Assembly: GCA_012729975.1 (NCBI GenBank) | Contig: JAAYBW010000285.1 | Location: 1 to 51,650 of the forward strand | From: Clostridiales bacterium | GTDB taxonomy: Bacteria; Bacillota; Clostridia; Oscillospirales; Oscillospiraceae | Length of the DNA stretch: 51,650 nucleotides | Direction of reading: 5' to 3' | Shown here: positions 1-51,650 of the stretch, piece after piece | Layout: each line of letters opens with the position of its first letter | Numbering within the stretch: the first letter of the stretch is position 1 | Notes under the pieces: model-generated | What the model was told of the DNA's origin: nothing | The model's database searches: none | What the model saw: the letters and a program-made list of their open reading frames with translations, nothing else | Program-made: the position numbers and the translations under genes

Positions 1-1
1 T

Positions 2-121
2 ATATCCGAAGCGCTCGGGACTGCTCTTGTCCGCGCAGGAATCAGCGGGAAAATTGTAATTTTCGGTTCCCTTTACCATCAGGGGCCTGTACGGACATTT
101 TTCGGAAAAGATTCTTACTGA
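2..121 (+). CDS. C-terminal fragment, folylpolyglutamate synthase-like (partial)
   Basis: This open frame enters from the left edge and ends in TGA. It gives 39 residues with the pattern ALVRAG-KIVIFGSLYHQGPVR. FolC (folylpolyglutamate/dihydrofolate synthase) proteins usually end with a similar GSLYLVGEVR-like strand and turn, so FolC is the best guess. The catalytic domains lie outside the window, so this is family resemblance over a short tail only. The gene converges on tsf and shares a hairpin terminator with it. It could be another Mur-ligase-fold protein. Confidence 0.45.
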   Translation: MSEALGTALVRAGISGKIVIFGSLYHQGPVRTFFGKDSY

Positions 122-133
122 TTTTTACACAAT

Positions 134-176
134 AAAAGCGGGCGATGCGGTCTGAGCGCGTCGCCCGCTATTTTAT
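134..176. terminator. Bidirectional hairpin terminator between folC-like and tsf
   Basis: AGCGGGCGA and TCGCCCGCT form a GC-rich stem around a 15-nt loop. It is followed by ATTTTA on the plus strand and by TTTTATT on the minus strand. It sits between two convergent genes and can serve both. Rho-independent termination is inferred from the stem plus the short T-runs. Confidence 0.75.
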
Positions 177-197
177 GGCGATATAAGAATCTTATGA

Positions 198-1121
198 TTA
201 CTTAACCAGTGCCGCTACATCTGCGGCAAGGTCGGCAGTTGCCTTTTCCAGTCCCTCACCCTTCTCATAACGAGTGAATGAGACAACCTTTATCGTACAA
301 CCTGCTGCCTTGGCAACGTCGGAAACATGTTTTTCGACAGACTCTCCGGCCTCGCCTTTAACGTAATCCTGCTGAAGAAGGCAGTTTTCCTTGTAATACT
401 TGCTGATGCGTCCCATAACCATCTTCTCAATGATATTGTCGGGCTTGTTCGCGTTTTTAGGATCTTCTTTGGCCTGAATTGTAAGGATTTGTTTTTCTTT
501 TTCGATTGTGGCCGTGTCGACATCGGCTTTATCCAAAAAGGTCGGATTCATAGCCGCAACCTGCATGGCGAGATCTTTACCCAACTCAATAACAACCTCA
601 TTATCCGCCGCGCAGGAAGTATCAAGATTGACTATTACACCGATTTTACCGCCCATGTGTACATAGGGGACGGAAACACCGCTATCATAACGGGTAAAAC
701 GGCGAATCTTGATGTTTTCGCCGATTACCATGATTTTATCGTTCTGGACTTCCTGGACAGTCTTGTCACTGCCCGGATATTTGCATGCGTAAAGAGCGTC
801 AAGATCAGAGGGGTTATCCTTCGCTACCACCTCCGCTACCGAATGCACATATTCCGAAAACAGTTCGTTAGCGGCGACAAAGTCGGACTCGGCGTTTACT
901 TCCACCGCTACTCCTATGCCGTCATAAACTGCAGCGTAAGCGATACCTTCCGTCGCGGCCCTTCCCGATTTTTTCTGCGCGACAGCGAGTCCCTTCTCAC
1001 GAAGAAACTCGACAGCCTTTTCCATATCGCCGTCGGAAGCTTCAAGAGCTTTTTTGCAATCCATCATGCCAACGCCCGTCATTTCGCGGAGCGTTTTAAC
1101 ATCAGCGGCTGTATATGCCAT
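198..1121 (-). CDS. tsf: Elongation factor Ts
   Basis: The product (307 aa) is the guanine-nucleotide exchange factor for EF-Tu and acts in the cytoplasm during translation elongation. The N-terminus carries the UBA-like helix set and the signature LREMTGVGMMDCKKAL, followed by the dimerisation core with repeated EVNAESDFVA-type motifs. The length suits Clostridia, slightly longer than the E. coli protein. The ATG is preceded by AAAGGATGAT. The gene lies 20 bp downstream of rpsB in the near-universal rpsB-tsf order and is probably co-transcribed with it. The usual next gene, pyrH, is absent here because the operon ends at the terminator near base 150. Confidence 0.98.
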   Translation of the reverse strand: MAYTAADVKTLREMTGVGMMDCKKALEASDGDMEKAVEFLREKGLAVAQKKSGRAATEGIAYAAVYDGIGVAVEVNAESDFVAANELFSEYVHSVAEVVAKDNPSDLDALYACKYPGSDKTVQEVQNDKIMVIGENIKIRRFTRYDSGVSVPYVHMGGKIGVIVNLDTSCAADNEVVIELGKDLAMQVAAMNPTFLDKADVDTATIEKEKQILTIQAKEDPKNANKPDNIIEKMVMGRISKYYKENCLLQQDYVKGEAGESVEKHVSDVAKAAGCTIKVVSFTRYEKGEGLEKATADLAADVAALVK

Positions 1122-1141
1122 TTATATCATCCTTTCGTATC

Positions 1142-1879
1142 TCATTGAACATCATCGGTTTCAACTGCCGCTTCGGCAGCCGTGACGGTCTCTTCCGAAC
1201 CCTGTCGGCCTTCCTGTACCGCATTGGCCATTGTCGCGGATATCAGCCTGATAGCTCTGATCGCGTCGTCATTTCCGGGAATAATATAATCGATTTCATC
1301 CGGATCACAGTTGGTATCCACGATGGCGACAATCGGAATATTGAGCTTGCGGGCTTCGGCGATTGCGTTGCGTTCCTTGCGCGGGTCAATAATAAACAGC
1401 GCCCCCGGAAGTCTTTTCATATCCTTAACTCCGCCGAGGTATTTTTCAAGCTTTCCTATCTCTCCGGTGAGTTTTATGACTTCTTTTTTCGGAAGCATGT
1501 CGAATGTTCCGTCTTCCTGCATCTTACGAAGCTGCGCGAGCCTGTCTATTCTTGTGCGCATTGTTTTGAAGTTCGTAAGCATACCGCCAAGCCAGCGGGC
1601 GTTTACAAAATACTGGCCTACTCTCTCGGCTTCTTCGCGCACAGCGTCCTGAGCCTGTTTTTTTGTGCCGACGAAAAGGATGTTCTGACCGTTTTCGGAA
1701 AGCTGCCTGACAAAGTTATAAGCCTCCTCAAGCTTTCTTACCGTCTTCTGCAGGTCGATGATATAAATGCCGTTGCGCTCCATATAAATGTACGGAGCCA
1801 TTTTGGGATTCCAGCGCCTTGTCTGATGTCCGAAATGGACGCCCGCTTCAAGGAGCTGTTTCATTGATACTACTGCCAT
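1142..1879 (-). CDS. rpsB: 30S ribosomal protein S2
   Basis: Ribosomal protein S2 (245 aa) binds late to the 30S head-body junction and is needed to recruit bS1-like factors. The start [20 protein letters not shown] is the S2 signature, and the second signature, with [20 protein letters not shown], lies near residue 185. The C-terminus is a short acidic tail. The start codon follows a strong AGGAGG. It is the first gene of rpsB-tsf, and a promoter and a short hairpin-bearing leader can be seen upstream. S2 in other bacteria represses its own operon, so the leader may be autoregulatory, though this is inferred. Confidence 0.98.
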
Positions 1880-1917
1880 GATAATTCCTCCTATTTTGTT
1901 TTTACCTCCACCCGTAT

Positions 1918-1965
1918 CAGCCTTTTAACCCACCCCGCTATGCGGGGCACAGGAGTTAATTGTCC
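1918..1965 (-). promoter_or_regulatory. rpsB leader with small GC hairpin
   Basis: The untranslated leader between the rpsB promoter and start codon contains CCCCGC-ATA-GCGGGG, a tight 6-bp hairpin, next to C-rich and A-rich single-stranded stretches. No T-run follows, so it does not look like a terminator. Ribosomal protein leaders often bind their own product. I cannot match this one to a named leader family. Confidence 0.3.
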
Positions 1966-1988
1966 TCGGGTGTGCGTAATGCCGTAGT

Positions 1989-2017
1989 ATAATAACATAA
2001 CATGTTTCCGTATGCAA
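1989..2017 (-). promoter_or_regulatory. Sigma-A-type promoter for rpsB-tsf
   Basis: On the minus strand TTGCAT and TATTAT are separated by 17 bp, upstream of rpsB with a leader of roughly 100 nt. Position and spacing suit a vegetative promoter for the ribosomal operon. Confidence 0.55.
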
Positions 2018-2032
2018 GCTGATTTTTATTTC

Positions 2033-2317
2033 TTATATGATATTCTTTCGTTTTTCTATTTTCCCGCGCCGATATTCTCCCACTACTTCAACAAGGATTA
2101 TGTCCTCTCCCATGCGTGATATGTTTTCCCAAGGCAGAATATAGTCATCTTCCCGCCCGAACAGGCCGAAAATACGGGGTGGTCCCGGCACTACCAATGC
2201 TTTTATGCTGCCGCTTTGTATGTCGATGAGAACATCCTCCACAAAACCCAGACGGGCTCCGTCCGTAATGTTGATAACTTCCCTGTTTCTGAGTTCGGCT
2301 ATTCTGCATTGCCGCAT
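2033..2317 (-). CDS. YlmC/YmxH family PRC-barrel sporulation protein
   Basis: This 94-aa protein is a single PRC-barrel domain, beginning MRQCRIAELRNREVINITDG and containing GFVEDVLIDIQSGSIKALVVPG. The YlmC/YmxH group is widespread in spore-forming Firmicutes and linked to sporulation genes, but its biochemical role is unknown. The start is supported by GGAGG six bases upstream. The residues DDYILPWENISRMGEDIILVE match the usual C-terminal part. It sits between pncB and the ribosomal operon. Confidence 0.85.
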   Translation of the reverse strand: MRQCRIAELRNREVINITDGARLGFVEDVLIDIQSGSIKALVVPGPPRIFGLFGREDDYILPWENISRMGEDIILVEVVGEYRRGKIEKRKNII

Positions 2318-2334
2318 CTCACACCTCCGGATGC

Positions 2335-2366
2335 GAAAGTCGGGGGGGTATCAAACCTCCCCGACC
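2335..2366 (-). terminator. Probable terminator after nicotinate phosphoribosyltransferase
   Basis: GTCGGGG and CCCCGAC flank a loop, with further pairs extending the stem. On the minus strand the stem is followed by only a short CTTTCG. Its position just after the stop codon of the upstream gene favours a terminator or mRNA-end hairpin. Confidence 0.5.
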
Positions 2367-2400
2367 TATGTTTATGCTCGGATTATAAATCTATTCCGAT

Positions 2401-3864
2401 TCAAAACCGGCATTCATTGTGCTTGAGCAGATCCTGTTTTATCTGCCAGAGCTTCGGCGACAGGTCAACATAGTATTGGTGAGGATTTTCAAAGCGCTTT
2501 ACGGTATCCCAAAGAAGCGCCACCTGATCGGCGCAATAGTCTCTTATGGTTTTTATATCCGGCAGATCGTATACCAGTTTTCCGTCTTTGAAAATGGGGA
2601 CGAGCAGTTCTTTTGCGACGTAGTCCTTCTGTATACTCCGCTTCCACGTCATCAGGGGGTCGAAAAGAAGCAGAGGCGCGCTGAAGTCAGGCACCTCGTC
2701 ATGCACACACAGATAGTCGGCGTATGCCTGGCCGGTTTTATTTTCAAATATTCTGTAGATTTTTTTAAAGTGCGGTGTTGTTATTTTCTCCGGATTCTCG
2801 CTGATCTTGATTTTCGGTATAATATTGCCGGCGGAATCTTCTATTGCGGCAAGTTTGTAAACTCCTCCGAATACAGGGTCACTTTTCGCGGTTATAAGGC
2901 GTTCGCCGACTCCGAAGGAATCAACCTGCGCTCCCTGATAAAGCACATCCTGTATGAGACTCTCGTCGAGCGAATTTGATACGGTGATCTTCGCGAAATC
3001 CAGTCCTGCGTCATCGAGCATCTTTCTGACATTCTTTGTTAGATAGGCGATGTCACCCGAATCAAGCCGAACGCCGAAATTTCTAACGCCCTTCGGCTCT
3101 AGAACCTCTTTATAAGCGCGTATAGCGTTCGGTACACCGCTTTTAAGCGTGTTGTAGGTATCTACCAGAAGTGTTGTGTTGTTAGGATAAATTTCGCAAT
3201 AAGTCTTAAACGCCTCATATTCCGAATCAAACATCTGGACCCATGAGTGGGCCATAGTACCCGTAGCGGGAATCCCGTAATCCCGATCGCTGATTGTACA
3301 TGCCGTCGCTGTGCATCCGCCTATATACGCGGCCCTTGCTCCCAAAATAGCCCCGTCGGCTCCCTGCGCCCTGCGGGATCCGAATTCGGCCACTGCCCGG
3401 CCTTGAGCCGCGCGGACTATTCTGTTTGCTTTTGTCGCTATCATTGACTGATGGTTTATCGTAAGAAGGAGAAATGTTTCGATGAACTGAGCTTGCACGG
3501 CGGGAGCGCGCACGGTAAGCAGTGGCTCGCTAGGAAATACGGGAGTACCTTCGGGTACGGCGTATATATCACCTGTAAATTCGAAATCTTTAAGATGCCG
3601 CAGGAACTTCTCGCTGAATATTCCTTTGGAACGCAAAAATTCAATATCATTTTGCGAAAAGTGCAGGTTCTGTATGTATTCGACAATCTGCTCAAGTCCG
3701 GCGGCTATCGCGAAGCCGCCCCCGTCGGGAACCGTACGGAAAAACATATCAAAATAGGAAATGCGGTCGCTCATTCCGCTTTCGTAATAGCCGTTAGCCA
3801 TGGTAAGCTCATAATAATCACAGAGCATGGTGTAATTTTGTCTATTGTTATTCAACTTAATCAT
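2401..3864 (-). CDS. pncB: Nicotinate phosphoribosyltransferase
   Basis: The enzyme (487 aa) joins nicotinate and PRPP to give nicotinate mononucleotide, the salvage entry to NAD. Family hallmarks are YELTMANGYYESG near the N-terminus, the EFGSRRAQGADGA segment near residue 165, the histidine-containing GTMAHSWVQMF that is autophosphorylated in the family, and FGVRLDSGDIAYL in the barrel. The length is normal for the long Firmicutes form. The first ATG is used although its ribosome site (AGGGA) is weak. The second ATG, 13 codons on, has none. A TTTACA-17-TAAAAT promoter lies upstream, so it probably forms its own unit. Confidence 0.93.
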   Translation of the reverse strand: MIKLNNNRQNYTMLCDYYELTMANGYYESGMSDRISYFDMFFRTVPDGGGFAIAAGLEQIVEYIQNLHFSQNDIEFLRSKGIFSEKFLRHLKDFEFTGDIYAVPEGTPVFPSEPLLTVRAPAVQAQFIETFLLLTINHQSMIATKANRIVRAAQGRAVAEFGSRRAQGADGAILGARAAYIGGCTATACTISDRDYGIPATGTMAHSWVQMFDSEYEAFKTYCEIYPNNTTLLVDTYNTLKSGVPNAIRAYKEVLEPKGVRNFGVRLDSGDIAYLTKNVRKMLDDAGLDFAKITVSNSLDESLIQDVLYQGAQVDSFGVGERLITAKSDPVFGGVYKLAAIEDSAGNIIPKIKISENPEKITTPHFKKIYRIFENKTGQAYADYLCVHDEVPDFSAPLLLFDPLMTWKRSIQKDYVAKELLVPIFKDGKLVYDLPDIKTIRDYCADQVALLWDTVKRFENPHQYYVDLSPKLWQIKQDLLKHNECRF

Positions 3865-3903
3865 TCCCTATATAATTTAAAGGAAGTTGGCACCGGTACT
3901 CTG

Positions 3904-3932
3904 ATTTTATTCTATTCCGCTCCTTTTGTAAA
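3904..3932 (-). promoter_or_regulatory. Candidate sigma-A promoter for pncB
   Basis: TTTACA and TAAAAT with 17-bp spacing on the minus strand, about 40 bp upstream of the pncB start codon and downstream of the sigG stop. The call rests on position and consensus fit alone. Confidence 0.45.
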
Positions 3933-3964
3933 GCGTATCGGATAAATGCGCCGAATACTCAAAG

Positions 3965-4735
3965 TCATATATACTTTTTTATCTGGTTGATCGCGTTTTT
4001 TTCCAGGCGCGAAACCTGTGCCTGGCTTATTCCTATCTCCGATGAAACCTCCATCTGAGTCTTTCCCTCATAAAAACGCAAAGCAAGTATCTGCTTTTCA
4101 CGGTTCCCGAGATGGGACACCGCTTCGGTCAGCGATAGCTTTTCAAGCCAGCTGTCGTCCGTGTTTTTCGTGTCGCTCACCTGATCCATAACACATATTG
4201 TATCACTTCCGTCGCTGTATACAGGCTCATAAAGAGAAACAGGCTCCATCACGGCCTCGGTCGCGAAGACTACATCCTCTCTTTTTATATCCAACATCTG
4301 TGCTATTTCTTCTACGCTCGGCTCGCGCTGATGCTCTCCCGTAAAACGCTCTTTTGCCTGAAGCACGCGATATGCCGTATCGCGCATGCTTCTTGATACG
4401 CGTATTGAGCTGTTGTCTCGAAGGTATCTTCTTATTTCACCGATAATCATAGGTACACCGTAGGTACTGAACCTTACATTCAGCGAAAGATCAAAGTTGT
4501 CGATAGCTTTTATAAGTCCTACACAGCCTACCTGGAAAAGATCGTCGGCATGCTCTCCGCGCCCTACAAATTTTTGTATTACCGAGAGCACGAGGCGCAG
4601 ATTTCCGGAGATAAGCTCATCTCTTGCCTTTTTATCCCCTGCTTTGCTCCGCTTTAACAGTTCTACGGTCTCCTCGTTTTTAAGGACCTTTAAGCGCGAA
4701 GTGTTCACTCCGCTGAGTTCGACTTTTCCCTGCAT
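3965..4735 (-). CDS. sigG: RNA polymerase sporulation sigma factor SigG
   Basis: Sigma-G (256 aa) drives late forespore transcription during endospore formation. Region 2 is present with NLRLVLSVIQKFVGRGEHADDLFQVG and the DNA-melting segment FDLSLNVRFSTYGVPMIIGEIRRYLRD. Region 4 ends with the helix-turn-helix TQMEVSSEIGISQAQVSRLE. The N-terminus VELSGVNTSRLKVLKNEET is typical of SigG, not SigF. The gene follows spoIIGA and sigE in the same order as in Bacillus, separated from sigE by 210 bp. Such a gap usually carries a forespore-specific promoter, but I could not pick one with confidence. Confidence 0.95.
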   Translation of the reverse strand: MQGKVELSGVNTSRLKVLKNEETVELLKRSKAGDKKARDELISGNLRLVLSVIQKFVGRGEHADDLFQVGCVGLIKAIDNFDLSLNVRFSTYGVPMIIGEIRRYLRDNSSIRVSRSMRDTAYRVLQAKERFTGEHQREPSVEEIAQMLDIKREDVVFATEAVMEPVSLYEPVYSDGSDTICVMDQVSDTKNTDDSWLEKLSLTEAVSHLGNREKQILALRFYEGKTQMEVSSEIGISQAQVSRLEKNAINQIKKYI

Positions 4736-4945
4736 CGCAAAGCCTCCCCGTGAAACACATTCCGTATTACACGGTCAGTATTTCCTCAGGGAGGTAATTT
4801 GATACCTGTCGTTATTTCCGATTTTATCCGGCTAAGTCCGGTTATTCTGTTAATTTTGGAGACTTACATTACAAATCGCCTCGACGCTTCCCGAAACCGC
4901 GATCTATATCAAATGTTAAATGCTTATAATAAACGTCCGGTATTT

Positions 4946-5668
4946 TTATGTTGCCATTGACTTTATCATCTCTCGCCTGAGTCTCGTTATGATTCTTTTT
5001 TCGAGACGCGATATATAGCTTTGCGATATTCCCATGCTGTCAGCAACCTCTTTTTGCGTCAGTTCATGCGCTCCCCCAAGTCCGAACCGCATTATGATTA
5101 TGCTCTGTTCTCTCTCCGTCAGCCTTGCCAGCGCCTGTACGAGCAGCTCTTTATCGGCATTATCTTCAAGAGGCCGTATAATCATATCCGCGTCTGTCCC
5201 CAGTATCTCCGAGAGCAGCAGTTCATTTCCGTCCCAATCCGTATTAAGGGGTTCATCAAAGGATATCTCCAGCTTTTGTGCGCCTGTCTTTCTAAGGAAC
5301 ATCAGAATTTCATTTTCAATGCATCTGGATGCGTAGGTTGCGAGTTTTATGTTTTTTCCGCCGTCGAAAGTGTTTATGGATTTGATAAGTCCTATTGTTC
5401 CGATAGAAATAAGATCTTCGATATTTATACCCGTGTTTTCAAACCTTCTTGCTATGTAAACAACCAGTCTCAGATTTCGCTCTATAAGCGCGCTTCTTGC
5501 TTCCGGGTCGCCTTCCGCAAGGCGGCGCAGCAAGTAAGCTTCCTCGGGTTTGTCAAGCGGTGGCGGCAGAGTGTCGCTTCCGCCGATGTACAGCAGATCA
5601 CATGAATTTATCGATTCTAACCTGGCTAATATGATTTCTAGCGTTAGTCTTGTGTTTAGTTTACCCAT
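4946..5668 (-). CDS. sigE: RNA polymerase sporulation sigma factor SigE (pro-form)
   Basis: Sigma-E (240 aa from the chosen ATG) directs early mother-cell gene expression. The first 30 or so residues form a pro-sequence ending in [20 protein letters not shown], closely like the Bacillus cleavage region where SpoIIGA removes the pro-peptide. Region 2 ([26 protein letters not shown]) and the region 4 helix-turn-helix ([22 protein letters not shown]) are intact. I start at the ATG one base after the spoIIGA stop, nine bases past a GGAG. The track's upstream ATG lies too close to that site. Coupled translation with spoIIGA is likely. Confidence 0.95.
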
Positions 5669-5669
5669 T

Positions 5670-6503
5670 TCACGCATCTCCGTTCACTATTGCGGAACAA
5701 TCGGAACCGCTTATTAGACTCGTCGGCGATATCGCTATCCACCGTCCCTTTTGCTGACTTCCGGCTACTGTAACCTTATCTGCCCGGAACGCAGGCAGCA
5801 ATCCCCCGTCCACGCCGACAGCCCTGTATGATACAAGCCTCATTCGCACGGATGACTGTCTGTTCCAGATTTCAGACAGCTTATCCGGTGCCGTCATCTT
5901 TTCATCGCAAATAATTCGGGCTATTTCGTTGCGAAAAAGCTCTTTTACCGCGTCGGCTTCCACAACAGGCAAAATGCCTCCCGTCAGCGGATCACGCAGC
6001 GAGTTGCCCGTGTCCCGCAAAGCTCGCAATTTTACGCTTTTCCCATCAAGTTCAATAGTTAACTCCGCAGTCCCTCCCTTGCCGTCTCTTGATTGCGAAA
6101 AGCGAAATACACCTGTTGTAACAACATAAGTAGCCGCTAGAACAAACGGAACTGCCCGAGCAGGCAGACTGTCGCTTCCGATCGTATAAAGCAGGGCCCA
6201 TGTGACTCCCGCGAACGTCGCCGATGAAAGAAAAAATACCGCGCATACACGGGGAAGACGCTTTTGCTCGCCGTATGCGCAAAGCACCATCAACAGCCCG
6301 ACGGGTACGATAAGCCACGGGGAAGACAAAAACGAAAAACCGGGGAATACGGACAGGACAGAAAAAAGAGCGCCCAGAACCGCTCCGAGGAGTATCCTCG
6401 TGAGTCGGGTTCTGAGAGCGCAAATACGTCCGGCTGCCAGAAGGAGCAATCCGTCTGCAGCCAAATTCATTATGAAAAGACTGTCGGCATATATAACCCG
6501 CAT
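5670..6503 (-). CDS. spoIIGA: Sigma-E processing aspartic protease SpoIIGA
   Basis: SpoIIGA (277 aa) is a membrane aspartic protease that cleaves pro-sigma-E in response to the forespore protein SpoIIR. The N-terminal half holds about five hydrophobic helices, starting [20 protein letters not shown]. The C-terminal half is the protease domain, and the motif [18 protein letters not shown] contains the DTGN active-site aspartate. The protein is slightly shorter than Bacillus SpoIIGA. The ATG three codons inside the track ORF matches the family start better than the GTG. sigE, its substrate gene, follows immediately. Confidence 0.93.
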
Positions 6504-6580
6504 TTCGCTCACCCGAAGCGATCATACACCGAGGGACATGCGAAAGCGGTCAAAGACGGTGCGATGTCTTTGTAGAATAA

Positions 6581-7645
6581 TCAGAGAGATTCGAGTATGC
6601 GCTCAAGTACTGCGATAAGTATATCCATGTCCTCTTCTGTCCCTACGGAGATTCGCAGTCTGTCGCTGATACGGGGAGTTTTAAAGTAGCGCACGAGCAC
6701 CCCATTTTGCCTTAATGCCGAAAACAGGGTCTCGGCACTTGCTGTAGAATGACGAGCGAATACGAAGTTTGACTTTGAATCCGTCAGTTCAAAACCCAGC
6801 TTTTTCAGCCTTTCCGATGTGTGTTCCCGGGTCTGCGCTACCTTCGCGCAGCAAGCGCTTATGTATGATGAGTCTTTAAACGCCGCGGCGGCACCGGCTT
6901 GTGCCAATGAGTCAAGCGTATATGAATTAATCGAGTTTTTAACTTTGTTGAGTCCTTTTATCAGCTTTTCGTCGCCTATCGCCCAGCCGATTCTCAGGCC
7001 GGCCAGTGAAGCTGACTTGCTGAGAGTTCTGACAATAAGAAGGTTATTATATTTACTGATAAGCGGAACCGCGCTTTCCGCGCCGAAGTCAACATAGGCT
7101 TCGTCGCATAATACAACACAGCCGGGATTATTTTCGGCTATGCGGCCGATTTCGGCGGCAGGAAGAGCGATTCCGGTCGGCGCGTTTGGATTTGCTATTA
7201 CTACCCCTGCCTGTGAATTAAAAAACTTTTCGACAGGTATCGAAAGATCATCAGACAGAGCCACAATGTCGCAGTTTATTCCATAGAGCTTGGCATATAC
7301 GGGATAGAAACTGTACGATATGTCCGGCATACGCAGAACGCCGCGTCCCGTAAAAAACGCGCGGAAACACATTGCGAGAACCTCATCGCTGCCGTTTCCC
7401 ATAAAAACCTGTTCGGGTTTCACTCCGCAGGCGAGCGCTGCGGCCTCGGTGAGCTCAGAGCAGTTCGGGTCAGGGTATAAACGCAATCCGTCACCGGCAG
7501 CGGCTATTATAGCCTCCAGGACACGCTCGGACGGCGGATACGGATTTTCATTGGTGTTGAGTTTAATATACTTTTTGTCTTTCGGCTGTTCGCCCGGAAC
7601 ATACTCATCGATATCGAACAGATCCGGGCTCCACAAACTGCTCAT
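6581..7645 (-). CDS. hisC: Histidinol-phosphate aminotransferase-like PLP enzyme
   Basis: A fold-type I aminotransferase (354 aa) of the HisC family, which converts imidazole-acetol phosphate to histidinol phosphate with glutamate. Visible features are KLNTNENPYPPS at the N-terminus, MGNGSDEVLAM, NPNAPTG, CDEAYVDF, and the PLP-lysine motif RTLSKSASLAGLRIGWAIG. No other histidine genes are nearby, so an alternative role in aromatic amino acid transamination is possible. Its ATG overlaps the stop of the upstream DUF951 gene (TGATGA context), which suggests coupled translation. Confidence 0.88.
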   Translation of the reverse strand: MSSLWSPDLFDIDEYVPGEQPKDKKYIKLNTNENPYPPSERVLEAIIAAAGDGLRLYPDPNCSELTEAAALACGVKPEQVFMGNGSDEVLAMCFRAFFTGRGVLRMPDISYSFYPVYAKLYGINCDIVALSDDLSIPVEKFFNSQAGVVIANPNAPTGIALPAAEIGRIAENNPGCVVLCDEAYVDFGAESAVPLISKYNNLLIVRTLSKSASLAGLRIGWAIGDEKLIKGLNKVKNSINSYTLDSLAQAGAAAAFKDSSYISACCAKVAQTREHTSERLKKLGFELTDSKSNFVFARHSTASAETLFSALRQNGVLVRYFKTPRISDRLRISVGTEEDMDILIAVLERILESL

Positions 7646-7830
7646 CAGACATCTTCCCTTTCCACAGCTTTAATGCTTTTTTCCGCTTTTCCCCTCGGTT
7701 CCATTATAACGCGGCCGCATCCCTTGCAGCGAAGGCCGAAATCCATGCCGATTCTGAGAACAAGCCACCTGTTTGAGCCGCAGGGATGATTCTTTTTCAT
7801 TACGAGCGTGTCGCCTACCTTGATATCCAT
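7645..7830 (-). CDS. DUF951 family small protein
   Basis: A 61-aa protein beginning MDIKVGDTLVMKKNHPCGSN and containing a CGSNRW and a CKGCGR motif. The pattern is that of DUF951, a conserved but uncharacterised Firmicutes family. The three cysteines suggest a small metal-binding or ribosome-associated fold, which is inference. The ATG follows GGAGGG by five bases. The gene overlaps hisC by one base. Confidence 0.85.
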   Translation of the reverse strand: MDIKVGDTLVMKKNHPCGSNRWLVLRIGMDFGLRCKGCGRVIMEPRGKAEKSIKAVEREDV

Positions 7831-7901
7831 TGCAACCCTCCGTCATAATAGTGCGTTCTGCGGGGCATAATATACCCAATACTTAGTAACGGAGGTATAT
7901 C

Positions 7902-8273
7902 ATGTCCGCGAAGATAATCGCAGCGTTTGAAAACCGAGATCTGGCAGATCTGGCAGCTGCAAGATTGCATCGCGCCGGATTGGTTTATTCGTCCTCAACC
8001 GAATCCGTTGACTCCGAAGTCGTTAAAGCTCCTGTCGCTCCACGCTATTGCGCAAATCTTCTTTTCCCGTTTCCGCCCCTGAATATATACGCTGCCGGTG
8101 TCGACACCGGATACTCAAGATTAGGAAGCAAAGCGCTGATCGGACGCGACGTATCCGGTCACCCGCTTGTAGAACGCGGCGAAGTGAAAGTGAGACTGAA
8201 TATCAGGAATGATCAGGTTGAACAGGCGCGAGCGCTGCTTCGCAACGCCGGAGCATACGATATAATAATGTGA
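7902..8273 (+). CDS. Small protein of unknown function, possible repeated ferredoxin-like fold
   Basis: I do not recognise this 123-aa protein firmly. It begins KIIAAFENRDLADLAAARLH and ends EVKVRLNIRNDQVEQARALLRNAGAYDIIM. That start and end resemble the beta-alpha-beta pattern of general-stress YflT/DUF1269-like proteins, where residues are spliced around a variable middle. The ribosome site is very good (GGAGG, six bases before ATG), so the gene is probably real. It diverges from DUF951. No membrane segment or signal peptide is seen. Confidence 0.7.
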   Translation: MSAKIIAAFENRDLADLAAARLHRAGLVYSSSTESVDSEVVKAPVAPRYCANLLFPFPPLNIYAAGVDTGYSRLGSKALIGRDVSGHPLVERGEVKVRLNIRNDQVEQARALLRNAGAYDIIM

Positions 8274-8333
8274 AGTCTGAATTGCGGACACCGGCAATTA
8301 AGCGCGCCCGTTCGATAAGCCGCGGTGGAGTCT

Positions 8334-9599
8334 TTATTCTCCCTTGACCAAATCCCAGTACTTCTTCGCCGCCTGTTCCGTTTTATTGTCGCCGTACTTG
8401 TAATATACCGCTCCGGAAAGCTCATCTGGAAGGTATTGCTGCCTCACATAATGATGGGGATAATTGTGCGCGTATTTATAAGTATCAGCCTTTGCGGCTT
8501 CTGCTCCGTCGGCGTGTACGTTCTGCAGCGCACGGGGGATATCCCCGGTTATACCTTTCCGAATATCGTTCATTGCCGCCTCTATAGCTGTCGCGGCTGA
8601 ATTTGATTTAGGCGATGTAGCCAGAAGGATAACAGCCTGAGCAAGCGGTATGCCCGCCTCAGGCAATCCGAGCTGTACGGCGCTGTCCACGCAGGCTTTT
8701 ACGATTGCGGCTGCTATCGGATGCGCAAGGCCTATATCCTCGCTGGCAATAACAAGCAGCCTGCGGCAGGGCGAAATAAGATCACCCGCTTCCAGGAGCC
8801 TCGCGAGATAATGCAAGCCGGCGTCGGGGTCGCTTCCTCTTATTGATTTCTGGAAAGCCGATACAATGTCGTAATGTGCGTCTCCGTCCCGGTCATAGCG
8901 CATAGCGCTTTTTTGAGACACCGTTTTAGCGTCCTCAAGCCTGATTTGCACTTCATTATTCGAATCGGGACGGCTGCCGTAGAAAAGGAGCTCGACCGCG
9001 TTGATTGCTTTTCGTACGTCTCCGCCGCAGGAGCGGGCGATATATTCGATTACATCATCCTCAACCTTAGCCCTGACTCCAGCTCTGTTCTCCATAAAAG
9101 ATACGGCGCGTTTAACGGCCGGCACTATTTCCTCGGCGGTCAGCGCTTTAAACTCAAAAACGGTGCTTCGCGACAGTATTGCGTTATAAACATAAAAATA
9201 CGGATTTTCGGTCGTAGATGCGATAAGGCTTATTTTTCCGTTTTCGATATACTCAAGCAGCGATTGCTGCTGCTTCTTGGTAAAATATTGTATTTCGTCA
9301 AGATATAAGAGTATTCCGTCGGGCGCGAGCATCGTATCGACATCGCCTATAACTGCCTTTATATCTGCTACCCCTGCCGTTGTCGCGTTCAGCTTATGAA
9401 GAGTCCTGTTAGTTTTTTTCGCTATTATTCCCGCAACGGTAGTCTTTCCCGTTCCCGACGGCCCGTAAAATATCAAATTAGGTACATTGCCGCTGTCAAT
9501 GATTCTTCGGAGCAAACCGTTTTCAGCGAGCATATGCTTTTGACCTATTACTTCGTCCAGTGTTTCCGGACGGAGCTCATCCGCAAGAGGCCTGTTCAT
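8334..9599 (-). CDS. rarA: Replication-associated recombination protein A (RarA/MgsA)
   Basis: RarA (421 aa from the chosen ATG) is a clamp-loader-like AAA+ ATPase acting at stalled replication forks. The N-terminus LADELRPETLDEVIGQKHML is typical. Walker A is GPSGTGKTT and Walker B is LLYLDEIQYF. Sensor residues lie in the IASTTENPYF segment, followed by the C-terminal tetramerisation domain. The track begins at a GTG 13 codons earlier. I prefer the internal ATG because GGAGGG stands nine bases before it, whereas the GTG has no such site. Confidence 0.94.
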   Translation of the reverse strand: MNRPLADELRPETLDEVIGQKHMLAENGLLRRIIDSGNVPNLIFYGPSGTGKTTVAGIIAKKTNRTLHKLNATTAGVADIKAVIGDVDTMLAPDGILLYLDEIQYFTKKQQQSLLEYIENGKISLIASTTENPYFYVYNAILSRSTVFEFKALTAEEIVPAVKRAVSFMENRAGVRAKVEDDVIEYIARSCGGDVRKAINAVELLFYGSRPDSNNEVQIRLEDAKTVSQKSAMRYDRDGDAHYDIVSAFQKSIRGSDPDAGLHYLARLLEAGDLISPCRRLLVIASEDIGLAHPIAAAIVKACVDSAVQLGLPEAGIPLAQAVILLATSPKSNSAATAIEAAMNDIRKGITGDIPRALQNVHADGAEAAKADTYKYAHNYPHHYVRQQYLPDELSGAVYYKYGDNKTEQAAKKYWDLVKGE

Positions 9600-9832
9600 A
9601 AGCGCTATCCCTCCGTCAAGTATCCGCCGTGCTGTCACACGGCGGATAATGCTTCCAATCGGCTGCCCGAATACCGAACGGGCCTTAAATACATCGATTA
9701 TATTCCGGGCTTAATTACAGTGAAGCGCGAAGCGCGGTATTGTTAACCGCATATAACCGATTACATCGGCATGATATAAATAAACCTGCACTAACCTGCT
9801 TTGGGTATGAGCTATAAAAAGAGAGACAGAAA

Positions 9833-11080
9833 TCAGTCGTATAACGGGAATCTTTCGACCAGGCCGATTACCCTATCTTTTATTGTCTGAGCGTTTGCGG
9901 CTATATCTCCCGCAGCGAGCTTTATCAGCGTCGCTATTTCTCTCATCTGCTCTTCGCCCATTCCTCTGTTTGTTATCGCGGGTGTACCGAGACGTATTCC
10001 GCTTGTTGTGTTGTGGTTTGCGGTATCGTTCGGTACGGCGTTTTTATTTGCCGTTATATAAACGCTGTCAAGCCGTTTTTCCATTTCAGCGCCGGTTAAT
10101 CCCATGTTTCTGAGATCTACAAGCATCAAATGGTTATCTGTGCCGCCGGACACAAGATCAAATCCCTCTTCTACGAGGCCTTGCGCAAGTGCCGATGCGT
10201 TTTTGCGTATCTGACTCTGATACTTTTTGAATTCCGGTTTCAGCGCTTCGCCGAGCGCGACGGCCTTAGCGGCGATTATATGCATCAGCGGGCCGCCCTG
10301 ACTTCCGGGAAAAACCGATTTTGCTATCTTCGAGGCTATTTTATCGTCGTTCGTGAGTATCATGCCTCCGCGCGGCCCGCGGAGAGTTTTGTGAGTAGTG
10401 GTTGTGACAACGTCGGCGTAAGGCAGAGGGCTCGGATGCTCTCCCGCAGCCACAAGACCCGCTATATGCGCGATATCAATGAATAAATATGCGCCTGCTT
10501 CTTTGGCGATATCACCCATAACCTTGAAATCTATGATCCTCGGATACGCGGACGCGCCGCCTACGATCATTTTCGGCTTGTGTTCCAATGCCAGCTTCCT
10601 CATCTGGTCATAATCAAGCCGCTGTGTATCCGGGTTCAGTCCATATGGTATAATTTTATAATATTTACCGGAAAAGTTTGCCGTACTTCCGTGCGATAAA
10701 TGCCCGCCATGATCTAAATTCAAGCCCATAACCGTATCACCGGGCTTAACCAAAGCGTTATATACGGCATAATTTGCCTGGACTCCGCTGTGAGGCTGAA
10801 TATTTGCGTAATTTGAACCGAAAAGTGCTTTTGCGCGTTCGATAGCTATGTTTTCAACTATGTCAACATACTCGCAGCCGCCGTAATAGCGTTTTCCGGG
10901 ATAACCTTCCGCGTATTTATTTGTCAGAACCGTTGCCATGGCGGCGATGACCTGTGGCGAAACGGCATTTTCGGAAGCGATAAGTTCCAGATTCCTGCGC
11001 TGCCTGCCGAATTCCAGTTCTATGGCGCTGCCGACTTCCGGATCATAATCGCTTATATAATTCATAATATCCCTGAGCAA
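9833..11080 (-). CDS. glyA: Serine hydroxymethyltransferase
   Basis: GlyA (415 aa) interconverts serine and glycine while charging tetrahydrofolate with a one-carbon unit, using PLP. The PLP-lysine motif is [20 protein letters not shown]. Other hallmarks are [12 protein letters not shown] at the N-terminus and [18 protein letters not shown]. The start is a TTG seven bases after GGAGGG, and an ATG five codons in is an alternative. A TTGCTA-17-TAAAAT promoter precedes it. serC-serA further along the window would supply its serine, and folA its folate cofactor. Confidence 0.97.
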
Positions 11081-11113
11081 GGAGCATCCCTCCGCGTCTA
11101 TTTTTATTTTGAT

Positions 11114-11142
11114 ATTTTAGCATACCGTATTGTCTATAGCAA
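11114..11142 (-). promoter_or_regulatory. Candidate sigma-A promoter for glyA
   Basis: TTGCTA and TAAAAT with 17-bp spacing on the minus strand, about 35 bp upstream of the glyA start. It is divergent from a plus-strand promoter about 40 bp away. Confidence 0.5.
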
Positions 11143-11177
11143 TGAATATTTATCTGCTGTGTGTAATCGCATATATT

Positions 11178-11205
11178 TTGCATTTAACCGTTATTCTGTT
11201 ATACT
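11178..11205 (+). promoter_or_regulatory. Candidate sigma-A promoter for nth, with structured leader
   Basis: TTGCAT and TATACT with 16-bp spacing. The 140-nt leader that follows has two hairpins, GACGGGT/ACCCGTC and GCCGG/CCGGC, with a T-rich stretch (TTACTTTTTTATTTG) between them. That looks loosely like an attenuator, but I cannot assign a ligand or family. Confidence 0.45.
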
Positions 11206-11351
11206 GACCTCACGACGGGTCCGGAAGCTGACAAAGCACCCGTCTGCCTCAAGCTCACAATGACCGCTGTTACTTTTTTATTTGCCTGACCTCTTGCCGG
11301 ACAGCCTTAGCCGGCTGCATATATTGTATTGTTTGAATTGAGGAATTAACC

Positions 11352-11978
11352 GTGACACGAAAAAACGTTCTTAAAATCGTAGAACTCCTGGAAGAGATAT
11401 ATCCTCAAGCCGTATGCTCATTGAATTACGGGAAAGATTACGAGCTTTTATTCTCGGCCCGGCTTGCCGCTCAGTGCACCGATGAACGTGTCAATCAGAT
11501 AACACCCCTGCTCTTCGAACGTTTTCCCACTCTTGACGCTTTCGCCGCTGCCGAAGTTCATGATCTGGAGCCTCTTATACACTCATGCGGACTGTACCGC
11601 ACCAAAGCACGAGATATAGCCGCCTGCGCACGAAAGCTTGTTAAAGATTTCGGAGGAAAGGTACCGGACACGATGGAAGAGCTTCTGACTTTGCCCGGAG
11701 TAGGCCGTAAGACGGCAAACCTTATGCTCGGTGATGTGTTCGGCAAACCCGCGATAGTTGTTGACACTCACTGTATCAGGTTAACAAACCGTTTCGGTCT
11801 TGTCAAAACCAAGGACCCTTATAAAATCGAAAAACAGCTCTTACCTGTCATTCCTTCCGAAAAATCATCCGACTTTTGTCATAGGCTGGTGCTTCACGGG
11901 CGCGCTGTCTGCACAGCGCGGTCTCCCGATTGTCAAAACTGCGGCCTGACCGACGTATGCGAAAAACATCTCGGTTAA
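11352..11978 (+). CDS. nth: Endonuclease III
   Basis: Nth (208 aa) is a bifunctional DNA glycosylase/AP lyase that removes oxidised pyrimidines. The helix-hairpin-helix with the catalytic lysine is TLPGVGRKTANLML, the catalytic aspartate lies in VVDTHCIRLTNR, and the C-terminal [4Fe-4S] ligands follow the C-X6-C-X2-C-X5-C pattern (CTARSPDCQNCGLTDVC). Length is normal. Translation starts at GTG behind a GAGG. The gene is alone on the plus strand between two minus-strand groups. Confidence 0.96.
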   Translation: MTRKNVLKIVELLEEIYPQAVCSLNYGKDYELLFSARLAAQCTDERVNQITPLLFERFPTLDAFAAAEVHDLEPLIHSCGLYRTKARDIAACARKLVKDFGGKVPDTMEELLTLPGVGRKTANLMLGDVFGKPAIVVDTHCIRLTNRFGLVKTKDPYKIEKQLLPVIPSEKSSDFCHRLVLHGRAVCTARSPDCQNCGLTDVCEKHLG

Positions 11979-12044
11979 GCGGTTCGTACCGCTATCCTTC
12001 ATAACAGGACAACTGTTAATTTATTATTAAACGCGCAGCTTTAA

Positions 12045-12080
12045 AAATAAATGAGCCTTCAGGGCACTCTAAAGGCTCAT
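12045..12080 (-). terminator. Terminator after the GlmU-like gene
   Basis: TGAGCCTT and AAGGCTCA make an 8-bp stem with a 12-nt loop. On the minus strand the stem is followed by ATTTATTTTTAAAG, a good T-rich tail. It lies just past the stop codon of the minus-strand nucleotidyltransferase gene and also ends the nth side. Confidence 0.7.
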
Positions 12081-12117
12081 AAAACGCAACGTATATTATA
12101 ATATGTTTACATAACTA

Positions 12118-12882
12118 TTATATTTTACTATTATGTCTCTTTTTTAATAATATATCTTCTACTTTTCTGAGATCTTCAATGGTATTAACCCCTAATAACT
12201 CATCAGCCGATTCCATTTTATAAGTGCCGATACTATGACCGCTTAAACGAATTATACCCGGTACATCAGTCAGATAATACTCGCCCTGCGCATTATCATT
12301 TTTAAGCAGCGCCAGAGCTTCCGCAAGAATCGGAGCGGAAAAAACATATACTCCGCTGTTATACTCCCTGATCGCATCCTCTTGCGGTGTACAGTCTTTT
12401 TGCTCAACAATTCCCTTAAATGAACCGTCCCGAGCTGTGACGATACGCCCATAGGGCAAACAGTCCGGATAAACGCAAGTCAGTATTGTACAGGCGTAAC
12501 CGGACAAGCGATGCGTTTGGCATAAAGCCTCATATGTACTCTTTTCAATCAGCGGCATATCTCCGCAGCAGATAAGAACGGAGCCTTCCCAGCCGTTGAG
12601 AAGTGCGGCCGCGCATGCCGCCGCGTGCCCTGTGCCAAGCTGCTCGGTTTGCTCTGCGAATATGCAGCCTGGAAAAGCTTCGATAATAGTCTGCTTTTTA
12701 AACCCGACAACTATCACGGTATCCTTCGGAGATATGAAATCGAGCGCGGAAAGCACCCATGACAGCAAGGGCTTACCGGCCGCTTCACGCATGGCTTTTG
12801 CTATGCCGGTCTCCTCAGAGCCGAGTCTTTTCCCCTTGCCTGCCGCGAGTATCACCGCTTTAATATCATTTTGTTTATTCAT
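12118..12882 (-). CDS. GlmU-type uridylyltransferase domain protein (single domain)
   Basis: A 254-aa nucleotidyltransferase with the GlmU pyrophosphorylase pattern: AVILAAGKGKRLGS, EQLGTGHAAACAAA, ICCGDMPLIE, LPYGRIV, YNSGVYVF and NAQGEYYLTD. GlmU makes UDP-GlcNAc from GlcNAc-1-phosphate and UTP. The C-terminal left-handed beta-helix acetyltransferase domain is absent, so only the uridylyltransferase step is expected. The acetyl step would need another protein. Activity on another sugar phosphate is possible. The gene overlaps the 3' end of the upstream secreted-protein gene by eight bases, so the two are probably one unit. Confidence 0.82.
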   Translation of the reverse strand: MNKQNDIKAVILAAGKGKRLGSEETGIAKAMREAAGKPLLSWVLSALDFISPKDTVIVVGFKKQTIIEAFPGCIFAEQTEQLGTGHAAACAAALLNGWEGSVLICCGDMPLIEKSTYEALCQTHRLSGYACTILTCVYPDCLPYGRIVTARDGSFKGIVEQKDCTPQEDAIREYNSGVYVFSAPILAEALALLKNDNAQGEYYLTDVPGIIRLSGHSIGTYKMESADELLGVNTIEDLRKVEDILLKKRHNSKI

Positions 12883-14014
12883 ATAGTGTCTCTCTTATCT
12901 GAACAATCTGAAATTTTCCTATTTTAAGAACAGAAAGCAATCCGGCAAGCTCAGCTATAACTTCGCTGTCAGTTTGAAATACAAGCTCAACGGTTACTTC
13001 GTCTTCTTCTATCGAACTGATTTCTCTGGCCTGAGTGAATCCGTTTAGCGCCGACATCGGAATCGTATTATCGTCAAAGCATAATATCAGGCCGTTTCTC
13101 TCGGCTGCCCAGGCGGCCGAGATATCATCTTCGCCGACGGATGCGGCGAGCAGGGTCTTGGTCATAGCTGTCCTGCGCAGCGCCGACGCGGCCTTATCCC
13201 ACCGGGATGAGTTATCGTTTTCCACGGAGAGAAGACCTAATTGATGTCCGCTGTTAATGAGCATTCTTACTAAGTGCGGAAAACGAAGGATATCGTTATC
13301 CGTCAGAAAAAAACAAGCCTTATATCCGTACCTGCCCAGCAAATCCATAATATCCGGTGTCAGCTCAGCATCGAGTCCGTAAAAAGCAAGCCGCACCTCA
13401 ACGGCGGAATAATCCGGAGGATTTGGTTCCTGTGATGCCGTCGGCACCGGAGATATCGATGCGGAAGGTGTTGGGGAAGCTGCATTGTCTCTTTCATATT
13501 GCGCCAGCTCAATTTTCATTCGGGAAGCCGCAGCTGTAGCAAAAGCATGATCGTCCAGCATCCCGTTAACCTTTATTCTGATTATTACGGCAATCTCCGA
13601 ATCCGTTATATAGCTGTAATTAAGCCCGAAATACTGGCAGACAAAGGCGGCGGGAACATAAGCCGTTCCGTTGCGATAAAGCGCGGAAACACTGTAGCTT
13701 CTGCTTTCCTCATCATATGCAGTATCGCTGCCGAGATCAAAATACATTTCCTTCTGGGTGCTGTACGCGTATACAGCCGCTATCTTGGTATCCTTGTTAT
13801 AGACAGCTATCGTACCCAGCGTCGAATCATTGAATATAGAATAAGGAATATAAACAAAACCGCCGTCGACCAGCGGCATGGTCGATGCGTTAAGGCTTAA
13901 CAGAGTGTTGTTAACGGATGTAAAATACACTTGCGACGCGTGTGCGGGCACAGCAAAGCAGACCGCGAGCAGCACCGCGGCCATTAAAGCCGAAAGCACA
14001 CGTGTTTTTTTCAT
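12875..14014 (-). CDS. Secreted protein with NodB/polysaccharide-deacetylase-like C-domain, probably inactive
   Basis: A 379-aa exported protein. A signal peptide is plain (KKTRVLSALMAAVLLAVCFAVPAHA). Residues about 30-160 resemble a copper-amine-oxidase-N1-like wall or repeat domain, with a GTAYVPAAFVCQYFGLNY-type strand pattern. A Pro/Ser/Thr linker (SPTPSASISPVPTAS) follows, and the C-terminal 170 residues look like a NodB deacetylase fold (ELTPDIMDLLGRYGYKACFFLTDND, NSGHQLGLLS). The NodB metal motifs are degenerate: no TFDDG, and one histidine where H-x3-H is expected. The start was moved to the ATG with GGAG seven bases before it, which removes the overlap with folA. Confidence 0.65.
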   Translation of the reverse strand: MKKTRVLSALMAAVLLAVCFAVPAHASQVYFTSVNNTLLSLNASTMPLVDGGFVYIPYSIFNDSTLGTIAVYNKDTKIAAVYAYSTQKEMYFDLGSDTAYDEESRSYSVSALYRNGTAYVPAAFVCQYFGLNYSYITDSEIAVIIRIKVNGMLDDHAFATAAASRMKIELAQYERDNAASPTPSASISPVPTASQEPNPPDYSAVEVRLAFYGLDAELTPDIMDLLGRYGYKACFFLTDNDILRFPHLVRMLINSGHQLGLLSVENDNSSRWDKAASALRRTAMTKTLLAASVGEDDISAAWAAERNGLILCFDDNTIPMSALNGFTQAREISSIEEDEVTVELVFQTDSEVIAELAGLLSVLKIGKFQIVQIRETLYE

Positions 14015-14015
14015 T

Positions 14016-14513
14016 TCAGCACTCCGGGGTTTTGTTTGAGTATACAAGAAAGCGATATCTCAGATCATTATAATAGCGATCGCCCTCATCGCTTTCCAGC
14101 ACCCATTCGGGATCGGCGTCCAGATCCGGGAAATATCTGTCAGCGTCCGGTGCCGCGAATATTTTCGTAACATACGCTTTTCGGCATTTCGAAAGCAGCT
14201 GGCTGAAAAGAGATCCACCGCCGATAAGCGCCGCGTCTTCTATCCCTTCTCCGAGCAGCTCAAAGAGCTCTTTGAATGAGCCGACAACCTCCGCCCCTTT
14301 TGCGTCGTAGTTTTCGCGGTGAGTAAGCACAATGTTTCTGCGTCCGGGAAGCGGCTTGCCTCCGGGAAGCGACTCAAGTGTTTCCCGTCCCATGATAAGA
14401 GTTTTCCCGCGCGAGAGCGCGCGAAAGCGTGCCATATCATCAGGGATATTAAACAGAAGCTTATTACTTTTCCCTATGCCCCAGTTTTCCGATACGGCAA
14501 CTATAATATCCAT
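14016..14513 (-). CDS. folA: Dihydrofolate reductase
   Basis: FolA (165 aa) reduces dihydrofolate with NADPH to supply tetrahydrofolate. The N-terminus MDIIVAVSENWGIGKSNKLLFNIPDDM carries the substrate-binding acidic residue in IPDDM. TLIMGRETLESLPG is the conserved NADPH-binding segment, and AALIGGGSLFSQLL is the usual GG turn and helix. Length is standard. A GGAGG stands five bases before ATG. The secreted NodB-like gene starts immediately after it, so an operon folA, NodB-like, GlmU-like is plausible. Confidence 0.95.
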   Translation of the reverse strand: MDIIVAVSENWGIGKSNKLLFNIPDDMARFRALSRGKTLIMGRETLESLPGGKPLPGRRNIVLTHRENYDAKGAEVVGSFKELFELLGEGIEDAALIGGGSLFSQLLSKCRKAYVTKIFAAPDADRYFPDLDADPEWVLESDEGDRYYNDLRYRFLVYSNKTPEC

Positions 14514-14593
14514 AATACCTCCGCGAATTTATTATTTATGCCGTTTGGATTATACTACTTTCCACGCCGCGATTCAACAGAGGACTTCTTTCA

Positions 14594-14620
14594 TTGACAA
14601 AGGCCCGGTACGTTTAGAAT
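14594..14620 (+). promoter_or_regulatory. Possible sigma-A promoter for pth
   Basis: A perfect TTGACA is followed by TAGAAT, but the spacing is only 15 bp. The start codon of pth is about 110 bp downstream. No better plus-strand candidate was seen in the folA-pth divergent gap. Confidence 0.3.
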
Positions 14621-14731
14621 GTTAGTCCGAATTTTTGTTCATTACCGCCTTGCGGCGTTGAATAATACGCCTTCATATGTTATCATTAAAATTCATAAGA
14701 AATCCGCATACAACGCTGCGGGGAGGATTAA

Positions 14732-15328
14732 TTGCCATTGAGGGACAAACAACTCGGCTCGCCGAAATGGATAATCGCATTTCTGGGAAATCCGGGCGAC
14801 CAATATCGGTTCACACGCCATAACGCGGGCTGGCTGGCCTGTGAAGCTATGATCTTCAAACATAAGATAAAAATTAACCGAATCAAGTTCAAGTCTCTCA
14901 CCGGCATCGCCGAACTTGCCGGTGAAAAGGTATTATTTATTAAGCCGCAAACCTTTATGAACCTGTCAGGCGAAGCGGTTGCCCCTGCCGCGGCTTTTTA
15001 TAAAATAAAGAGGGAGCATATCATCGTTATACATGACGACATTGCCCTTCCCCTCGGAAAACTGCGGATAAAGCGCGGCGGCAGCGACGGCGGTCATAAA
15101 GGAGTTAAAAGCCTCATCGAATCACTCGGAGGAGATGACTTTCCCCGAATTAAAATAGGTGTCGGTTCTCCTCCCGTACCGGAGTTTGACCGCATAGATT
15201 GGGTAATAGGCAAAATGACATCGGAAGAGCTAAAGCATTTAGATACTGCCGCCGGGCTTGCTGCCGACGCAGCCGAAGAAATAATCCGTTCAGGCCCGGA
15301 CAGCGCCATGAATAAGTATAACAGTTGA
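14732..15328 (+). CDS. pth: Peptidyl-tRNA hydrolase
   Basis: Pth (198 aa) frees tRNAs from prematurely dropped peptidyl-tRNA. Motifs are IAFLGNPGDQYRFTRHNAGW, with the catalytic histidine in TRHNAGW, then FIKPQTFMNLSGEAV, IVIHDDIALPLGKLRIKRGGSDGGHKGVKS and FPRIKIGVGSP. Length is normal. The start codon is TTG, six bases past GGGAGG. The next gene begins about 18 bases downstream of the stop, so the two are likely to share a message. Confidence 0.96.
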   Translation: MPLRDKQLGSPKWIIAFLGNPGDQYRFTRHNAGWLACEAMIFKHKIKINRIKFKSLTGIAELAGEKVLFIKPQTFMNLSGEAVAPAAAFYKIKREHIIVIHDDIALPLGKLRIKRGGSDGGHKGVKSLIESLGGDDFPRIKIGVGSPPVPEFDRIDWVIGKMTSEELKHLDTAAGLAADAAEEIIRSGPDSAMNKYNS

Positions 15329-15345
15329 GCGAAAGGACGCCGAAT

Positions 15346-17595
15346 ATGATCACATATCACAATGAAGGGACTTATCTTATAAACGGCTCTTTGCAGCCCG
15401 CCGGCCCGGGGCTTCCCAATGCCGACGCTGCCAGGGAAGGAACAATGGCTTATAAAATAATGCGCGCGCATGACGTTTCACAAGGCCGCTCAATGCGCAT
15501 TCGCTTTGATTCTATGATGAGCCATGACATAACATATGTCGGTATAATCCAGACGGCAAGAGCTTCCGGTATGAAGGAGTTTCCTATCCCGTATGTTTTG
15601 ACAAACTGTCACAACAGTCTTTGTGCCGTCGGAGGAACGATAAACGAGGACGATCATATGTTCGGCTTATCTGCCGCGAAGAAATACGGAGGCATATACG
15701 TTCCCGCAAACATGGCCGTATGTCATCAGTTCATGCGCGAACGACTCGCGGGCTGCGGCAGAATGATACTCGGAAGCGACAGCCACACTCGTTACGGCTG
15801 TTTCGGAACAATGGGTTTCGGCGAAGGCGGCGGAGAGCTCGCCAAGCAGCTTTTAAACAATACTTATGATATCGAGCCTCCCCAGGTCGTTCTGGTCTGG
15901 CTTGAAGGCTCACCGAAAAAAGGCGTCGGTCCGCACGACGTCGCTATTTCGCTTTGCGCGGAGCTTTTCCGTGACGGACTGGTAAAAAACAAAATCCTGG
16001 AATTCGCGGGCCCGGGCATAGCAGATCTGCCGATGGATTTCCGCGCGGGAATCGACGTTATGACTACCGAAACTTCCTGTCTGTCTTCAATATGGGTAAC
16101 TGACGACAGAGTAAAAGAGTTCTATCGCGTTATAGGCAGACCCGAAGCCTTTTCGGAGCTTTCGCCCGAACCCGTCGCATGGTATGACGCATTGGTAAGG
16201 GTTGACCTGTCATCGCAGGAATGCATGATAGCTCTGCCGTTCCACCCTTCAAACGCGGTCTCAATTAACGAACTCCGCGCGAATCCCGAAACCATACTTA
16301 AACAAACTCAGGATGAATGCAACAAATCCCTCGGAGGGCATGTAACCCTTGATCTTTTGTCAAAAATAAGGAATGGTGAGGTATACGCGGATCAGGGAAT
16401 AATAGTCGGCTGCGCGGGCGGGTTATACGATAATATCTCTGAGGCCGCCGCCATTATAGAAGACGGCAGTATCGGCAGCGACGCTTTCTCCCTGTCTGTT
16501 TACCCCTCAAGTATGCCTATATCTCTCGCGGTAACCCGCGACGGAATAGCGGTATCACTTATGAAGCGCGGCGCCCTCATGAAGAGTTGTTTTTGCGGTC
16601 CCTGTTTCGGAGCCGGGGATACTCCCGCAAGCGGCGCGCTTTCAATCCGTCATGCGACCAGGAACTTTCAAAACCGGGAGGGCAGCAGACCCGGCGACGG
16701 TCAAATAGCCGCTGTTGCGCTCATGGACGCCAGATCGATCGCCGCTACTGCTTTAAACGGAGGTGCCATAACGGCCGCCAGCGACATTAACTATTGCTTT
16801 GAACAAAAAGAATATGTTTTTGATCCATCTCCTTATGAGAGCCGCGTATATGACGGGTTCGGCAAAGCCGATCCTTCACAAGAGCTTATATTGGGCCCTA
16901 ACATAACCGACTGGCCGCGGTTTTCTCCTCTGGGAGAGAATATTCTGCTTGAACTGTGTGCCGTGATACGTGACGATGTAACCACAACCGACGAGCTTAT
17001 ACCTTCCGGGGAAACATCATCCTACCGAAGCAACCCGATTCGTTTGTCCGACTTTGCGCTCTCGCGCAGATGCCCGGAATACGTCCCCAGAAGCAAGCTT
17101 GTTCGTGAACAGGACAGCCTGCGGCGCAGCGGTGAAATTCCGCCGAAGATGCGTGAGGTATTGTCTCTGCTCGGAAAGAATCCCGAAGACATTGCCCCGA
17201 TTACAGACTACGCATCATGTGTTTTCGCCGTAAAGCCGGGCGACGGCAGCGCCAGGGAACAGGCCGCTTCCTGCCAGAAGGTTCTTGGCGGAGGCGCGAA
17301 TATATGTTATGAATTCGCTACAAAGCGCTACCGGAGCAATTGTATTAACTGGGGAATACTCCCGTTTACAATAAACAAAGAAGAGCCCTTCATCTGCGCC
17401 GAGGGGGACATGGTCTTCATACCGGACGTACGTAAAGCGATTGAATCCGGTAAAACCGACTTGCCCGCCTTTCTTATTTCGGTCGACGGAATTTCTCCGG
17501 TTACGCTGCATCCGGGAGCTCTAACGGATAATGAACGCGAAATACTTCTTGACGGCTGTCTTATAAACTGGTACGCCCGCGGAGGAAAAAAATGA
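15346..17595 (+). CDS. Aconitase-family hydratase
   Basis: A 749-aa member of the aconitase/homoaconitase superfamily. GSDSHTRYGCFGTMGFGEGG is the conserved GSDSHT region. The three [4Fe-4S] cysteines appear as one in GCAGGLYDN and two in CFCGPCFGAGD. The arginine region SIRHATRNFQNREG follows. A swivel-like C-terminal domain is present. Citrate/isocitrate isomerisation is inferred from the family and from coupling to isocitrate dehydrogenase, though this divergent group is often annotated only as hydratase. The start was taken at the ATG eight bases after AAAGGA, instead of the TTG overlapping pth. Its stop overlaps the next start by four bases. Confidence 0.88.
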   Translation: MITYHNEGTYLINGSLQPAGPGLPNADAAREGTMAYKIMRAHDVSQGRSMRIRFDSMMSHDITYVGIIQTARASGMKEFPIPYVLTNCHNSLCAVGGTINEDDHMFGLSAAKKYGGIYVPANMAVCHQFMRERLAGCGRMILGSDSHTRYGCFGTMGFGEGGGELAKQLLNNTYDIEPPQVVLVWLEGSPKKGVGPHDVAISLCAELFRDGLVKNKILEFAGPGIADLPMDFRAGIDVMTTETSCLSSIWVTDDRVKEFYRVIGRPEAFSELSPEPVAWYDALVRVDLSSQECMIALPFHPSNAVSINELRANPETILKQTQDECNKSLGGHVTLDLLSKIRNGEVYADQGIIVGCAGGLYDNISEAAAIIEDGSIGSDAFSLSVYPSSMPISLAVTRDGIAVSLMKRGALMKSCFCGPCFGAGDTPASGALSIRHATRNFQNREGSRPGDGQIAAVALMDARSIAATALNGGAITAASDINYCFEQKEYVFDPSPYESRVYDGFGKADPSQELILGPNITDWPRFSPLGENILLELCAVIRDDVTTTDELIPSGETSSYRSNPIRLSDFALSRRCPEYVPRSKLVREQDSLRRSGEIPPKMREVLSLLGKNPEDIAPITDYASCVFAVKPGDGSAREQAASCQKVLGGGANICYEFATKRYRSNCINWGILPFTINKEEPFICAEGDMVFIPDVRKAIESGKTDLPAFLISVDGISPVTLHPGALTDNEREILLDGCLINWYARGGKK

Positions 17596-18803
17596 AGAGT
17601 AAAATTCAAATGACAACGCCCATCGTTGAGATGGACGGGGACGAGATGACACGGATTCTCTGGAAAATAATCAAGGAACGCCTGATATCGCCTTATGTAA
17701 ACCTTAAAACAGAGTATTACGATCTTGGCCTTCACGAGCGCGACAGAACCGGAGATCAGGTAACCGTTGATGCCGCAACCGCGACTAAAAAGCTGAAGGT
17801 CGCCGTTAAATGCGCGACGATAACTCCGAATGCGCAGAGAATGACCGAATATAATCTTAAAGAAATGTGGAAAAGTCCGAACGCGACTATCCGCGGAGTG
17901 CTTGACGGCACTGTCTTTCGCTCTCCGATAATCATAAGCTGTATTAAACCCGCCGTCAGAAGCTGGAATAAACCGATAACAATAGCGCGTCACGCTTACG
18001 GGGACGTTTATAAAAACGCGGAGCTTCGAACCGACGAACCCGGCGTTGCCGAGATTCTCTTTACAGGCGTTTCCGGTAAGCAGCTTAAATCCCCCATAGC
18101 TGTCATGAACTCACCCGGCGTTATTCAGGGTATCCATAACCTTGATGCCTCCGTGCGCGGTTTCGCGCGCTCCTGCTTCCGCTATGCAGCGGATCTTAAA
18201 CAAGACCTCTGGTTTTCCACCAAGGATACTATTTCCAAAACCTATGACGGAGCATTCCGCGAGATTTTCGACGAGATTTATTTGGAATTCGCCGAAGAAT
18301 TCAAGAGACTCGGCATCGAATATTTTTACACGCTGATTGATGACGCGGTTGCCCGCGTAATACGTTCCAGCGGCGGTTTTGTATGGGCATGCAAGAACTA
18401 CGACGGTGATGTAATGAGCGATATGGTCTCCACCGCTTTCGGTTCTCTTTCGATGATGACTTCCGTTCTGGTTTCACCTGAGGGCGCGTATGAATTTGAA
18501 GCGGCCCACGGGACCGTAACACGCCATTATTACAGGTATCTGAAAGGAGAGGAACCGACCGCTAATCCCATAGCGACTCTCTTCGCGTGGACCGGGGCTC
18601 TGAAAAAACGCGCCGAACTCGATGCACTGACAGATCTGTACGCTTTTGCCGACGCTCTGGAACGCGCCTGTCTGGAAACGCTCGAGTCGGGAGTTATGAC
18701 TAAAGATCTGGCTTCCATGGCTGAGGGCGTCGATACTAAAACTGTCAACACCGACGGTTTCATATCGGCTATCCTTAGCCGCCTTGAAGCCATACTTTCC
18801 TGA
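17592..18803 (+). CDS. icd: NADP-dependent isocitrate dehydrogenase
   Basis: A 403-aa isocitrate dehydrogenase of the type usual in eukaryotes and some bacteria. It oxidatively decarboxylates isocitrate to 2-oxoglutarate with NADP. Motifs include PIVEMDGDEMTRILWKIIKE, TITPNAQRMTEYNLKEMWKSPN, GTVFRSPI and EAAHGTVTRHYYRYLKGEEP. The ATG overlaps the hydratase TGA (ATGA), so translation is coupled. In anaerobes this pair usually makes 2-oxoglutarate for glutamate and does not run a full TCA cycle. No citrate synthase is in the window. Confidence 0.95.
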   Translation: MKSKIQMTTPIVEMDGDEMTRILWKIIKERLISPYVNLKTEYYDLGLHERDRTGDQVTVDAATATKKLKVAVKCATITPNAQRMTEYNLKEMWKSPNATIRGVLDGTVFRSPIIISCIKPAVRSWNKPITIARHAYGDVYKNAELRTDEPGVAEILFTGVSGKQLKSPIAVMNSPGVIQGIHNLDASVRGFARSCFRYAADLKQDLWFSTKDTISKTYDGAFREIFDEIYLEFAEEFKRLGIEYFYTLIDDAVARVIRSSGGFVWACKNYDGDVMSDMVSTAFGSLSMMTSVLVSPEGAYEFEAAHGTVTRHYYRYLKGEEPTANPIATLFAWTGALKKRAELDALTDLYAFADALERACLETLESGVMTKDLASMAEGVDTKTVNTDGFISAILSRLEAILS

Positions 18804-18858
18804 TATCCATCCGAACGACCAACATCAGATTCGGAAAACGGAGGTTAAGACAGCAAGT

Positions 18859-19635
18859 ATGCTGAAATTCGACGCTAAACAGAAAATCGCCGCGATGAGC
18901 CCTTCACCGCAGCTTATTACTCTCGTTTTCCTGATTATATCCCTGGTTGTCGGCTATATTGCAAGCAGGCTCTCGGACCCGATCGGAGACTGGTATTATT
19001 ACTTTTATTACCGTTACCTGACCGGATATTTCGCACGTATTTCCGCGCTCAACAGCGAAGCCGTTAATGCTATAGTCGACTATTTCGGCCTGACAGGTCT
19101 CAGACCGGTGTACGAGCGCACGATATGGATATCCGCAGCCTTTATAATTGTACTCAGGTTAATGGTAAGCATTATTTCTGTCGGCTACAGATGGTGCTGT
19201 CTGCGTATTTCCCGCGGCCTGCCGGTTAAGCCGGTAATGCTCGGCGACTCTTTCGGCTGCTGGGGCAAGATAATTCGTATTCTTATACTCAAATTTATTT
19301 TCGTATTTCTCTGGTCCTGCCTTTTCATTCTGCCAGGCATCGCAGCCGCTTACAGGTACAGGATGGTCTGGTTTGTAATGCACGACCATCCGGAATACGG
19401 TGCGCTCGAGTGCATAAGAGAAAGCAAAAGACTGATGCGCAGTCATAAGGCCGAACTTTTCGCTCTCGATTTCTCATTTCTCGGCTGGTGGATATTGTGC
19501 AGGCTGACGATGGATATCCTCTCTATATGGAAAAAACCATATTTTCAGGTCTGTTATTCGCTTTTTTATCAACACGTCTGCGGAGCGGGCGTACCGTTCA
19601 GCGAGGAATCGGGAGCGCATGATTCTCCCTTTTGA
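18859..19635 (+). CDS. DUF975-like integral membrane protein
   Basis: A 258-aa membrane protein with about five hydrophobic segments, including LITLVFLIISLVVGYIASRL and ILILKFIFVFLWSCLFILPG. The segment IPG-type turn, YRYRMVWFVMHDHPEYGALECIRESKRLMRSHK matches the DUF975 family of uncharacterised Firmicutes membrane proteins. The track start lies inside icd, so I use the later ATG, although its GGAGG is 14 bases away and the exact start is uncertain. The 3' end overlaps the convergent tcdA gene by 38 bases. Confidence 0.75.
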   Translation: MLKFDAKQKIAAMSPSPQLITLVFLIISLVVGYIASRLSDPIGDWYYYFYYRYLTGYFARISALNSEAVNAIVDYFGLTGLRPVYERTIWISAAFIIVLRLMVSIISVGYRWCCLRISRGLPVKPVMLGDSFGCWGKIIRILILKFIFVFLWSCLFILPGIAAAYRYRMVWFVMHDHPEYGALECIRESKRLMRSHKAELFALDFSFLGWWILCRLTMDILSIWKKPYFQVCYSLFYQHVCGAGVPFSEESGAHDSPF

Positions 19636-20344
19636 TGCCGCATAGCCGCAGAACCGTTTCGCCTGCCAGCATCATACCGGCGCAGGCCGTTACCCAGCAC
19701 ACACTTCCCGGTATACTCCTTCTCCCGGGAGGAGGAGCTTCATCCGAAGCACTCGCTGCAGAAGGCTCTCCGGTGCAGGCGAGCACAAGATGATGTGATA
19801 TGCCTCTTCGTCTGAGTTCTTTCCTTACGACCCGCGCAAGCGGGTCGTTTTTTGTTTTCGAAATGTCCGTAACGACAAATCCGGACGGTTCTACTCTGTT
19901 GCCCATACCCAGCGAAGAAATTATGGGTATTCCGCGCCGGATTGCCGTTTCGATAAGATCAAGTTTACTCGAGACCATATCGATTGCATCTATGATGAAA
20001 TCATACCCGCTCGCGAGCAGCTGCTCCCGTGTTTGTGCGCTGTACTTCTCTTTAAAGACGTGTACAGCTGCGCAAGGGTTTATATCAAGAACGCGCCCGG
20101 CCATTACCTCCGCTTTTCCCATACCCATTGTAGACGTTAACGCTCCGAGCTGCCGGTTTATGTTTGTCGGGCCGTAGTCGTCATGATCAATGAGCGTAAT
20201 CTCCCCCACGCCCGCCCGTGCGAGAGCCTCTGCCGTCCAGCTTCCAACACCGCCGAGACCGAATACCGCGACATGGGAATCCGCGAGTTTTTGCATTGCG
20301 TCGGTACCCAGGAGAATTTCCTGCCTGACAAATCTGTTATCCAA
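19598..20344 (-). CDS. tcdA: tRNA threonylcarbamoyladenosine dehydratase (TcdA/YrvM)
   Basis: TcdA (248 aa) is an E1-like enzyme that cyclises t6A37 of ANN-decoding tRNAs to ct6A using ATP. The nucleotide-binding loop is VAVFGLGGVGSWTAEALARAG, followed by LIDHDDYGPTNINRQ and DAIDMVSSKLDLI. The C-terminus GSVCWVTACAGMMLAGE matches the family. The start is a TTG after AAGGCGG. MtaB, which modifies the same t6A37 base differently, is also encoded in this window. The gene is downstream of a PrsA-like gene but separated from it by a terminator. Confidence 0.92.
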   Translation of the reverse strand: MDNRFVRQEILLGTDAMQKLADSHVAVFGLGGVGSWTAEALARAGVGEITLIDHDDYGPTNINRQLGALTSTMGMGKAEVMAGRVLDINPCAAVHVFKEKYSAQTREQLLASGYDFIIDAIDMVSSKLDLIETAIRRGIPIISSLGMGNRVEPSGFVVTDISKTKNDPLARVVRKELRRRGISHHLVLACTGEPSAASASDEAPPPGRRSIPGSVCWVTACAGMMLAGETVLRLCGIKRENHALPIPR

Positions 20345-20380
20345 AGTAAATCCGCCTTCCCTATCATACTTAATATAAGA

Positions 20381-20406
20381 AGAGGCCCTTCACTTGAAGG
20401 GCCTCC
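20381..20406 (-). terminator. Terminator after the PrsA-like gene
   Basis: GAGGCCCTTCA and TGAAGGGCCTC form an 11-bp perfect stem with a tiny loop. On the minus strand a TTCTTATATT tail follows. It stands between the foldase stop codon and tcdA. Confidence 0.75.
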
Positions 20407-20418
20407 GATCACAGCAAA

Positions 20419-21948
20419 CTACTTGGTAAAATTATAAGCAAACGTTGTCTTCATTTCGTAATCCGCTTCCCTCTCGGCTTTCCAGTTGTTGTACCATTCT
20501 TCCTTGAGACTGTTTTCGGCGATAAGCCAGTCATATCTTTCGCCCTCTCCGACATAGTATAGGAGATGATAACTGCCGGAGGTTTTGCTGCCTACGTAGA
20601 CGGTCTCGGTGTCACCCGGTACTCTGGCTTCATCGAATAACCAATCCTCAAGCCTGCCGTCAAGATAACCCATTCGAATGTTTTGTTTCAGGCCACCGTT
20701 CGCGCCTTGGCTTGTATCGGCTGAGTTCTCATCAGCCAGCTTCGCGAAGTTGTCTTCGGTAGGATTCTCAAGCCAGGTTTCATATAATCCCTCGACAGTT
20801 TCCTTCGCCGCCGCTTTGGTCGCTTCGGTTATCTCACCGGTTTCCTGATCTGTTCCGACGGCTATAACAATATCCCGGAAATTGCGCAAACTATAAGCAT
20901 TATTATTTCTTTCGATCCATAGGAGAACATAAAATCCGTTATCATCCTCAAAGAGCGACGTATCACCGTAAGTCCTGTCGTCTGAGCAGAGCCACTCCTT
21001 ATAAAGTGAACTGAGCCCGGACGGAGTCACGTTTTCCTTTCGACAGGAGTCTTTGTCCTCGTATTGGGGCTTTTTGTCCTCCGGAGCATAATTATAGACC
21101 ATGTCCGCAAAAACATCTTCTGTTTTCGCGCCCGTGAGCACATTGGCGATAGCAAGCGCATTTTCTTTAGCGGTCTCTGCGTCAATACCGGACTCCTCGT
21201 CCGCTTTGCCTTCGACATAATAGCTGTAATACGTTATCAGATCGTTTTCCCGATGCAGCTGTTCGTATCTTGCGTTCTTTTCTTCCTCAGAATATGAAAG
21301 ACGTTCAAGCTGTGTTTGTCCGTAGTATTTTGCGGTTACCTCTTTTATTACCATATCTTCAAATATCTCGGGCGTCATATATCTGCTGAACATGTTTGTA
21401 AGATATGTTTCGAAGGAGCCGAAATAACTCACACCAGCTGCTTTTGCTTCCGCAACGGTAGACTCATACTCTGCCTTCCCCTCATCGCTGAGCACATACC
21501 CCTCGGCATTTGCCGCATCTGTAAGCATAGCCATTTCTTTAAGGCGCTCCAAAGCGGTTTCCTCAAAATACTCCTCCCAGGTCTGGTCCTCCGTATACTG
21601 CTGCTTGCTCAGAGGCTCGTTTGGATCAAGAAGGAGATAAGCGTAATCTCCGTACGTCTGATAAATGCTGTTATAGGTACTTAAGTACAACGTTTTGTAC
21701 TGATAGTTGAATTCAGCGGCAGTAAATTTCCAGTTTCCGAATTTCACAGCCGGTACTCCGGTATAAAACAATGAAGAGCTTATTACTATAAGCACAACAA
21801 CAGCAATGCATATAACAATAATAGCCGCGTTTACTATCTTTTTTCTTTTCAGTCGTTTGGCAAGAGTCTTTTGTTCCTTAACCTTTTTTGTCTCAATGCC
21901 TTCCGCCCGCTGCTGCATGCGCTTTCTCTTTTCCTGAGATGCACTCAT
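20419..21948 (-). CDS. SurA/PrsA-like peptidyl-prolyl isomerase, membrane anchored
   Basis: A 509-aa protein with a basic, coiled-coil-like N-terminus (about 40 residues, KRKRMQQRAEGIETKKVKEQK) and one hydrophobic anchor (NAAIIVICIAVVVLIVISSS). A long extracellular part follows. It holds a SurA-N-like helical chaperone region (residues about 80-230) and a parvulin-like region late in the sequence, where FAKLADENSADTSQGANGGLKQNI is the classic parvulin SxDxxxxxxGGxL pattern. It probably helps fold secreted proteins outside the membrane. It lacks a lipobox cysteine, unlike Bacillus PrsA. A 485-bp gap with a structured RNA lies upstream. Confidence 0.82.
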   Translation of the reverse strand: MSASQEKRKRMQQRAEGIETKKVKEQKTLAKRLKRKKIVNAAIIVICIAVVVLIVISSSLFYTGVPAVKFGNWKFTAAEFNYQYKTLYLSTYNSIYQTYGDYAYLLLDPNEPLSKQQYTEDQTWEEYFEETALERLKEMAMLTDAANAEGYVLSDEGKAEYESTVAEAKAAGVSYFGSFETYLTNMFSRYMTPEIFEDMVIKEVTAKYYGQTQLERLSYSEEEKNARYEQLHRENDLITYYSYYVEGKADEESGIDAETAKENALAIANVLTGAKTEDVFADMVYNYAPEDKKPQYEDKDSCRKENVTPSGLSSLYKEWLCSDDRTYGDTSLFEDDNGFYVLLWIERNNNAYSLRNFRDIVIAVGTDQETGEITEATKAAAKETVEGLYETWLENPTEDNFAKLADENSADTSQGANGGLKQNIRMGYLDGRLEDWLFDEARVPGDTETVYVGSKTSGSYHLLYYVGEGERYDWLIAENSLKEEWYNNWKAEREADYEMKTTFAYNFTK

Positions 21949-22079
21949 GTATCATCATTCCTTCTTCATGCTTTTGTTACTGTCAAGGCATTATAATGTA
22001 TACAGCCGTATCTTTCAAGTAAAACAGTAAAAATTACACCTCTGAACCATTCAGAAGTGAATAATATAAACCGACATCG

Positions 22080-22325
22080 AATACGGCTTACGCGGGGGCT
22101 CAACCTCCCTATAAACATGACGACGCCGTTCCTTTCGGATACGGCGCCGTTTTTTCTGGGTAATCCCCGCAAATGCCGTGTAAGTCCATTTATAACCTGC
22201 ACCGCTTGGCAGGTGGGTCGCCTCCTCGCTGCTTCTCTGCTTCCAACGTCCACAAGGGGAGGCCTGCAATTCACACCGAGAGAACGGCGTCCCTTTTTAT
22301 AAATGTGGGTTTAAAAAGACTTATC
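22080..22325 (-). ncRNA. Structured RNA candidate, possibly 6S-like
   Basis: A 485-bp gap has no credible ORF but strong, nested complementarity. Domain 1 (22080-22180) pairs ACGGC with GCCGT and GCGGGG with CCCCGC around a 10-bp hairpin. Domain 2 (22181-22323) pairs TAAGTC with GACTTA and CATTTATAA with TTATAAATG. Inside it lie GCCTCC/GGAGGC and a CCTGC/GCAGG hairpin. On the minus strand the domain 1 hairpin is capped by UCC-GAAA-GGA, a GNRA tetraloop, so I favour that strand. A 6S RNA identity is a guess, helped only by my memory that Bacillus 6S-1 lies near yrvM (tcdA). On the plus strand the domain 1 hairpin has a T6 tail and would look like a terminator. Confidence 0.45.
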
Positions 22326-22433
22326 ACGAACACTGCAGGGTCCGGTCGGAGCCGAACGCTCCTCCCAATACAAATCTATCACATAGAGGCCGGCATATCA
22401 AGATGAAATTATCACTAAAATTCTGCAAAAATG

Positions 22434-22727
22434 TCAAACATCCGCAGGACTCTCGCTATCATCAAAAAGCTGCTCCATAAAGATTTCGTATACCTGCTCA
22501 AGCTCGTCATCGTCATCGATCGTTTCGAACATCTGCTCTCCGTCGACTTCAACAACCTTAAGTATAATCATTTCCTCAGGCTCTTCTGAGTCTGTCGGGG
22601 TATCGGCGGGCAGAAAAGCCATATAAAGATCGTCACCAACCTCGATCGTATCCAGATGCTCAAGCTCGTACTCGTTTCCTTCCTCATCCGTTATCGTAAT
22701 GAAATCGCTTCCGTATTCTTCGCTCAT
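22434..22727 (-). CDS. DUF1292 family acidic protein
   Basis: A 97-aa very acidic cytoplasmic protein, with FITITDEEGNEYELEHLDTIEVGDDLYMAFLPAD matching the DUF1292 (YrzB-like) family. Its function is unknown. Family members are often next to ruvX or ribosome-related genes in Firmicutes. The start was moved 13 codons in, to the ATG seven bases after GGAGG. No such site serves the upstream start. The 3' end faces the structured-RNA gap. Confidence 0.85.
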   Translation of the reverse strand: MSEEYGSDFITITDEEGNEYELEHLDTIEVGDDLYMAFLPADTPTDSEEPEEMIILKVVEVDGEQMFETIDDDDELEQVYEIFMEQLFDDSESPADV

Positions 22728-22814
22728 TGAAATACCTCCGTATATTGCGCAGTTTATTTTGCGCATATTCTACTTCATGACGAAGAATAAATCAATGGGA
22801 GAATAACTCAATAA

Positions 22815-23171
22815 TTAAGATCCGAAATCTTCGAGCAGCATCAGCAGTTCGTCCGTACCGATAACTTCAATGCCGGCTTCTACCAGCTCGCGGTCACTTT
22901 CGCGAAGCCCGGATACCATGATTTTTGTAACTATCGCAGGTACGTTTCTGTTTTCAAAATTATATACGCACACTTTCCCTTTATACGCGGAAACAAAAAA
23001 ACGCAGTTCATCATCGCTGTTTTTATTTGTCACGGCGGAAACATCCTGAGCGGTGCTTACCGCTCCGGCCTGTTCGCCTACCGGCGTTCTTGCCGTCAGT
23101 GATGCCGACAGTACGGATATAAAAGCCGCAAAACAAAGAAGTGCCGCCCCGAGCTTTAATCTCAAATTCAC
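22815..23171 (-). CDS. Membrane-anchored BofC-C-like protein
   Basis: A 118-aa protein from a GTG start that sits seven bases after AGGAGG. The track's upstream ATG lacks a ribosome site. Residues 5-25 form one hydrophobic segment or signal anchor (LGAALLCFAAFISVLSASL). The rest, FFVSAYKGKVCVYNF through SGLRESDRELVEAGIEVIGTDELLMLLEDFGS, resembles the BofC C-terminal domain found in short Clostridia proteins (pattern yGKIAVf, LpeeDrelLekGI, eeLlkLLEDy). BofC in Bacillus restrains a sporulation protease. A similar job here is only inference. Confidence 0.65.
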   Translation of the reverse strand: MNLRLKLGAALLCFAAFISVLSASLTARTPVGEQAGAVSTAQDVSAVTNKNSDDELRFFVSAYKGKVCVYNFENRNVPAIVTKIMVSGLRESDRELVEAGIEVIGTDELLMLLEDFGS

Positions 23172-23628
23172 CCTAGATCCTCCTTTCGGCATACAGCTGT
23201 CACCGTATGGTTTTATTATTGATATCATGGCAATAATGTTTCTGCGCCATATAATGTCAGCGAACATTTCGCCGGTAATTTCGTCTAAATCCAAATAAAA
23301 GCGGAATGAACACGGCAGACCGGCTAATTTTAAGTTCCGCCGTCATAAAAAGCGCTGATTTTCGGGTATTTACTGCATTACAATTATCGCCAATTATTAA
23401 CCGCCGTATACCGATGTTGTTCGTTCCCGATATATGAATTGACATACTGTGTTATAATAATTCAATATGATGGGCCAGCCAAAACCATTATTACATCGCC
23501 ACTGCGCGACCACTTCTGTTGCCGCGCCGTATAGACATAACAGAGTTCGTGTTTGCGCTTTATCGAGTTATATATCCGATCGCATTTACATCTGTTTTTA
23601 CCGACATTACCCGAAAGAGGTATAAGAA
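23172..23628. other. 457-bp gap between the BofC-like and PBP genes
   Basis: I see no credible coding frame here. The plus strand has an extended -10 (TGTTATAAT, 23450-23458) that could drive the PBP gene, leaving a leader of about 160 nt without obvious stems. The bases nearest 23172 only extend the BofC-like ORF upstream of its ribosome site. Confidence 0.5.
23450..23458 (+). promoter_or_regulatory. Extended -10 promoter candidate for the PBP gene
   Basis: TGTTATAAT is a perfect extended -10 element. No good -35 lies at 16-18 bp. A TTGACA is present just upstream but only 8 bp away, too close to act as its -35. Confidence 0.4.
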
Positions 23629-26376
23629 ATGAAGAACACCGGGAAAAAAATCGCCAAAGGCGCCGCAGTCGGCGCCAGAGGCGTTGCCGATATAATTATT
23701 CTGGCCTTAAAAGCCCTTGCAACGGTTTTACTTATTATTCTTACAACAGGCGTTCTTTTCATGTGTATATTTGCGTTTTACGTTAAAAATTACCTGGCAT
23801 CGGACCTTGATGTCGACCTTTATGATTTTTCACTCAACCTCACGAGTACTATTTACTATGAGAATGAAGAAACTTCATCCTGGGATGTTCTGTATTCGTT
23901 ACATGGCAGCGAAAACAGGTATTGGGTCGAATTTGAAGAAATTCCCGAAGATATGCAGCACGCAACGGTGGCTATAGAAGACCAGCGGTTTTACAAACAC
24001 CATGGCGTTGACTGGTACCGAACCGTCGCCGCGTTCGGCAACATGTTCCTTGAGATGAAAGATACATTCGGCGGCTCAACCATAACCCAGCAGCTGATAA
24101 AAAACATCACCCAATATGATGACGTTACCGTTAAGCGCAAATTGCTTGAGATATTCCGCGCTTTGGATTTCGAACGAAAATACAGTAAAGAAGAAATCAT
24201 TGAATGGTACCTCAACACTTCATTCTTCGGTGAAGGCTGTTGGGGTGTCGGTGCGGCAGCAATAGTATATTTTGATAAAGACGCCTCCGAGCTAACGCTC
24301 GCGGAATGCGCAAGCATTGTAGGCATAACCAACAATCCTTCGTTATATGACCCTTACATCAATAAGGAAAACAACAAAAAACGGCAGGAACTTATTTTAT
24401 CTCAAATGCTCAAGCAGGAGTATATCACACTGGCTGAATACGAAGAAGCCATCGCCCAGCCTCTTGTTTTCAAGAGCGGTGCCGCGGATGATGATGTTAC
24501 GGAAGGCGATGCTACCACCTGGTATGTGGATGCCCTTATCGAGGATGTAATAGGCGACCTTATGAAAGCAAAGTGGATATCATACGAAACAGCGGAAACG
24601 CTTTTATATACCGCAGGTTATTCCATATACGCGGTTATAGATCCCGAAGTCCAAGCTATTGTCGATGAGATATATTCCGACAGAGCTAATCTGCCGACAG
24701 GCTATGTACAAAGCGAAACACAGGAGCTTGATTCATCGATTATCATTATCAACCAGCATACCGGTGACATAGTTGCAATGGCCGGCGGTTTGGGAATTAA
24801 AGAAGGCAGCCGCATAATGAACTATGCCACCGACATGCTCCGTCCGCCCGGGTCAACAATCAAGCCGATTGCTTCCTACGGTCCCGCTATGGAGTACGGT
24901 CTTATCAAACCATACACAACATTTGATGACGGCAAGGACGTGAAACTCAAGGGGACAAACTGGTATCCCAACAATGACAACTACAGCTTTTCGGGTCTTG
25001 TAACGGTTAAAAGCGCGCTCCAGTATTCAATTAACACTGTCGCGGCTCAGATTACCGACTTGCTCACACCGACGCTTTCATATGAATTTCTGACCGAAAA
25101 GCTGGGAGTAACAAGCCTCGATCCGGTTCAAGACGTCGCTTACGCTCCTCTTGCTCTCGGTCAGCTCACATACGGTATTTCACCCCGCGAACTCGGAGCC
25201 GCTTACACCGCGCTGGCCAACAACGGAATATACAACGAAACACGAACATATTCGCATATACTCGACCAAAAGGGCAATGTCGTTATCGATAATCAGCCTG
25301 ATTCCAATGCTGCTTTCAGCGAGTTAACGGCTTACTATATGACTGATATGCTGCAAAACGTTGTAAACAGTGGTACGGGATACCGCGCTCGCCTCTCAAA
25401 TATGCCGGTAGCCGGCAAGACAGGTGCTTCCGGGAACTGGAGCGACCGATGGTTTGTCGGTTATACACCCTACTATCTGGGCGTTTGCTGGTGCGGCTAT
25501 GAAACTCCCGAATATATGGGGAGCAGCAACCCGTCTACAACCATGTGGAACCTTGTTATGGAAAAGGTACACGCGAACTACGGATACACCGAATTCCCGG
25601 TACCGGATAATCTCGTTCGCGTTACAGTGTGCATAGACTCGGGCATGCTCGCTTCGGATGCGTGTAAAAACGATGTGCGGGGAAACCACTCTATGACTCT
25701 GCTTGTCCCGATTTCCGAAGCGCCCACCGGCTACTGTGACTGCCATGAGCTTATCAAAGTATGCGGTCTGTCATACGGTTTGCCCTCCGAAGACTGCCCT
25801 GGGGATGAAATTATAGAAGTAGGCATGATAACTCTTGAAGACATTCGTTATCAGGTACTCTGCCCTCCCTATCTTGATGACGATGACAAGCCCATTAATT
25901 ATATTATCGAAGAGCTTAAGCCCTGTAAGGATCATAGGATCGACCCCGCTACAGGCTGGTATATTGACCCGGAGACGGGATATTTAATACACCCGAGAAC
26001 GGGTATGCTCTACGACATGGTCAACAAAAAGGTGTACGATCAGTACAGCGGCTGGGAAGTCGATATTAAAACAGGCATGCTCATACATCCTGACAGCGGT
26101 AAGCTTATCGACCCGTGGACAGGGAAAGAATATATACCTGATGAGAATGCCGGGCAAAATCAGGGCAATGCCATATATACTCCCGACGGTTTTATAGAAG
26201 AGGAACCCGAAATGACTCCCTCTCCGACTCCTACGGATGCTATACCGCGTCCCGAGGACGATCCGGATTACAGTCCGCCTCCGCAAACACCCGAACCAAG
26301 TTCGGTAATAACGTCTCCCACGCCGACTCCCGGCGAGAACAATGATCCCGAGGCCACCGGCAGCCTTTGGTATTGA
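23629..26376 (+). CDS. Class A penicillin-binding protein with 8-residue repeat tail
   Basis: A 915-aa bifunctional peptidoglycan synthase. After a short cytoplasmic tail and one membrane helix (about residues 20-48) comes a GT51 glycosyltransferase domain with catalytic Glu117 (AIEDQRFYKHHGVDW) and FGGSTITQQLIKNI. A transpeptidase domain follows with the active serine in GSTIK (Ser409), SIN (467-469) and KTG (597-599). Residues 771-834 are about eight tandem copies of an 8-residue unit like IDPETGYL. The last 60 residues are Pro/Thr/Ser rich. The tail is unusual and may bind wall or surface polymers. Length exceeds most class A PBPs because of it. Confidence 0.93.
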   Translation: MKNTGKKIAKGAAVGARGVADIIILALKALATVLLIILTTGVLFMCIFAFYVKNYLASDLDVDLYDFSLNLTSTIYYENEETSSWDVLYSLHGSENRYWVEFEEIPEDMQHATVAIEDQRFYKHHGVDWYRTVAAFGNMFLEMKDTFGGSTITQQLIKNITQYDDVTVKRKLLEIFRALDFERKYSKEEIIEWYLNTSFFGEGCWGVGAAAIVYFDKDASELTLAECASIVGITNNPSLYDPYINKENNKKRQELILSQMLKQEYITLAEYEEAIAQPLVFKSGAADDDVTEGDATTWYVDALIEDVIGDLMKAKWISYETAETLLYTAGYSIYAVIDPEVQAIVDEIYSDRANLPTGYVQSETQELDSSIIIINQHTGDIVAMAGGLGIKEGSRIMNYATDMLRPPGSTIKPIASYGPAMEYGLIKPYTTFDDGKDVKLKGTNWYPNNDNYSFSGLVTVKSALQYSINTVAAQITDLLTPTLSYEFLTEKLGVTSLDPVQDVAYAPLALGQLTYGISPRELGAAYTALANNGIYNETRTYSHILDQKGNVVIDNQPDSNAAFSELTAYYMTDMLQNVVNSGTGYRARLSNMPVAGKTGASGNWSDRWFVGYTPYYLGVCWCGYETPEYMGSSNPSTTMWNLVMEKVHANYGYTEFPVPDNLVRVTVCIDSGMLASDACKNDVRGNHSMTLLVPISEAPTGYCDCHELIKVCGLSYGLPSEDCPGDEIIEVGMITLEDIRYQVLCPPYLDDDDKPINYIIEELKPCKDHRIDPATGWYIDPETGYLIHPRTGMLYDMVNKKVYDQYSGWEVDIKTGMLIHPDSGKLIDPWTGKEYIPDENAGQNQGNAIYTPDGFIEEEPEMTPSPTPTDAIPRPEDDPDYSPPPQTPEPSSVITSPTPTPGENNDPEATGSLWY
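25939..26130 (+). repeat. Eight tandem 24-bp units (8-aa repeat) in the PBP tail
   Basis: The encoded units run IDPATGWY, IDPETGYL, IHPRTGML, YDMVNKKV, YDQYSGWE, VDIKTGML, IHPDSGKL and IDPWTGKE. The consensus is hydrophobic-D/H-P-x-T/S-G-x-x with a strict 8-residue period, and units 4 and 5 are the most diverged. The period suits a beta-strand-turn ladder, as in choline-binding-like or beta-helix repeats, which is inference. Confidence 0.8.
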
Positions 26377-26440
26377 CAGACGAATTCTTTTCATATCGAT
26401 TCGTTTAAGTGTATTATTGGTTTTATTCATAATAAATAAT

Positions 26441-26484
26441 AGCTCTGCGGAGTCTCGGAGATGGTCCGAAGTCCCGCAGAGCTT
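26441..26484. terminator. Terminator between PBP and aspartokinase genes
   Basis: AGCTCTGCGG and CCGCAGAGCT form a perfect 10-bp stem with a 23-nt partly paired loop. TTATTTAAA follows on the plus strand and ATTATTTATTATG on the minus strand. It lies between convergent genes and can serve both. Confidence 0.7.
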
Positions 26485-26530
26485 ATTTAAACCAAAGTAT
26501 TGCCTTTATATCATTATATAACTGCCGATA

Positions 26531-27736
26531 TCAGCTGAAAAACTTTTCGTGTATCGCTTTCATCGCACGTTCACCGTGCTTTTGATCTATAAGCACGGAA
26601 ACCTTTATTTCGCTGGTTGAGATCATATGTATATTGATGCGCGCGTCATAGAGTGCTTCAAACATGGTCGCGGCAATTCCGGGGCTGTTTATCATGCCCG
26701 CGCCGACTATACTTACCTTGCATACAGAATCATCTATTGAATAACTTTCAAACTTTAAAAGAGAGTGCAGCTCCTCAAGCGCCGTCTTTGTACGCAATAC
26801 ATCGGGTTTAGCCACCGTGAAGCTTATATCTTTTGTGTTATCGCGGCCGATGGACTGAAGAATGATGTCTATATCGATATTATACTTAGCCATCTGCCTG
26901 AAAACCTTGAAGGCCGTACCCGGTTCATCCTTGAGGCCGACCAGCGCTACACGCGCTATGTTGCTGTCCTTTGCGATTCCGCTGATTTTAGTCTCTTCCA
27001 TATTAGCAGCCTCCTTAACTATTGTACCGGGTTTTCTGACATAGCTGGAAAGTACCTCAAGGTTAACGTTGTAACGTTTTGCCATCTCTACGCTTCGGTT
27101 GTTGAGGACCTGAGCTCCTAAAGATGCGAGCTCCAGCATTTCGTCATATGTTATTACATTCAGCTTATGCGCGTCCGGTACTATCCTCGGGTCAGCGGTG
27201 TATACTCCCTCCACGTCGGTGTATATCTTGCACAGATCCGCGTTGAGCTTTGCCGCTATAGCAACCGCGGTTGTATCTGAGCCGCCCCGTCCGAGAGTTG
27301 TAATGTCATCATATTTGTTAATGCCCTGGAATCCGGCCACAATAACCACGCGGCGTTTATCGAGCTCGTTTTGGATGCGCTCGGTTTTAATGGATTTAAT
27401 TCTGGCTTTCCCGTAGACGGAATTGGTCTGCAGTCCTATCTGCCAGCCAAGAAGAGATATAACCGGTATTCCCATCTTTTCCAAAGCCATTGCCATTAAA
27501 GCTATTGAAATCTGCTCACCGGTACTCAGAAGCATATCCAGTTCACGCTTTGAAGCATCGGGTGTTATTTCAGCAGCTTTTTCGAGCAGTTCATCCGTTG
27601 TGTCACCCTGCGCGGAAAGCACAACGACAACATCGTTGCCCTCAGACCATGAGTCGGTAATGATACCCGCTACTCTTGTGATTTTTTGCGCGTCCGCCAC
27701 AGACGAACCGCCAAACTTCATTACTATCAATGCCAT
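26531..27736 (-). CDS. lysC: Aspartate kinase
   Basis: Aspartokinase (401 aa) phosphorylates aspartate, the first step towards lysine, threonine and methionine. The N-terminus LIVMKFGGSSVADAQKI is the signature. LGRGGSDTTAVAIAAKLNADLCKIYTDVEGVYTADPR forms the catalytic core, and two ACT domains follow (around IARVALVGLKDEPGTAFKVFRQM and VCKVSIVGAGM), so feedback inhibition by lysine or threonine is expected. It starts 18 bases after hom and is likely co-transcribed with it. No thrB, asd or lysA is present here. Confidence 0.95.
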   Translation of the reverse strand: MALIVMKFGGSSVADAQKITRVAGIITDSWSEGNDVVVVLSAQGDTTDELLEKAAEITPDASKRELDMLLSTGEQISIALMAMALEKMGIPVISLLGWQIGLQTNSVYGKARIKSIKTERIQNELDKRRVVIVAGFQGINKYDDITTLGRGGSDTTAVAIAAKLNADLCKIYTDVEGVYTADPRIVPDAHKLNVITYDEMLELASLGAQVLNNRSVEMAKRYNVNLEVLSSYVRKPGTIVKEAANMEETKISGIAKDSNIARVALVGLKDEPGTAFKVFRQMAKYNIDIDIILQSIGRDNTKDISFTVAKPDVLRTKTALEELHSLLKFESYSIDDSVCKVSIVGAGMINSPGIAATMFEALYDARINIHMISTSEIKVSVLIDQKHGERAMKAIHEKFFS

Positions 27737-27754
27737 AAATAAATTCCTCGCTAA

Positions 27755-28960
27755 TCAATCCAATACTCGGTATAATGCAAAAACCCTGGTATCTCCGATT
27801 TTTTCGCGCAGCTCATATAAGTCTAACACTTCTTCGGTCATAAAAGCTGTCTGAGTATCGTTTACGTCAATCACTTTTATGCAGCCGAACAGTTCTCTGA
27901 CACGTTCGGGCGAGATAGCGGCTCTTATATACATTCGGTTTTCGAGCAGCGCCGAATCTGTCACGGCATCGGGTCCGCCGGCACTCCAATCAACATATTT
28001 CCGAGCGTTTATATGCTTTGAGGCATCAATAACGTCGGCCACCACGGCGCTGGCTGTAGGCAGTTTACCGGCTCCCTTCCCGTAAAACATAGTGTCGCCT
28101 ATCGCGTTGCCTCTTACCATTATGCAATTAAAAACATCCTCGACATTCGCCAGAAGATTGTCCTTTAATACAACATGCGGCTCTACATAGACTGCAACAC
28201 TGGACTCACCTGTTCTGACCGCCCGCGCGACAAGCTTTATCCTGTCCCCGGAAGCGGCAAGGAGAGAAACATCCCGGGCCTCAACCTGCGATATTCCCTT
28301 TGTGGGCACCTGACTCGGATATATATGACGTCTGAACGACAAATCGCTTAATATGCAAATCTTACGGCATGTATCGTAGCCCTCTATGTCGTCTTTCGGG
28401 TCTTTTTCCGCATAGCCTTTATATTTTGCCTCCGCGAGAGCTTCCTCCATGGATACACCGTTCTTAATCATTCTTGTGAGAATATAATTTGTTGTGCCGT
28501 TTAAAATACCGTATATCTCATTTATCTCGTTTGCGGCAAGACATTGGCTGATAGGTCTGAGGATCGGAATTCCTCCCCCGACGCTGGCCTCAAACAGGTA
28601 GTTCAGATTTCGCTCCTTTGCCAATGTAATCAGCTCATGACCGTGGTTCGCAACAAGCTCCTTATTTGATGTTACCACGCTCTTGCCGGCCAGAAGACAT
28701 CTTCTGGTAAATTCCTGAGCTATGCCTGTGCCGCCGATTGTTTCCACAACGATTTTTATGTCCGGATCATTTTCTATAATCTCAAAATCTTTAATAAACA
28801 GTTCTTTATACGGACTGGCAGAGAAATCGCGGACATCGAGTATATACTTAACCTTAATTTGCTGAGCGGCGCTGCTTGCAATCTTATCGTGGTTGGTATT
28901 CATGACCTCAACAACACCGGAGCCAACCGTACCGTACCCCATAACCGCAATATTTACCAT
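27755..28960 (-). CDS. hom: Homoserine dehydrogenase
   Basis: Hom (401 aa from the chosen ATG) reduces aspartate semialdehyde to homoserine with NAD(P)H. The Rossmann motif is VNIAVMGYGTVGSGVVEVM, the substrate region is YKGYAEKDPKDDIEGYDTCRKICILSDLSF, and a C-terminal ACT-like domain of about 80 residues is present. I start at the ATG three codons inside the track ORF, with an AGGCGG eight bases upstream, although the GTG remains possible. With lysC it makes a two-gene aspartate-family unit. Confidence 0.94.
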   Translation of the reverse strand: MVNIAVMGYGTVGSGVVEVMNTNHDKIASSAAQQIKVKYILDVRDFSASPYKELFIKDFEIIENDPDIKIVVETIGGTGIAQEFTRRCLLAGKSVVTSNKELVANHGHELITLAKERNLNYLFEASVGGGIPILRPISQCLAANEINEIYGILNGTTNYILTRMIKNGVSMEEALAEAKYKGYAEKDPKDDIEGYDTCRKICILSDLSFRRHIYPSQVPTKGISQVEARDVSLLAASGDRIKLVARAVRTGESSVAVYVEPHVVLKDNLLANVEDVFNCIMVRGNAIGDTMFYGKGAGKLPTASAVVADVIDASKHINARKYVDWSAGGPDAVTDSALLENRMYIRAAISPERVRELFGCIKVIDVNDTQTAFMTEEVLDLYELREKIGDTRVFALYRVLD

Positions 28961-29105
28961 GCGCAACACCGCCTATCTCTGTATTTATGATCGATTCACA
29001 AGAAATCATTTATCTTTTGTGATGCAACATGTTAGCACATAAAGCAGCCGAGCGCAACTGGTTTTTGAGCTGACCGCCGCATTTTCCGACAAGGGAGGTG
29101 GTATT

Positions 29106-30173
29106 GTGCAAGCCGCTGTGAAGAACCGTTTTGGCCGTCTTATTCGAATAGCTGCGGCTCTTGCTGCCGTATACCTTTTCATCCGATTTGTACTTCCGGT
29201 CCTTGCTCCGTTCATGCTGGCCTTCGGTGCGGCTGCATTGCTTCAGTCTCCCGTTAGGTTTTTAAGCCGCCGCCTGAAGCTGCGCCGAAATATCTGTGCC
29301 GTCTTTTGCTCCGCGGCATTCATCGCGGCTATCGCTGCATTCGGAATTATTCTTGTGCGCTGGATAGCCCGGGATCTTGCAAAAGTTATTGAATCACTGC
29401 CCGATGCGGCTGCCGGACTTCCTTCGGTTTTACGTGAAGCAGACGAAAGATTATACAAGCTTATAGTTGCCGCGCCGGTAGAACTGCAGGATTTTCTGGG
29501 TTCCGCGCTTGAGTCTCTTCGCGGAGCGATAAACGAGCTGCCGATCACACTGTATAATCGTGCGATGACTTTTGTAAGCGGTATCGCGGCATCCGCTCCC
29601 GGAGTTCTTTTTTTTACGGCGGCTATGACGGTAGGGCTCTTTTTTATTTGTCCCGCTTACCCGGAAATAATCGCTTTTTTTCGCCGTCAGATACCGGCAG
29701 ATCGCCTGTCACGCGCCGATGAGGCCCTGCCGATTCTGGGAAAGACATTGGGAAGCTGGTTTAAAGCGGAGACAATACTTTCTTGTCTTTGTTTCTGCGA
29801 GCTTTTTGCGGCCTTTATGCTGCTCGATGTCAGACGACCTGCTTTATTGGCACTGGTAGCGGCACTTGTGGATGCGCTTCCCTTCCTCGGAACGGGGATT
29901 CTGCTGCTGCCATGGTCGGCTGTATGTCTGCTCGGAGGACAGATACCGCGCGGTATAGCTCTGCTCGCTCTGTGGTCTGTTATCGGCTTGGTCAGAGGAC
30001 TGCTTGAACCTAAATTGCTCGGAGGCAGCTCCGGAGTCCATCCCGCTGCTGCAGCGCTGGCTATATACGCGGGTTTCAAGCTGCTCGGAATCGCAGGTAT
30101 GCTGCTTTTTCCGATATCTTTAATGCTTTTGACAGCGCTCAACAAAAAGGGTTGTCTGAGGCTGTGGAAATGA
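29106..30173 (+). CDS. AI-2E family permease, YtvI-like sporulation membrane protein
   Basis: A 355-aa polytopic membrane protein of the AI-2E/YdiK/YtvI transporter superfamily, with about seven or eight hydrophobic helices. The order is two N-terminal helices (AALAAVYLFIRFVLPVLAPFML), a soluble helical section (residues about 95-150), then helices with LVDALPFLGTGILLLPW and the conserved EPKLLGGSSGVHP motif. That motif marks the family. YtvI is a sporulation-linked member, but substrate and role are unknown. Translation starts at GTG six bases after GGGAGGTGG. It diverges from hom and converges on the nifS-like gene. Confidence 0.8.
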   Translation: MQAAVKNRFGRLIRIAAALAAVYLFIRFVLPVLAPFMLAFGAAALLQSPVRFLSRRLKLRRNICAVFCSAAFIAAIAAFGIILVRWIARDLAKVIESLPDAAAGLPSVLREADERLYKLIVAAPVELQDFLGSALESLRGAINELPITLYNRAMTFVSGIAASAPGVLFFTAAMTVGLFFICPAYPEIIAFFRRQIPADRLSRADEALPILGKTLGSWFKAETILSCLCFCELFAAFMLLDVRRPALLALVAALVDALPFLGTGILLLPWSAVCLLGGQIPRGIALLALWSVIGLVRGLLEPKLLGGSSGVHPAAAALAIYAGFKLLGIAGMLLFPISLMLLTALNKKGCLRLWK

Positions 30174-30260
30174 CTGAAAAGCGGCTTAATCAGTGCAGCT
30201 TACCCGGTATCCGTTAAAGTGCTCACTCGCGGCGGGGATCGGGTTTACCGTATATACAGA

Positions 30261-31409
30261 CTACCTCTTTTTCCCGGCAGCACCGTGCGCGAGCTCTCTG
30301 ACGGCACATTCGAGAGCTTCCGCGAAAGCCCGGGTTTCGTCTTTGTTCGTGTATCCGGAAAGGCTCACACGAATGCTCCCGTCGATTATCTCCGGGTCAA
30401 GACCCATTGCCTGCAATACATGACTCCTCCTACCTCGTTTGCAGGCGCTGGCGCGGGAAATATATATGCCCCTTGCATCCAGATAGTTTAATATTACTTC
30501 ACCTTTATAGCCGGGTATCGAAAGGCAGATTATATGGGGTGCCCCTCCCCCGATTAACATAATACCGGGAACCTTAAGCGAAAGTTCATCAATAAGATTT
30601 TGCCTGAGTTCGTTCATAGATCTGACCGATTCGGAAAATACCTTTTTTCCTGCCGTTACCGCAGCGGCAAAACCGGCAATGAGCGGAGCAGCCTCTGTGC
30701 CGCTTCTTTTGCCGCCTTCCTGACCTCCGCCGTATATGATAGGCGGAAGATTGATTCCGCGTTTTACATACAGCGCACCGATGCCCTTCGGACCGTGAAT
30801 TTTATGTGAACTGATGCTTATAAGATCGGCGCCTGTTGTTTGCGCTTCAAAAGGGATTTTAAGGAAGGCCTGCACCGCATCAGTATGCATAAGCGCTCTG
30901 CTGCCGCGTCTTTTGAGCGCCTCGGAACAGGTCCGTATCGAAGTTATATTTCCTGTTTCGTTGTTAACCATCATCAATGATACTAAAACCGTGTCTTCCC
31001 TTACAGCCGCCTCAAGTTCCTGTTCCGAAAACGTACCGGCATTGGTCGGTTTTAATTTGCATATATCGTAGCCTCTGCTCTCAAGCAGCTCCAGCGGTTT
31101 TATTACGGCGTCGTGCTCGGTCGGTGAGGAGATGATGTGCTTTCCGATATGTCTTTTCAGTTCAGCCGCTCCCAATATCGCCCAATTATCGGCTTCTGTC
31201 CCTCCGGAGGTAAAAAAAATCTCGCCCGGGTCTGCGCCGAGCGCGTCGGCTATTACTTCCCGGGCATTGTCGATTGTCTTTTTGGCCGCGCGCCCCATGG
31301 TGTGAACGGATGAAGGATTTGCGTAATCATCTTTCATCGAGCGCAGCACGGCTTCGGCCGCTTCCGGACAGAGCACGGTGGCAGCGGCGTTGTCTAAGTA
31401 TACCGACAT
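30261..31409 (-). CDS. NifS/IscS-like cysteine desulfurase
   Basis: A 382-aa PLP enzyme that takes sulfur from cysteine for Fe-S clusters, thiolated tRNA or other cofactors. Motifs are VYLDNAAAT at the N-terminus, FTSGGTEADNWAI, the PLP lysine in SISSHKIHGPKGIGALY, and the active cysteine in SRASACKRGRRSHV. No iscU, thiI or mnmA neighbour is seen. It directly follows an HPr-like gene, sharing a base at the junction. The radical-SAM methylthiotransferase MtaB is encoded just beyond on the other strand and would need sulfur. Confidence 0.92.
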   Translation of the reverse strand: MSVYLDNAAATVLCPEAAEAVLRSMKDDYANPSSVHTMGRAAKKTIDNAREVIADALGADPGEIFFTSGGTEADNWAILGAAELKRHIGKHIISSPTEHDAVIKPLELLESRGYDICKLKPTNAGTFSEQELEAAVREDTVLVSLMMVNNETGNITSIRTCSEALKRRGSRALMHTDAVQAFLKIPFEAQTTGADLISISSHKIHGPKGIGALYVKRGINLPPIIYGGGQEGGKRSGTEAAPLIAGFAAAVTAGKKVFSESVRSMNELRQNLIDELSLKVPGIMLIGGGAPHIICLSIPGYKGEVILNYLDARGIYISRASACKRGRRSHVLQAMGLDPEIIDGSIRVSLSGYTNKDETRAFAEALECAVRELAHGAAGKKR

Positions 31410-31645
31410 TACTCGACTACTACGCTTTTAACGGCTTCATAAAAAGAAGCCGCGTCATTTTCCGTGCCGTGAACCTCTACTTGCAGAGGTTTTGATAGGT
31501 CAAGGCTGAACAACCCAAGAACGGATTTTGCATCCACTATATATCTGCCGGAACCTACATCTATTTCCGCGCACTGCATGTTTGCCGCCGAGACGAAGTT
31601 TTTCACATCATCTATCGTATGGAGCTTGACAAAAAACTTATTCAT
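31409..31645 (-). CDS. HPr-fold protein without the phosphorylation-site histidine
   Basis: A 78-aa protein with the HPr pattern: beta strand, helix, GRYIVDAKSVLGLFSLDLSKPLQVEVHGTENDAASFYEAV. In classical HPr the phosphorylated histidine lies in an HARP motif after the first strand. Here the corresponding region reads VSAANMQCAEIDV, with no histidine. It therefore cannot carry phosphate from enzyme I in the usual way. The coupling to a cysteine desulfurase gene suggests a role outside the sugar PTS, but none is known to me. Confidence 0.78.
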   Translation of the reverse strand: MNKFFVKLHTIDDVKNFVSAANMQCAEIDVGSGRYIVDAKSVLGLFSLDLSKPLQVEVHGTENDAASFYEAVKSVVVE

Positions 31646-31755
31646 CTGAGCTCTCCTTCCCGCGGTCTTGAAGCTTTACCGCCTATGTAATATAATATCA
31701 GATTATAAAATGGCTTATTATACTTGTCAAACACTTTCCTCATATTGGAGGGCAC

Positions 31756-33036
31756 ATGGATTTTTTTGTTATAACGCAGGGATGCAAGGTTAATCAGTTC
31801 GAAAGTCAGGCCATTGTCAAGCTGCTTACGGAACGCGGTCACAGGCTATGTTCACAGGCATCCGCAGCTTCGGTTGTTATTATAAACACATGCGCGGTAA
31901 CCGCAGAAGCTTCCAGAAAGGCAAGGCAGGCGGTCAGACGTGCCCGTTCGCTCTGCGGCGATGGCATTATTGCGGTCTGCGGCTGCTGGTCGCAGCTTGA
32001 CCCCGGTGACGCTGAACAGCTCGGCGCGGATCTTGTCTCCGGAAGCGGCAATCGACGCGGTTTTGTAGATGAGCTTGAAGAAGTATTCGCAAACAATATA
32101 AAGCGTCATATATTCGAGCGTCCGGTATCATGGCGCACAATCGAGCAGCTTCCGGCGGGAGCCATGCCCGGCCATACTCGATCAATGCTCAAGGTTCAGG
32201 ACGGGTGCGCGAATTACTGCTCATATTGTATTATACCCTATCTGCGCGGACCGGTTCGCAGTCTCGCTCCCGCGGATGCTGCCGCTCAAGCCGCCGGACT
32301 TGCATCTTTGAGTACAAAAGAGATTGTCATAACCGGTATAGAACTGGCTTCCTACGGTCTGGATCTTATCGGAAGGCCGGGTATGCCCTCTTTATTATCC
32401 GAGATATCAAAGGCCGCTCCGGGAGTAAGGCTGCGTCTGGGCTCTCTTGAACCGCGCATAATAACACAGGAGCTCTGCGAGGCGCTTTGTGATATACAAG
32501 GCCTGTGTGCACATTTTCATCTGTCTCTTCAAAGCGGATGCGACGCGACTCTGCGCAGAATGGGAAGAAAGTATGACACCGCGCGCTTTATTCAGTCTGT
32601 TGATCTGCTCAGGAAATATTTCCCGCACTGCGGGCTGACCGCGGATCTTATCGTGGGATTCCCTGGGGAAACAGAGGCTGAGCATAAAGAAACGATGCTA
32701 TTCATAACACGCTGCGCATTTTCGGACATGCATATCTTTCCCTATTCAAAAAGGCCCGGCACTCCGGCCGCGAATATGCCCGGTCAGGTCACTTCTTCGG
32801 TTAAGCGGGACAGGGCACGTGAGGCGGCTGAAATAGCGGAGAAAATGAAGGAAAGCTTTCTTTACTCTTGCATCGGATCAACACAATCGGTACTCTTTGA
32901 ATCCGGACAAACAGGCCATGCCGAAAACTATTGCGAAGTAGAAGCACCCGAGGACGGTCTGGAAGGGCTCGTTCTCCCTGTGTATGTTACCGGGACAAAT
33001 AAGGGAAAGCTGACAGGCTCGATATTAACCGACTGA
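31756..33036 (+). CDS. mtaB: tRNA t6A37 methylthiotransferase MtaB
   Basis: MtaB (426 aa) adds a methylthio group to t6A37 of certain tRNAs, making ms2t6A. Order of domains: UPF0004 with cluster cysteines in TQGCKVN, NTCAVT and VCGCWSQ, then the radical-SAM core with CANYCSYCIIPYLRGP (C-X3-C-X2-C), and a TRAM RNA-binding tail near residue 375. Length and start are typical, with GGAGGG four bases before ATG. It reads divergently from the HPr/NifS pair. TcdA elsewhere in the window acts on the same t6A base. Confidence 0.94.
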   Translation: MDFFVITQGCKVNQFESQAIVKLLTERGHRLCSQASAASVVIINTCAVTAEASRKARQAVRRARSLCGDGIIAVCGCWSQLDPGDAEQLGADLVSGSGNRRGFVDELEEVFANNIKRHIFERPVSWRTIEQLPAGAMPGHTRSMLKVQDGCANYCSYCIIPYLRGPVRSLAPADAAAQAAGLASLSTKEIVITGIELASYGLDLIGRPGMPSLLSEISKAAPGVRLRLGSLEPRIITQELCEALCDIQGLCAHFHLSLQSGCDATLRRMGRKYDTARFIQSVDLLRKYFPHCGLTADLIVGFPGETEAEHKETMLFITRCAFSDMHIFPYSKRPGTPAANMPGQVTSSVKRDRAREAAEIAEKMKESFLYSCIGSTQSVLFESGQTGHAENYCEVEAPEDGLEGLVLPVYVTGTNKGKLTGSILTD

Positions 33037-33079
33037 AAATAACATCTTAATTTCCGTTAATCCTTATCTGCTGATATAA

Positions 33080-33108
33080 TTGACAATTGAATTCCATGCT
33101 ACTATAAT
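33080..33108 (+). promoter_or_regulatory. Consensus sigma-A promoter for serC-serA
   Basis: TTGACA and TATAAT, both perfect, with exactly 17 bp between. The serC start codon lies 50 bp downstream. This is among the strongest promoter-like sequences in the window. Confidence 0.85.
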
Positions 33109-33157
33109 TCAATATATTCTTAAATTTTTTACATATCAGATCGGAGGTCTTTTCCTT

Positions 33158-34246
33158 ATGGCAACCAAACGCGTGTACAATTTTTCTGCCGGGCCGTCCA
33201 TGCTTCCCCTTGAAGTCCTTGAAAAAGCCGGATCCGAAATCACCTCTTATCGTGGAAGCGGACAGTCCGTTATGGAGATGAGCCATAGGAGCAAGGTTTT
33301 CCTTTCAATTTTCAATAAAACCAAGGAGGATTTCGCCCGTCTTTTCGCGGTACCCGACGATTATGAGATACTCTTTCTTCAGGGCGGAGCCACACTTGAG
33401 TTTGCCGCCGCTCCGATGAATTTAATGACACGCACCGGGAAAGCGGATTACGCCATAACCGGAAGCTTCGCGGATAAAGCCTTGAAGGAAGCTAAAAAGT
33501 ACGGTTCCGTCAATATCTCCGCCACGACAGCCGGCTGCAATCACACCCGCATTCCGTCTCAATCCGAATTGACGCTTGATCCCGACGCTTCTTATTTTTA
33601 TTACTGCGCGAACAATACCATTGAGGGAACCGAATGGCATTATATCCCCGATACGGGCCGTGTCCCCATTGTATGTGACATGTCCTCGAATATAATGTCT
33701 TATCCCGTTGATGTTTCCAAATTCGGCATAATTTTTGCGGGCGCTCAAAAAAACCTTGCTCCGGCCGGCGTAACCGTCGTTGTCATACGCAAGGATCTGT
33801 TAGGAGCCGCTTTCCCCTACACACCCGTAATGCTGGACCTCGCCGCCATGGTCAAGGATGATTCCATGCACAACACTCCGCCGTGCTGGGCCATATATAT
33901 GCTCGGTCTCGTACTTGAATGGGTCGAGGAGAACGGCGGGGTCGCGAATATGGAAGCAAACCGCAACCTGCGCAGCTCTATTATCTATGACTGCATCGAT
34001 AACAGCAAACTCTTTCGTTGTCCCGCCCAAAAAGACGCACGAAGCGGCATGAATGTCACATTCCTTTCCGGAAACGATGAGCTTGACAAGAAGTTCATCG
34101 CCGAAGCTCAGGAAGCCGGATTTGTAAATATCGGCGGTCATCGCAGCGTCGGAGGGATGCGTGCTTCCATGTACAATGCGATGCCCATAGAAGGCGCCGA
34201 AAAACTGGCTGATTTTATAAAGAGCTTTGAAAAGAGAAACGCATAA
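33158..34246 (+). CDS. serC: Phosphoserine aminotransferase
   Basis: SerC (362 aa) transaminates 3-phosphohydroxypyruvate to phosphoserine. Motifs are RVYNFSAGPSMLPLEVLEKA, LFLQGGATLEFAA, and the PLP lysine in FAGAQKNLAPAGVTVVVIRKDL. HNTPPCWAIYMLGLVLEW matches the family. I moved the start 26 codons in, because the track ORF begins inside the promoter and the internal ATG has GGAGG ten bases before it. SerA follows after 24 bases, so the pair covers two of three steps of serine synthesis. No serB is here. Confidence 0.96.
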   Translation: MATKRVYNFSAGPSMLPLEVLEKAGSEITSYRGSGQSVMEMSHRSKVFLSIFNKTKEDFARLFAVPDDYEILFLQGGATLEFAAAPMNLMTRTGKADYAITGSFADKALKEAKKYGSVNISATTAGCNHTRIPSQSELTLDPDASYFYYCANNTIEGTEWHYIPDTGRVPIVCDMSSNIMSYPVDVSKFGIIFAGAQKNLAPAGVTVVVIRKDLLGAAFPYTPVMLDLAAMVKDDSMHNTPPCWAIYMLGLVLEWVEENGGVANMEANRNLRSSIIYDCIDNSKLFRCPAQKDARSGMNVTFLSGNDELDKKFIAEAQEAGFVNIGGHRSVGGMRASMYNAMPIEGAEKLADFIKSFEKRNA

Positions 34247-34270
34247 TATCCCGCGAAAGGAAGGCTTTAC

Positions 34271-35413
34271 ATGTTTACCGTTAAGACTCTCAATAAAATA
34301 GCATCTGTCGGTACAGACAGACTTGACCGGCGTTATTTTAGTGTTGACGACACAAGCGATGCTCCCGACGCTATTATAGTGCGTTCGGCCGACATGTCCG
34401 AATATAATATGAATCCCGGTCTCAAGTGCATAGCCCGGGCAGGAGCCGGTTACAACAACATCCCGATTTCCGCCTGCGCGGAAAAAGGTATTGTTGTTTT
34501 CAACACTCCGGGCGCTAACGCGAACGGAGTAAAGGAACTTGTCATATGTGCCCTGCTGCTCGCTTCAAGAGATATTGTCGGAGGCATCAGCTGGGTTAAC
34601 TCCTGCGCTGACAAGGGTTCGGAGTTGGCCGCGCTGGTAGAAAAGCAAAAAAGCAAATTTACAGGTCCCGAAATTTTCGGTAAATCTCTCGGCATCGTAG
34701 GTCTCGGCGCCGTAGGTTATAAGGTTGCGATCGCGGCAAAGGCACTCGGGATGGAAATTATCGGCTATGATCCGTTTCTTTCCGAGCAGACCGTTAATTC
34801 CCTGGCAGGTACCGCCGAAATTGTCGGAGATCTTGATGAGCTTTATTCCAAGGCCGATTATATCTCGCTTCATCTTCCGATGACCGCTGATACAAAGGGC
34901 ATGATAGACGGCGAAGCAATCGCGAAAATGAAGTACGGCGTCCGCATTGTGAATATCGCGCGCGGAGAACTCGTCGATGATCCTTCCATGCTGTCCGCTC
35001 TGAAAAGCGGGAAGGTTTCAAAGTATGTAACCGATTTTCCCAACGGGGAGATCGCCGGCGCCGAAGGCGTTATAGCGATACCTCATCTGGGCGCTTCCAC
35101 ACCCGAAAGCGAAGACAACTGTGCCATAATGGCGGCCGACCAGATATCCGAGCTGCTTTTAAAGGGTAATATAATTAATTCGGTTAATCTGCCTAACATA
35201 AGCCTGGAGCTTTCGGGAAATTCTCGTGTACTGGTCATACGCCGCTCAAACGTACCTTTATGCGATCTTCTGGAGGTAGTGGGACCGGCAAATGCTTCCG
35301 CCGACAGAACTCGCGGAGACTATTCCGTTGCCATTATCGATACCGATAATTCCGACGGTATAGCAGACAAACTGACTGCTATAGAAGGCGTAATCAGGGT
35401 GATTACAATATAG
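34271..35413 (+). CDS. serA: D-3-phosphoglycerate dehydrogenase
   Basis: SerA (380 aa) oxidises 3-phosphoglycerate with NAD, the committed step of serine synthesis. The NAD loop is GKSLGIVGLGAVGYKVAIAAKALG. The catalytic arginine lies in VNIARGELVDD and the histidine in IPHLGASTPESEDNCA. About 70 C-terminal residues (NSRVLVIRRSNVPLCDLLEVV onward) look like an ACT domain, so feedback control by serine is likely. This is the short form without an intervening domain. It is translated from the serC message and ends at a good terminator. Confidence 0.95.
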   Translation: MFTVKTLNKIASVGTDRLDRRYFSVDDTSDAPDAIIVRSADMSEYNMNPGLKCIARAGAGYNNIPISACAEKGIVVFNTPGANANGVKELVICALLLASRDIVGGISWVNSCADKGSELAALVEKQKSKFTGPEIFGKSLGIVGLGAVGYKVAIAAKALGMEIIGYDPFLSEQTVNSLAGTAEIVGDLDELYSKADYISLHLPMTADTKGMIDGEAIAKMKYGVRIVNIARGELVDDPSMLSALKSGKVSKYVTDFPNGEIAGAEGVIAIPHLGASTPESEDNCAIMAADQISELLLKGNIINSVNLPNISLELSGNSRVLVIRRSNVPLCDLLEVVGPANASADRTRGDYSVAIIDTDNSDGIADKLTAIEGVIRVITI

Positions 35414-35425
35414 ACGATCTTCCTG

Positions 35426-35464
35426 AAAGCCGCCCCGGTCTGAGCGCCGGAGCGGTTTTCGTTT
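35426..35464 (+). terminator. serA terminator
   Basis: CCGC-C-CCGG and CCGG-A-GCGG form a stem with one mismatch around TCTGAGCG, followed by TTTTCGTTT. It lies just past the serA stop codon. Confidence 0.8.
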
Positions 35465-35538
35465 GATAGCGCATAATTTAACTCATATAACTGATTTACA
35501 AATTCAGCACAACAGCTTACGAAAGGATATGTCACCGA

Positions 35539-36123
35539 TTGGGATTACTTGAAATTATTATTATCGGCGCTGGGCTTTCAATGGACGCTTTTGCGGTTGC
35601 CGCCTGCCGCGGATTATGCATGAGAAAGGTTAATTATCGGCATTGTCTGATCATAGCTTTGTTTTTCGGTGTTTTTCAGGCGATTATGCCGCTTATAGGA
35701 TGGATTCTGGCAGCCTCCTTTGAGAAATATATCGTTAAATTCGACCACTGGATTGCGTTCGCTTTACTTGTTATAATAGGTCTGAAAATGATATGGGATG
35801 CGTTTCACGAAGATAAAGATGATGACGATACCTGTGTGATCAAGCTCAGTATTAAAAATTTAACGGTGATGGCGGTCGCGACCAGTATAGACGCTCTGGC
35901 AGTCGGTATTTCGTTTGCGTTTCTCGGCATGTCGTTCGGAAGGCTGCTTGTTTCTGTTTTAATTATCGGAATAATAACATTTGCCATCTCCGTCAGCGGT
36001 GTTTTTTTGGGAAACAGGTTCGGCATTCGTTTTAAGCAAAAAGCCGAGGTCGCAGGCGGATTCATTTTGCTTCTTATAGGAGTTAAGATACTGCTTGAAC
36101 ACCTGGGCATCATAAACTTCTGA
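35539..36123 (+). CDS. mntP: Manganese efflux pump MntP
   Basis: A 194-aa membrane protein with six helices and the MntP pattern: GAGLSMDAFAVAACRGL near the N-terminus, then the repeat ATSIDALAVGISFAF, where the two acidic residues in membrane helices are conserved. It exports Mn2+ to limit toxicity. The start codon is TTG, and the AAAGGA is 11 bases away, which is weak. I looked for a yybP-ykoY manganese riboswitch in the short upstream gap and saw none. Confidence 0.93.
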   Translation: MGLLEIIIIGAGLSMDAFAVAACRGLCMRKVNYRHCLIIALFFGVFQAIMPLIGWILAASFEKYIVKFDHWIAFALLVIIGLKMIWDAFHEDKDDDDTCVIKLSIKNLTVMAVATSIDALAVGISFAFLGMSFGRLLVSVLIIGIITFAISVSGVFLGNRFGIRFKQKAEVAGGFILLLIGVKILLEHLGIINF

Positions 36124-36245
36124 TCGTTAACGTGACAGGCGGACGGCTTCCCTGTCGCTGCCGCAAATCCTATATTTGCGCGCTGTTACGATTTGGCAGC
36201 TGCATCAATAATTACCTTCCGCGGCATAATAACCCGGGAGGTATT

Positions 36246-37226
36246 ATGTTTATGTACACAAATCGCTCTTTGCGCCGCGCTCATCCATACATCTTCATAA
36301 GCCGCCTCGCTTTACTTTTAACCGCTCCGCTCCTGTTTGCCCTCATTGTTGCCTCGGCTCTTGTATTCACCGTACAGACACGAAATGATCTGTATCTTCC
36401 GCTCACGGGATCTAATCCTCATAACGATGCCGTGCAGGTCTTCGATTCCGACACATCCGCTTTCACCCCGGAGGCTGCCGAAGTTTTATATATAAAAGCC
36501 TTTGACGGCACAGCCTTATGCTCTCTTATCTGGCGAAAAAGCGACTGTCACAAATGGGCGATAGTAGCGCACGGATACTCCAATGACTACAATGTAATGT
36601 TGAATTTCGGAAAAAGATTCTATTACGGCGGCTATAACGTATTGATGCCGGATTTGCGAGGGCACGGGAAAAGCGGCTCCGATTTAATCGGTATGGGCTG
36701 GACAGACAGGTTTGATATTATCTGCTGGATTGATCGAATTACGGAGTATGACGATCAGGCTCAGATAGTACTCTACGGTATATCTATGGGCGCCGACGCG
36801 GTTCTTTCCGCTTGCGGAGAAGACGGGCTGCCCGGCAATGTATTCGCCGCTATATCCGACTGCGCATTCACAAGCACCTCCGGCATAGTCTCTTACCATA
36901 TCAATATGGATCTGGGGCTCCCGGCCTTCCCTTTTATAGATTTAGCCGACGCTTTGTCCTCTTTATTTATCGGTTATGGCTGGAAAGAATCCTCAGCTCT
37001 CGAACAGGTGAAAAAAAGCTCGGTACCTACCTTGTTCATTCACGGCGGAGGAGACTCTTTTGTTCCTACCGCCATGTGTTATGAGCTCTTTTCGGCCGCA
37101 AGCTGCAATAAAGCACTTTTAGTAATAGAGGGTGCCGGACATGCCGCGTCCGCGGCGGAAAACCCGGAGGTTTACTGGGACAGTATTTTTACGTTCATTA
37201 ACAGATTCGATCCTGGAGCCGCATGA
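36246..37226 (+). CDS. Membrane-anchored alpha/beta hydrolase
   Basis: A 326-aa serine hydrolase with one N-terminal membrane helix (about residues 18-42, LALLLTAPLLFALIVASALVF). The catalytic domain shows the oxyanion and first-strand motif VAHGYSNDYNVML, MPDLRGHGKSG, the nucleophile elbow YGISMGADAVLS (G-x-S-x-G), an aspartate in HGGGDSFVP, and a histidine in EGAGHAAS. Substrate is unknown. The fold group includes esterases and peptidase-like enzymes. I start 38 codons into the track ORF, at the ATG behind GGGAGG. The next in-frame ATG is two codons on. Confidence 0.87.
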   Translation: MFMYTNRSLRRAHPYIFISRLALLLTAPLLFALIVASALVFTVQTRNDLYLPLTGSNPHNDAVQVFDSDTSAFTPEAAEVLYIKAFDGTALCSLIWRKSDCHKWAIVAHGYSNDYNVMLNFGKRFYYGGYNVLMPDLRGHGKSGSDLIGMGWTDRFDIICWIDRITEYDDQAQIVLYGISMGADAVLSACGEDGLPGNVFAAISDCAFTSTSGIVSYHINMDLGLPAFPFIDLADALSSLFIGYGWKESSALEQVKKSSVPTLFIHGGGDSFVPTAMCYELFSAASCNKALLVIEGAGHAASAAENPEVYWDSIFTFINRFDPGAA

Positions 37227-37337
37227 TGATGCCGATATCTTTAAATACCAAAAGAAATAAGTTTAAATCCCCTCATCCGCGCAGCCATTGCAAAGCGCTT
37301 ATGCAGTTAATGTCCGAAATTCCCGGATTGATAAAAC

Positions 37338-37365
37338 TTGACAATTATCACACTCTTGTTATTAT
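37338..37365 (+). promoter_or_regulatory. Candidate sigma-A promoter for the kinase-like gene
   Basis: TTGACA and TATTAT with 16-bp spacing, about 30 bp upstream of the start codon of the next gene. Confidence 0.55.
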
Positions 37366-37395
37366 GTAAATGCACTCTATATTCGGGGGTAAATA

Positions 37396-38193
37396 ATGGA
37401 AAGAAGCATATCAAATAAAAATTTGCTTTCCAACATCAGTTCCGCTATACGAAGCTCCCTGGGGGTATCTTTGGCGGCAGCTTCGCTTATGTCCGACAAA
37501 CTTGTGGGAAACAGCGATCCCGAGATGCATAAATATCTCGCGATGTTAAAGCATAACCAATTTAAACTGCTGCGGCTTGCCGAAAAGATAGAAGATTTCA
37601 TATCGGACGAGAACAAAATATCGATAGAAAGACAAGACGTGGATTTGGTTCTTCTTTGTTCAAATCTGTTAAATACGGTATGTGCGCTTACATCAAAGCT
37701 CTCGGTCACTATTACTTTACGGTGTACTCAGCCGAAGCTTATCTGCAATGTGGATCCTATACAAATAGAGCGAATGCTGCTCGATTTAATATCAAACAGT
37801 TTGGGCAGCACCCCGCAGGGCGGCAGCATACTTGTTTCGCTCTCCGCTTCCGGTAACCTTGCGGTATTAACTGTTTCCGACACCGGAGGCGGAATAGAAG
37901 ATAATAAAATGGAGTATTTATTTGAAGATCATCTTCGCGAAAAGGGGTTTACCGAGCCGCGAACGGCAGGCCTGGGCATGAGTTCTGTCAATCATATAGC
38001 CCGCATAAACTCAGGCACGGTAGCCGTAACGCGAACCTCGCAGGGAACAGCCGTATCTGTTTCGCTCCCTTTAAGCCCTGAGAATACACCGGCGGTCGAC
38101 CTTCAGCTTGACCTATACGGAAGCGGAGCAATGCAGAGGGTTATCACCGGTCTCGCGGATGTATTGAGCTACGAAAGCTATTATGACATTTGA
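37396..38193 (+). CDS. Histidine-kinase-like ATPase lacking the H-box histidine
   Basis: A 265-aa soluble protein shaped like the cytoplasmic core of a sensor kinase. Residues 1-75 form a helical DHp-like hairpin (SNISSAIRSSLGVSLAAASL), but where the phosphorylated histidine should be (ISHELRTPL) there is SAIRSS. Residues about 115-225 are a HATPase_c domain with the N box LLDLISNSLGS, G1 box DTGGGIEDN and G2 box TAGLGMSSVNHI. It has no membrane segment and no adjacent response regulator. It might act like Spo0B or an anti-sigma kinase, or use another acceptor. Confidence 0.8.
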   Translation: MERSISNKNLLSNISSAIRSSLGVSLAAASLMSDKLVGNSDPEMHKYLAMLKHNQFKLLRLAEKIEDFISDENKISIERQDVDLVLLCSNLLNTVCALTSKLSVTITLRCTQPKLICNVDPIQIERMLLDLISNSLGSTPQGGSILVSLSASGNLAVLTVSDTGGGIEDNKMEYLFEDHLREKGFTEPRTAGLGMSSVNHIARINSGTVAVTRTSQGTAVSVSLPLSPENTPAVDLQLDLYGSGAMQRVITGLADVLSYESYYDI

Positions 38194-38301
38194 ATAGGCT
38201 TACAGCTTATAAAGACACCCGGAGCCGGAACTAATACTGATTTTCAGAGGATTGGTTTCAGCGGCCATACAGGCACTTATTACGCCCACAGCCCTAAATA
38301 A

Positions 38302-38341
38302 TTATACCGTTATCGCTCTATTTTGAGAGATAACGGTATAA
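38302..38341. terminator. Perfect palindromic hairpin between convergent genes
   Basis: TTATACCGTTATC and GATAACGGTATAA form a perfect 13-bp stem, with CTC/GAG extending inside the loop. It stands between a plus-strand and a minus-strand gene. No clear T-run follows on the plus strand, so a terminator or an mRNA-end structure is inferred from position only. Confidence 0.5.
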
Positions 38342-38440
38342 CAGATTTCAGGGACATTTGGGATTTCTTTATTTTAATAAAATACGCAAATCGGGCCGGG
38401 TATCCGTATACGGCTGCTATGACAGGCTCAAGTCCTTATG

Positions 38441-39250
38441 CTATTTTTTCCAGACCTCACCGGACTCCAGCCCCCATTTTTTGAACATAACATTGTAAAA
38501 CTCAGGCCGCGCGAAATTCATGGGCATATCCATAGCCATTTCCCGGTAGCCGAAATTAGCTGAAGAGAGAATTTTTAAAGCTTTAACAATATCATCGGTC
38601 TTCTGCGCTTTCATCGTAAACATAACCTCGTCTTCGTCCGTCATGCCCCTTTCATATTCGCCGGGATCAGGTATGGTAACGTTGTAATCCTGACCGTTTA
38701 ATACCGGTATTGTTGAGTGAACGCAGGAGTCCACGGGGTCAAGCGCAACTTTGATCATCTCTCCCGAAAAGTACTTGGCGGCCATCATAATGCTTCGCAG
38801 CTGAGCGGGACGACAGTATATGAGCACAAGATCCGGCTCAAAATTCGCCGAGCGAAGCGGAGCCATAGATAACCCGACAACGGCTTTATCTGTTTTTAAC
38901 ATCGGATACTCTTCACGCAGGTATCTCTTGCTGCGCTCCGGATCCGACATGAAAAACTTAGTTCCCATGTATTCGCAGTCGTCCTCATCCAATTCAACCA
39001 TTTTATAAGACACAAGCGGCCATACACACCAATGGTCTTCCTTGAGCATCGTTAAGGCATTTCTGTTTCGGCGGACCAGCGCGGTCGCCTGGCACATTGA
39101 AAGCCTGTCGCCCCTATCCTTAAAGGGTCGAATGGTGTCCTCCGGTATTATGTCACCCTCGTAAAGGATTTTAAGCGCGATAGGAGAATAGCGAAGGATA
39201 AGTATCTCTTCCAGTTCTTTTCCGAGGATATTATATTTTTCCGCTTCCAT
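38441..39250 (-). CDS. DUF169 family protein
   Basis: A 269-aa soluble protein of the DUF169 family, seen in anaerobes and methanogens and often near redox or one-carbon genes. Its function is unknown. It begins YNILGKELEEILILRYSPIALKIL, followed by a cysteine-containing region (RLSMCQATALVRR, HWCVWPLVS) and the LIYCRPAQLRSIMMAAKYFSG segment that marks the family. The conserved cysteines hint at a metal or Fe-S site. The gene is alone between two plus-strand genes. Confidence 0.82.
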   Translation of the reverse strand: MEAEKYNILGKELEEILILRYSPIALKILYEGDIIPEDTIRPFKDRGDRLSMCQATALVRRNRNALTMLKEDHWCVWPLVSYKMVELDEDDCEYMGTKFFMSDPERSKRYLREEYPMLKTDKAVVGLSMAPLRSANFEPDLVLIYCRPAQLRSIMMAAKYFSGEMIKVALDPVDSCVHSTIPVLNGQDYNVTIPDPGEYERGMTDEDEVMFTMKAQKTDDIVKALKILSSANFGYREMAMDMPMNFARPEFYNVMFKKWGLESGEVWKK

Positions 39251-39412
39251 TCCGGCATTCCCCTTTGCATTTTATTATGAATCGACAAGCCGATCGTCAA
39301 GGTGATATTACGATGATCTCCGCTTGCCTTCCGATATTGATTGATATATAATATTAACATTCAATACCATACAGTATCGCAGTGCTGTATTTAGTTTTTA
39401 AAGGAGGCAGTT

Positions 39413-39841
39413 ATGAGTTTTTGCACACATTGCGGCAATCAGATTTCGGACGGCGCTTTATTCTGTCCTGTCTGCGGAGTACCAGCGGGCTCTGCCGCAC
39501 GCCCTCCCTATAAGCCATTATATGAGATGGGCGATCCGGAGGATGTACGCGAAAACGGCACATTATCCTTGTTTTGCTATCTTAGTATTTTGCTTATCAT
39601 CCCGATCATTTTAAAGCCAAATTCCGACTTTGTTAAATTCCACACGAATCAGGGCCTTGTTTTGATATTGTTCAGTATTATAGCGAATCTCTGCTTCATC
39701 GTGCCCTTTTTGGGTTGGGCAGTCGGAGCAATAGCGGATGTATTTGCGATCGTATGTATAATCATCGGAATAGTGAACGCTTGCAGAGGAATGAAAAAAC
39801 CGCTGCCCCTGATAGGAAAATACCAAATTTATAAATATTGA
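39413..39841 (+). CDS. Zinc-ribbon plus DUF4870-like membrane protein
   Basis: A 142-aa protein. Residues 3-25 form a zinc ribbon (FCTHCGNQISDGALFCPVCG, two CxxC pairs). Residues about 50-130 have three hydrophobic segments (LFCYLSILLIIPIIL, GLVLILFSIIANLCFIV, ADVFAIVCIIIGIVNA) with the KFHTNQGLVL motif usual in DUF4870-like proteins. Its role is unknown. The start has GGAGG six bases upstream. The gene stands alone before the convergent AEC transporter gene. Confidence 0.8.
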   Translation: MSFCTHCGNQISDGALFCPVCGVPAGSAARPPYKPLYEMGDPEDVRENGTLSLFCYLSILLIIPIILKPNSDFVKFHTNQGLVLILFSIIANLCFIVPFLGWAVGAIADVFAIVCIIIGIVNACRGMKKPLPLIGKYQIYKY

Positions 39842-39905
39842 TTTTGTCCTAAAAAGGCCGTCGGGATCTGCCGGCGGCATTTTACTGCGTATCAGTCGTA
39901 TAATT

Positions 39906-40841
39906 TCAGCCTGTTAGATACTGAAAAATCGCTGCCATCAGAGGCATGGTAACTACGCACATAAGCACACTCATCACGTTTATTACTCCCGCGTGCCCAG
40001 GCTGCTTGTCGTATATCTGAGCAAATTGCGTTATCATGGCGGCGGCGGCCGAGCTTGCGCTCAGAACCGATATAAGCATTATATTCCTTCCGTCCGGATG
40101 CAGGCCTATTACCCCGGTAATACCTGATATTAACACTATAATAATCGGGAATACTAACAGGCGTATTAAACACACAAGGTATGCGCGCTTATCCGTGATT
40201 ATTTTGGAGAAGCCCATTTCACCGAGCAGCATTCCTATAACCAGCATTGTAAGCGGTCCCATGGTGTCGGAAACACTTTCGATAGCACCGTTTATAACGT
40301 CGGGAAGCCTTATGCGAAACAGGAAAAGGCAAAGCCCCGCGGCAAGTGCGATTACGTTGATGTTAAAAACGATTTTTTTCAGATCCCAGGAGTGCTCTTC
40401 ACGAACCAGGGATTTACCGTGAGTCCACATCAGGATGGTCTGCACTATCATATACCCGGAACAGTAAAAAACATATTCCCTTCCGAGTACCGCTATAACT
40501 ATGGGAACTATCAGATTTACCGCGTTTGGGTATATGACCGAAGCCTGTTCCATCCCGTTGAGCTTCAGCGGACGCTTAAGAAGTGTCCCGAGAGCTATGA
40601 AAATTACATGAACCGCCAAAGCGGCTGCTGTAGTGAACAGCAAACCCGTCAGCTTATCGTTTGAATACTCCATCTGAAATGAGCTTAGTATCATACAGGG
40701 AGCTGAAACGTATAAAACAACGGCTGACAATACTTTGCCGTCCGAGGGTTTTACCAGCTTTGTTTTCATTGATATAAAGCCGATCGACATAATCAGGAAC
40801 ATTGAGACGATCTGTTTTATGAGCAGCAGGCTTAGTTCCAA
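39906..40841 (-). CDS. AEC family transporter (auxin efflux carrier-like)
   Basis: A 311-aa integral membrane protein with about ten helices of the AEC (auxin efflux carrier/MdcF-like) fold, typically moving organic acids or malonate. Hallmarks are SIGFISMKTKLVKPSDGKVLSAVVLYVSAPCMI, IYPNAVNLIVPI and a late SAAAAMITQFAQIYDKQP segment. The long N-terminal extension of the track ORF has non-membrane, low-quality sequence and overlaps a divergent gene. I prefer the TTG start nine bases after AAAGGAAG. Substrate cannot be told from sequence. Confidence 0.85.
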   Translation of the reverse strand: MELSLLLIKQIVSMFLIMSIGFISMKTKLVKPSDGKVLSAVVLYVSAPCMILSSFQMEYSNDKLTGLLFTTAAALAVHVIFIALGTLLKRPLKLNGMEQASVIYPNAVNLIVPIVIAVLGREYVFYCSGYMIVQTILMWTHGKSLVREEHSWDLKKIVFNINVIALAAGLCLFLFRIRLPDVINGAIESVSDTMGPLTMLVIGMLLGEMGFSKIITDKRAYLVCLIRLLVFPIIIVLISGITGVIGLHPDGRNIMLISVLSASSAAAAMITQFAQIYDKQPGHAGVINVMSVLMCVVTMPLMAAIFQYLTG

Positions 40842-40901
40842 ATGGGTAGGCTTCCTTTCACTGTCCGGTGCTTGTGGCGATTTTAACACATATACCTCGC
40901 T

Positions 40902-40930
40902 TTGACAAACAAAATGATTGAAAGTATAAT
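40902..40930 (+). promoter_or_regulatory. Consensus sigma-A promoter for the DUF1294 gene
   Basis: TTGACA and TATAAT with 17-bp spacing, 35 bp before the start codon of the next gene. It lies in the divergent gap with the AEC transporter. Confidence 0.8.
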
Positions 40931-40964
40931 AACAGCACCGTGCTAAAGTAAGCGGAGGTGGGGT

Positions 40965-41252
40965 ATGCCGGTTTCGGTTCGGTACATTATCTTGTTCTGG
41001 CTGCTCGCCGTAAATTTCGCGTCCTTTGTAATAATGGGAACGGACAAACACAGGGCGATAAAGAAAAGATGGCGGGTCCAAGAGCGCACTTTTTTCGTAT
41101 TATCTGTCCTCGGCGGAAGCCCCGGCTGCATTGCGGGAATGCTTATTTTTCGCCATAAGACGCGACATGCGAAATTCGTGTGGGGTATTCCGGCAATAAT
41201 GGTCCTGCAGATAGTAGTCTGCTTATCCGTATACATCATCTGTTTTCGATGA
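40965..41252 (+). CDS. DUF1294 family membrane protein
   Basis: A 95-aa protein with three hydrophobic helices (IILFWLLAVNFASFVIMGTDK, ERTFFVLSVLGGSPGCIAGMLIF, WGIPAIMVLQIVVCLSVYI). GTDKHRAIKKRWRVQERTFF and GGSPGCIAGMLIFRHKTRH are the conserved DUF1294 motifs. Function is unknown. GGAGG is six bases before ATG. The gene may be co-transcribed with the FAA hydrolase 65 bp downstream. Confidence 0.87.
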   Translation: MPVSVRYIILFWLLAVNFASFVIMGTDKHRAIKKRWRVQERTFFVLSVLGGSPGCIAGMLIFRHKTRHAKFVWGIPAIMVLQIVVCLSVYIICFR

Positions 41253-41317
41253 CTATACTAAAGAACACGATTTCGCGGGAATAATAATTCTGTCCCGCAG
41301 TAAACGGAGAATCCACC

Positions 41318-42148
41318 ATGAAATTATGTAATTTTATCAAAAACGGAAATGTTCATGTAGGCGCGGCATGTGCCGGTGGGGTTGCGGATCTCACCTCCGC
41401 CGGTATCATTTCTTCGATTGATGATCTGATCCGCTCCGGCTGCGGAGATTTGCCCGAGCTATCCGCATCGGACGTCGTACCGCTTGATAATATCGTTTTC
41501 GCAAACGTCACCTCACCTGCTAAAATTCTCTGTGTCGGTCTAAACTATAAAAGCCATGCCGAAGAGACGGGAGGAACCGCTCCCGAGCAGCCGGTCCTCT
41601 TTTCCAAGTTCAACGACGCCTTGTCGCCCTCCGGCGCGGACATAAATCTTCCGCCGTGGCAGCGCTGCTACGACTATGAGGCTGAACTGGTCATCGTTAT
41701 GGGCAGCCGCGCCTGGAACGTATCCGAAGCGGAGGCGCTAAGTCACGTTTTCGGTTACACCTGCGGCAACGATCTTTCCGCGCGAGACTGTCAGTTCATA
41801 TCGGGTCAATGGCTGATCGGGAAAACATTTCCCGGCTTTGCACCCTGCGGCCCCTGGATTGTCACACCCGATGAATTCGACCCGACGCTACCCAAAAGAA
41901 TAACCTGCAGCGTTAACGGTCAGACGGTTCAGGATGACTTTACCTCTGATATGCTTTTTAACTGCTCTCGTATTATTAGCTACGCTTCAAGGTTTTTCGC
42001 TCTTTCTCCCGGTGATCTTATTTTCACCGGCACACCTCCCGGCGTTATCTTAGGCAAGCCTGAAAATGAGAGGGTATGGCTTAAGCCCGGCGACAATGTT
42101 TGCGTTGCAATAGAAGGAATCGGCTCACTTTGTAATTCCCTAGTATAG
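41318..42148 (+). CDS. Fumarylacetoacetate hydrolase family protein
   Basis: A 276-aa member of the FAH superfamily, metal enzymes that cleave C-C bonds or hydrate/isomerise 2-oxo acid substrates. The family pattern is ILCVGLNYKSHAEETGG, then CYDYEAELVIVMG with metal-binding acidic residues, GNDLSARDCQF, KTFPGFAPCGPWI and FTGTPPGVILG. It could act in breakdown of an aromatic or sugar-derived acid. Its position before the molybdo-enzyme cluster suggests a related substrate, but the 115-bp gap leaves it unproven that they share a message. Confidence 0.9.
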   Translation: MKLCNFIKNGNVHVGAACAGGVADLTSAGIISSIDDLIRSGCGDLPELSASDVVPLDNIVFANVTSPAKILCVGLNYKSHAEETGGTAPEQPVLFSKFNDALSPSGADINLPPWQRCYDYEAELVIVMGSRAWNVSEAEALSHVFGYTCGNDLSARDCQFISGQWLIGKTFPGFAPCGPWIVTPDEFDPTLPKRITCSVNGQTVQDDFTSDMLFNCSRIISYASRFFALSPGDLIFTGTPPGVILGKPENERVWLKPGDNVCVAIEGIGSLCNSLV

Positions 42149-42263
42149 TACCTTTTTTGCCGTTCGGGTCTAAATATCAGTTGTCCATTGCGCATGATTA
42201 TGTTAATATATATTAGGCTCAATTTGGATATCACAATACTTTACTGAACAAAGGTGGGAAATC

Positions 42264-45101
42264 ATGAAACAGCTTACAAGATTGGCACTGGTTATCAATG
42301 ATGTTCAGCGCTTTGTAATCTGCGATCCCGAAAAGGATTCGCTGGCTGTCGTTCTGCGAAGGCTCGGTCTTACAGGTACTAAGATCGGCTGCAACACAGG
42401 CGTCTGCGGTGCCTGCTCCGTTATTGTTAACGGCCAGGTCATCAGATCCTGTACAAGGAAGATGAAAAACGTTGCCGAGAATTCCGTGATTCGTACGATT
42501 GAAGGAATAGGAACTCCTCAGAATCTGCATCCGCTTCAGCAGGCGTGGATTACCTACGGAGGTATTCAGTGCGGCTTCTGTACACCGGGTTTCATTGTCT
42601 CTGCCTATGGGCTTCTTAGCGAAAACCCCTCTCCGACGCGTGAGGAGGTTCGCGAATGGTTCCGTTCCCATAGAAACATATGCCGCTGCACCGGCTATAA
42701 GCCGATCGTCGACTCTGTTATGGCAGCGGCGAAGGTAATGCGCGGCGAAGCCACCATGGCCGACATCACATTCGATCCCGACTCAGTAAAAGACATATAC
42801 GGTTCTTATCTGCCGCGTCCGTCAGCTGTTGCCAAAGCCTGCGGCTTAGCCGATTACGGTGACGATATCAAGCTAAAAATGCCCGAAGGTGTTGCTCACC
42901 TTGCCGTTGTAATATCGAAGGTTCCGCACGCTCGCATTATCAGCATTGACACATCGGAAGCTGAAGCCTGCGAGGGCGTTTATAAGGTAATGACAGCCAA
43001 GGACATGAAAGGCACAAACAACCTTGACTCCCCCGCCGTTGTTCCCAGACAAAGAGGCACCGGCCTTACGCTCTTCCCGGTCCTGGCCGACGAAAAGATA
43101 AACAGAATCGGCGACGCAGTAGCACTCGTGGCAGCCGACACCGAGGAGCATGCGCGCGCTGCCGCCGAAAAAGTCAAACAGAATCTCGAGATTCTCCCGG
43201 CTTATAAGACGCTCCCAGAGGCTGTAATGCCAAACGCCATACAGCTCAACAAAGGAGTACCCAACTTTTACATGGAACAGCCTGTCTTCAAGGGACAGGA
43301 TCCGTCCGAAATCTTTGATGATGCTCCGCATGTAGTAGAAGGAAGCTTCCACTCACAGCACGAGCCTCATCTGCCCATAGAACCTGATACGGTACAGGCT
43401 TATTGGGGAACTGACGGGCTCTTAACCATCCAGTGCAAGTCCCAGTCGATAACCGAGTCTATCGCGGCGGTTTCACAGTCCTGCGGCATTCCGACCGATA
43501 AAATCCGCATGATCATGAATACTACGGGCGGTTCATTCGGATACGCGGTATCTTCCAACACCTACGCTTTGGTCGTTACCGCCGTGCAGAACCTTGATAT
43601 GCCGTGCACATTGACGCTCCCCTATGCGGAATTCAACCATATGTCCGGAAAACGCAGCGCCACCTTTACAAACGGACGCCTTGCCTGTGATGAAAACGGC
43701 AAAATAATTGCCGCCGAGTACGACGTGGGTCTCGACCACGGAGCATACGGTGAGGTCGCAGGTAAAATATTCAACAACCTCGTCTCCATCGGTTTCCACG
43801 GTTATAACATTCCCAATATCAAAGCTCTGGCCCGCGGAGTCGCAACAAACAACGCTTTTAATACCGCGTATCGCGGCTTCGGTGCCCCGCAGATCTATAC
43901 GACTACCGAAGCTCTCATGGATATGCTCGCGGAAAAAGCCGGCATAGATCCCTGGGAATTCCGCTACAGAAACCTCGCAAGGCCCGGCGACACCAACATT
44001 AACAGCATGCCTTATTACGATTATGAGGTATATCCGAAAATGCTGGAAATGATTAAGCCCTACTATGACAAATATAAGGCCGAGGCTGAAGCGGGCAGGG
44101 CCGAAGGGCGTCATTTGGGCGTAGGTTTATCAATGGGCGGCTTCCTTGTAACAATCGGCATGTTTGACCAGGCCGAGGTCGCTCTCGAACTGATGCCCGA
44201 CGGCACTTTCACTCACTACAACACCTGGGAGGATGTCGGCCAGGGCGGCGACATCGGCGCTCTCACGCACGCGGTTAAAGCTCTTGAGCCTTTAGGCGTA
44301 AAGCCCGGTCAGGTTCATCTGGTAATGAACGACAGCAAAACCTGCCCCGACACCGGCCTTGCGGCCGCGTCACGTTCCCATTACATGGCCGGAAACGCCA
44401 CCATTGACGCTGCCAATAAGCTTATGGATGCCATGAGGAAACCCGACGGCACTTACAGGACTTATGCGGAAATGGTCGCGGAAGGCATACCCACCAAATA
44501 TATCGGCCATTACGATCAGTTCAACATCGGTCTTCCTCCCGGACTTAACCCGAACACCGGTGAAGGCGAAAAGAACCCGACTTATATGTACAATGCCAAT
44601 ACCTGTCTGGTCGAGGTTGATGTCGAGACCGGAAAAACCAAGGTATTGCGCTATACCACCGCCTGCGACGTCGGAGTTATCGGCAACAGGCTCTCCGTTG
44701 AAGGTCAGGCTTACGGCGGTCTTTCTCACAGCATCGGCTTCGCACTGTCGGAAAACTATAATAACGAGCTCAGAGAAAACAACATTGCTGCCTGCGGTAT
44801 ACCGCAGATAACCGATATCCCCGATGATTTCAACGTTCTCTTCCATGAGAGCAAGCGTCCGAACGGCCCCCACGGCTCCTGCGGCTGCTCGGAATGCTTC
44901 CAGTCGTCCAACCACATGGCGGTCATTAATGCCATTAAGAACGCCTGCGGTGTTCGAGTATTTGCTTTGCCGGCAACGCCCGACAAGGTCAAAGCAGGTC
45001 TCGAGGCGCTCAAACGCGGAGAAGAAATCATACCTGAAAAATACTACCTGGGTACAGATTTTGAGGAAGAGCTCGACTTCATCAAGGCCAATCCTATCTG
45101 A
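42264..45101 (+). CDS. Molybdopterin aldehyde oxidoreductase, xanthine oxidase family
   Basis: A 945-aa enzyme with the layout of Desulfovibrio Mop. The first [2Fe-2S] domain has C-X4-C-X2-C plus a later Cys (CNTGVCGACSVIVNGQVIRSC), the second has QCGFCTPG and ICRCTGY. Molybdenum domains from about residue 190 carry GGSFGYAVSS, TAYRGFGAPQ, DVGQGGDIG, and GCSECFQSSNHM, where the glutamate could be the catalytic one. No FAD domain is present. The family oxidises aldehydes to acids. AAGGTGGG precedes ATG. A hairpin follows the gene, before a partner that could hold the flavin. Confidence 0.93.
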   Translation: MKQLTRLALVINDVQRFVICDPEKDSLAVVLRRLGLTGTKIGCNTGVCGACSVIVNGQVIRSCTRKMKNVAENSVIRTIEGIGTPQNLHPLQQAWITYGGIQCGFCTPGFIVSAYGLLSENPSPTREEVREWFRSHRNICRCTGYKPIVDSVMAAAKVMRGEATMADITFDPDSVKDIYGSYLPRPSAVAKACGLADYGDDIKLKMPEGVAHLAVVISKVPHARIISIDTSEAEACEGVYKVMTAKDMKGTNNLDSPAVVPRQRGTGLTLFPVLADEKINRIGDAVALVAADTEEHARAAAEKVKQNLEILPAYKTLPEAVMPNAIQLNKGVPNFYMEQPVFKGQDPSEIFDDAPHVVEGSFHSQHEPHLPIEPDTVQAYWGTDGLLTIQCKSQSITESIAAVSQSCGIPTDKIRMIMNTTGGSFGYAVSSNTYALVVTAVQNLDMPCTLTLPYAEFNHMSGKRSATFTNGRLACDENGKIIAAEYDVGLDHGAYGEVAGKIFNNLVSIGFHGYNIPNIKALARGVATNNAFNTAYRGFGAPQIYTTTEALMDMLAEKAGIDPWEFRYRNLARPGDTNINSMPYYDYEVYPKMLEMIKPYYDKYKAEAEAGRAEGRHLGVGLSMGGFLVTIGMFDQAEVALELMPDGTFTHYNTWEDVGQGGDIGALTHAVKALEPLGVKPGQVHLVMNDSKTCPDTGLAAASRSHYMAGNATIDAANKLMDAMRKPDGTYRTYAEMVAEGIPTKYIGHYDQFNIGLPPGLNPNTGEGEKNPTYMYNANTCLVEVDVETGKTKVLRYTTACDVGVIGNRLSVEGQAYGGLSHSIGFALSENYNNELRENNIAACGIPQITDIPDDFNVLFHESKRPNGPHGSCGCSECFQSSNHMAVINAIKNACGVRVFALPATPDKVKAGLEALKRGEEIIPEKYYLGTDFEEELDFIKANPI

Positions 45102-45114
45102 CTTACAATGACGG

Positions 45115-45143
45115 CGAGCGGGCAGGGTTTTCCTGCCCGCTCG
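45115..45143 (+). promoter_or_regulatory. Intercistronic hairpin after the molybdo-enzyme gene
   Basis: CGAGCGGGCAGG and CCTGCCCGCTCG make a perfect 12-bp stem with a GTTTT loop. No T-run follows. It may stabilise the upstream mRNA or partly stop transcription between the enzyme gene and its redox partner. Confidence 0.6.
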
Positions 45144-45165
45144 TAATAAACCGGAGAGTATTTAT

Positions 45166-47412
45166 ATGCAGCTTAACGAAACCACCGTATTCACGGAAAA
45201 GTGCTTTAACGGCGAGCCTGCCTCGTGTTCATATGCCTGCCCTTTTCATTTGGATATCCGATCCTTTTTGGATAAAGTGAAGAGGGGCAAATGGAACGCC
45301 GCTTATAAAGAATATCGCAACGCGGCTGTTTTTCCGGCCATTGTGGCGGAGCTTTGCCCCGAACCTTGCATGCATCACTGCCAGCGAGTTCAGACCGGCG
45401 ATGAGCCTATCGCCATGCAGGCTATTGAACAGGCTCTGCTGAAATACGCCAAAGCTAAAAAGGCGGAAAGTTATCAAATCCCCCCAAAGGCAGGGAGAAT
45501 TGCCGTGGTCGGCGCGGGTCCGGCCGGTCTTTCCTGCGCACTGAATCTGGCAAACAAAAAGTATCAGGTAACGGTGTTTGATAAAAACAGCGGCTGGGGG
45601 GGGCATTTGAGGGAACATCCGAAGTTCAGCTTATTTGACGAGGATATTACCCTGCAGTTCGCAGCCGTTTCCGTCGAATTCCGTTTCGGAACAGACGTTA
45701 AGTCGCTTGACGAACTCGCCGATTTTAACGCGATTTATGTTGCGACGGGTCGAGGCGGCACTGATTTCGGACTGCTTCCCACCTGGGAAAAAGATCTTCT
45801 CACTACCGCTGTTCCCGGAGTTTTCATGGGCGGCGCCCTTTGCTCAATGCCGCTCATGGAATCCATAGCTGCGGGCAGAGCCGTTTCCCGCACTATAGAA
45901 GGCTATATTCAAACCGGCCGGGCCGAGCACACTCACGGCGACAGCCTATATGATAAAGCAAAGTGCGAGCGTTATATAGCCCACCCGGACGCTCTTCCCT
46001 CACCTCTTGTTCAGCCCGCCTCGCCCGATGAGGGTTATTCGCAGAAGGAAGCCGAAGCAGAGGCCTCCAGATGCCTTTCCTGCGACTGTGACGCCTGTAT
46101 GGCCTCCTGTGAGCTGCTTTCTCATTACAGAAAAAAACCGCATAGGATGGCTGTTGAGGCATTTTCAGACGCCAACTCCGTTCCTCCCATAGGAACGCGA
46201 AGCATGGTGCGCGAAACTTATTCCTGCAACAACTGCGGCCATTGCAAATCGATATGCCCTGTTGATGTTGACATAGGCTCGCTTTTGCAGTTCGCGCGTG
46301 CGGATTCATACGCCTCCGGCAGCCAGATAACCGCCTTACACTACTATTGGCTGCGCGAAATGGAATTTAATATCGGAGAAGGTGCGTTTTCCTCCGCTCC
46401 GCCGGGTCGTGATTCCTCCTCTCTCGCCTTTTTCCCCGGATGCCAGCTCGGTGCTTATTCACCCGAACATGTTCTGCGATCTTATGAAATACTCAGCAGC
46501 GAACATGATGCCGGTCTGATTCTCAGCTGCTGCGGAGCGCCGGCTTACTGGGCCGGAGACATGAAACGTTTTAACGAACACGCGGACGCACTTCGCGCCG
46601 AATGGGATAATATGGGGCGTCCGGAGCTGGTATTTGCCTGCTCAACATGCCGTCAGATGTTTGAGAAAATGCTTCCCGAGATTAAAGGAGTGTCCCTGTA
46701 TTCTCTCCTTAAGTCCTCGCCTTCGATCAGTCCCGTATCTCCGTTTCCGGAGGTTTCCATATTTGATCCCTGCGCTGCCCGAACCGACAACGAAGCTCGC
46801 TTAGCGGTACGCGACATTGTTATGAGTGCGGGCGCCGCTGTATCCGAGCTTAGCGAAACTGGAAAATGCTGCGGCTACGGCGGCAATATAAAGGTCGCTA
46901 ACCCGTCGTTATATGACACTATCACCGAAAAGAGAGCAGGATTGTCCGCTCTGCCGTATGTTGTTTACTGCGCTAACTGCCGCGAGGTTTTCGCCTCCCG
47001 CGGAAAAGACTGCGCTCATGTTCTCGACGTTGCCTTCTCCCTGCGTCCGGAGCCTGTTGCGACTATCGAGCAAAAGAGGAGAAACACACTTATGATTAAA
47101 ACCAAGCTGATGAAGGATAAGTGGGGAAAAGACTTTATCCCGTCCTCGAACCCCTGGGACGGCATTTCACTGAACATTCCCGCGGAACTGCAAAAAAGTC
47201 TCGATCAAAGGCTCATATCGGAGTCCGATATTAAAGAAACCATATGGAGATCAAATTCGGGCGGCGAAAAATTCACGGATAATTCCGGCGTTGTTTTATG
47301 CTATATGGTAACCGATGTGCTTACCTATTGGGTCGAGTACAAAATGCTCGGAGACACTTATGAAATCTCGGACGCATACACCCATCGGATGAAATTCAGG
47401 GTGGAGGCGTGA
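45166..47412 (+). CDS. FAD/NAD(P)-binding, dicluster and CCG-domain oxidoreductase
   Basis: A 748-aa multidomain redox protein. Residues about 20-90 form a GltD-like N-terminal iron-sulfur region (PASCSYACPFHLDIRSFL, LCPEPCMHHCQR). A Rossmann FAD domain follows (AVVGAGPAGLSCALNLANK). Near residues 300-370 is a dicluster ferredoxin region (CLSCDCDACMASC, CNNCGHCKSICPVDVD). Two CCG-type domains (SCCGAPAYW, CCGYGGN) resemble heterodisulfide reductase subunit B. Residues 643-748 are a distinct tail. It probably takes electrons from the molybdo-enzyme. NCBI calls similar proteins pyridine nucleotide-disulfide oxidoreductase/dicluster-binding, from memory. Confidence 0.85.
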   Translation: MQLNETTVFTEKCFNGEPASCSYACPFHLDIRSFLDKVKRGKWNAAYKEYRNAAVFPAIVAELCPEPCMHHCQRVQTGDEPIAMQAIEQALLKYAKAKKAESYQIPPKAGRIAVVGAGPAGLSCALNLANKKYQVTVFDKNSGWGGHLREHPKFSLFDEDITLQFAAVSVEFRFGTDVKSLDELADFNAIYVATGRGGTDFGLLPTWEKDLLTTAVPGVFMGGALCSMPLMESIAAGRAVSRTIEGYIQTGRAEHTHGDSLYDKAKCERYIAHPDALPSPLVQPASPDEGYSQKEAEAEASRCLSCDCDACMASCELLSHYRKKPHRMAVEAFSDANSVPPIGTRSMVRETYSCNNCGHCKSICPVDVDIGSLLQFARADSYASGSQITALHYYWLREMEFNIGEGAFSSAPPGRDSSSLAFFPGCQLGAYSPEHVLRSYEILSSEHDAGLILSCCGAPAYWAGDMKRFNEHADALRAEWDNMGRPELVFACSTCRQMFEKMLPEIKGVSLYSLLKSSPSISPVSPFPEVSIFDPCAARTDNEARLAVRDIVMSAGAAVSELSETGKCCGYGGNIKVANPSLYDTITEKRAGLSALPYVVYCANCREVFASRGKDCAHVLDVAFSLRPEPVATIEQKRRNTLMIKTKLMKDKWGKDFIPSSNPWDGISLNIPAELQKSLDQRLISESDIKETIWRSNSGGEKFTDNSGVVLCYMVTDVLTYWVEYKMLGDTYEISDAYTHRMKFRVEA
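47092..47412 (+). other. Internal start: possible separate C-terminal product
   Basis: Inside the oxidoreductase gene, GAGGAG stands ten bases before an in-frame ATG (residue 643). The 106-residue product would be IKTKLMKDKWGKDFIPSSNPWDG onward, a domain with no Fe-S motif. It may be made separately as well as fused. The neighbour is a zinc-ribbon protein, so fusion of an originally separate gene is plausible. Confidence 0.35.
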
Positions 47413-47414
47413 AT

Positions 47415-47603
47415 ATGGAACGAAACTGGAAATGTGTTTCCTGCGGTGTTGAACTGGAGCGGAAAAAAGCCGTGTTTGATTATATGGGCCGCAGTTTCAG
47501 CGAAAATCTTTTGAAGTGCCCTAAGTGCGGCAAAGTGCTCATAACCTCAGACCTCGCGGCCGGGCGTATGCGCGAGGTCGAGGAGATGCTCGAAGACAAA
47601 TGA
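47415..47603 (+). CDS. Small zinc-ribbon redox-cluster protein (DVU_1557-like)
   Basis: A 62-aa protein with two CxxC knuckles (KCVSCGVEL and LKCPKCGKVL). From memory it resembles the DVU_1557 family of small redox-associated proteins found next to aldehyde oxidoreductase genes in Desulfovibrio, but I cannot run the comparison. The ATG seven bases after GGAGG is used instead of the track GTG, which sits almost on the ribosome site. It overlaps or abuts both neighbours, so coupled translation is expected. Confidence 0.75.
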   Translation: MERNWKCVSCGVELERKKAVFDYMGRSFSENLLKCPKCGKVLITSDLAAGRMREVEEMLEDK

Positions 47604-48784
47604 GCTTTCCTCCCTCCGAATATGAAATGTCCGTTAACTATCGACTTGACCGAATAAACGATCAGATTTATCGCCTCGCTCATTTCGGGCGATATAAAAG
47701 CGAACTGTACGGCAAGGCATACCCTCTAAATTCGATCGAACTGCTTGCCGAGCTTCCCTTCACTGCCGCAGACGACATCTCTCTTTACGGACAGGATATG
47801 CTGTGCGTATCGCCGCGTGAAGTAAAACGCATTGTAACAATTCCCACCTCCGGGACCTCGGGCATTTCAAAGCGGATTTACTTCACTGACGGCGATCTTA
47901 GCAGGACGGTCTCGTTTTTTGCCGAAGGAATGGAATATATCTGCGCAAAAGGCGAAACCGTTGCTGTTTTTATGCCCTGCGACTCCGAATACGGTGTCGG
48001 AAGGCTTCTGTGTGAAGGTCTTACGCGGTTAGGTGCTGTACCGAAGCCGTTCGGAGCCGTAAACGATTACCCGAAAGCAGCCGATTTTTGCCGTTCGGCC
48101 CTGCCGGATGCAGCCGTAGGGATCCCATCGCAAATGCGTCGTCTTTCCATGCTTGCGCCTGAAATCGGTCTGAAACGGGTTTTGCTTTCGGCCGACTATG
48201 TTTCCGAAGCAGTTTGTCAAACTCTTAACAGATACTGGGGCTCTGAAGTTTTCTCGCACTACGGCCTGACCGAAACCGGCTACGGCTGCGCGGTCGAATG
48301 TCCCGCTCATATGGGAATGCATATTCGGTCTGATGAGCTTTATATTGAGATTGTAAATCCGACTACCGGCCAAATTCTTCCGTCAGGGCATTGGGGCGAA
48401 ATTGTAATCACCACTCTCTTGCGGGAAGCAATGCCTTTTATACGCTATCGTACCGGCGATATAGGCAGACTTCTTCCGCCCCCTTGCGGATGCGGCCTTA
48501 ATGTCCCACGTCTGGACAGGGTACGCGGCAGGATAAGCGAGCTCTCGCGATCCCCCGGCATATATGAACTAGATGAGCTGCTTTTGTCCTGCGACGCTGT
48601 GGAAGACTACACCGCTTCCGTTGAAGACGGGATATATCACATCAGCGTGGTTGGCGACACGAAATCCGTCTTCAATTTGCTCAGCCGAAAGTATCCCGAC
48701 CTGCGTTTTGAAGTCTCTTCCGGGCAGGGCTTTGTAAGTACCGGTACAACAAAAAGGCAGATCACCTATAAAACTTCCTGTTAA
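47600..48784 (+). CDS. AMP-dependent CoA ligase, phenylacetate-CoA ligase-like (DVU_1553-like)
   Basis: A 394-aa ANL-superfamily enzyme, short like PaaK. Motifs are the nucleotide loop TIPTSGTSGISKRIYF, the adenine motif SHYGLTETGYG, YRTGDIGRL with the ribose-binding aspartate, and the C-terminal region ending in TGTTKRQITYKTSC, which carries a candidate catalytic lysine. It would convert an acid to its CoA thioester via an acyl-AMP, or the reverse. The start was set at the ATG overlapping the zinc-ribbon stop (ATGA). The track start lies upstream, inside that gene. Aldehyde to acid to acyl-CoA is the implied flow. Confidence 0.82.
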   Translation: MSFPPSEYEMSVNYRLDRINDQIYRLAHFGRYKSELYGKAYPLNSIELLAELPFTAADDISLYGQDMLCVSPREVKRIVTIPTSGTSGISKRIYFTDGDLSRTVSFFAEGMEYICAKGETVAVFMPCDSEYGVGRLLCEGLTRLGAVPKPFGAVNDYPKAADFCRSALPDAAVGIPSQMRRLSMLAPEIGLKRVLLSADYVSEAVCQTLNRYWGSEVFSHYGLTETGYGCAVECPAHMGMHIRSDELYIEIVNPTTGQILPSGHWGEIVITTLLREAMPFIRYRTGDIGRLLPPPCGCGLNVPRLDRVRGRISELSRSPGIYELDELLLSCDAVEDYTASVEDGIYHISVVGDTKSVFNLLSRKYPDLRFEVSSGQGFVSTGTTKRQITYKTSC

Positions 48785-48859
48785 CCGTGCCACGCTGCCC
48801 GCCGAATTGATTTTCGATATAATACGATACGATTTTTACGGAAAACTCGGGTGTTTCTC

Positions 48860-48888
48860 TTGACAACACTGATCCCGTGTGTTAGTAT
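48860..48888 (+). promoter_or_regulatory. Sigma-A promoter for the tRNA-Ala locus
   Basis: TTGACA and TAGTAT with 17-bp spacing, starting a message at about base 48895. It reads through four tRNA-derived repeats before reaching the intact tRNA gene about 400 bp downstream. No nearer promoter was seen in front of the intact tRNA. Confidence 0.7.
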
Positions 48889-48915
48889 TACCCCTGCTCG
48901 GGGTTAATGGAATAT

Positions 48916-49306
48916 GGGGGTATAGCTCAGCTGGGAGCGCGAGCTGTACGGTAAACCACCCCAAATAAAATGGGCAAGCGAATGGCATTAAAAATTGAAT
49001 AGTTTCCGCACAACATGGGGGTATAGCTCAGCTGGGAGCGTGAGCTAATCGGTTTACTAGCAATTTACTAAATAGGAAAAACATGGGGGTATAGCTCAGC
49101 TGGGAGCGCCAGCTGTACGGTAAACCACCCCAAAAATCACGGGCGCTTGAATGGCATTGAAAATTGAATAAAAGTTTCCATAAATGGAATAACATGGGGG
49201 TATAGCTCAGCTGGGAGCGCGAGTTAAACAGTAAACCACCCCAAATAAAATGGGCAAGCGAATGGCATTGAAAATTGAATAAATCTTTCTAAAAATGGAA
49301 AAATCT
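48916..49306 (+). repeat. Four tandem truncated tRNA-Ala 5' copies with inserts
   Basis: Copies start at 48916, 49017, 49085 and 49196 (spacing 101, 68, 111 and 111 bp to the next copy or tRNA). Each begins with GGGGGTATAGCTCAGCTGGG and then GAGCG, lacking the AG of the intact GGGAGAGCG. All four share that two-base deletion. Copies 1, 3 and 4 add an insert of about 36 nt (GTAAACCACCCC) and then the anticodon-arm GAATGGCATT, ending TTGAAAATTGAATAA or a near variant. Copy 2 lacks the anticodon part. None has the T arm or 3' acceptor strand. Each D-arm region forms a compensated hairpin, for example AGCTCA/TGAGCT in copy 2 and CAGCTGG/CCAGCTG in copy 3. Confidence 0.9.
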
Positions 49307-49382
<76 letters not shown>

Positions 49383-49384
49383 TC

Positions 49385-49420
49385 AAAGCCTTGAAAACAC
49401 TACGTTTTCAAGGCTTTTTC
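49385..49420 (+). terminator. Strong terminator after tRNA-Ala
   Basis: AAAGCCTTGAAAAC pairs perfectly with GTTTTCAAGGCTTT around ACTAC, and TT then C and more T follow. The stem is 14 bp, directly after the tRNA CCA. It also lies 13 bases past the recombinase stop on the other strand. Confidence 0.92.
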
Positions 49421-49433
49421 CTTTCCTGTAAAT

Positions 49434-51083
49434 TCAGAACGAAACAACCTTTTGCGTGCTTTCAGTCAGTAAAACCGGGCCATTTTCCTGCATTAACCCC
49501 AAGTGAGCTATACCCCCGACTTTTTCAAAATCAATGGTAAAATCAATCTCGATTTCATAGCCGCGCCTGACCCGGACAGACTTCATAATGCGCGCCAGAA
49601 TCATTTTCTTGGTTTCCATGTCGCACTCGTCGTACATATCCGCCCATGTCCGCAGATTGTCGAACTGCTGTGAAAGGGCATCCTTCATTTTTTCGCCGTC
49701 CTGGATTTGATCCTCCAACTGCTTGACGCTCTGTTCGGCGTCGGCAGCTTTTGCTTTTGCATCCTCGTACAGCTTGTTCAGCAGGTCAGGATTCAGCTTG
49801 CTGTCACCGCGAATGATTTTTATAACCTCGGCCTCGTACTCCAAAACCTCGGCGGTACACGCCCGTAATGTGGCTTTGGCCGTGGTAAGCTGCATTTGGT
49901 ACTTAGCTATCTGATTGGCATAACGCTCCGCAATCACGGCGTCCTTTGGCACATCGTTCAGTTGCTCAAACAGGTTATGGACGACGGTTTCAATGATTGC
50001 ATCCAATTTTCGAACTGTGTAGCCGGTCTGCCCGTCGCAAAGGTGAGCGTGGCGCGTTCTGTTGTAGCATATATAGCGTGTCCGGGGTGTGACTGTCACT
50101 TCACCATCCTGCCGGTGATACTTCTTGCCGTTAGTGGTGATTGTCATCCGCGCCCCGCAATGGCCGCAAAAGATGTTGCCGGAGAGCAAGGAACTTCCCT
50201 TTGTGTTAAGGGGAACGCACCGCTCTTTGTAAGCCGCCGATCTTTGAGAACGGAGGTTTTCCGCCATTTCGAAAGTCTGCGGGTCGATGATCTGCAAATG
50301 CGGGAAAATCGGAGACTCCGTATCGCCGCTTTTCAGGATACCGATATACGTTCGATTGGATAGCATGTTGTTGATGGTCGCATTGGTAAAATTGTTGCCC
50401 TTGCGATTGAGAACCCCTTGTTCATACAGGGTGGTGGCGATCCGCTGAGAGCCGTAGCCTTTCATCACATAAAGTTCAAAGATGAGACGGACAACGGTGG
50501 CCTCTTGCTCGTCGATTAGAATTTCATTGACCTCATTCTTCCCTTTATTGACACGCCCTTGCTTTTCCAAACGATAGCCAAAGGGAGGCGTACCGCCCCG
50601 GAAGTAGCCCTGCTCAACGATTTGGCTGAGCCTGGTCTTGGTGCGGATAGAGGTTTTTTCGCTCTCTCCGGCAGCCTGCCAAAAGCGGATATAATTCATG
50701 AGCTTGTCAACGTGCTGCTCAATTTTCTGCTGCCCCTCGGTGACGCTCCAAACCTCGATGCCATGCTTGACGAACCATTCTAGCACAAAGGGCGTTTCGT
50801 CGTCAATTCTCCCTAAACGGTCAAACATGAACACCAACAGAATTTGAAACTCACCGTTCAGGGCGGCTTCTTTCAGGTCTATGATAGCATCGCGCTTCGT
50901 GGCGGACACCTTAGAGCCGGAAACGCCCTTTTCCTCAAACTCTTTGCCTATCTTCCAGCCCATCCGCTCCGCAAACTCGCGGCAGGATTGGCGCTGCATG
51001 GGGATATCGTCTTTGTTGCCCTCGCTCAGATAAAGCTGCTTTTTTGAAGACACGCGATATAAACCGTAACATATTTTTTGCAT
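49434..51083 (-). CDS. Large serine recombinase (site-specific integrase)
   Basis: A 549-aa large serine recombinase. The resolvase domain has the catalytic serine in LYRVSSKKQ (Ser12) and FMFDRLGRI. The recombinase domain follows (FGYRL, TNATINNMLSNRTYIGI), then a zinc-ribbon part (FCGHCGARMTI, then later cysteines in RYICYNRTRHAHLC), a long coiled coil (residues about 400-500) and a C-terminal DNA-binding tail. The codons for VGGIAHLG near the end contain GGGGGTATAGCTCA, identical to the tRNA-Ala 5' end but inverted relative to it. It starts at ATG behind GAGGATGA, and cuts and joins DNA for insertion or excision. Confidence 0.93.
   Translation of the reverse strand: MQKICYGLYRVSSKKQLYLSEGNKDDIPMQRQSCREFAERMGWKIGKEFEEKGVSGSKVSATKRDAIIDLKEAALNGEFQILLVFMFDRLGRIDDETPFVLEWFVKHGIEVWSVTEGQQKIEQHVDKLMNYIRFWQAAGESEKTSIRTKTRLSQIVEQGYFRGGTPPFGYRLEKQGRVNKGKNEVNEILIDEQEATVVRLIFELYVMKGYGSQRIATTLYEQGVLNRKGNNFTNATINNMLSNRTYIGILKSGDTESPIFPHLQIIDPQTFEMAENLRSQRSAAYKERCVPLNTKGSSLLSGNIFCGHCGARMTITTNGKKYHRQDGEVTVTPRTRYICYNRTRHAHLCDGQTGYTVRKLDAIIETVVHNLFEQLNDVPKDAVIAERYANQIAKYQMQLTTAKATLRACTAEVLEYEAEVIKIIRGDSKLNPDLLNKLYEDAKAKAADAEQSVKQLEDQIQDGEKMKDALSQQFDNLRTWADMYDECDMETKKMILARIMKSVRVRRGYEIEIDFTIDFEKVGGIAHLGLMQENGPVLLTESTQKVVSF
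49504..49517 (-). repeat. Inverted 14-nt copy of the tRNA-Ala 5' end inside the recombinase gene
   Basis: On the minus strand GGGGGTATAGCTCA is identical to bases 1-14 of the tRNA-Ala gene and of all four truncated copies. It is followed by CTTGGGG against GCTGGGA, so the likeness goes a little further with one shift. It encodes part of VGGIAHLG. A 14-nt match is very unlikely by chance in 50 kb. Confidence 0.88.
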
Positions 51084-51239
51084 GAACTGTCATCCTCTCT
51101 TTCGTGGAATTGAGATAATGGCAGTTCCTTTTGACATAGCCGATATTCACTTGTCAAGGAACAGCGCGTAGAACTTATCCCTTACGCAAATTCATTATCT
51201 CATGTTTTCTCAGAAAAGGCGAATGTGTGAATATTTTTT

Positions 51240-51416
51240 TCACGGCTTACCCACACCGCCCAGCATCATCCGCTTAATATCGCTAACCGCCGAGTCTTCC
51301 GGCTTTTCGGGGAAATTCAGCTTCACCATGCAGCCGTTCACAATAAGGTGAAGCTGCTTGGTTTCCGCAGGTTTCTCTAAAACGGCATCCTGCTTGCCGG
51401 TTTCTTTTGTGCTCAT
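51240..51416 (-). CDS. Small accessory protein of the integrative element
   Basis: A 58-aa protein, STKETGKQDAVLEKPAETKQ then LHLIVNGCMVKLNFPEKPEDSAVSDIKRMMLGG. I do not recognise it with confidence. Small TnpW-type proteins occur beside serine recombinases in similar elements, and this may be one. The ATG overlaps the toxin stop (ATGA) and follows GGAGGACAG, so I prefer it over the track start eight codons earlier. It lies between toxin and recombinase genes and is probably translated with the toxin. Confidence 0.6.
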   Translation of the reverse strand: MSTKETGKQDAVLEKPAETKQLHLIVNGCMVKLNFPEKPEDSAVSDIKRMMLGGVGKP

Positions 51417-51650
51417 AAACTGTCCTCCATTCTTCCGCATAGCCCCACACTGACCGCCAGCGCCCGGTCTACCCGTCTTATGGCGTTGCTGTCCAACGTC
51501 CCGATATACTCCTTCAGGCGTATTTTATCAATCGTGCGTATCTGCTCCATTAAAACGAGCGAATCATGCCCAAGTCCCTGTTGGGCCTTGATAGGGGCAT
51601 GGGTGGGCAGCTTTGCCTTAGTCGAAATCCGACTGGTGATGATGGCGGCA
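51413..51650 (-). CDS. MazF/PemK-type toxin, C-terminal part (cut by window edge)
   Basis: The frame enters from the right edge and gives 78 residues: AAIITSRISTKAKLPTHAPIKA, then SLVLMEQIRTIDKIRLKEYIGTLD, then VDRALAVSVGL. The middle segment is the typical MazF/NdoA C-terminal motif (LEQIRTIDKxRLxxxIgxL). These toxins cut mRNA. It is missing from the ORF track. The N-terminal half and any antitoxin lie outside the window. It could stabilise the integrative element. Confidence 0.85.
   Translation of the reverse strand, partial: AAIITSRISTKAKLPTHAPIKAQQGLGHDSLVLMEQIRTIDKIRLKEYIGTLDSNAIRRVDRALAVSVGLCGRMEDSL

Follow-up and report, generated by a model that had tools for sequence, protein, structure and literature searches.

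The OCRE domain of eukaryotes consists of five octamers (PMC5127646). In RBM5 it forms a twisted sheet, the exposed tyrosines of which bind the proline-rich motifs of SmN (GMRPPPPGIRG), and the contacts with the peptide are made by Y470, Y479, Y486, Y488 and Y495 (PMC5127646). For class A penicillin-binding proteins (PBPs) of Bacillota, two papers report that disordered C-terminal tails sense gaps in the wall, and PBP1 of C. difficile is described as also having a GTase-associated insertion (PMC13270295, PMC12539705).

We analyzed a stretch of 51,650 nucleotides from an uncultured bacterium of the Clostridiales (Oscillospiraceae; assembly GCA_012729975.1, contig JAAYBW010000285.1), further referred to as the window. 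The gene at 23629-26373 (+ strand, stop codon at 26374-26376) encodes a PBP1-type class A PBP of 915 aa. The first-pass annotation had named it a class A PBP, and we confirmed this, as both Transgly (PF00912, 6e-59) and Transpeptidase (PF00905, 9e-30) exceeded their Pfam cut-offs in one protein with an N-terminal hydrophobic stretch. The score for the TIGR02074 PBP1A family was 505.5 bits, slightly below the cut-off of 508.75. All parts of the protein named here lie on the + strand. The glycosyltransferase domain occupies residues 89-260 (23893-24408) and the transpeptidase domain residues 370-615 (24736-25473); the active-site motifs S409xxK412 (S409TIK), S467xN469 (S467IN) and K597TG were all intact in alignment A5. 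A C-terminal Cys/His module follows at about residues 666-765 (25624-25923), delimited from alignment A5 and the tails of relatives, with conserved residues C668, C679, C703, H706, C712 and C723 (A5). This module is also present in PBPs that lack the repeat described below. A Transgly match was detected exactly once per genome in 19 of the 19 genomes checked (the window genome and 18 relatives, domain-bearing and domain-less), and no second class A PBP was seen in any of them. The single class A PBP gene of G024 is divided between contigs. Elsewhere in the window (48900-49382, + strand) we observed about five tandem copies of the 5' half of tRNA-Ala (GGGGGTATAGCTCAGCTGGGAGCG...) with a period of about 111 bases, located immediately 5' of a complete tRNA-Ala(GGC) gene at 49307-49382.

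Behind the transpeptidase domain, the stretch 25939-26130 (+ strand, residues 771-834) covers exactly eight consecutive octamers, as the first-pass annotation had described: IDPATGWY, IDPETGYL, IHPRTGML, YDMVNKKV, YDQYSGWE, VDIKTGML, IHPDSGKL and IDPWTGKE. When the units are read in the register abcDPxTG, there are nine of them, the ninth partial (residues 769-835): HRIDPATG, WYIDPETG, YLIHPRTG, MLYDMVNK, KVYDQYSG, WEVDIKTG, MLIHPDSG, KLIDPWTG and KEY. C766-K-D-H769 sits between the Cys/His module and the octamers; together, C766xxH769 and the nine units make up the OCRE-like domain (residues 766-835, 25924-26133), delimited with PF17780, the 23-member alignment A3 and AlphaFold2. The octamer repeat is real. 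We counted 21 self-matches at period 8, while shuffled sequences reached at most 14 and none of 20,000 shuffles attained the observed periodicity. The earlier description of the repeat as strict was too strong, since [IVY][DH]PxTGxx was fitted by only 4 of the 8 units (5 of 8 when S is accepted for T, 7 of 8 when the proline is optional), and unit 4 has no TG. We rejected recent tandem duplication at the DNA level, because no more than 7-15 of 24 bases are identical between one 24-mer and the next; a TRF array was also absent there.

The first-pass annotation placed the repeat outside the cell, to which our results agree, and knew of no standard PBP accessory domain containing it. The segment is indeed not a standard one. 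It has, however, a known relative in the OCRE domain (PF17780) of human splicing factors. The OCRE model scored 32.2 bits for the whole window protein and 36.6-38.6 bits for its tail against a curated cut-off of 24.7, so the claim that no known domain matches falls. OCRE was matched best over positions 8-34 of the 52 in the model. In alignment A3, each of the 23 PBP domains matched OCRE at E<=0.1 (best 1.1e-11), and when the A3 profile was compared with PDB sequences, the top two were the OCRE domains of RBM5 (5MF9, E 0.02) and RBM10 (2MXW, E 0.03). Alignment of A3 with the RBM5/RBM10 OCRE stretches by hhalign gave 94.5% probability, which is supportive only, as the template consisted of two sequences. 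Tandem imperfect octamers, characteristic of OCRE, are present (nine units, period 8).

The AlphaFold2 model of the domain, built with ten related sequences (pLDDT 76.5, pTM 0.63), predicted one short strand of 2-3 residues per octamer, that is every 8 residues, in agreement with the ladder of turns proposed earlier. Foldseek comparison of this predicted model with PDB (350,542 chains) placed RBM10 OCRE at rank 1 (E 0.059, prob 0.77) and RBM5 OCRE at rank 9, and no E-value in that comparison was significant. These lines of evidence are concordant yet not fully independent, as the model was built on the same sequences. The full-length AlphaFold model had a pLDDT of 47, too low to show where the domain lies with respect to the active site. 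The aromatic triplets that define OCRE strands were missing from the PBP domain, whose triplets (WYI, YLI, MLY, KVY, WEV, MLI, KLI) consist largely of aliphatic residues and contain roughly one aromatic apiece. In the hhalign register, the RBM5 contact tyrosines Y470, Y479, Y486, Y488 and Y495 correspond to Y785, L794, K801, Y803 and E810, with an aromatic residue in 87%, 48%, 0%, 65% and 0% of sequences, respectively. Whichever strand register was taken, at best 2-3 of the 5 positions of the tyrosine platform that binds poly-proline in RBM5 were mostly aromatic. We give about even odds to the reading of this segment as an extracellular, folded domain of the OCRE type, a meandering single antiparallel sheet of fixed size, this estimate being joint with the docking and spacer role discussed below. 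Our search of the literature for the OCRE domain together with penicillin-binding proteins found no paper with that combination; as far as searched, an OCRE-like domain on a PBP has no earlier report.

Other matches did not hold. A galactose-binding lectin fold was hit in PDB by the single sequence only (E 0.01), and OCRE displaced it in the profile search; Pro_Al_protease, Plectin and other Pfam matches were short and weak. Among the Pfam and NCBIfam matches, taken up to an E of 10, there were no PASTA, choline-binding, LysM or SPOR domains. These results bear on the possibility that the aromatics of the sheet, W777, Y795 and W809, grip either glycan strands or some secondary polymer of the wall and so fix the PBP to the mature wall, in effect like PASTA or choline-binding repeats. 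W777 and Y795 are invariant in 23/23 sequences and W809 is W in 17/23, the alternation of side chains suggests that they share one face, and the wall enzyme carries the domain outside the cell. However, no wall-binding family was matched in Pfam or NCBIfam, and the galactose-lectin hits were weak and did not lead the profile search; we regard binding of a wall polymer as rather unlikely. Among the ligands that the first-pass annotation had offered, a partner would agree better with the example of OCRE than wall polymer or metal.

A profile made from five domains (A1) was scanned against 401 genomes of the family, belonging to 106 genera. It matched in 26 genomes and 10 genera, and the match lay within a PBP in 24 genomes of eight genera (g1, g3, g8, g12, g25, g163, g169, g175). 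The first-pass annotation had named lack of conservation in close relatives as a refutation; the domain is conserved in a clade. In G020 and G490 the octamers were found in proteins other than the PBP. PBP hits in named genomes (L071-L079) came from MAGs of Oscillospiraceae, Ruminococcaceae and Clostridiales, and the titles of several point to rumen or gut as the source. Matches of two octamers in R. flavefaciens (L080-L083; <=45% identity, another enzyme-like secreted protein without PBP context) were judged to be due to chance. In relatives that lack the OCRE-like domain, the Cys/His module is retained or the protein stops before it, and the tail is of low complexity only. In a maximum likelihood tree of 42 PBPs (23 with the domain and 19 without), the domain-bearing proteins formed one group, requiring one change, with support of 87/52, while the fork that takes in one domain-less sister had support of 99/92. 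Since the domain-bearing PBPs group together, the tree is most simply read as a single gain within one Oscillospiraceae-like family, the exact branch of which is not firm.

The number of units was identical in all 23 sequences of A3, and variation was limited to indels of 1-2 residues and, in part of the sequences, to degeneration of the last unit. C766, H769, D772, G776, W777, L786, P789, Y795, G816 and G824 were invariant. We estimated substitution rates by the Nei-Gojobori method in 12 close pairs. In most pairs the domain and the transpeptidase region had similar dN (e.g. 0.03 vs 0.024; 0.12 vs 0.11), with dS of about 0.3-1.7, while the tail usually evolved faster (dN 0.2-0.7 in most pairs). 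The exception was genus g169, in which the domain had a higher dN (0.14-0.23) and the conserved part was the tail with 'PTDAIPQPEDDP'. This motif is also found in the window protein ('PTDAIPxPEDDPxY'), g169 being the sister genus. By these comparisons the OCRE-like domain is under purifying selection, in contrast to the larger part of the Pro/Thr tail. It is of fixed size and probably folded, not a variable repeat.

Two of the invariant residues, C766 and H769, directly precede or begin unit 1, and more conserved Cys and His residues lie upstream. The segment could therefore be a folding cap, which stabilises the preceding Cys/His module (perhaps a metal site) and docks nothing. The CxxH at the end of the module is, however, also found in PBPs without the repeat, which argues that the module is complete without it, and we find such a cap very unlikely.

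The domain is followed in nearly all members by a Pro/aromatic segment (RPPGYGP, RPPTYGP, LPPGFV, NPVVIP in A3; YTPDGF in the window). In the window this segment, AIYTPDGFIEEEP, occupies residues 848-860 (26170-26208, A3), and the model confidence over it is intermediate, not lowest (pLDDT about 61-66). Then comes a low-complexity tail rich in Pro, Thr and Glu, presumably disordered (26209-26364), and the protein ends with LWY (26365-26373; alignments A2, A5). The Pro/Thr tail reported in the first-pass annotation is thus present, with 17 P and 9 T among the last 69 residues. Three members (L061-L063) stop soon after the domain and have no long Pro-rich tail. Aromatic C-terminal ends after a variable tail (LWY, LFF, LWF, MWF) were observed in the window PBP and in L071, L072, L073 and L078; such an end of the domain-bearing PBPs might be a short linear motif.

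We propose that the nine octamers, each contributing a short beta strand and a DPxTG-type turn, would build one antiparallel meander, which in the sole class A PBP was inserted behind the Cys/His module and ahead of the disordered Pro/Thr tail. The domain would attach the synthase to a wall-side partner, or fold back onto the following Pro/aromatic segment, and docking would then set the position of enzyme and tail inside the wall. A docking and spacer module between the enzyme and the disordered tail is our best reading, with chances that we judge roughly balanced; docking itself and the identity of the ligand are what we infer. The Pro/aromatic segment and the Pro-rich tail directly behind the domain speak for docking, and we favour a module for which this segment may be a folding partner or a ligand. 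Against it are the replacement of the aromatic OCRE triplets, the few contact tyrosines kept, the non-significant E-values of the fold search and the members L061-L063, which carry the domain without a long Pro-rich tail. Because the tyrosine platform of RBM5 is only partly kept, poly-proline binding by the PBP domain is offered here as a hypothesis. The further idea that an extracellular OCRE-type domain recognises its own RPPGYGP-like segment or tail, or that of a partner, and so forms a poly-proline switch which gates or positions the sole class A PBP, is decidedly improbable in our view.

The same arrangement could also be that of a passive spacer, a stiff rod without ligand which sets the distance of the disordered tail from the catalytic domains. 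The length of the rod is fixed and the tail varies, and for PBP1 of B. subtilis a disordered C-terminal tail is reported to sense wall gaps (PMC13270295, PMC12539705, which cite Brunet et al. 2022). However, particular side chains (W777, L786, Y795) are conserved, beyond the turns alone, and the nearly tail-less L061-L063 nevertheless have the domain. We think it rather unlikely that the domain is a spacer only. For the preferred docking and spacer module, by analogy, the location of a folded domain ahead of the tail and behind the enzyme is compatible with a part in positioning that tail.

OCRE matches were rare in the phylum (6 of 399 genomes). Octamers of this kind were found in envelope proteins of G020, G128 and G490. 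In G020, a type IV pilus gene cluster contains a very long open frame of 1246 aa (L090, 3644-7381), in which OCRE matches two stretches (69.9 bits) and an N-terminal stretch is PilM-like, and in G128 such a cluster contains an open frame of 1603 aa (L091, 6762-11570). These long frames appear, from their sequence, to be another envelope use of OCRE-like octamers. The protein of G490 (L092, 762-3101) is of the Peptidase_M15/VanY type with an SH3_3 domain and an insert of four DPETG-like octamers. In other Bacillota, the small putative lipoproteins L085 and L086 have an OCRE-like stretch (GYIYDEQTGRYTNKTTGVWYIV, PF17780 over the cut-off) and a LysM-looking C-terminal part. As unrelated envelope proteins within the family also contain OCRE-like octamers, repeats of this kind may come about easily, which counts against our preferred reading. 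An origin by local amplification of a DPxTG turn is no less likely than inheritance from the eukaryotic OCRE domain.

In Bacillota, class A PBPs are known to be controlled through disordered tails outside the cell and through partner proteins. At the same place, the sole class A PBP of a whole lineage gained a small, putatively folded domain and retained it under selection. If the domain docks a partner or the protein's own tail, it would represent a new control point in the synthesis of the wall, and bacteria would be using an OCRE-like sheet outside the cell. Convergence would show the ease with which DPxTG octamers form such a sheet.

In comparison with known systems, the other envelope proteins of Oscillospirales (the pilus-cluster proteins of G020 and G128 and the M15-type protein of G490) share DPETG-type octamers, are secreted or membrane proteins and come from the same family or order; they differ in host protein, have fewer or scattered octamers and are not orthologous to the PBP domain. 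The OCRE domains of RBM5, RBM6 and RBM10 have in common with it the tandem imperfect octamers, the D-P-x-[TS]-G turns and one short antiparallel strand per octamer, which is predicted in the PBP. The PBP domain is, however, extracellular on a bacterial cell-wall synthase, while OCRE of the RBM proteins is part of a nuclear splicing factor; it has nine octamers and not five, its strands are mixed aliphatic and aromatic in place of tyrosine triplets, and the contact tyrosines are only partly kept. With PBP1 of B. subtilis and C. difficile (PMC13270295, PMC12539705), the window protein shares the plan of a class A PBP with an extracellular disordered C-terminal tail. In those proteins a disordered region is described at the C-terminus, whereas in the window PBP a putatively folded octamer domain precedes the tail.

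Follow-up and report, generated by a model that had tools for sequence, protein, structure and literature searches.

What produces a series of truncated tRNA genes directly in front of an intact one? This question is raised by contig JAAYBW010000285.1 of a Clostridiales bacterium (assembly GCA_012729975.1), whose whole stretch of 51,650 nt is referred to below as the window. A preliminary description of the DNA listed four units upstream of an intact tRNA-Ala(GGC) gene (49307-49382), and we found them as described, with starts at 48916, 49017, 49085, and 49196 and spacings of 101, 68, 111, and 111 bp. It has been proposed in the same description that the units are scars of repeated integration, decoy attachment sites, or a tRNA-derived RNA leader. 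The features of the region are listed below in the terms of the reading developed in the text.

48860-48888, forward: promoter-like site (consensus match), presumed host promoter of the array and the tRNA
48916-49016, forward: unit 1, consisting of tRNA 1-22 (48916-48937), a putative attP-type right arm (48938-48962), and then the element leader
48933-48937, forward: GGGAG core of unit 1, the last 5 nt of tRNA 1-22
48980-48989 (unit 1) and 49260-49269 (unit 4), forward: shorter copies of the tRNA right half-site
49017-49084, forward: unit 2, tRNA 1-22 joined to a different right arm, CGTGAGCTAATCGGTTTACT
49085-49195, forward: unit 3, tRNA 1-22, right arm CGCCAGCTGTACGGTAAACCACCCC, and leader
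49143-49158, forward: copy of tRNA 24-39, GCGCTTGAATGGCATT, the putative right half-site of attB, inside unit 3
49196-49306, forward: unit 4, nearest to the tRNA
49307-49382, forward: intact tRNA-Ala(GGC) (ARAGORN, Rfam RF00005)
49385-49417, forward: terminator-like hairpin after the tRNA, with a 14-pair stem and a T-rich tail
49434-51083, reverse: gene for a large serine recombinase (LSR) of 549 aa, convergent with the tRNA (PF00239, PF07508, PF13408)
49498-49517, reverse: inverted partial copy of the left half-site, GGGGGTATAGCTCA, tRNA 1-14, in the 3' end of the recombinase gene

Every unit carries the tRNA sequence GGGGGTATAGCTCAGCTGGGAG over exactly its first 22 nt and diverges abruptly thereafter; GAATGGCATT is present in units 1, 3, and 4, and the right arm of unit 2 is probably derived from another element type. 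What had been called a shared two-base deletion is not a deletion and reads as a chimeric recombination junction after tRNA position 22. Each unit looks like an attL site, in which the left half of the resident tRNA and a GGGAG core are followed by the end of an element. The junction pattern is absent from all dinucleotide shuffles of the window, and the reversed control pattern gave 0 hits in the scan in which the junction TAGCTCAGCTGGGAGCS was found in 25 out of 121 sampled family genomes and 24 out of 295 sampled order genomes; a chance origin was rejected on these grounds. A scan of GTDB genomes returned at least 119 stretches with the junction, which among the matches listed come mostly from gut Oscillospiraceae, Ruminococcaceae, and other Clostridia, with further ones in Lacrimispora, Thermincola, a Peptococcaceae, and a Coriobacteriia record; a few matches in other phyla are chance. 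An intact tRNA-Ala, i.e., a restored target, follows within 600 bp of the unit in 79 out of 122 oriented loci, and many of the other loci end at a contig end. That the window belongs to a 322-contig assembly and that several arrays stop at contig ends could point to an assembly artefact, or else the units could be duplicated tRNA genes in plain decay. Such an origin is extremely improbable, however: the junction at tRNA position 22 recurs in the 25 family genomes above, among them a one-contig genome (G100) and G096, and in cultured isolates, e.g., Flavonifractor sp. An112 and Neglectibacter timonensis, the reversed control is empty, and decay would not yield a fixed breakpoint with mirror-image partners elsewhere.

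It had also been suggested that the D-arm hairpin of the units is maintained by paired changes and hence under selection for structure, and that one promoter reads through all units into the tRNA. The units could then act as a leader RNA, derived from the tRNA, with a function in regulating or processing the tRNA transcript. They do sit between a promoter-like site and the tRNA, and GGGGG can pair with CCCC in several of them. The site at 48860 does exist (TTGACA-17-TAGTAT, 10/12 matches, with TG before the second hexamer) and relatives carry comparable sites ahead of their first unit, but about 1.4 sites of this quality are expected by chance in the region. The structural argument did not hold: in the AGCTC/GAGCT stem across the four units the 5' side is invariant and the 3' arm shows one G-U change and one broken pair, so that 0/5 pairs change on both sides, and the three pairings quoted in support lie in different registers. 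Fold energies of the units stay within 1.3 sd of shuffles (z-scores -0.1 to -1.2), and in the Rfam search none of the units match, only the intact tRNA reaching the gathering score. Left and right halves combine freely, one right half occurring with several left halves, and the exact junction pattern is absent from 96 out of 121 family genomes. We consider a functional leader very unlikely, with nothing beyond the presumed read-through speaking for it; the D-arm-like pairing and the CCCC motif are explained by the D-arm of the tRNA together with the attP arm.

An element that interrupts the tRNA at the core should have the separated 3' half at its far end. Displaced tRNA-Ala 3' halves do exist: downstream of the unit and in the same orientation, G100 (at 95.7 kb), G088 (6.4 kb), and G139 (66 kb) each have one per unit, and G096 has three of them for its three units. 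Each displaced half is preceded by a non-tRNA arm such as GGGGTATGTAACTGATGGAGTT, the mirror image of a unit right arm, except that one of the three halves in G096 has no clear attP arm. When the left arms of the displaced halves are compared as mirror images with the right arms of units from their own genome, the summed score is 206, compared with 131.8 +/- 14.9 when genomes are permuted (0 out of 5000 permutations reach 206). Joining the two arms at GGGAG gives rebuilt attP sites of 59-60 bp which, in 6/6 cases, have arms inverted-symmetric about this short core (shuffle p <= 0.009) and are unlike attB, in line with what a serine integrase requires of its attP. For the window, attP was rebuilt from the arm of unit 3 and that of a displaced half on contig C320 of the same genome (G000), whose left arm also mirrors the right arm of unit 1. 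This is the only displaced half found for the four units in a fragmented assembly; the window itself offers attL sites, with a single candidate attR on another contig. A free attP was not found in viral contigs searched with one specific right-arm pattern, and phage records searched by tRNA similarity gave nothing bearing on the array.

Both junctions and the corresponding empty site are available in relatives. G088 carries one unit, the tRNA, and the displaced half ~6.4 kb further on, while G303 and G238, from the same genus, have a single intact tRNA-Ala without a unit between the flanks that border the element in G088; the left flank common to all three includes a divergent tRNA-Ala. G100 and G139 provide attL and attR. 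(G132 was considered as the empty site for G004 and rejected, its flank leading to an unrelated tRNA-Leu.) The two sides of the core have different histories. Bases 1-7 of the unit differ from those of the adjacent tRNA in 24 out of 96 units, and in several loci identical right arms are joined to different left halves: L068 and L186 have the right arm and tRNA in common but not the left half, and one right arm of the CGC-type elements is seen with four left halves. In G022 and G141 the dnaX-side flank is ~90% identical, yet the units differ and the tRNAs have different acceptor stems. The window and its closest relative, L145, are homologous from the tRNA start onward, with unrelated DNA to the left. 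The mixed halves, together with the shared G022/G141 flank beside different tRNAs, argue that the sequence on the left of the core comes from the host or from a previous element and that the sequence on its right, along with the intact tRNA, is part of the element. As for cargo, the 95.7-kb element of G100 encodes a relaxase and a weakly TraG-like ATPase and is on that account probably an ICE, and the G022 element carries a type I restriction-modification system.

The window recombinase has the domain composition of an LSR, with Resolvase N-terminal, Recombinase, and zinc-ribbon domains all above cut-off in one 549-aa protein, and the integrase of TP901-1 (3bvp) is its only sequence relative in the PDB. 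The L145 protein is 91% identical; other homologues are 42-50% identical, several of them encoded at the equivalent place beside units in relatives. Among the 56 unit loci with room for a recombinase, 27 have a homologue within 1.5 kb and 29 have none adjacent, a frequency that does not differ significantly from that in 13 unit-free loci (p 0.13). We take the loci without an adjacent gene to be those where the element was lost or rearranged and the scar remained. Phage records searched with the recombinase yielded three faecal contigs (41-50% identical), none with an adjacent tRNA. A putative prophage (L252, IMG/VR UViG_641736271) encodes a 48%-identical recombinase next to a tRNA-Ala 3' half that resembles attR, so elements may differ in where the recombinase is placed. 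Four further loci (L193, L216, L242, and L245) have units with a common right arm ending in GCACTCAGAAACGCACCC and a reading frame of 380-575 aa directly 3' of the tRNA, in some of them before the recombinase. The half-site copies in units 1, 3, and 4 of the window (tRNA 24-39 in unit 3) are also kept in L145, as is the inverted copy of tRNA 1-14, which is in frame with the recombinase gene (the protein ends VGGIAHLG...). Because fragments of the right half of the cognate tRNA also occur in some CGC-type units, such copies may be functional, e.g., as extra recombinase binding sites, although this is speculation.

The preliminary proposal of scars of repeated integration is supported by the attL-type junctions, the matching attR, the rebuilt attP, and the empty site in relatives. 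In our reading the array is very probably a stack of attL scars from successive integrations of LSR-carrying elements into tRNA-Ala, and decoy attachment sites are superfluous for explaining it. An element would integrate into the D-arm of tRNA-Ala by crossover within the 5-nt core GGGAG (tRNA 18-22). The resident tRNA would be split, its promoter and first 22 nt staying on the left, joined to the right arm of the element (the unit, or attL), and its 3' half moving to the far end, joined to the left arm (attR). The left end of the element would supply a short leader and a complete tRNA-Ala, which would land behind the host promoter and replace the broken gene. Scars can pile up since each element both restores the tRNA and offers a fresh target: the transplanted tRNA would be a new full attB behind the same promoter, and the next element would add its unit between the older units and the tRNA. 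The comparisons show the junctions together with attR and the rebuilt attP, the empty site, the transplanted tRNA, and that a recombinase is present. The remaining parts of the model are inferred: the host promoter would transcribe both array and tRNA, the events would have followed the order given, with the promoter-proximal unit the oldest, elements may be lost while their scars stay, and the recombinase at 49434-51083 is the predicted catalyst. By this model unit 4 would be the youngest scar, and the tRNA-Ala(GGC) of the window would have been carried in by the last element and again be a full attB.

The number of units could also have grown in a different way, the first ones being true junctions that were then multiplied by slippage or as tandem duplicates. 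In L145 the two 101-bp units are nearly identical, and the four 117-bp units of L166 show 2 to 5 differences; as noted, a single attR was found in the genome of the window. The window units, however, are not alike in their length, leader, or right arm (identity to the reference copy 73-88%), unit 2 being of another type, and G096 combines three different right arms with its three displaced halves and three recombinase genes, one of them with a stop codon. Accretion at one site is seen in G096, and for the window successive integration is suggested by the four differing units. Duplication as the general source of the arrays is rather unlikely, but some arrays of near-identical units may have grown by it.

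In tyrosine-integrase elements that target tRNA genes, attP supplies only the missing part of the tRNA. Serine integrases recognize a short core with symmetric attP arms and an attB unlike attP, and TP901-1, Bxb1, phiC31, and the streptococcal ICEs target protein-coding genes. A serine integrase requires attP and attB to differ, which means that it cannot restore a split tRNA from attP; supplying the whole gene would be a route by which such an enzyme can use a tRNA gene as target. The elements described here resemble the Islander/TIGER-type elements of tyrosine integrases in that a tRNA gene is targeted and its function restored (PMC12884075, PMC5704250), but differ from them in the serine-type recombinase, the D-arm crossover, and the complete tRNA gene supplied; the tRNA-targeting elements listed in PMC5704250 use the tRNA 3' end. 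They share the enzyme class with serine-integrase phages and ICEs (TP901-1, Bxb1, phiC31, and the rumA-targeting streptococcal ICEs, whose serine integrases use protein genes; PMC4701971), whereas their own target is a tRNA gene. In a survey of mycobacterial prophages the tRNA-overlapping sites were assigned to tyrosine integrases (PMC10654092). Accretion through site-specific integration is established for ICEs, IMEs, and CIMEs (PMC5704250, citing Pavlovic et al., 2004), and it resembles the present case in that successive elements integrate at one site in tandem, with att sites between them and remnants that persist. Whole elements stand in tandem there. In the present arrays a complete new target gene arrives at the left end of each element, so that nothing but short attL junctions accumulates on the side of the promoter. 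The literature searched, from which most subscription journals were excluded, contained no paper on serine integrases in tRNA-Ala and no LSR family that cuts the tRNA D-arm and transplants a whole tRNA gene. Accretion of elements is already known, and the proposed D-arm-cutting, tRNA-transplanting LSR family would be new as far as the literature was searched.

It seems probable, with less assurance than for the scars themselves, that these serine-integrase elements carry the whole tRNA gene, that tRNA-Ala(GGC) and tRNA-Ala(CGC) have repeatedly been replaced by horizontally acquired copies, and that the array is a time-ordered record of past elements, including lost ones. If so, working genes for both tRNAs have been swapped again and again in these bacteria, mobile DNA has a way to exchange bacterial tRNA genes, and the scars let the order of past integrations be read from assemblies. 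Serine integrases are used in genome engineering, and many related recombinases with one conserved target and diverged attP arms would make a natural data set for their sequence specificity.

Several loci show further arrangements. A second array in the genome of the window (L028, G000:C110, 489-246, minus strand) has three units upstream of tRNA-Ala(CGC), and two of the three contain anticodon-arm fragments of that tRNA. In L059 and L162 the unit and the tRNA are separated by a copy of tRNA-Ala(CGC) that is truncated within its anticodon arm (GGTTCGCATCC), which would fit the use of this gene by a different integrase with its own crossover point. In L039 (G004:C26, minus strand from 4331) a unit precedes a tRNA-Ala 3' half that has no 5' half of its own, which makes the tRNA look broken; the flanking bases AATAATGCG and CGCATTATG are complementary. 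In L117 (G096:C7, 578-653) a complete tRNA-Ala precedes the first unit, giving two intact tRNAs at the locus. In L030, L033, L047, and L050 the leader before and the trailer after the intact tRNA are complementary (e.g., CTCTTTCCC and GGGAAAGAG), which we read as a putative extended stem carried by the element.
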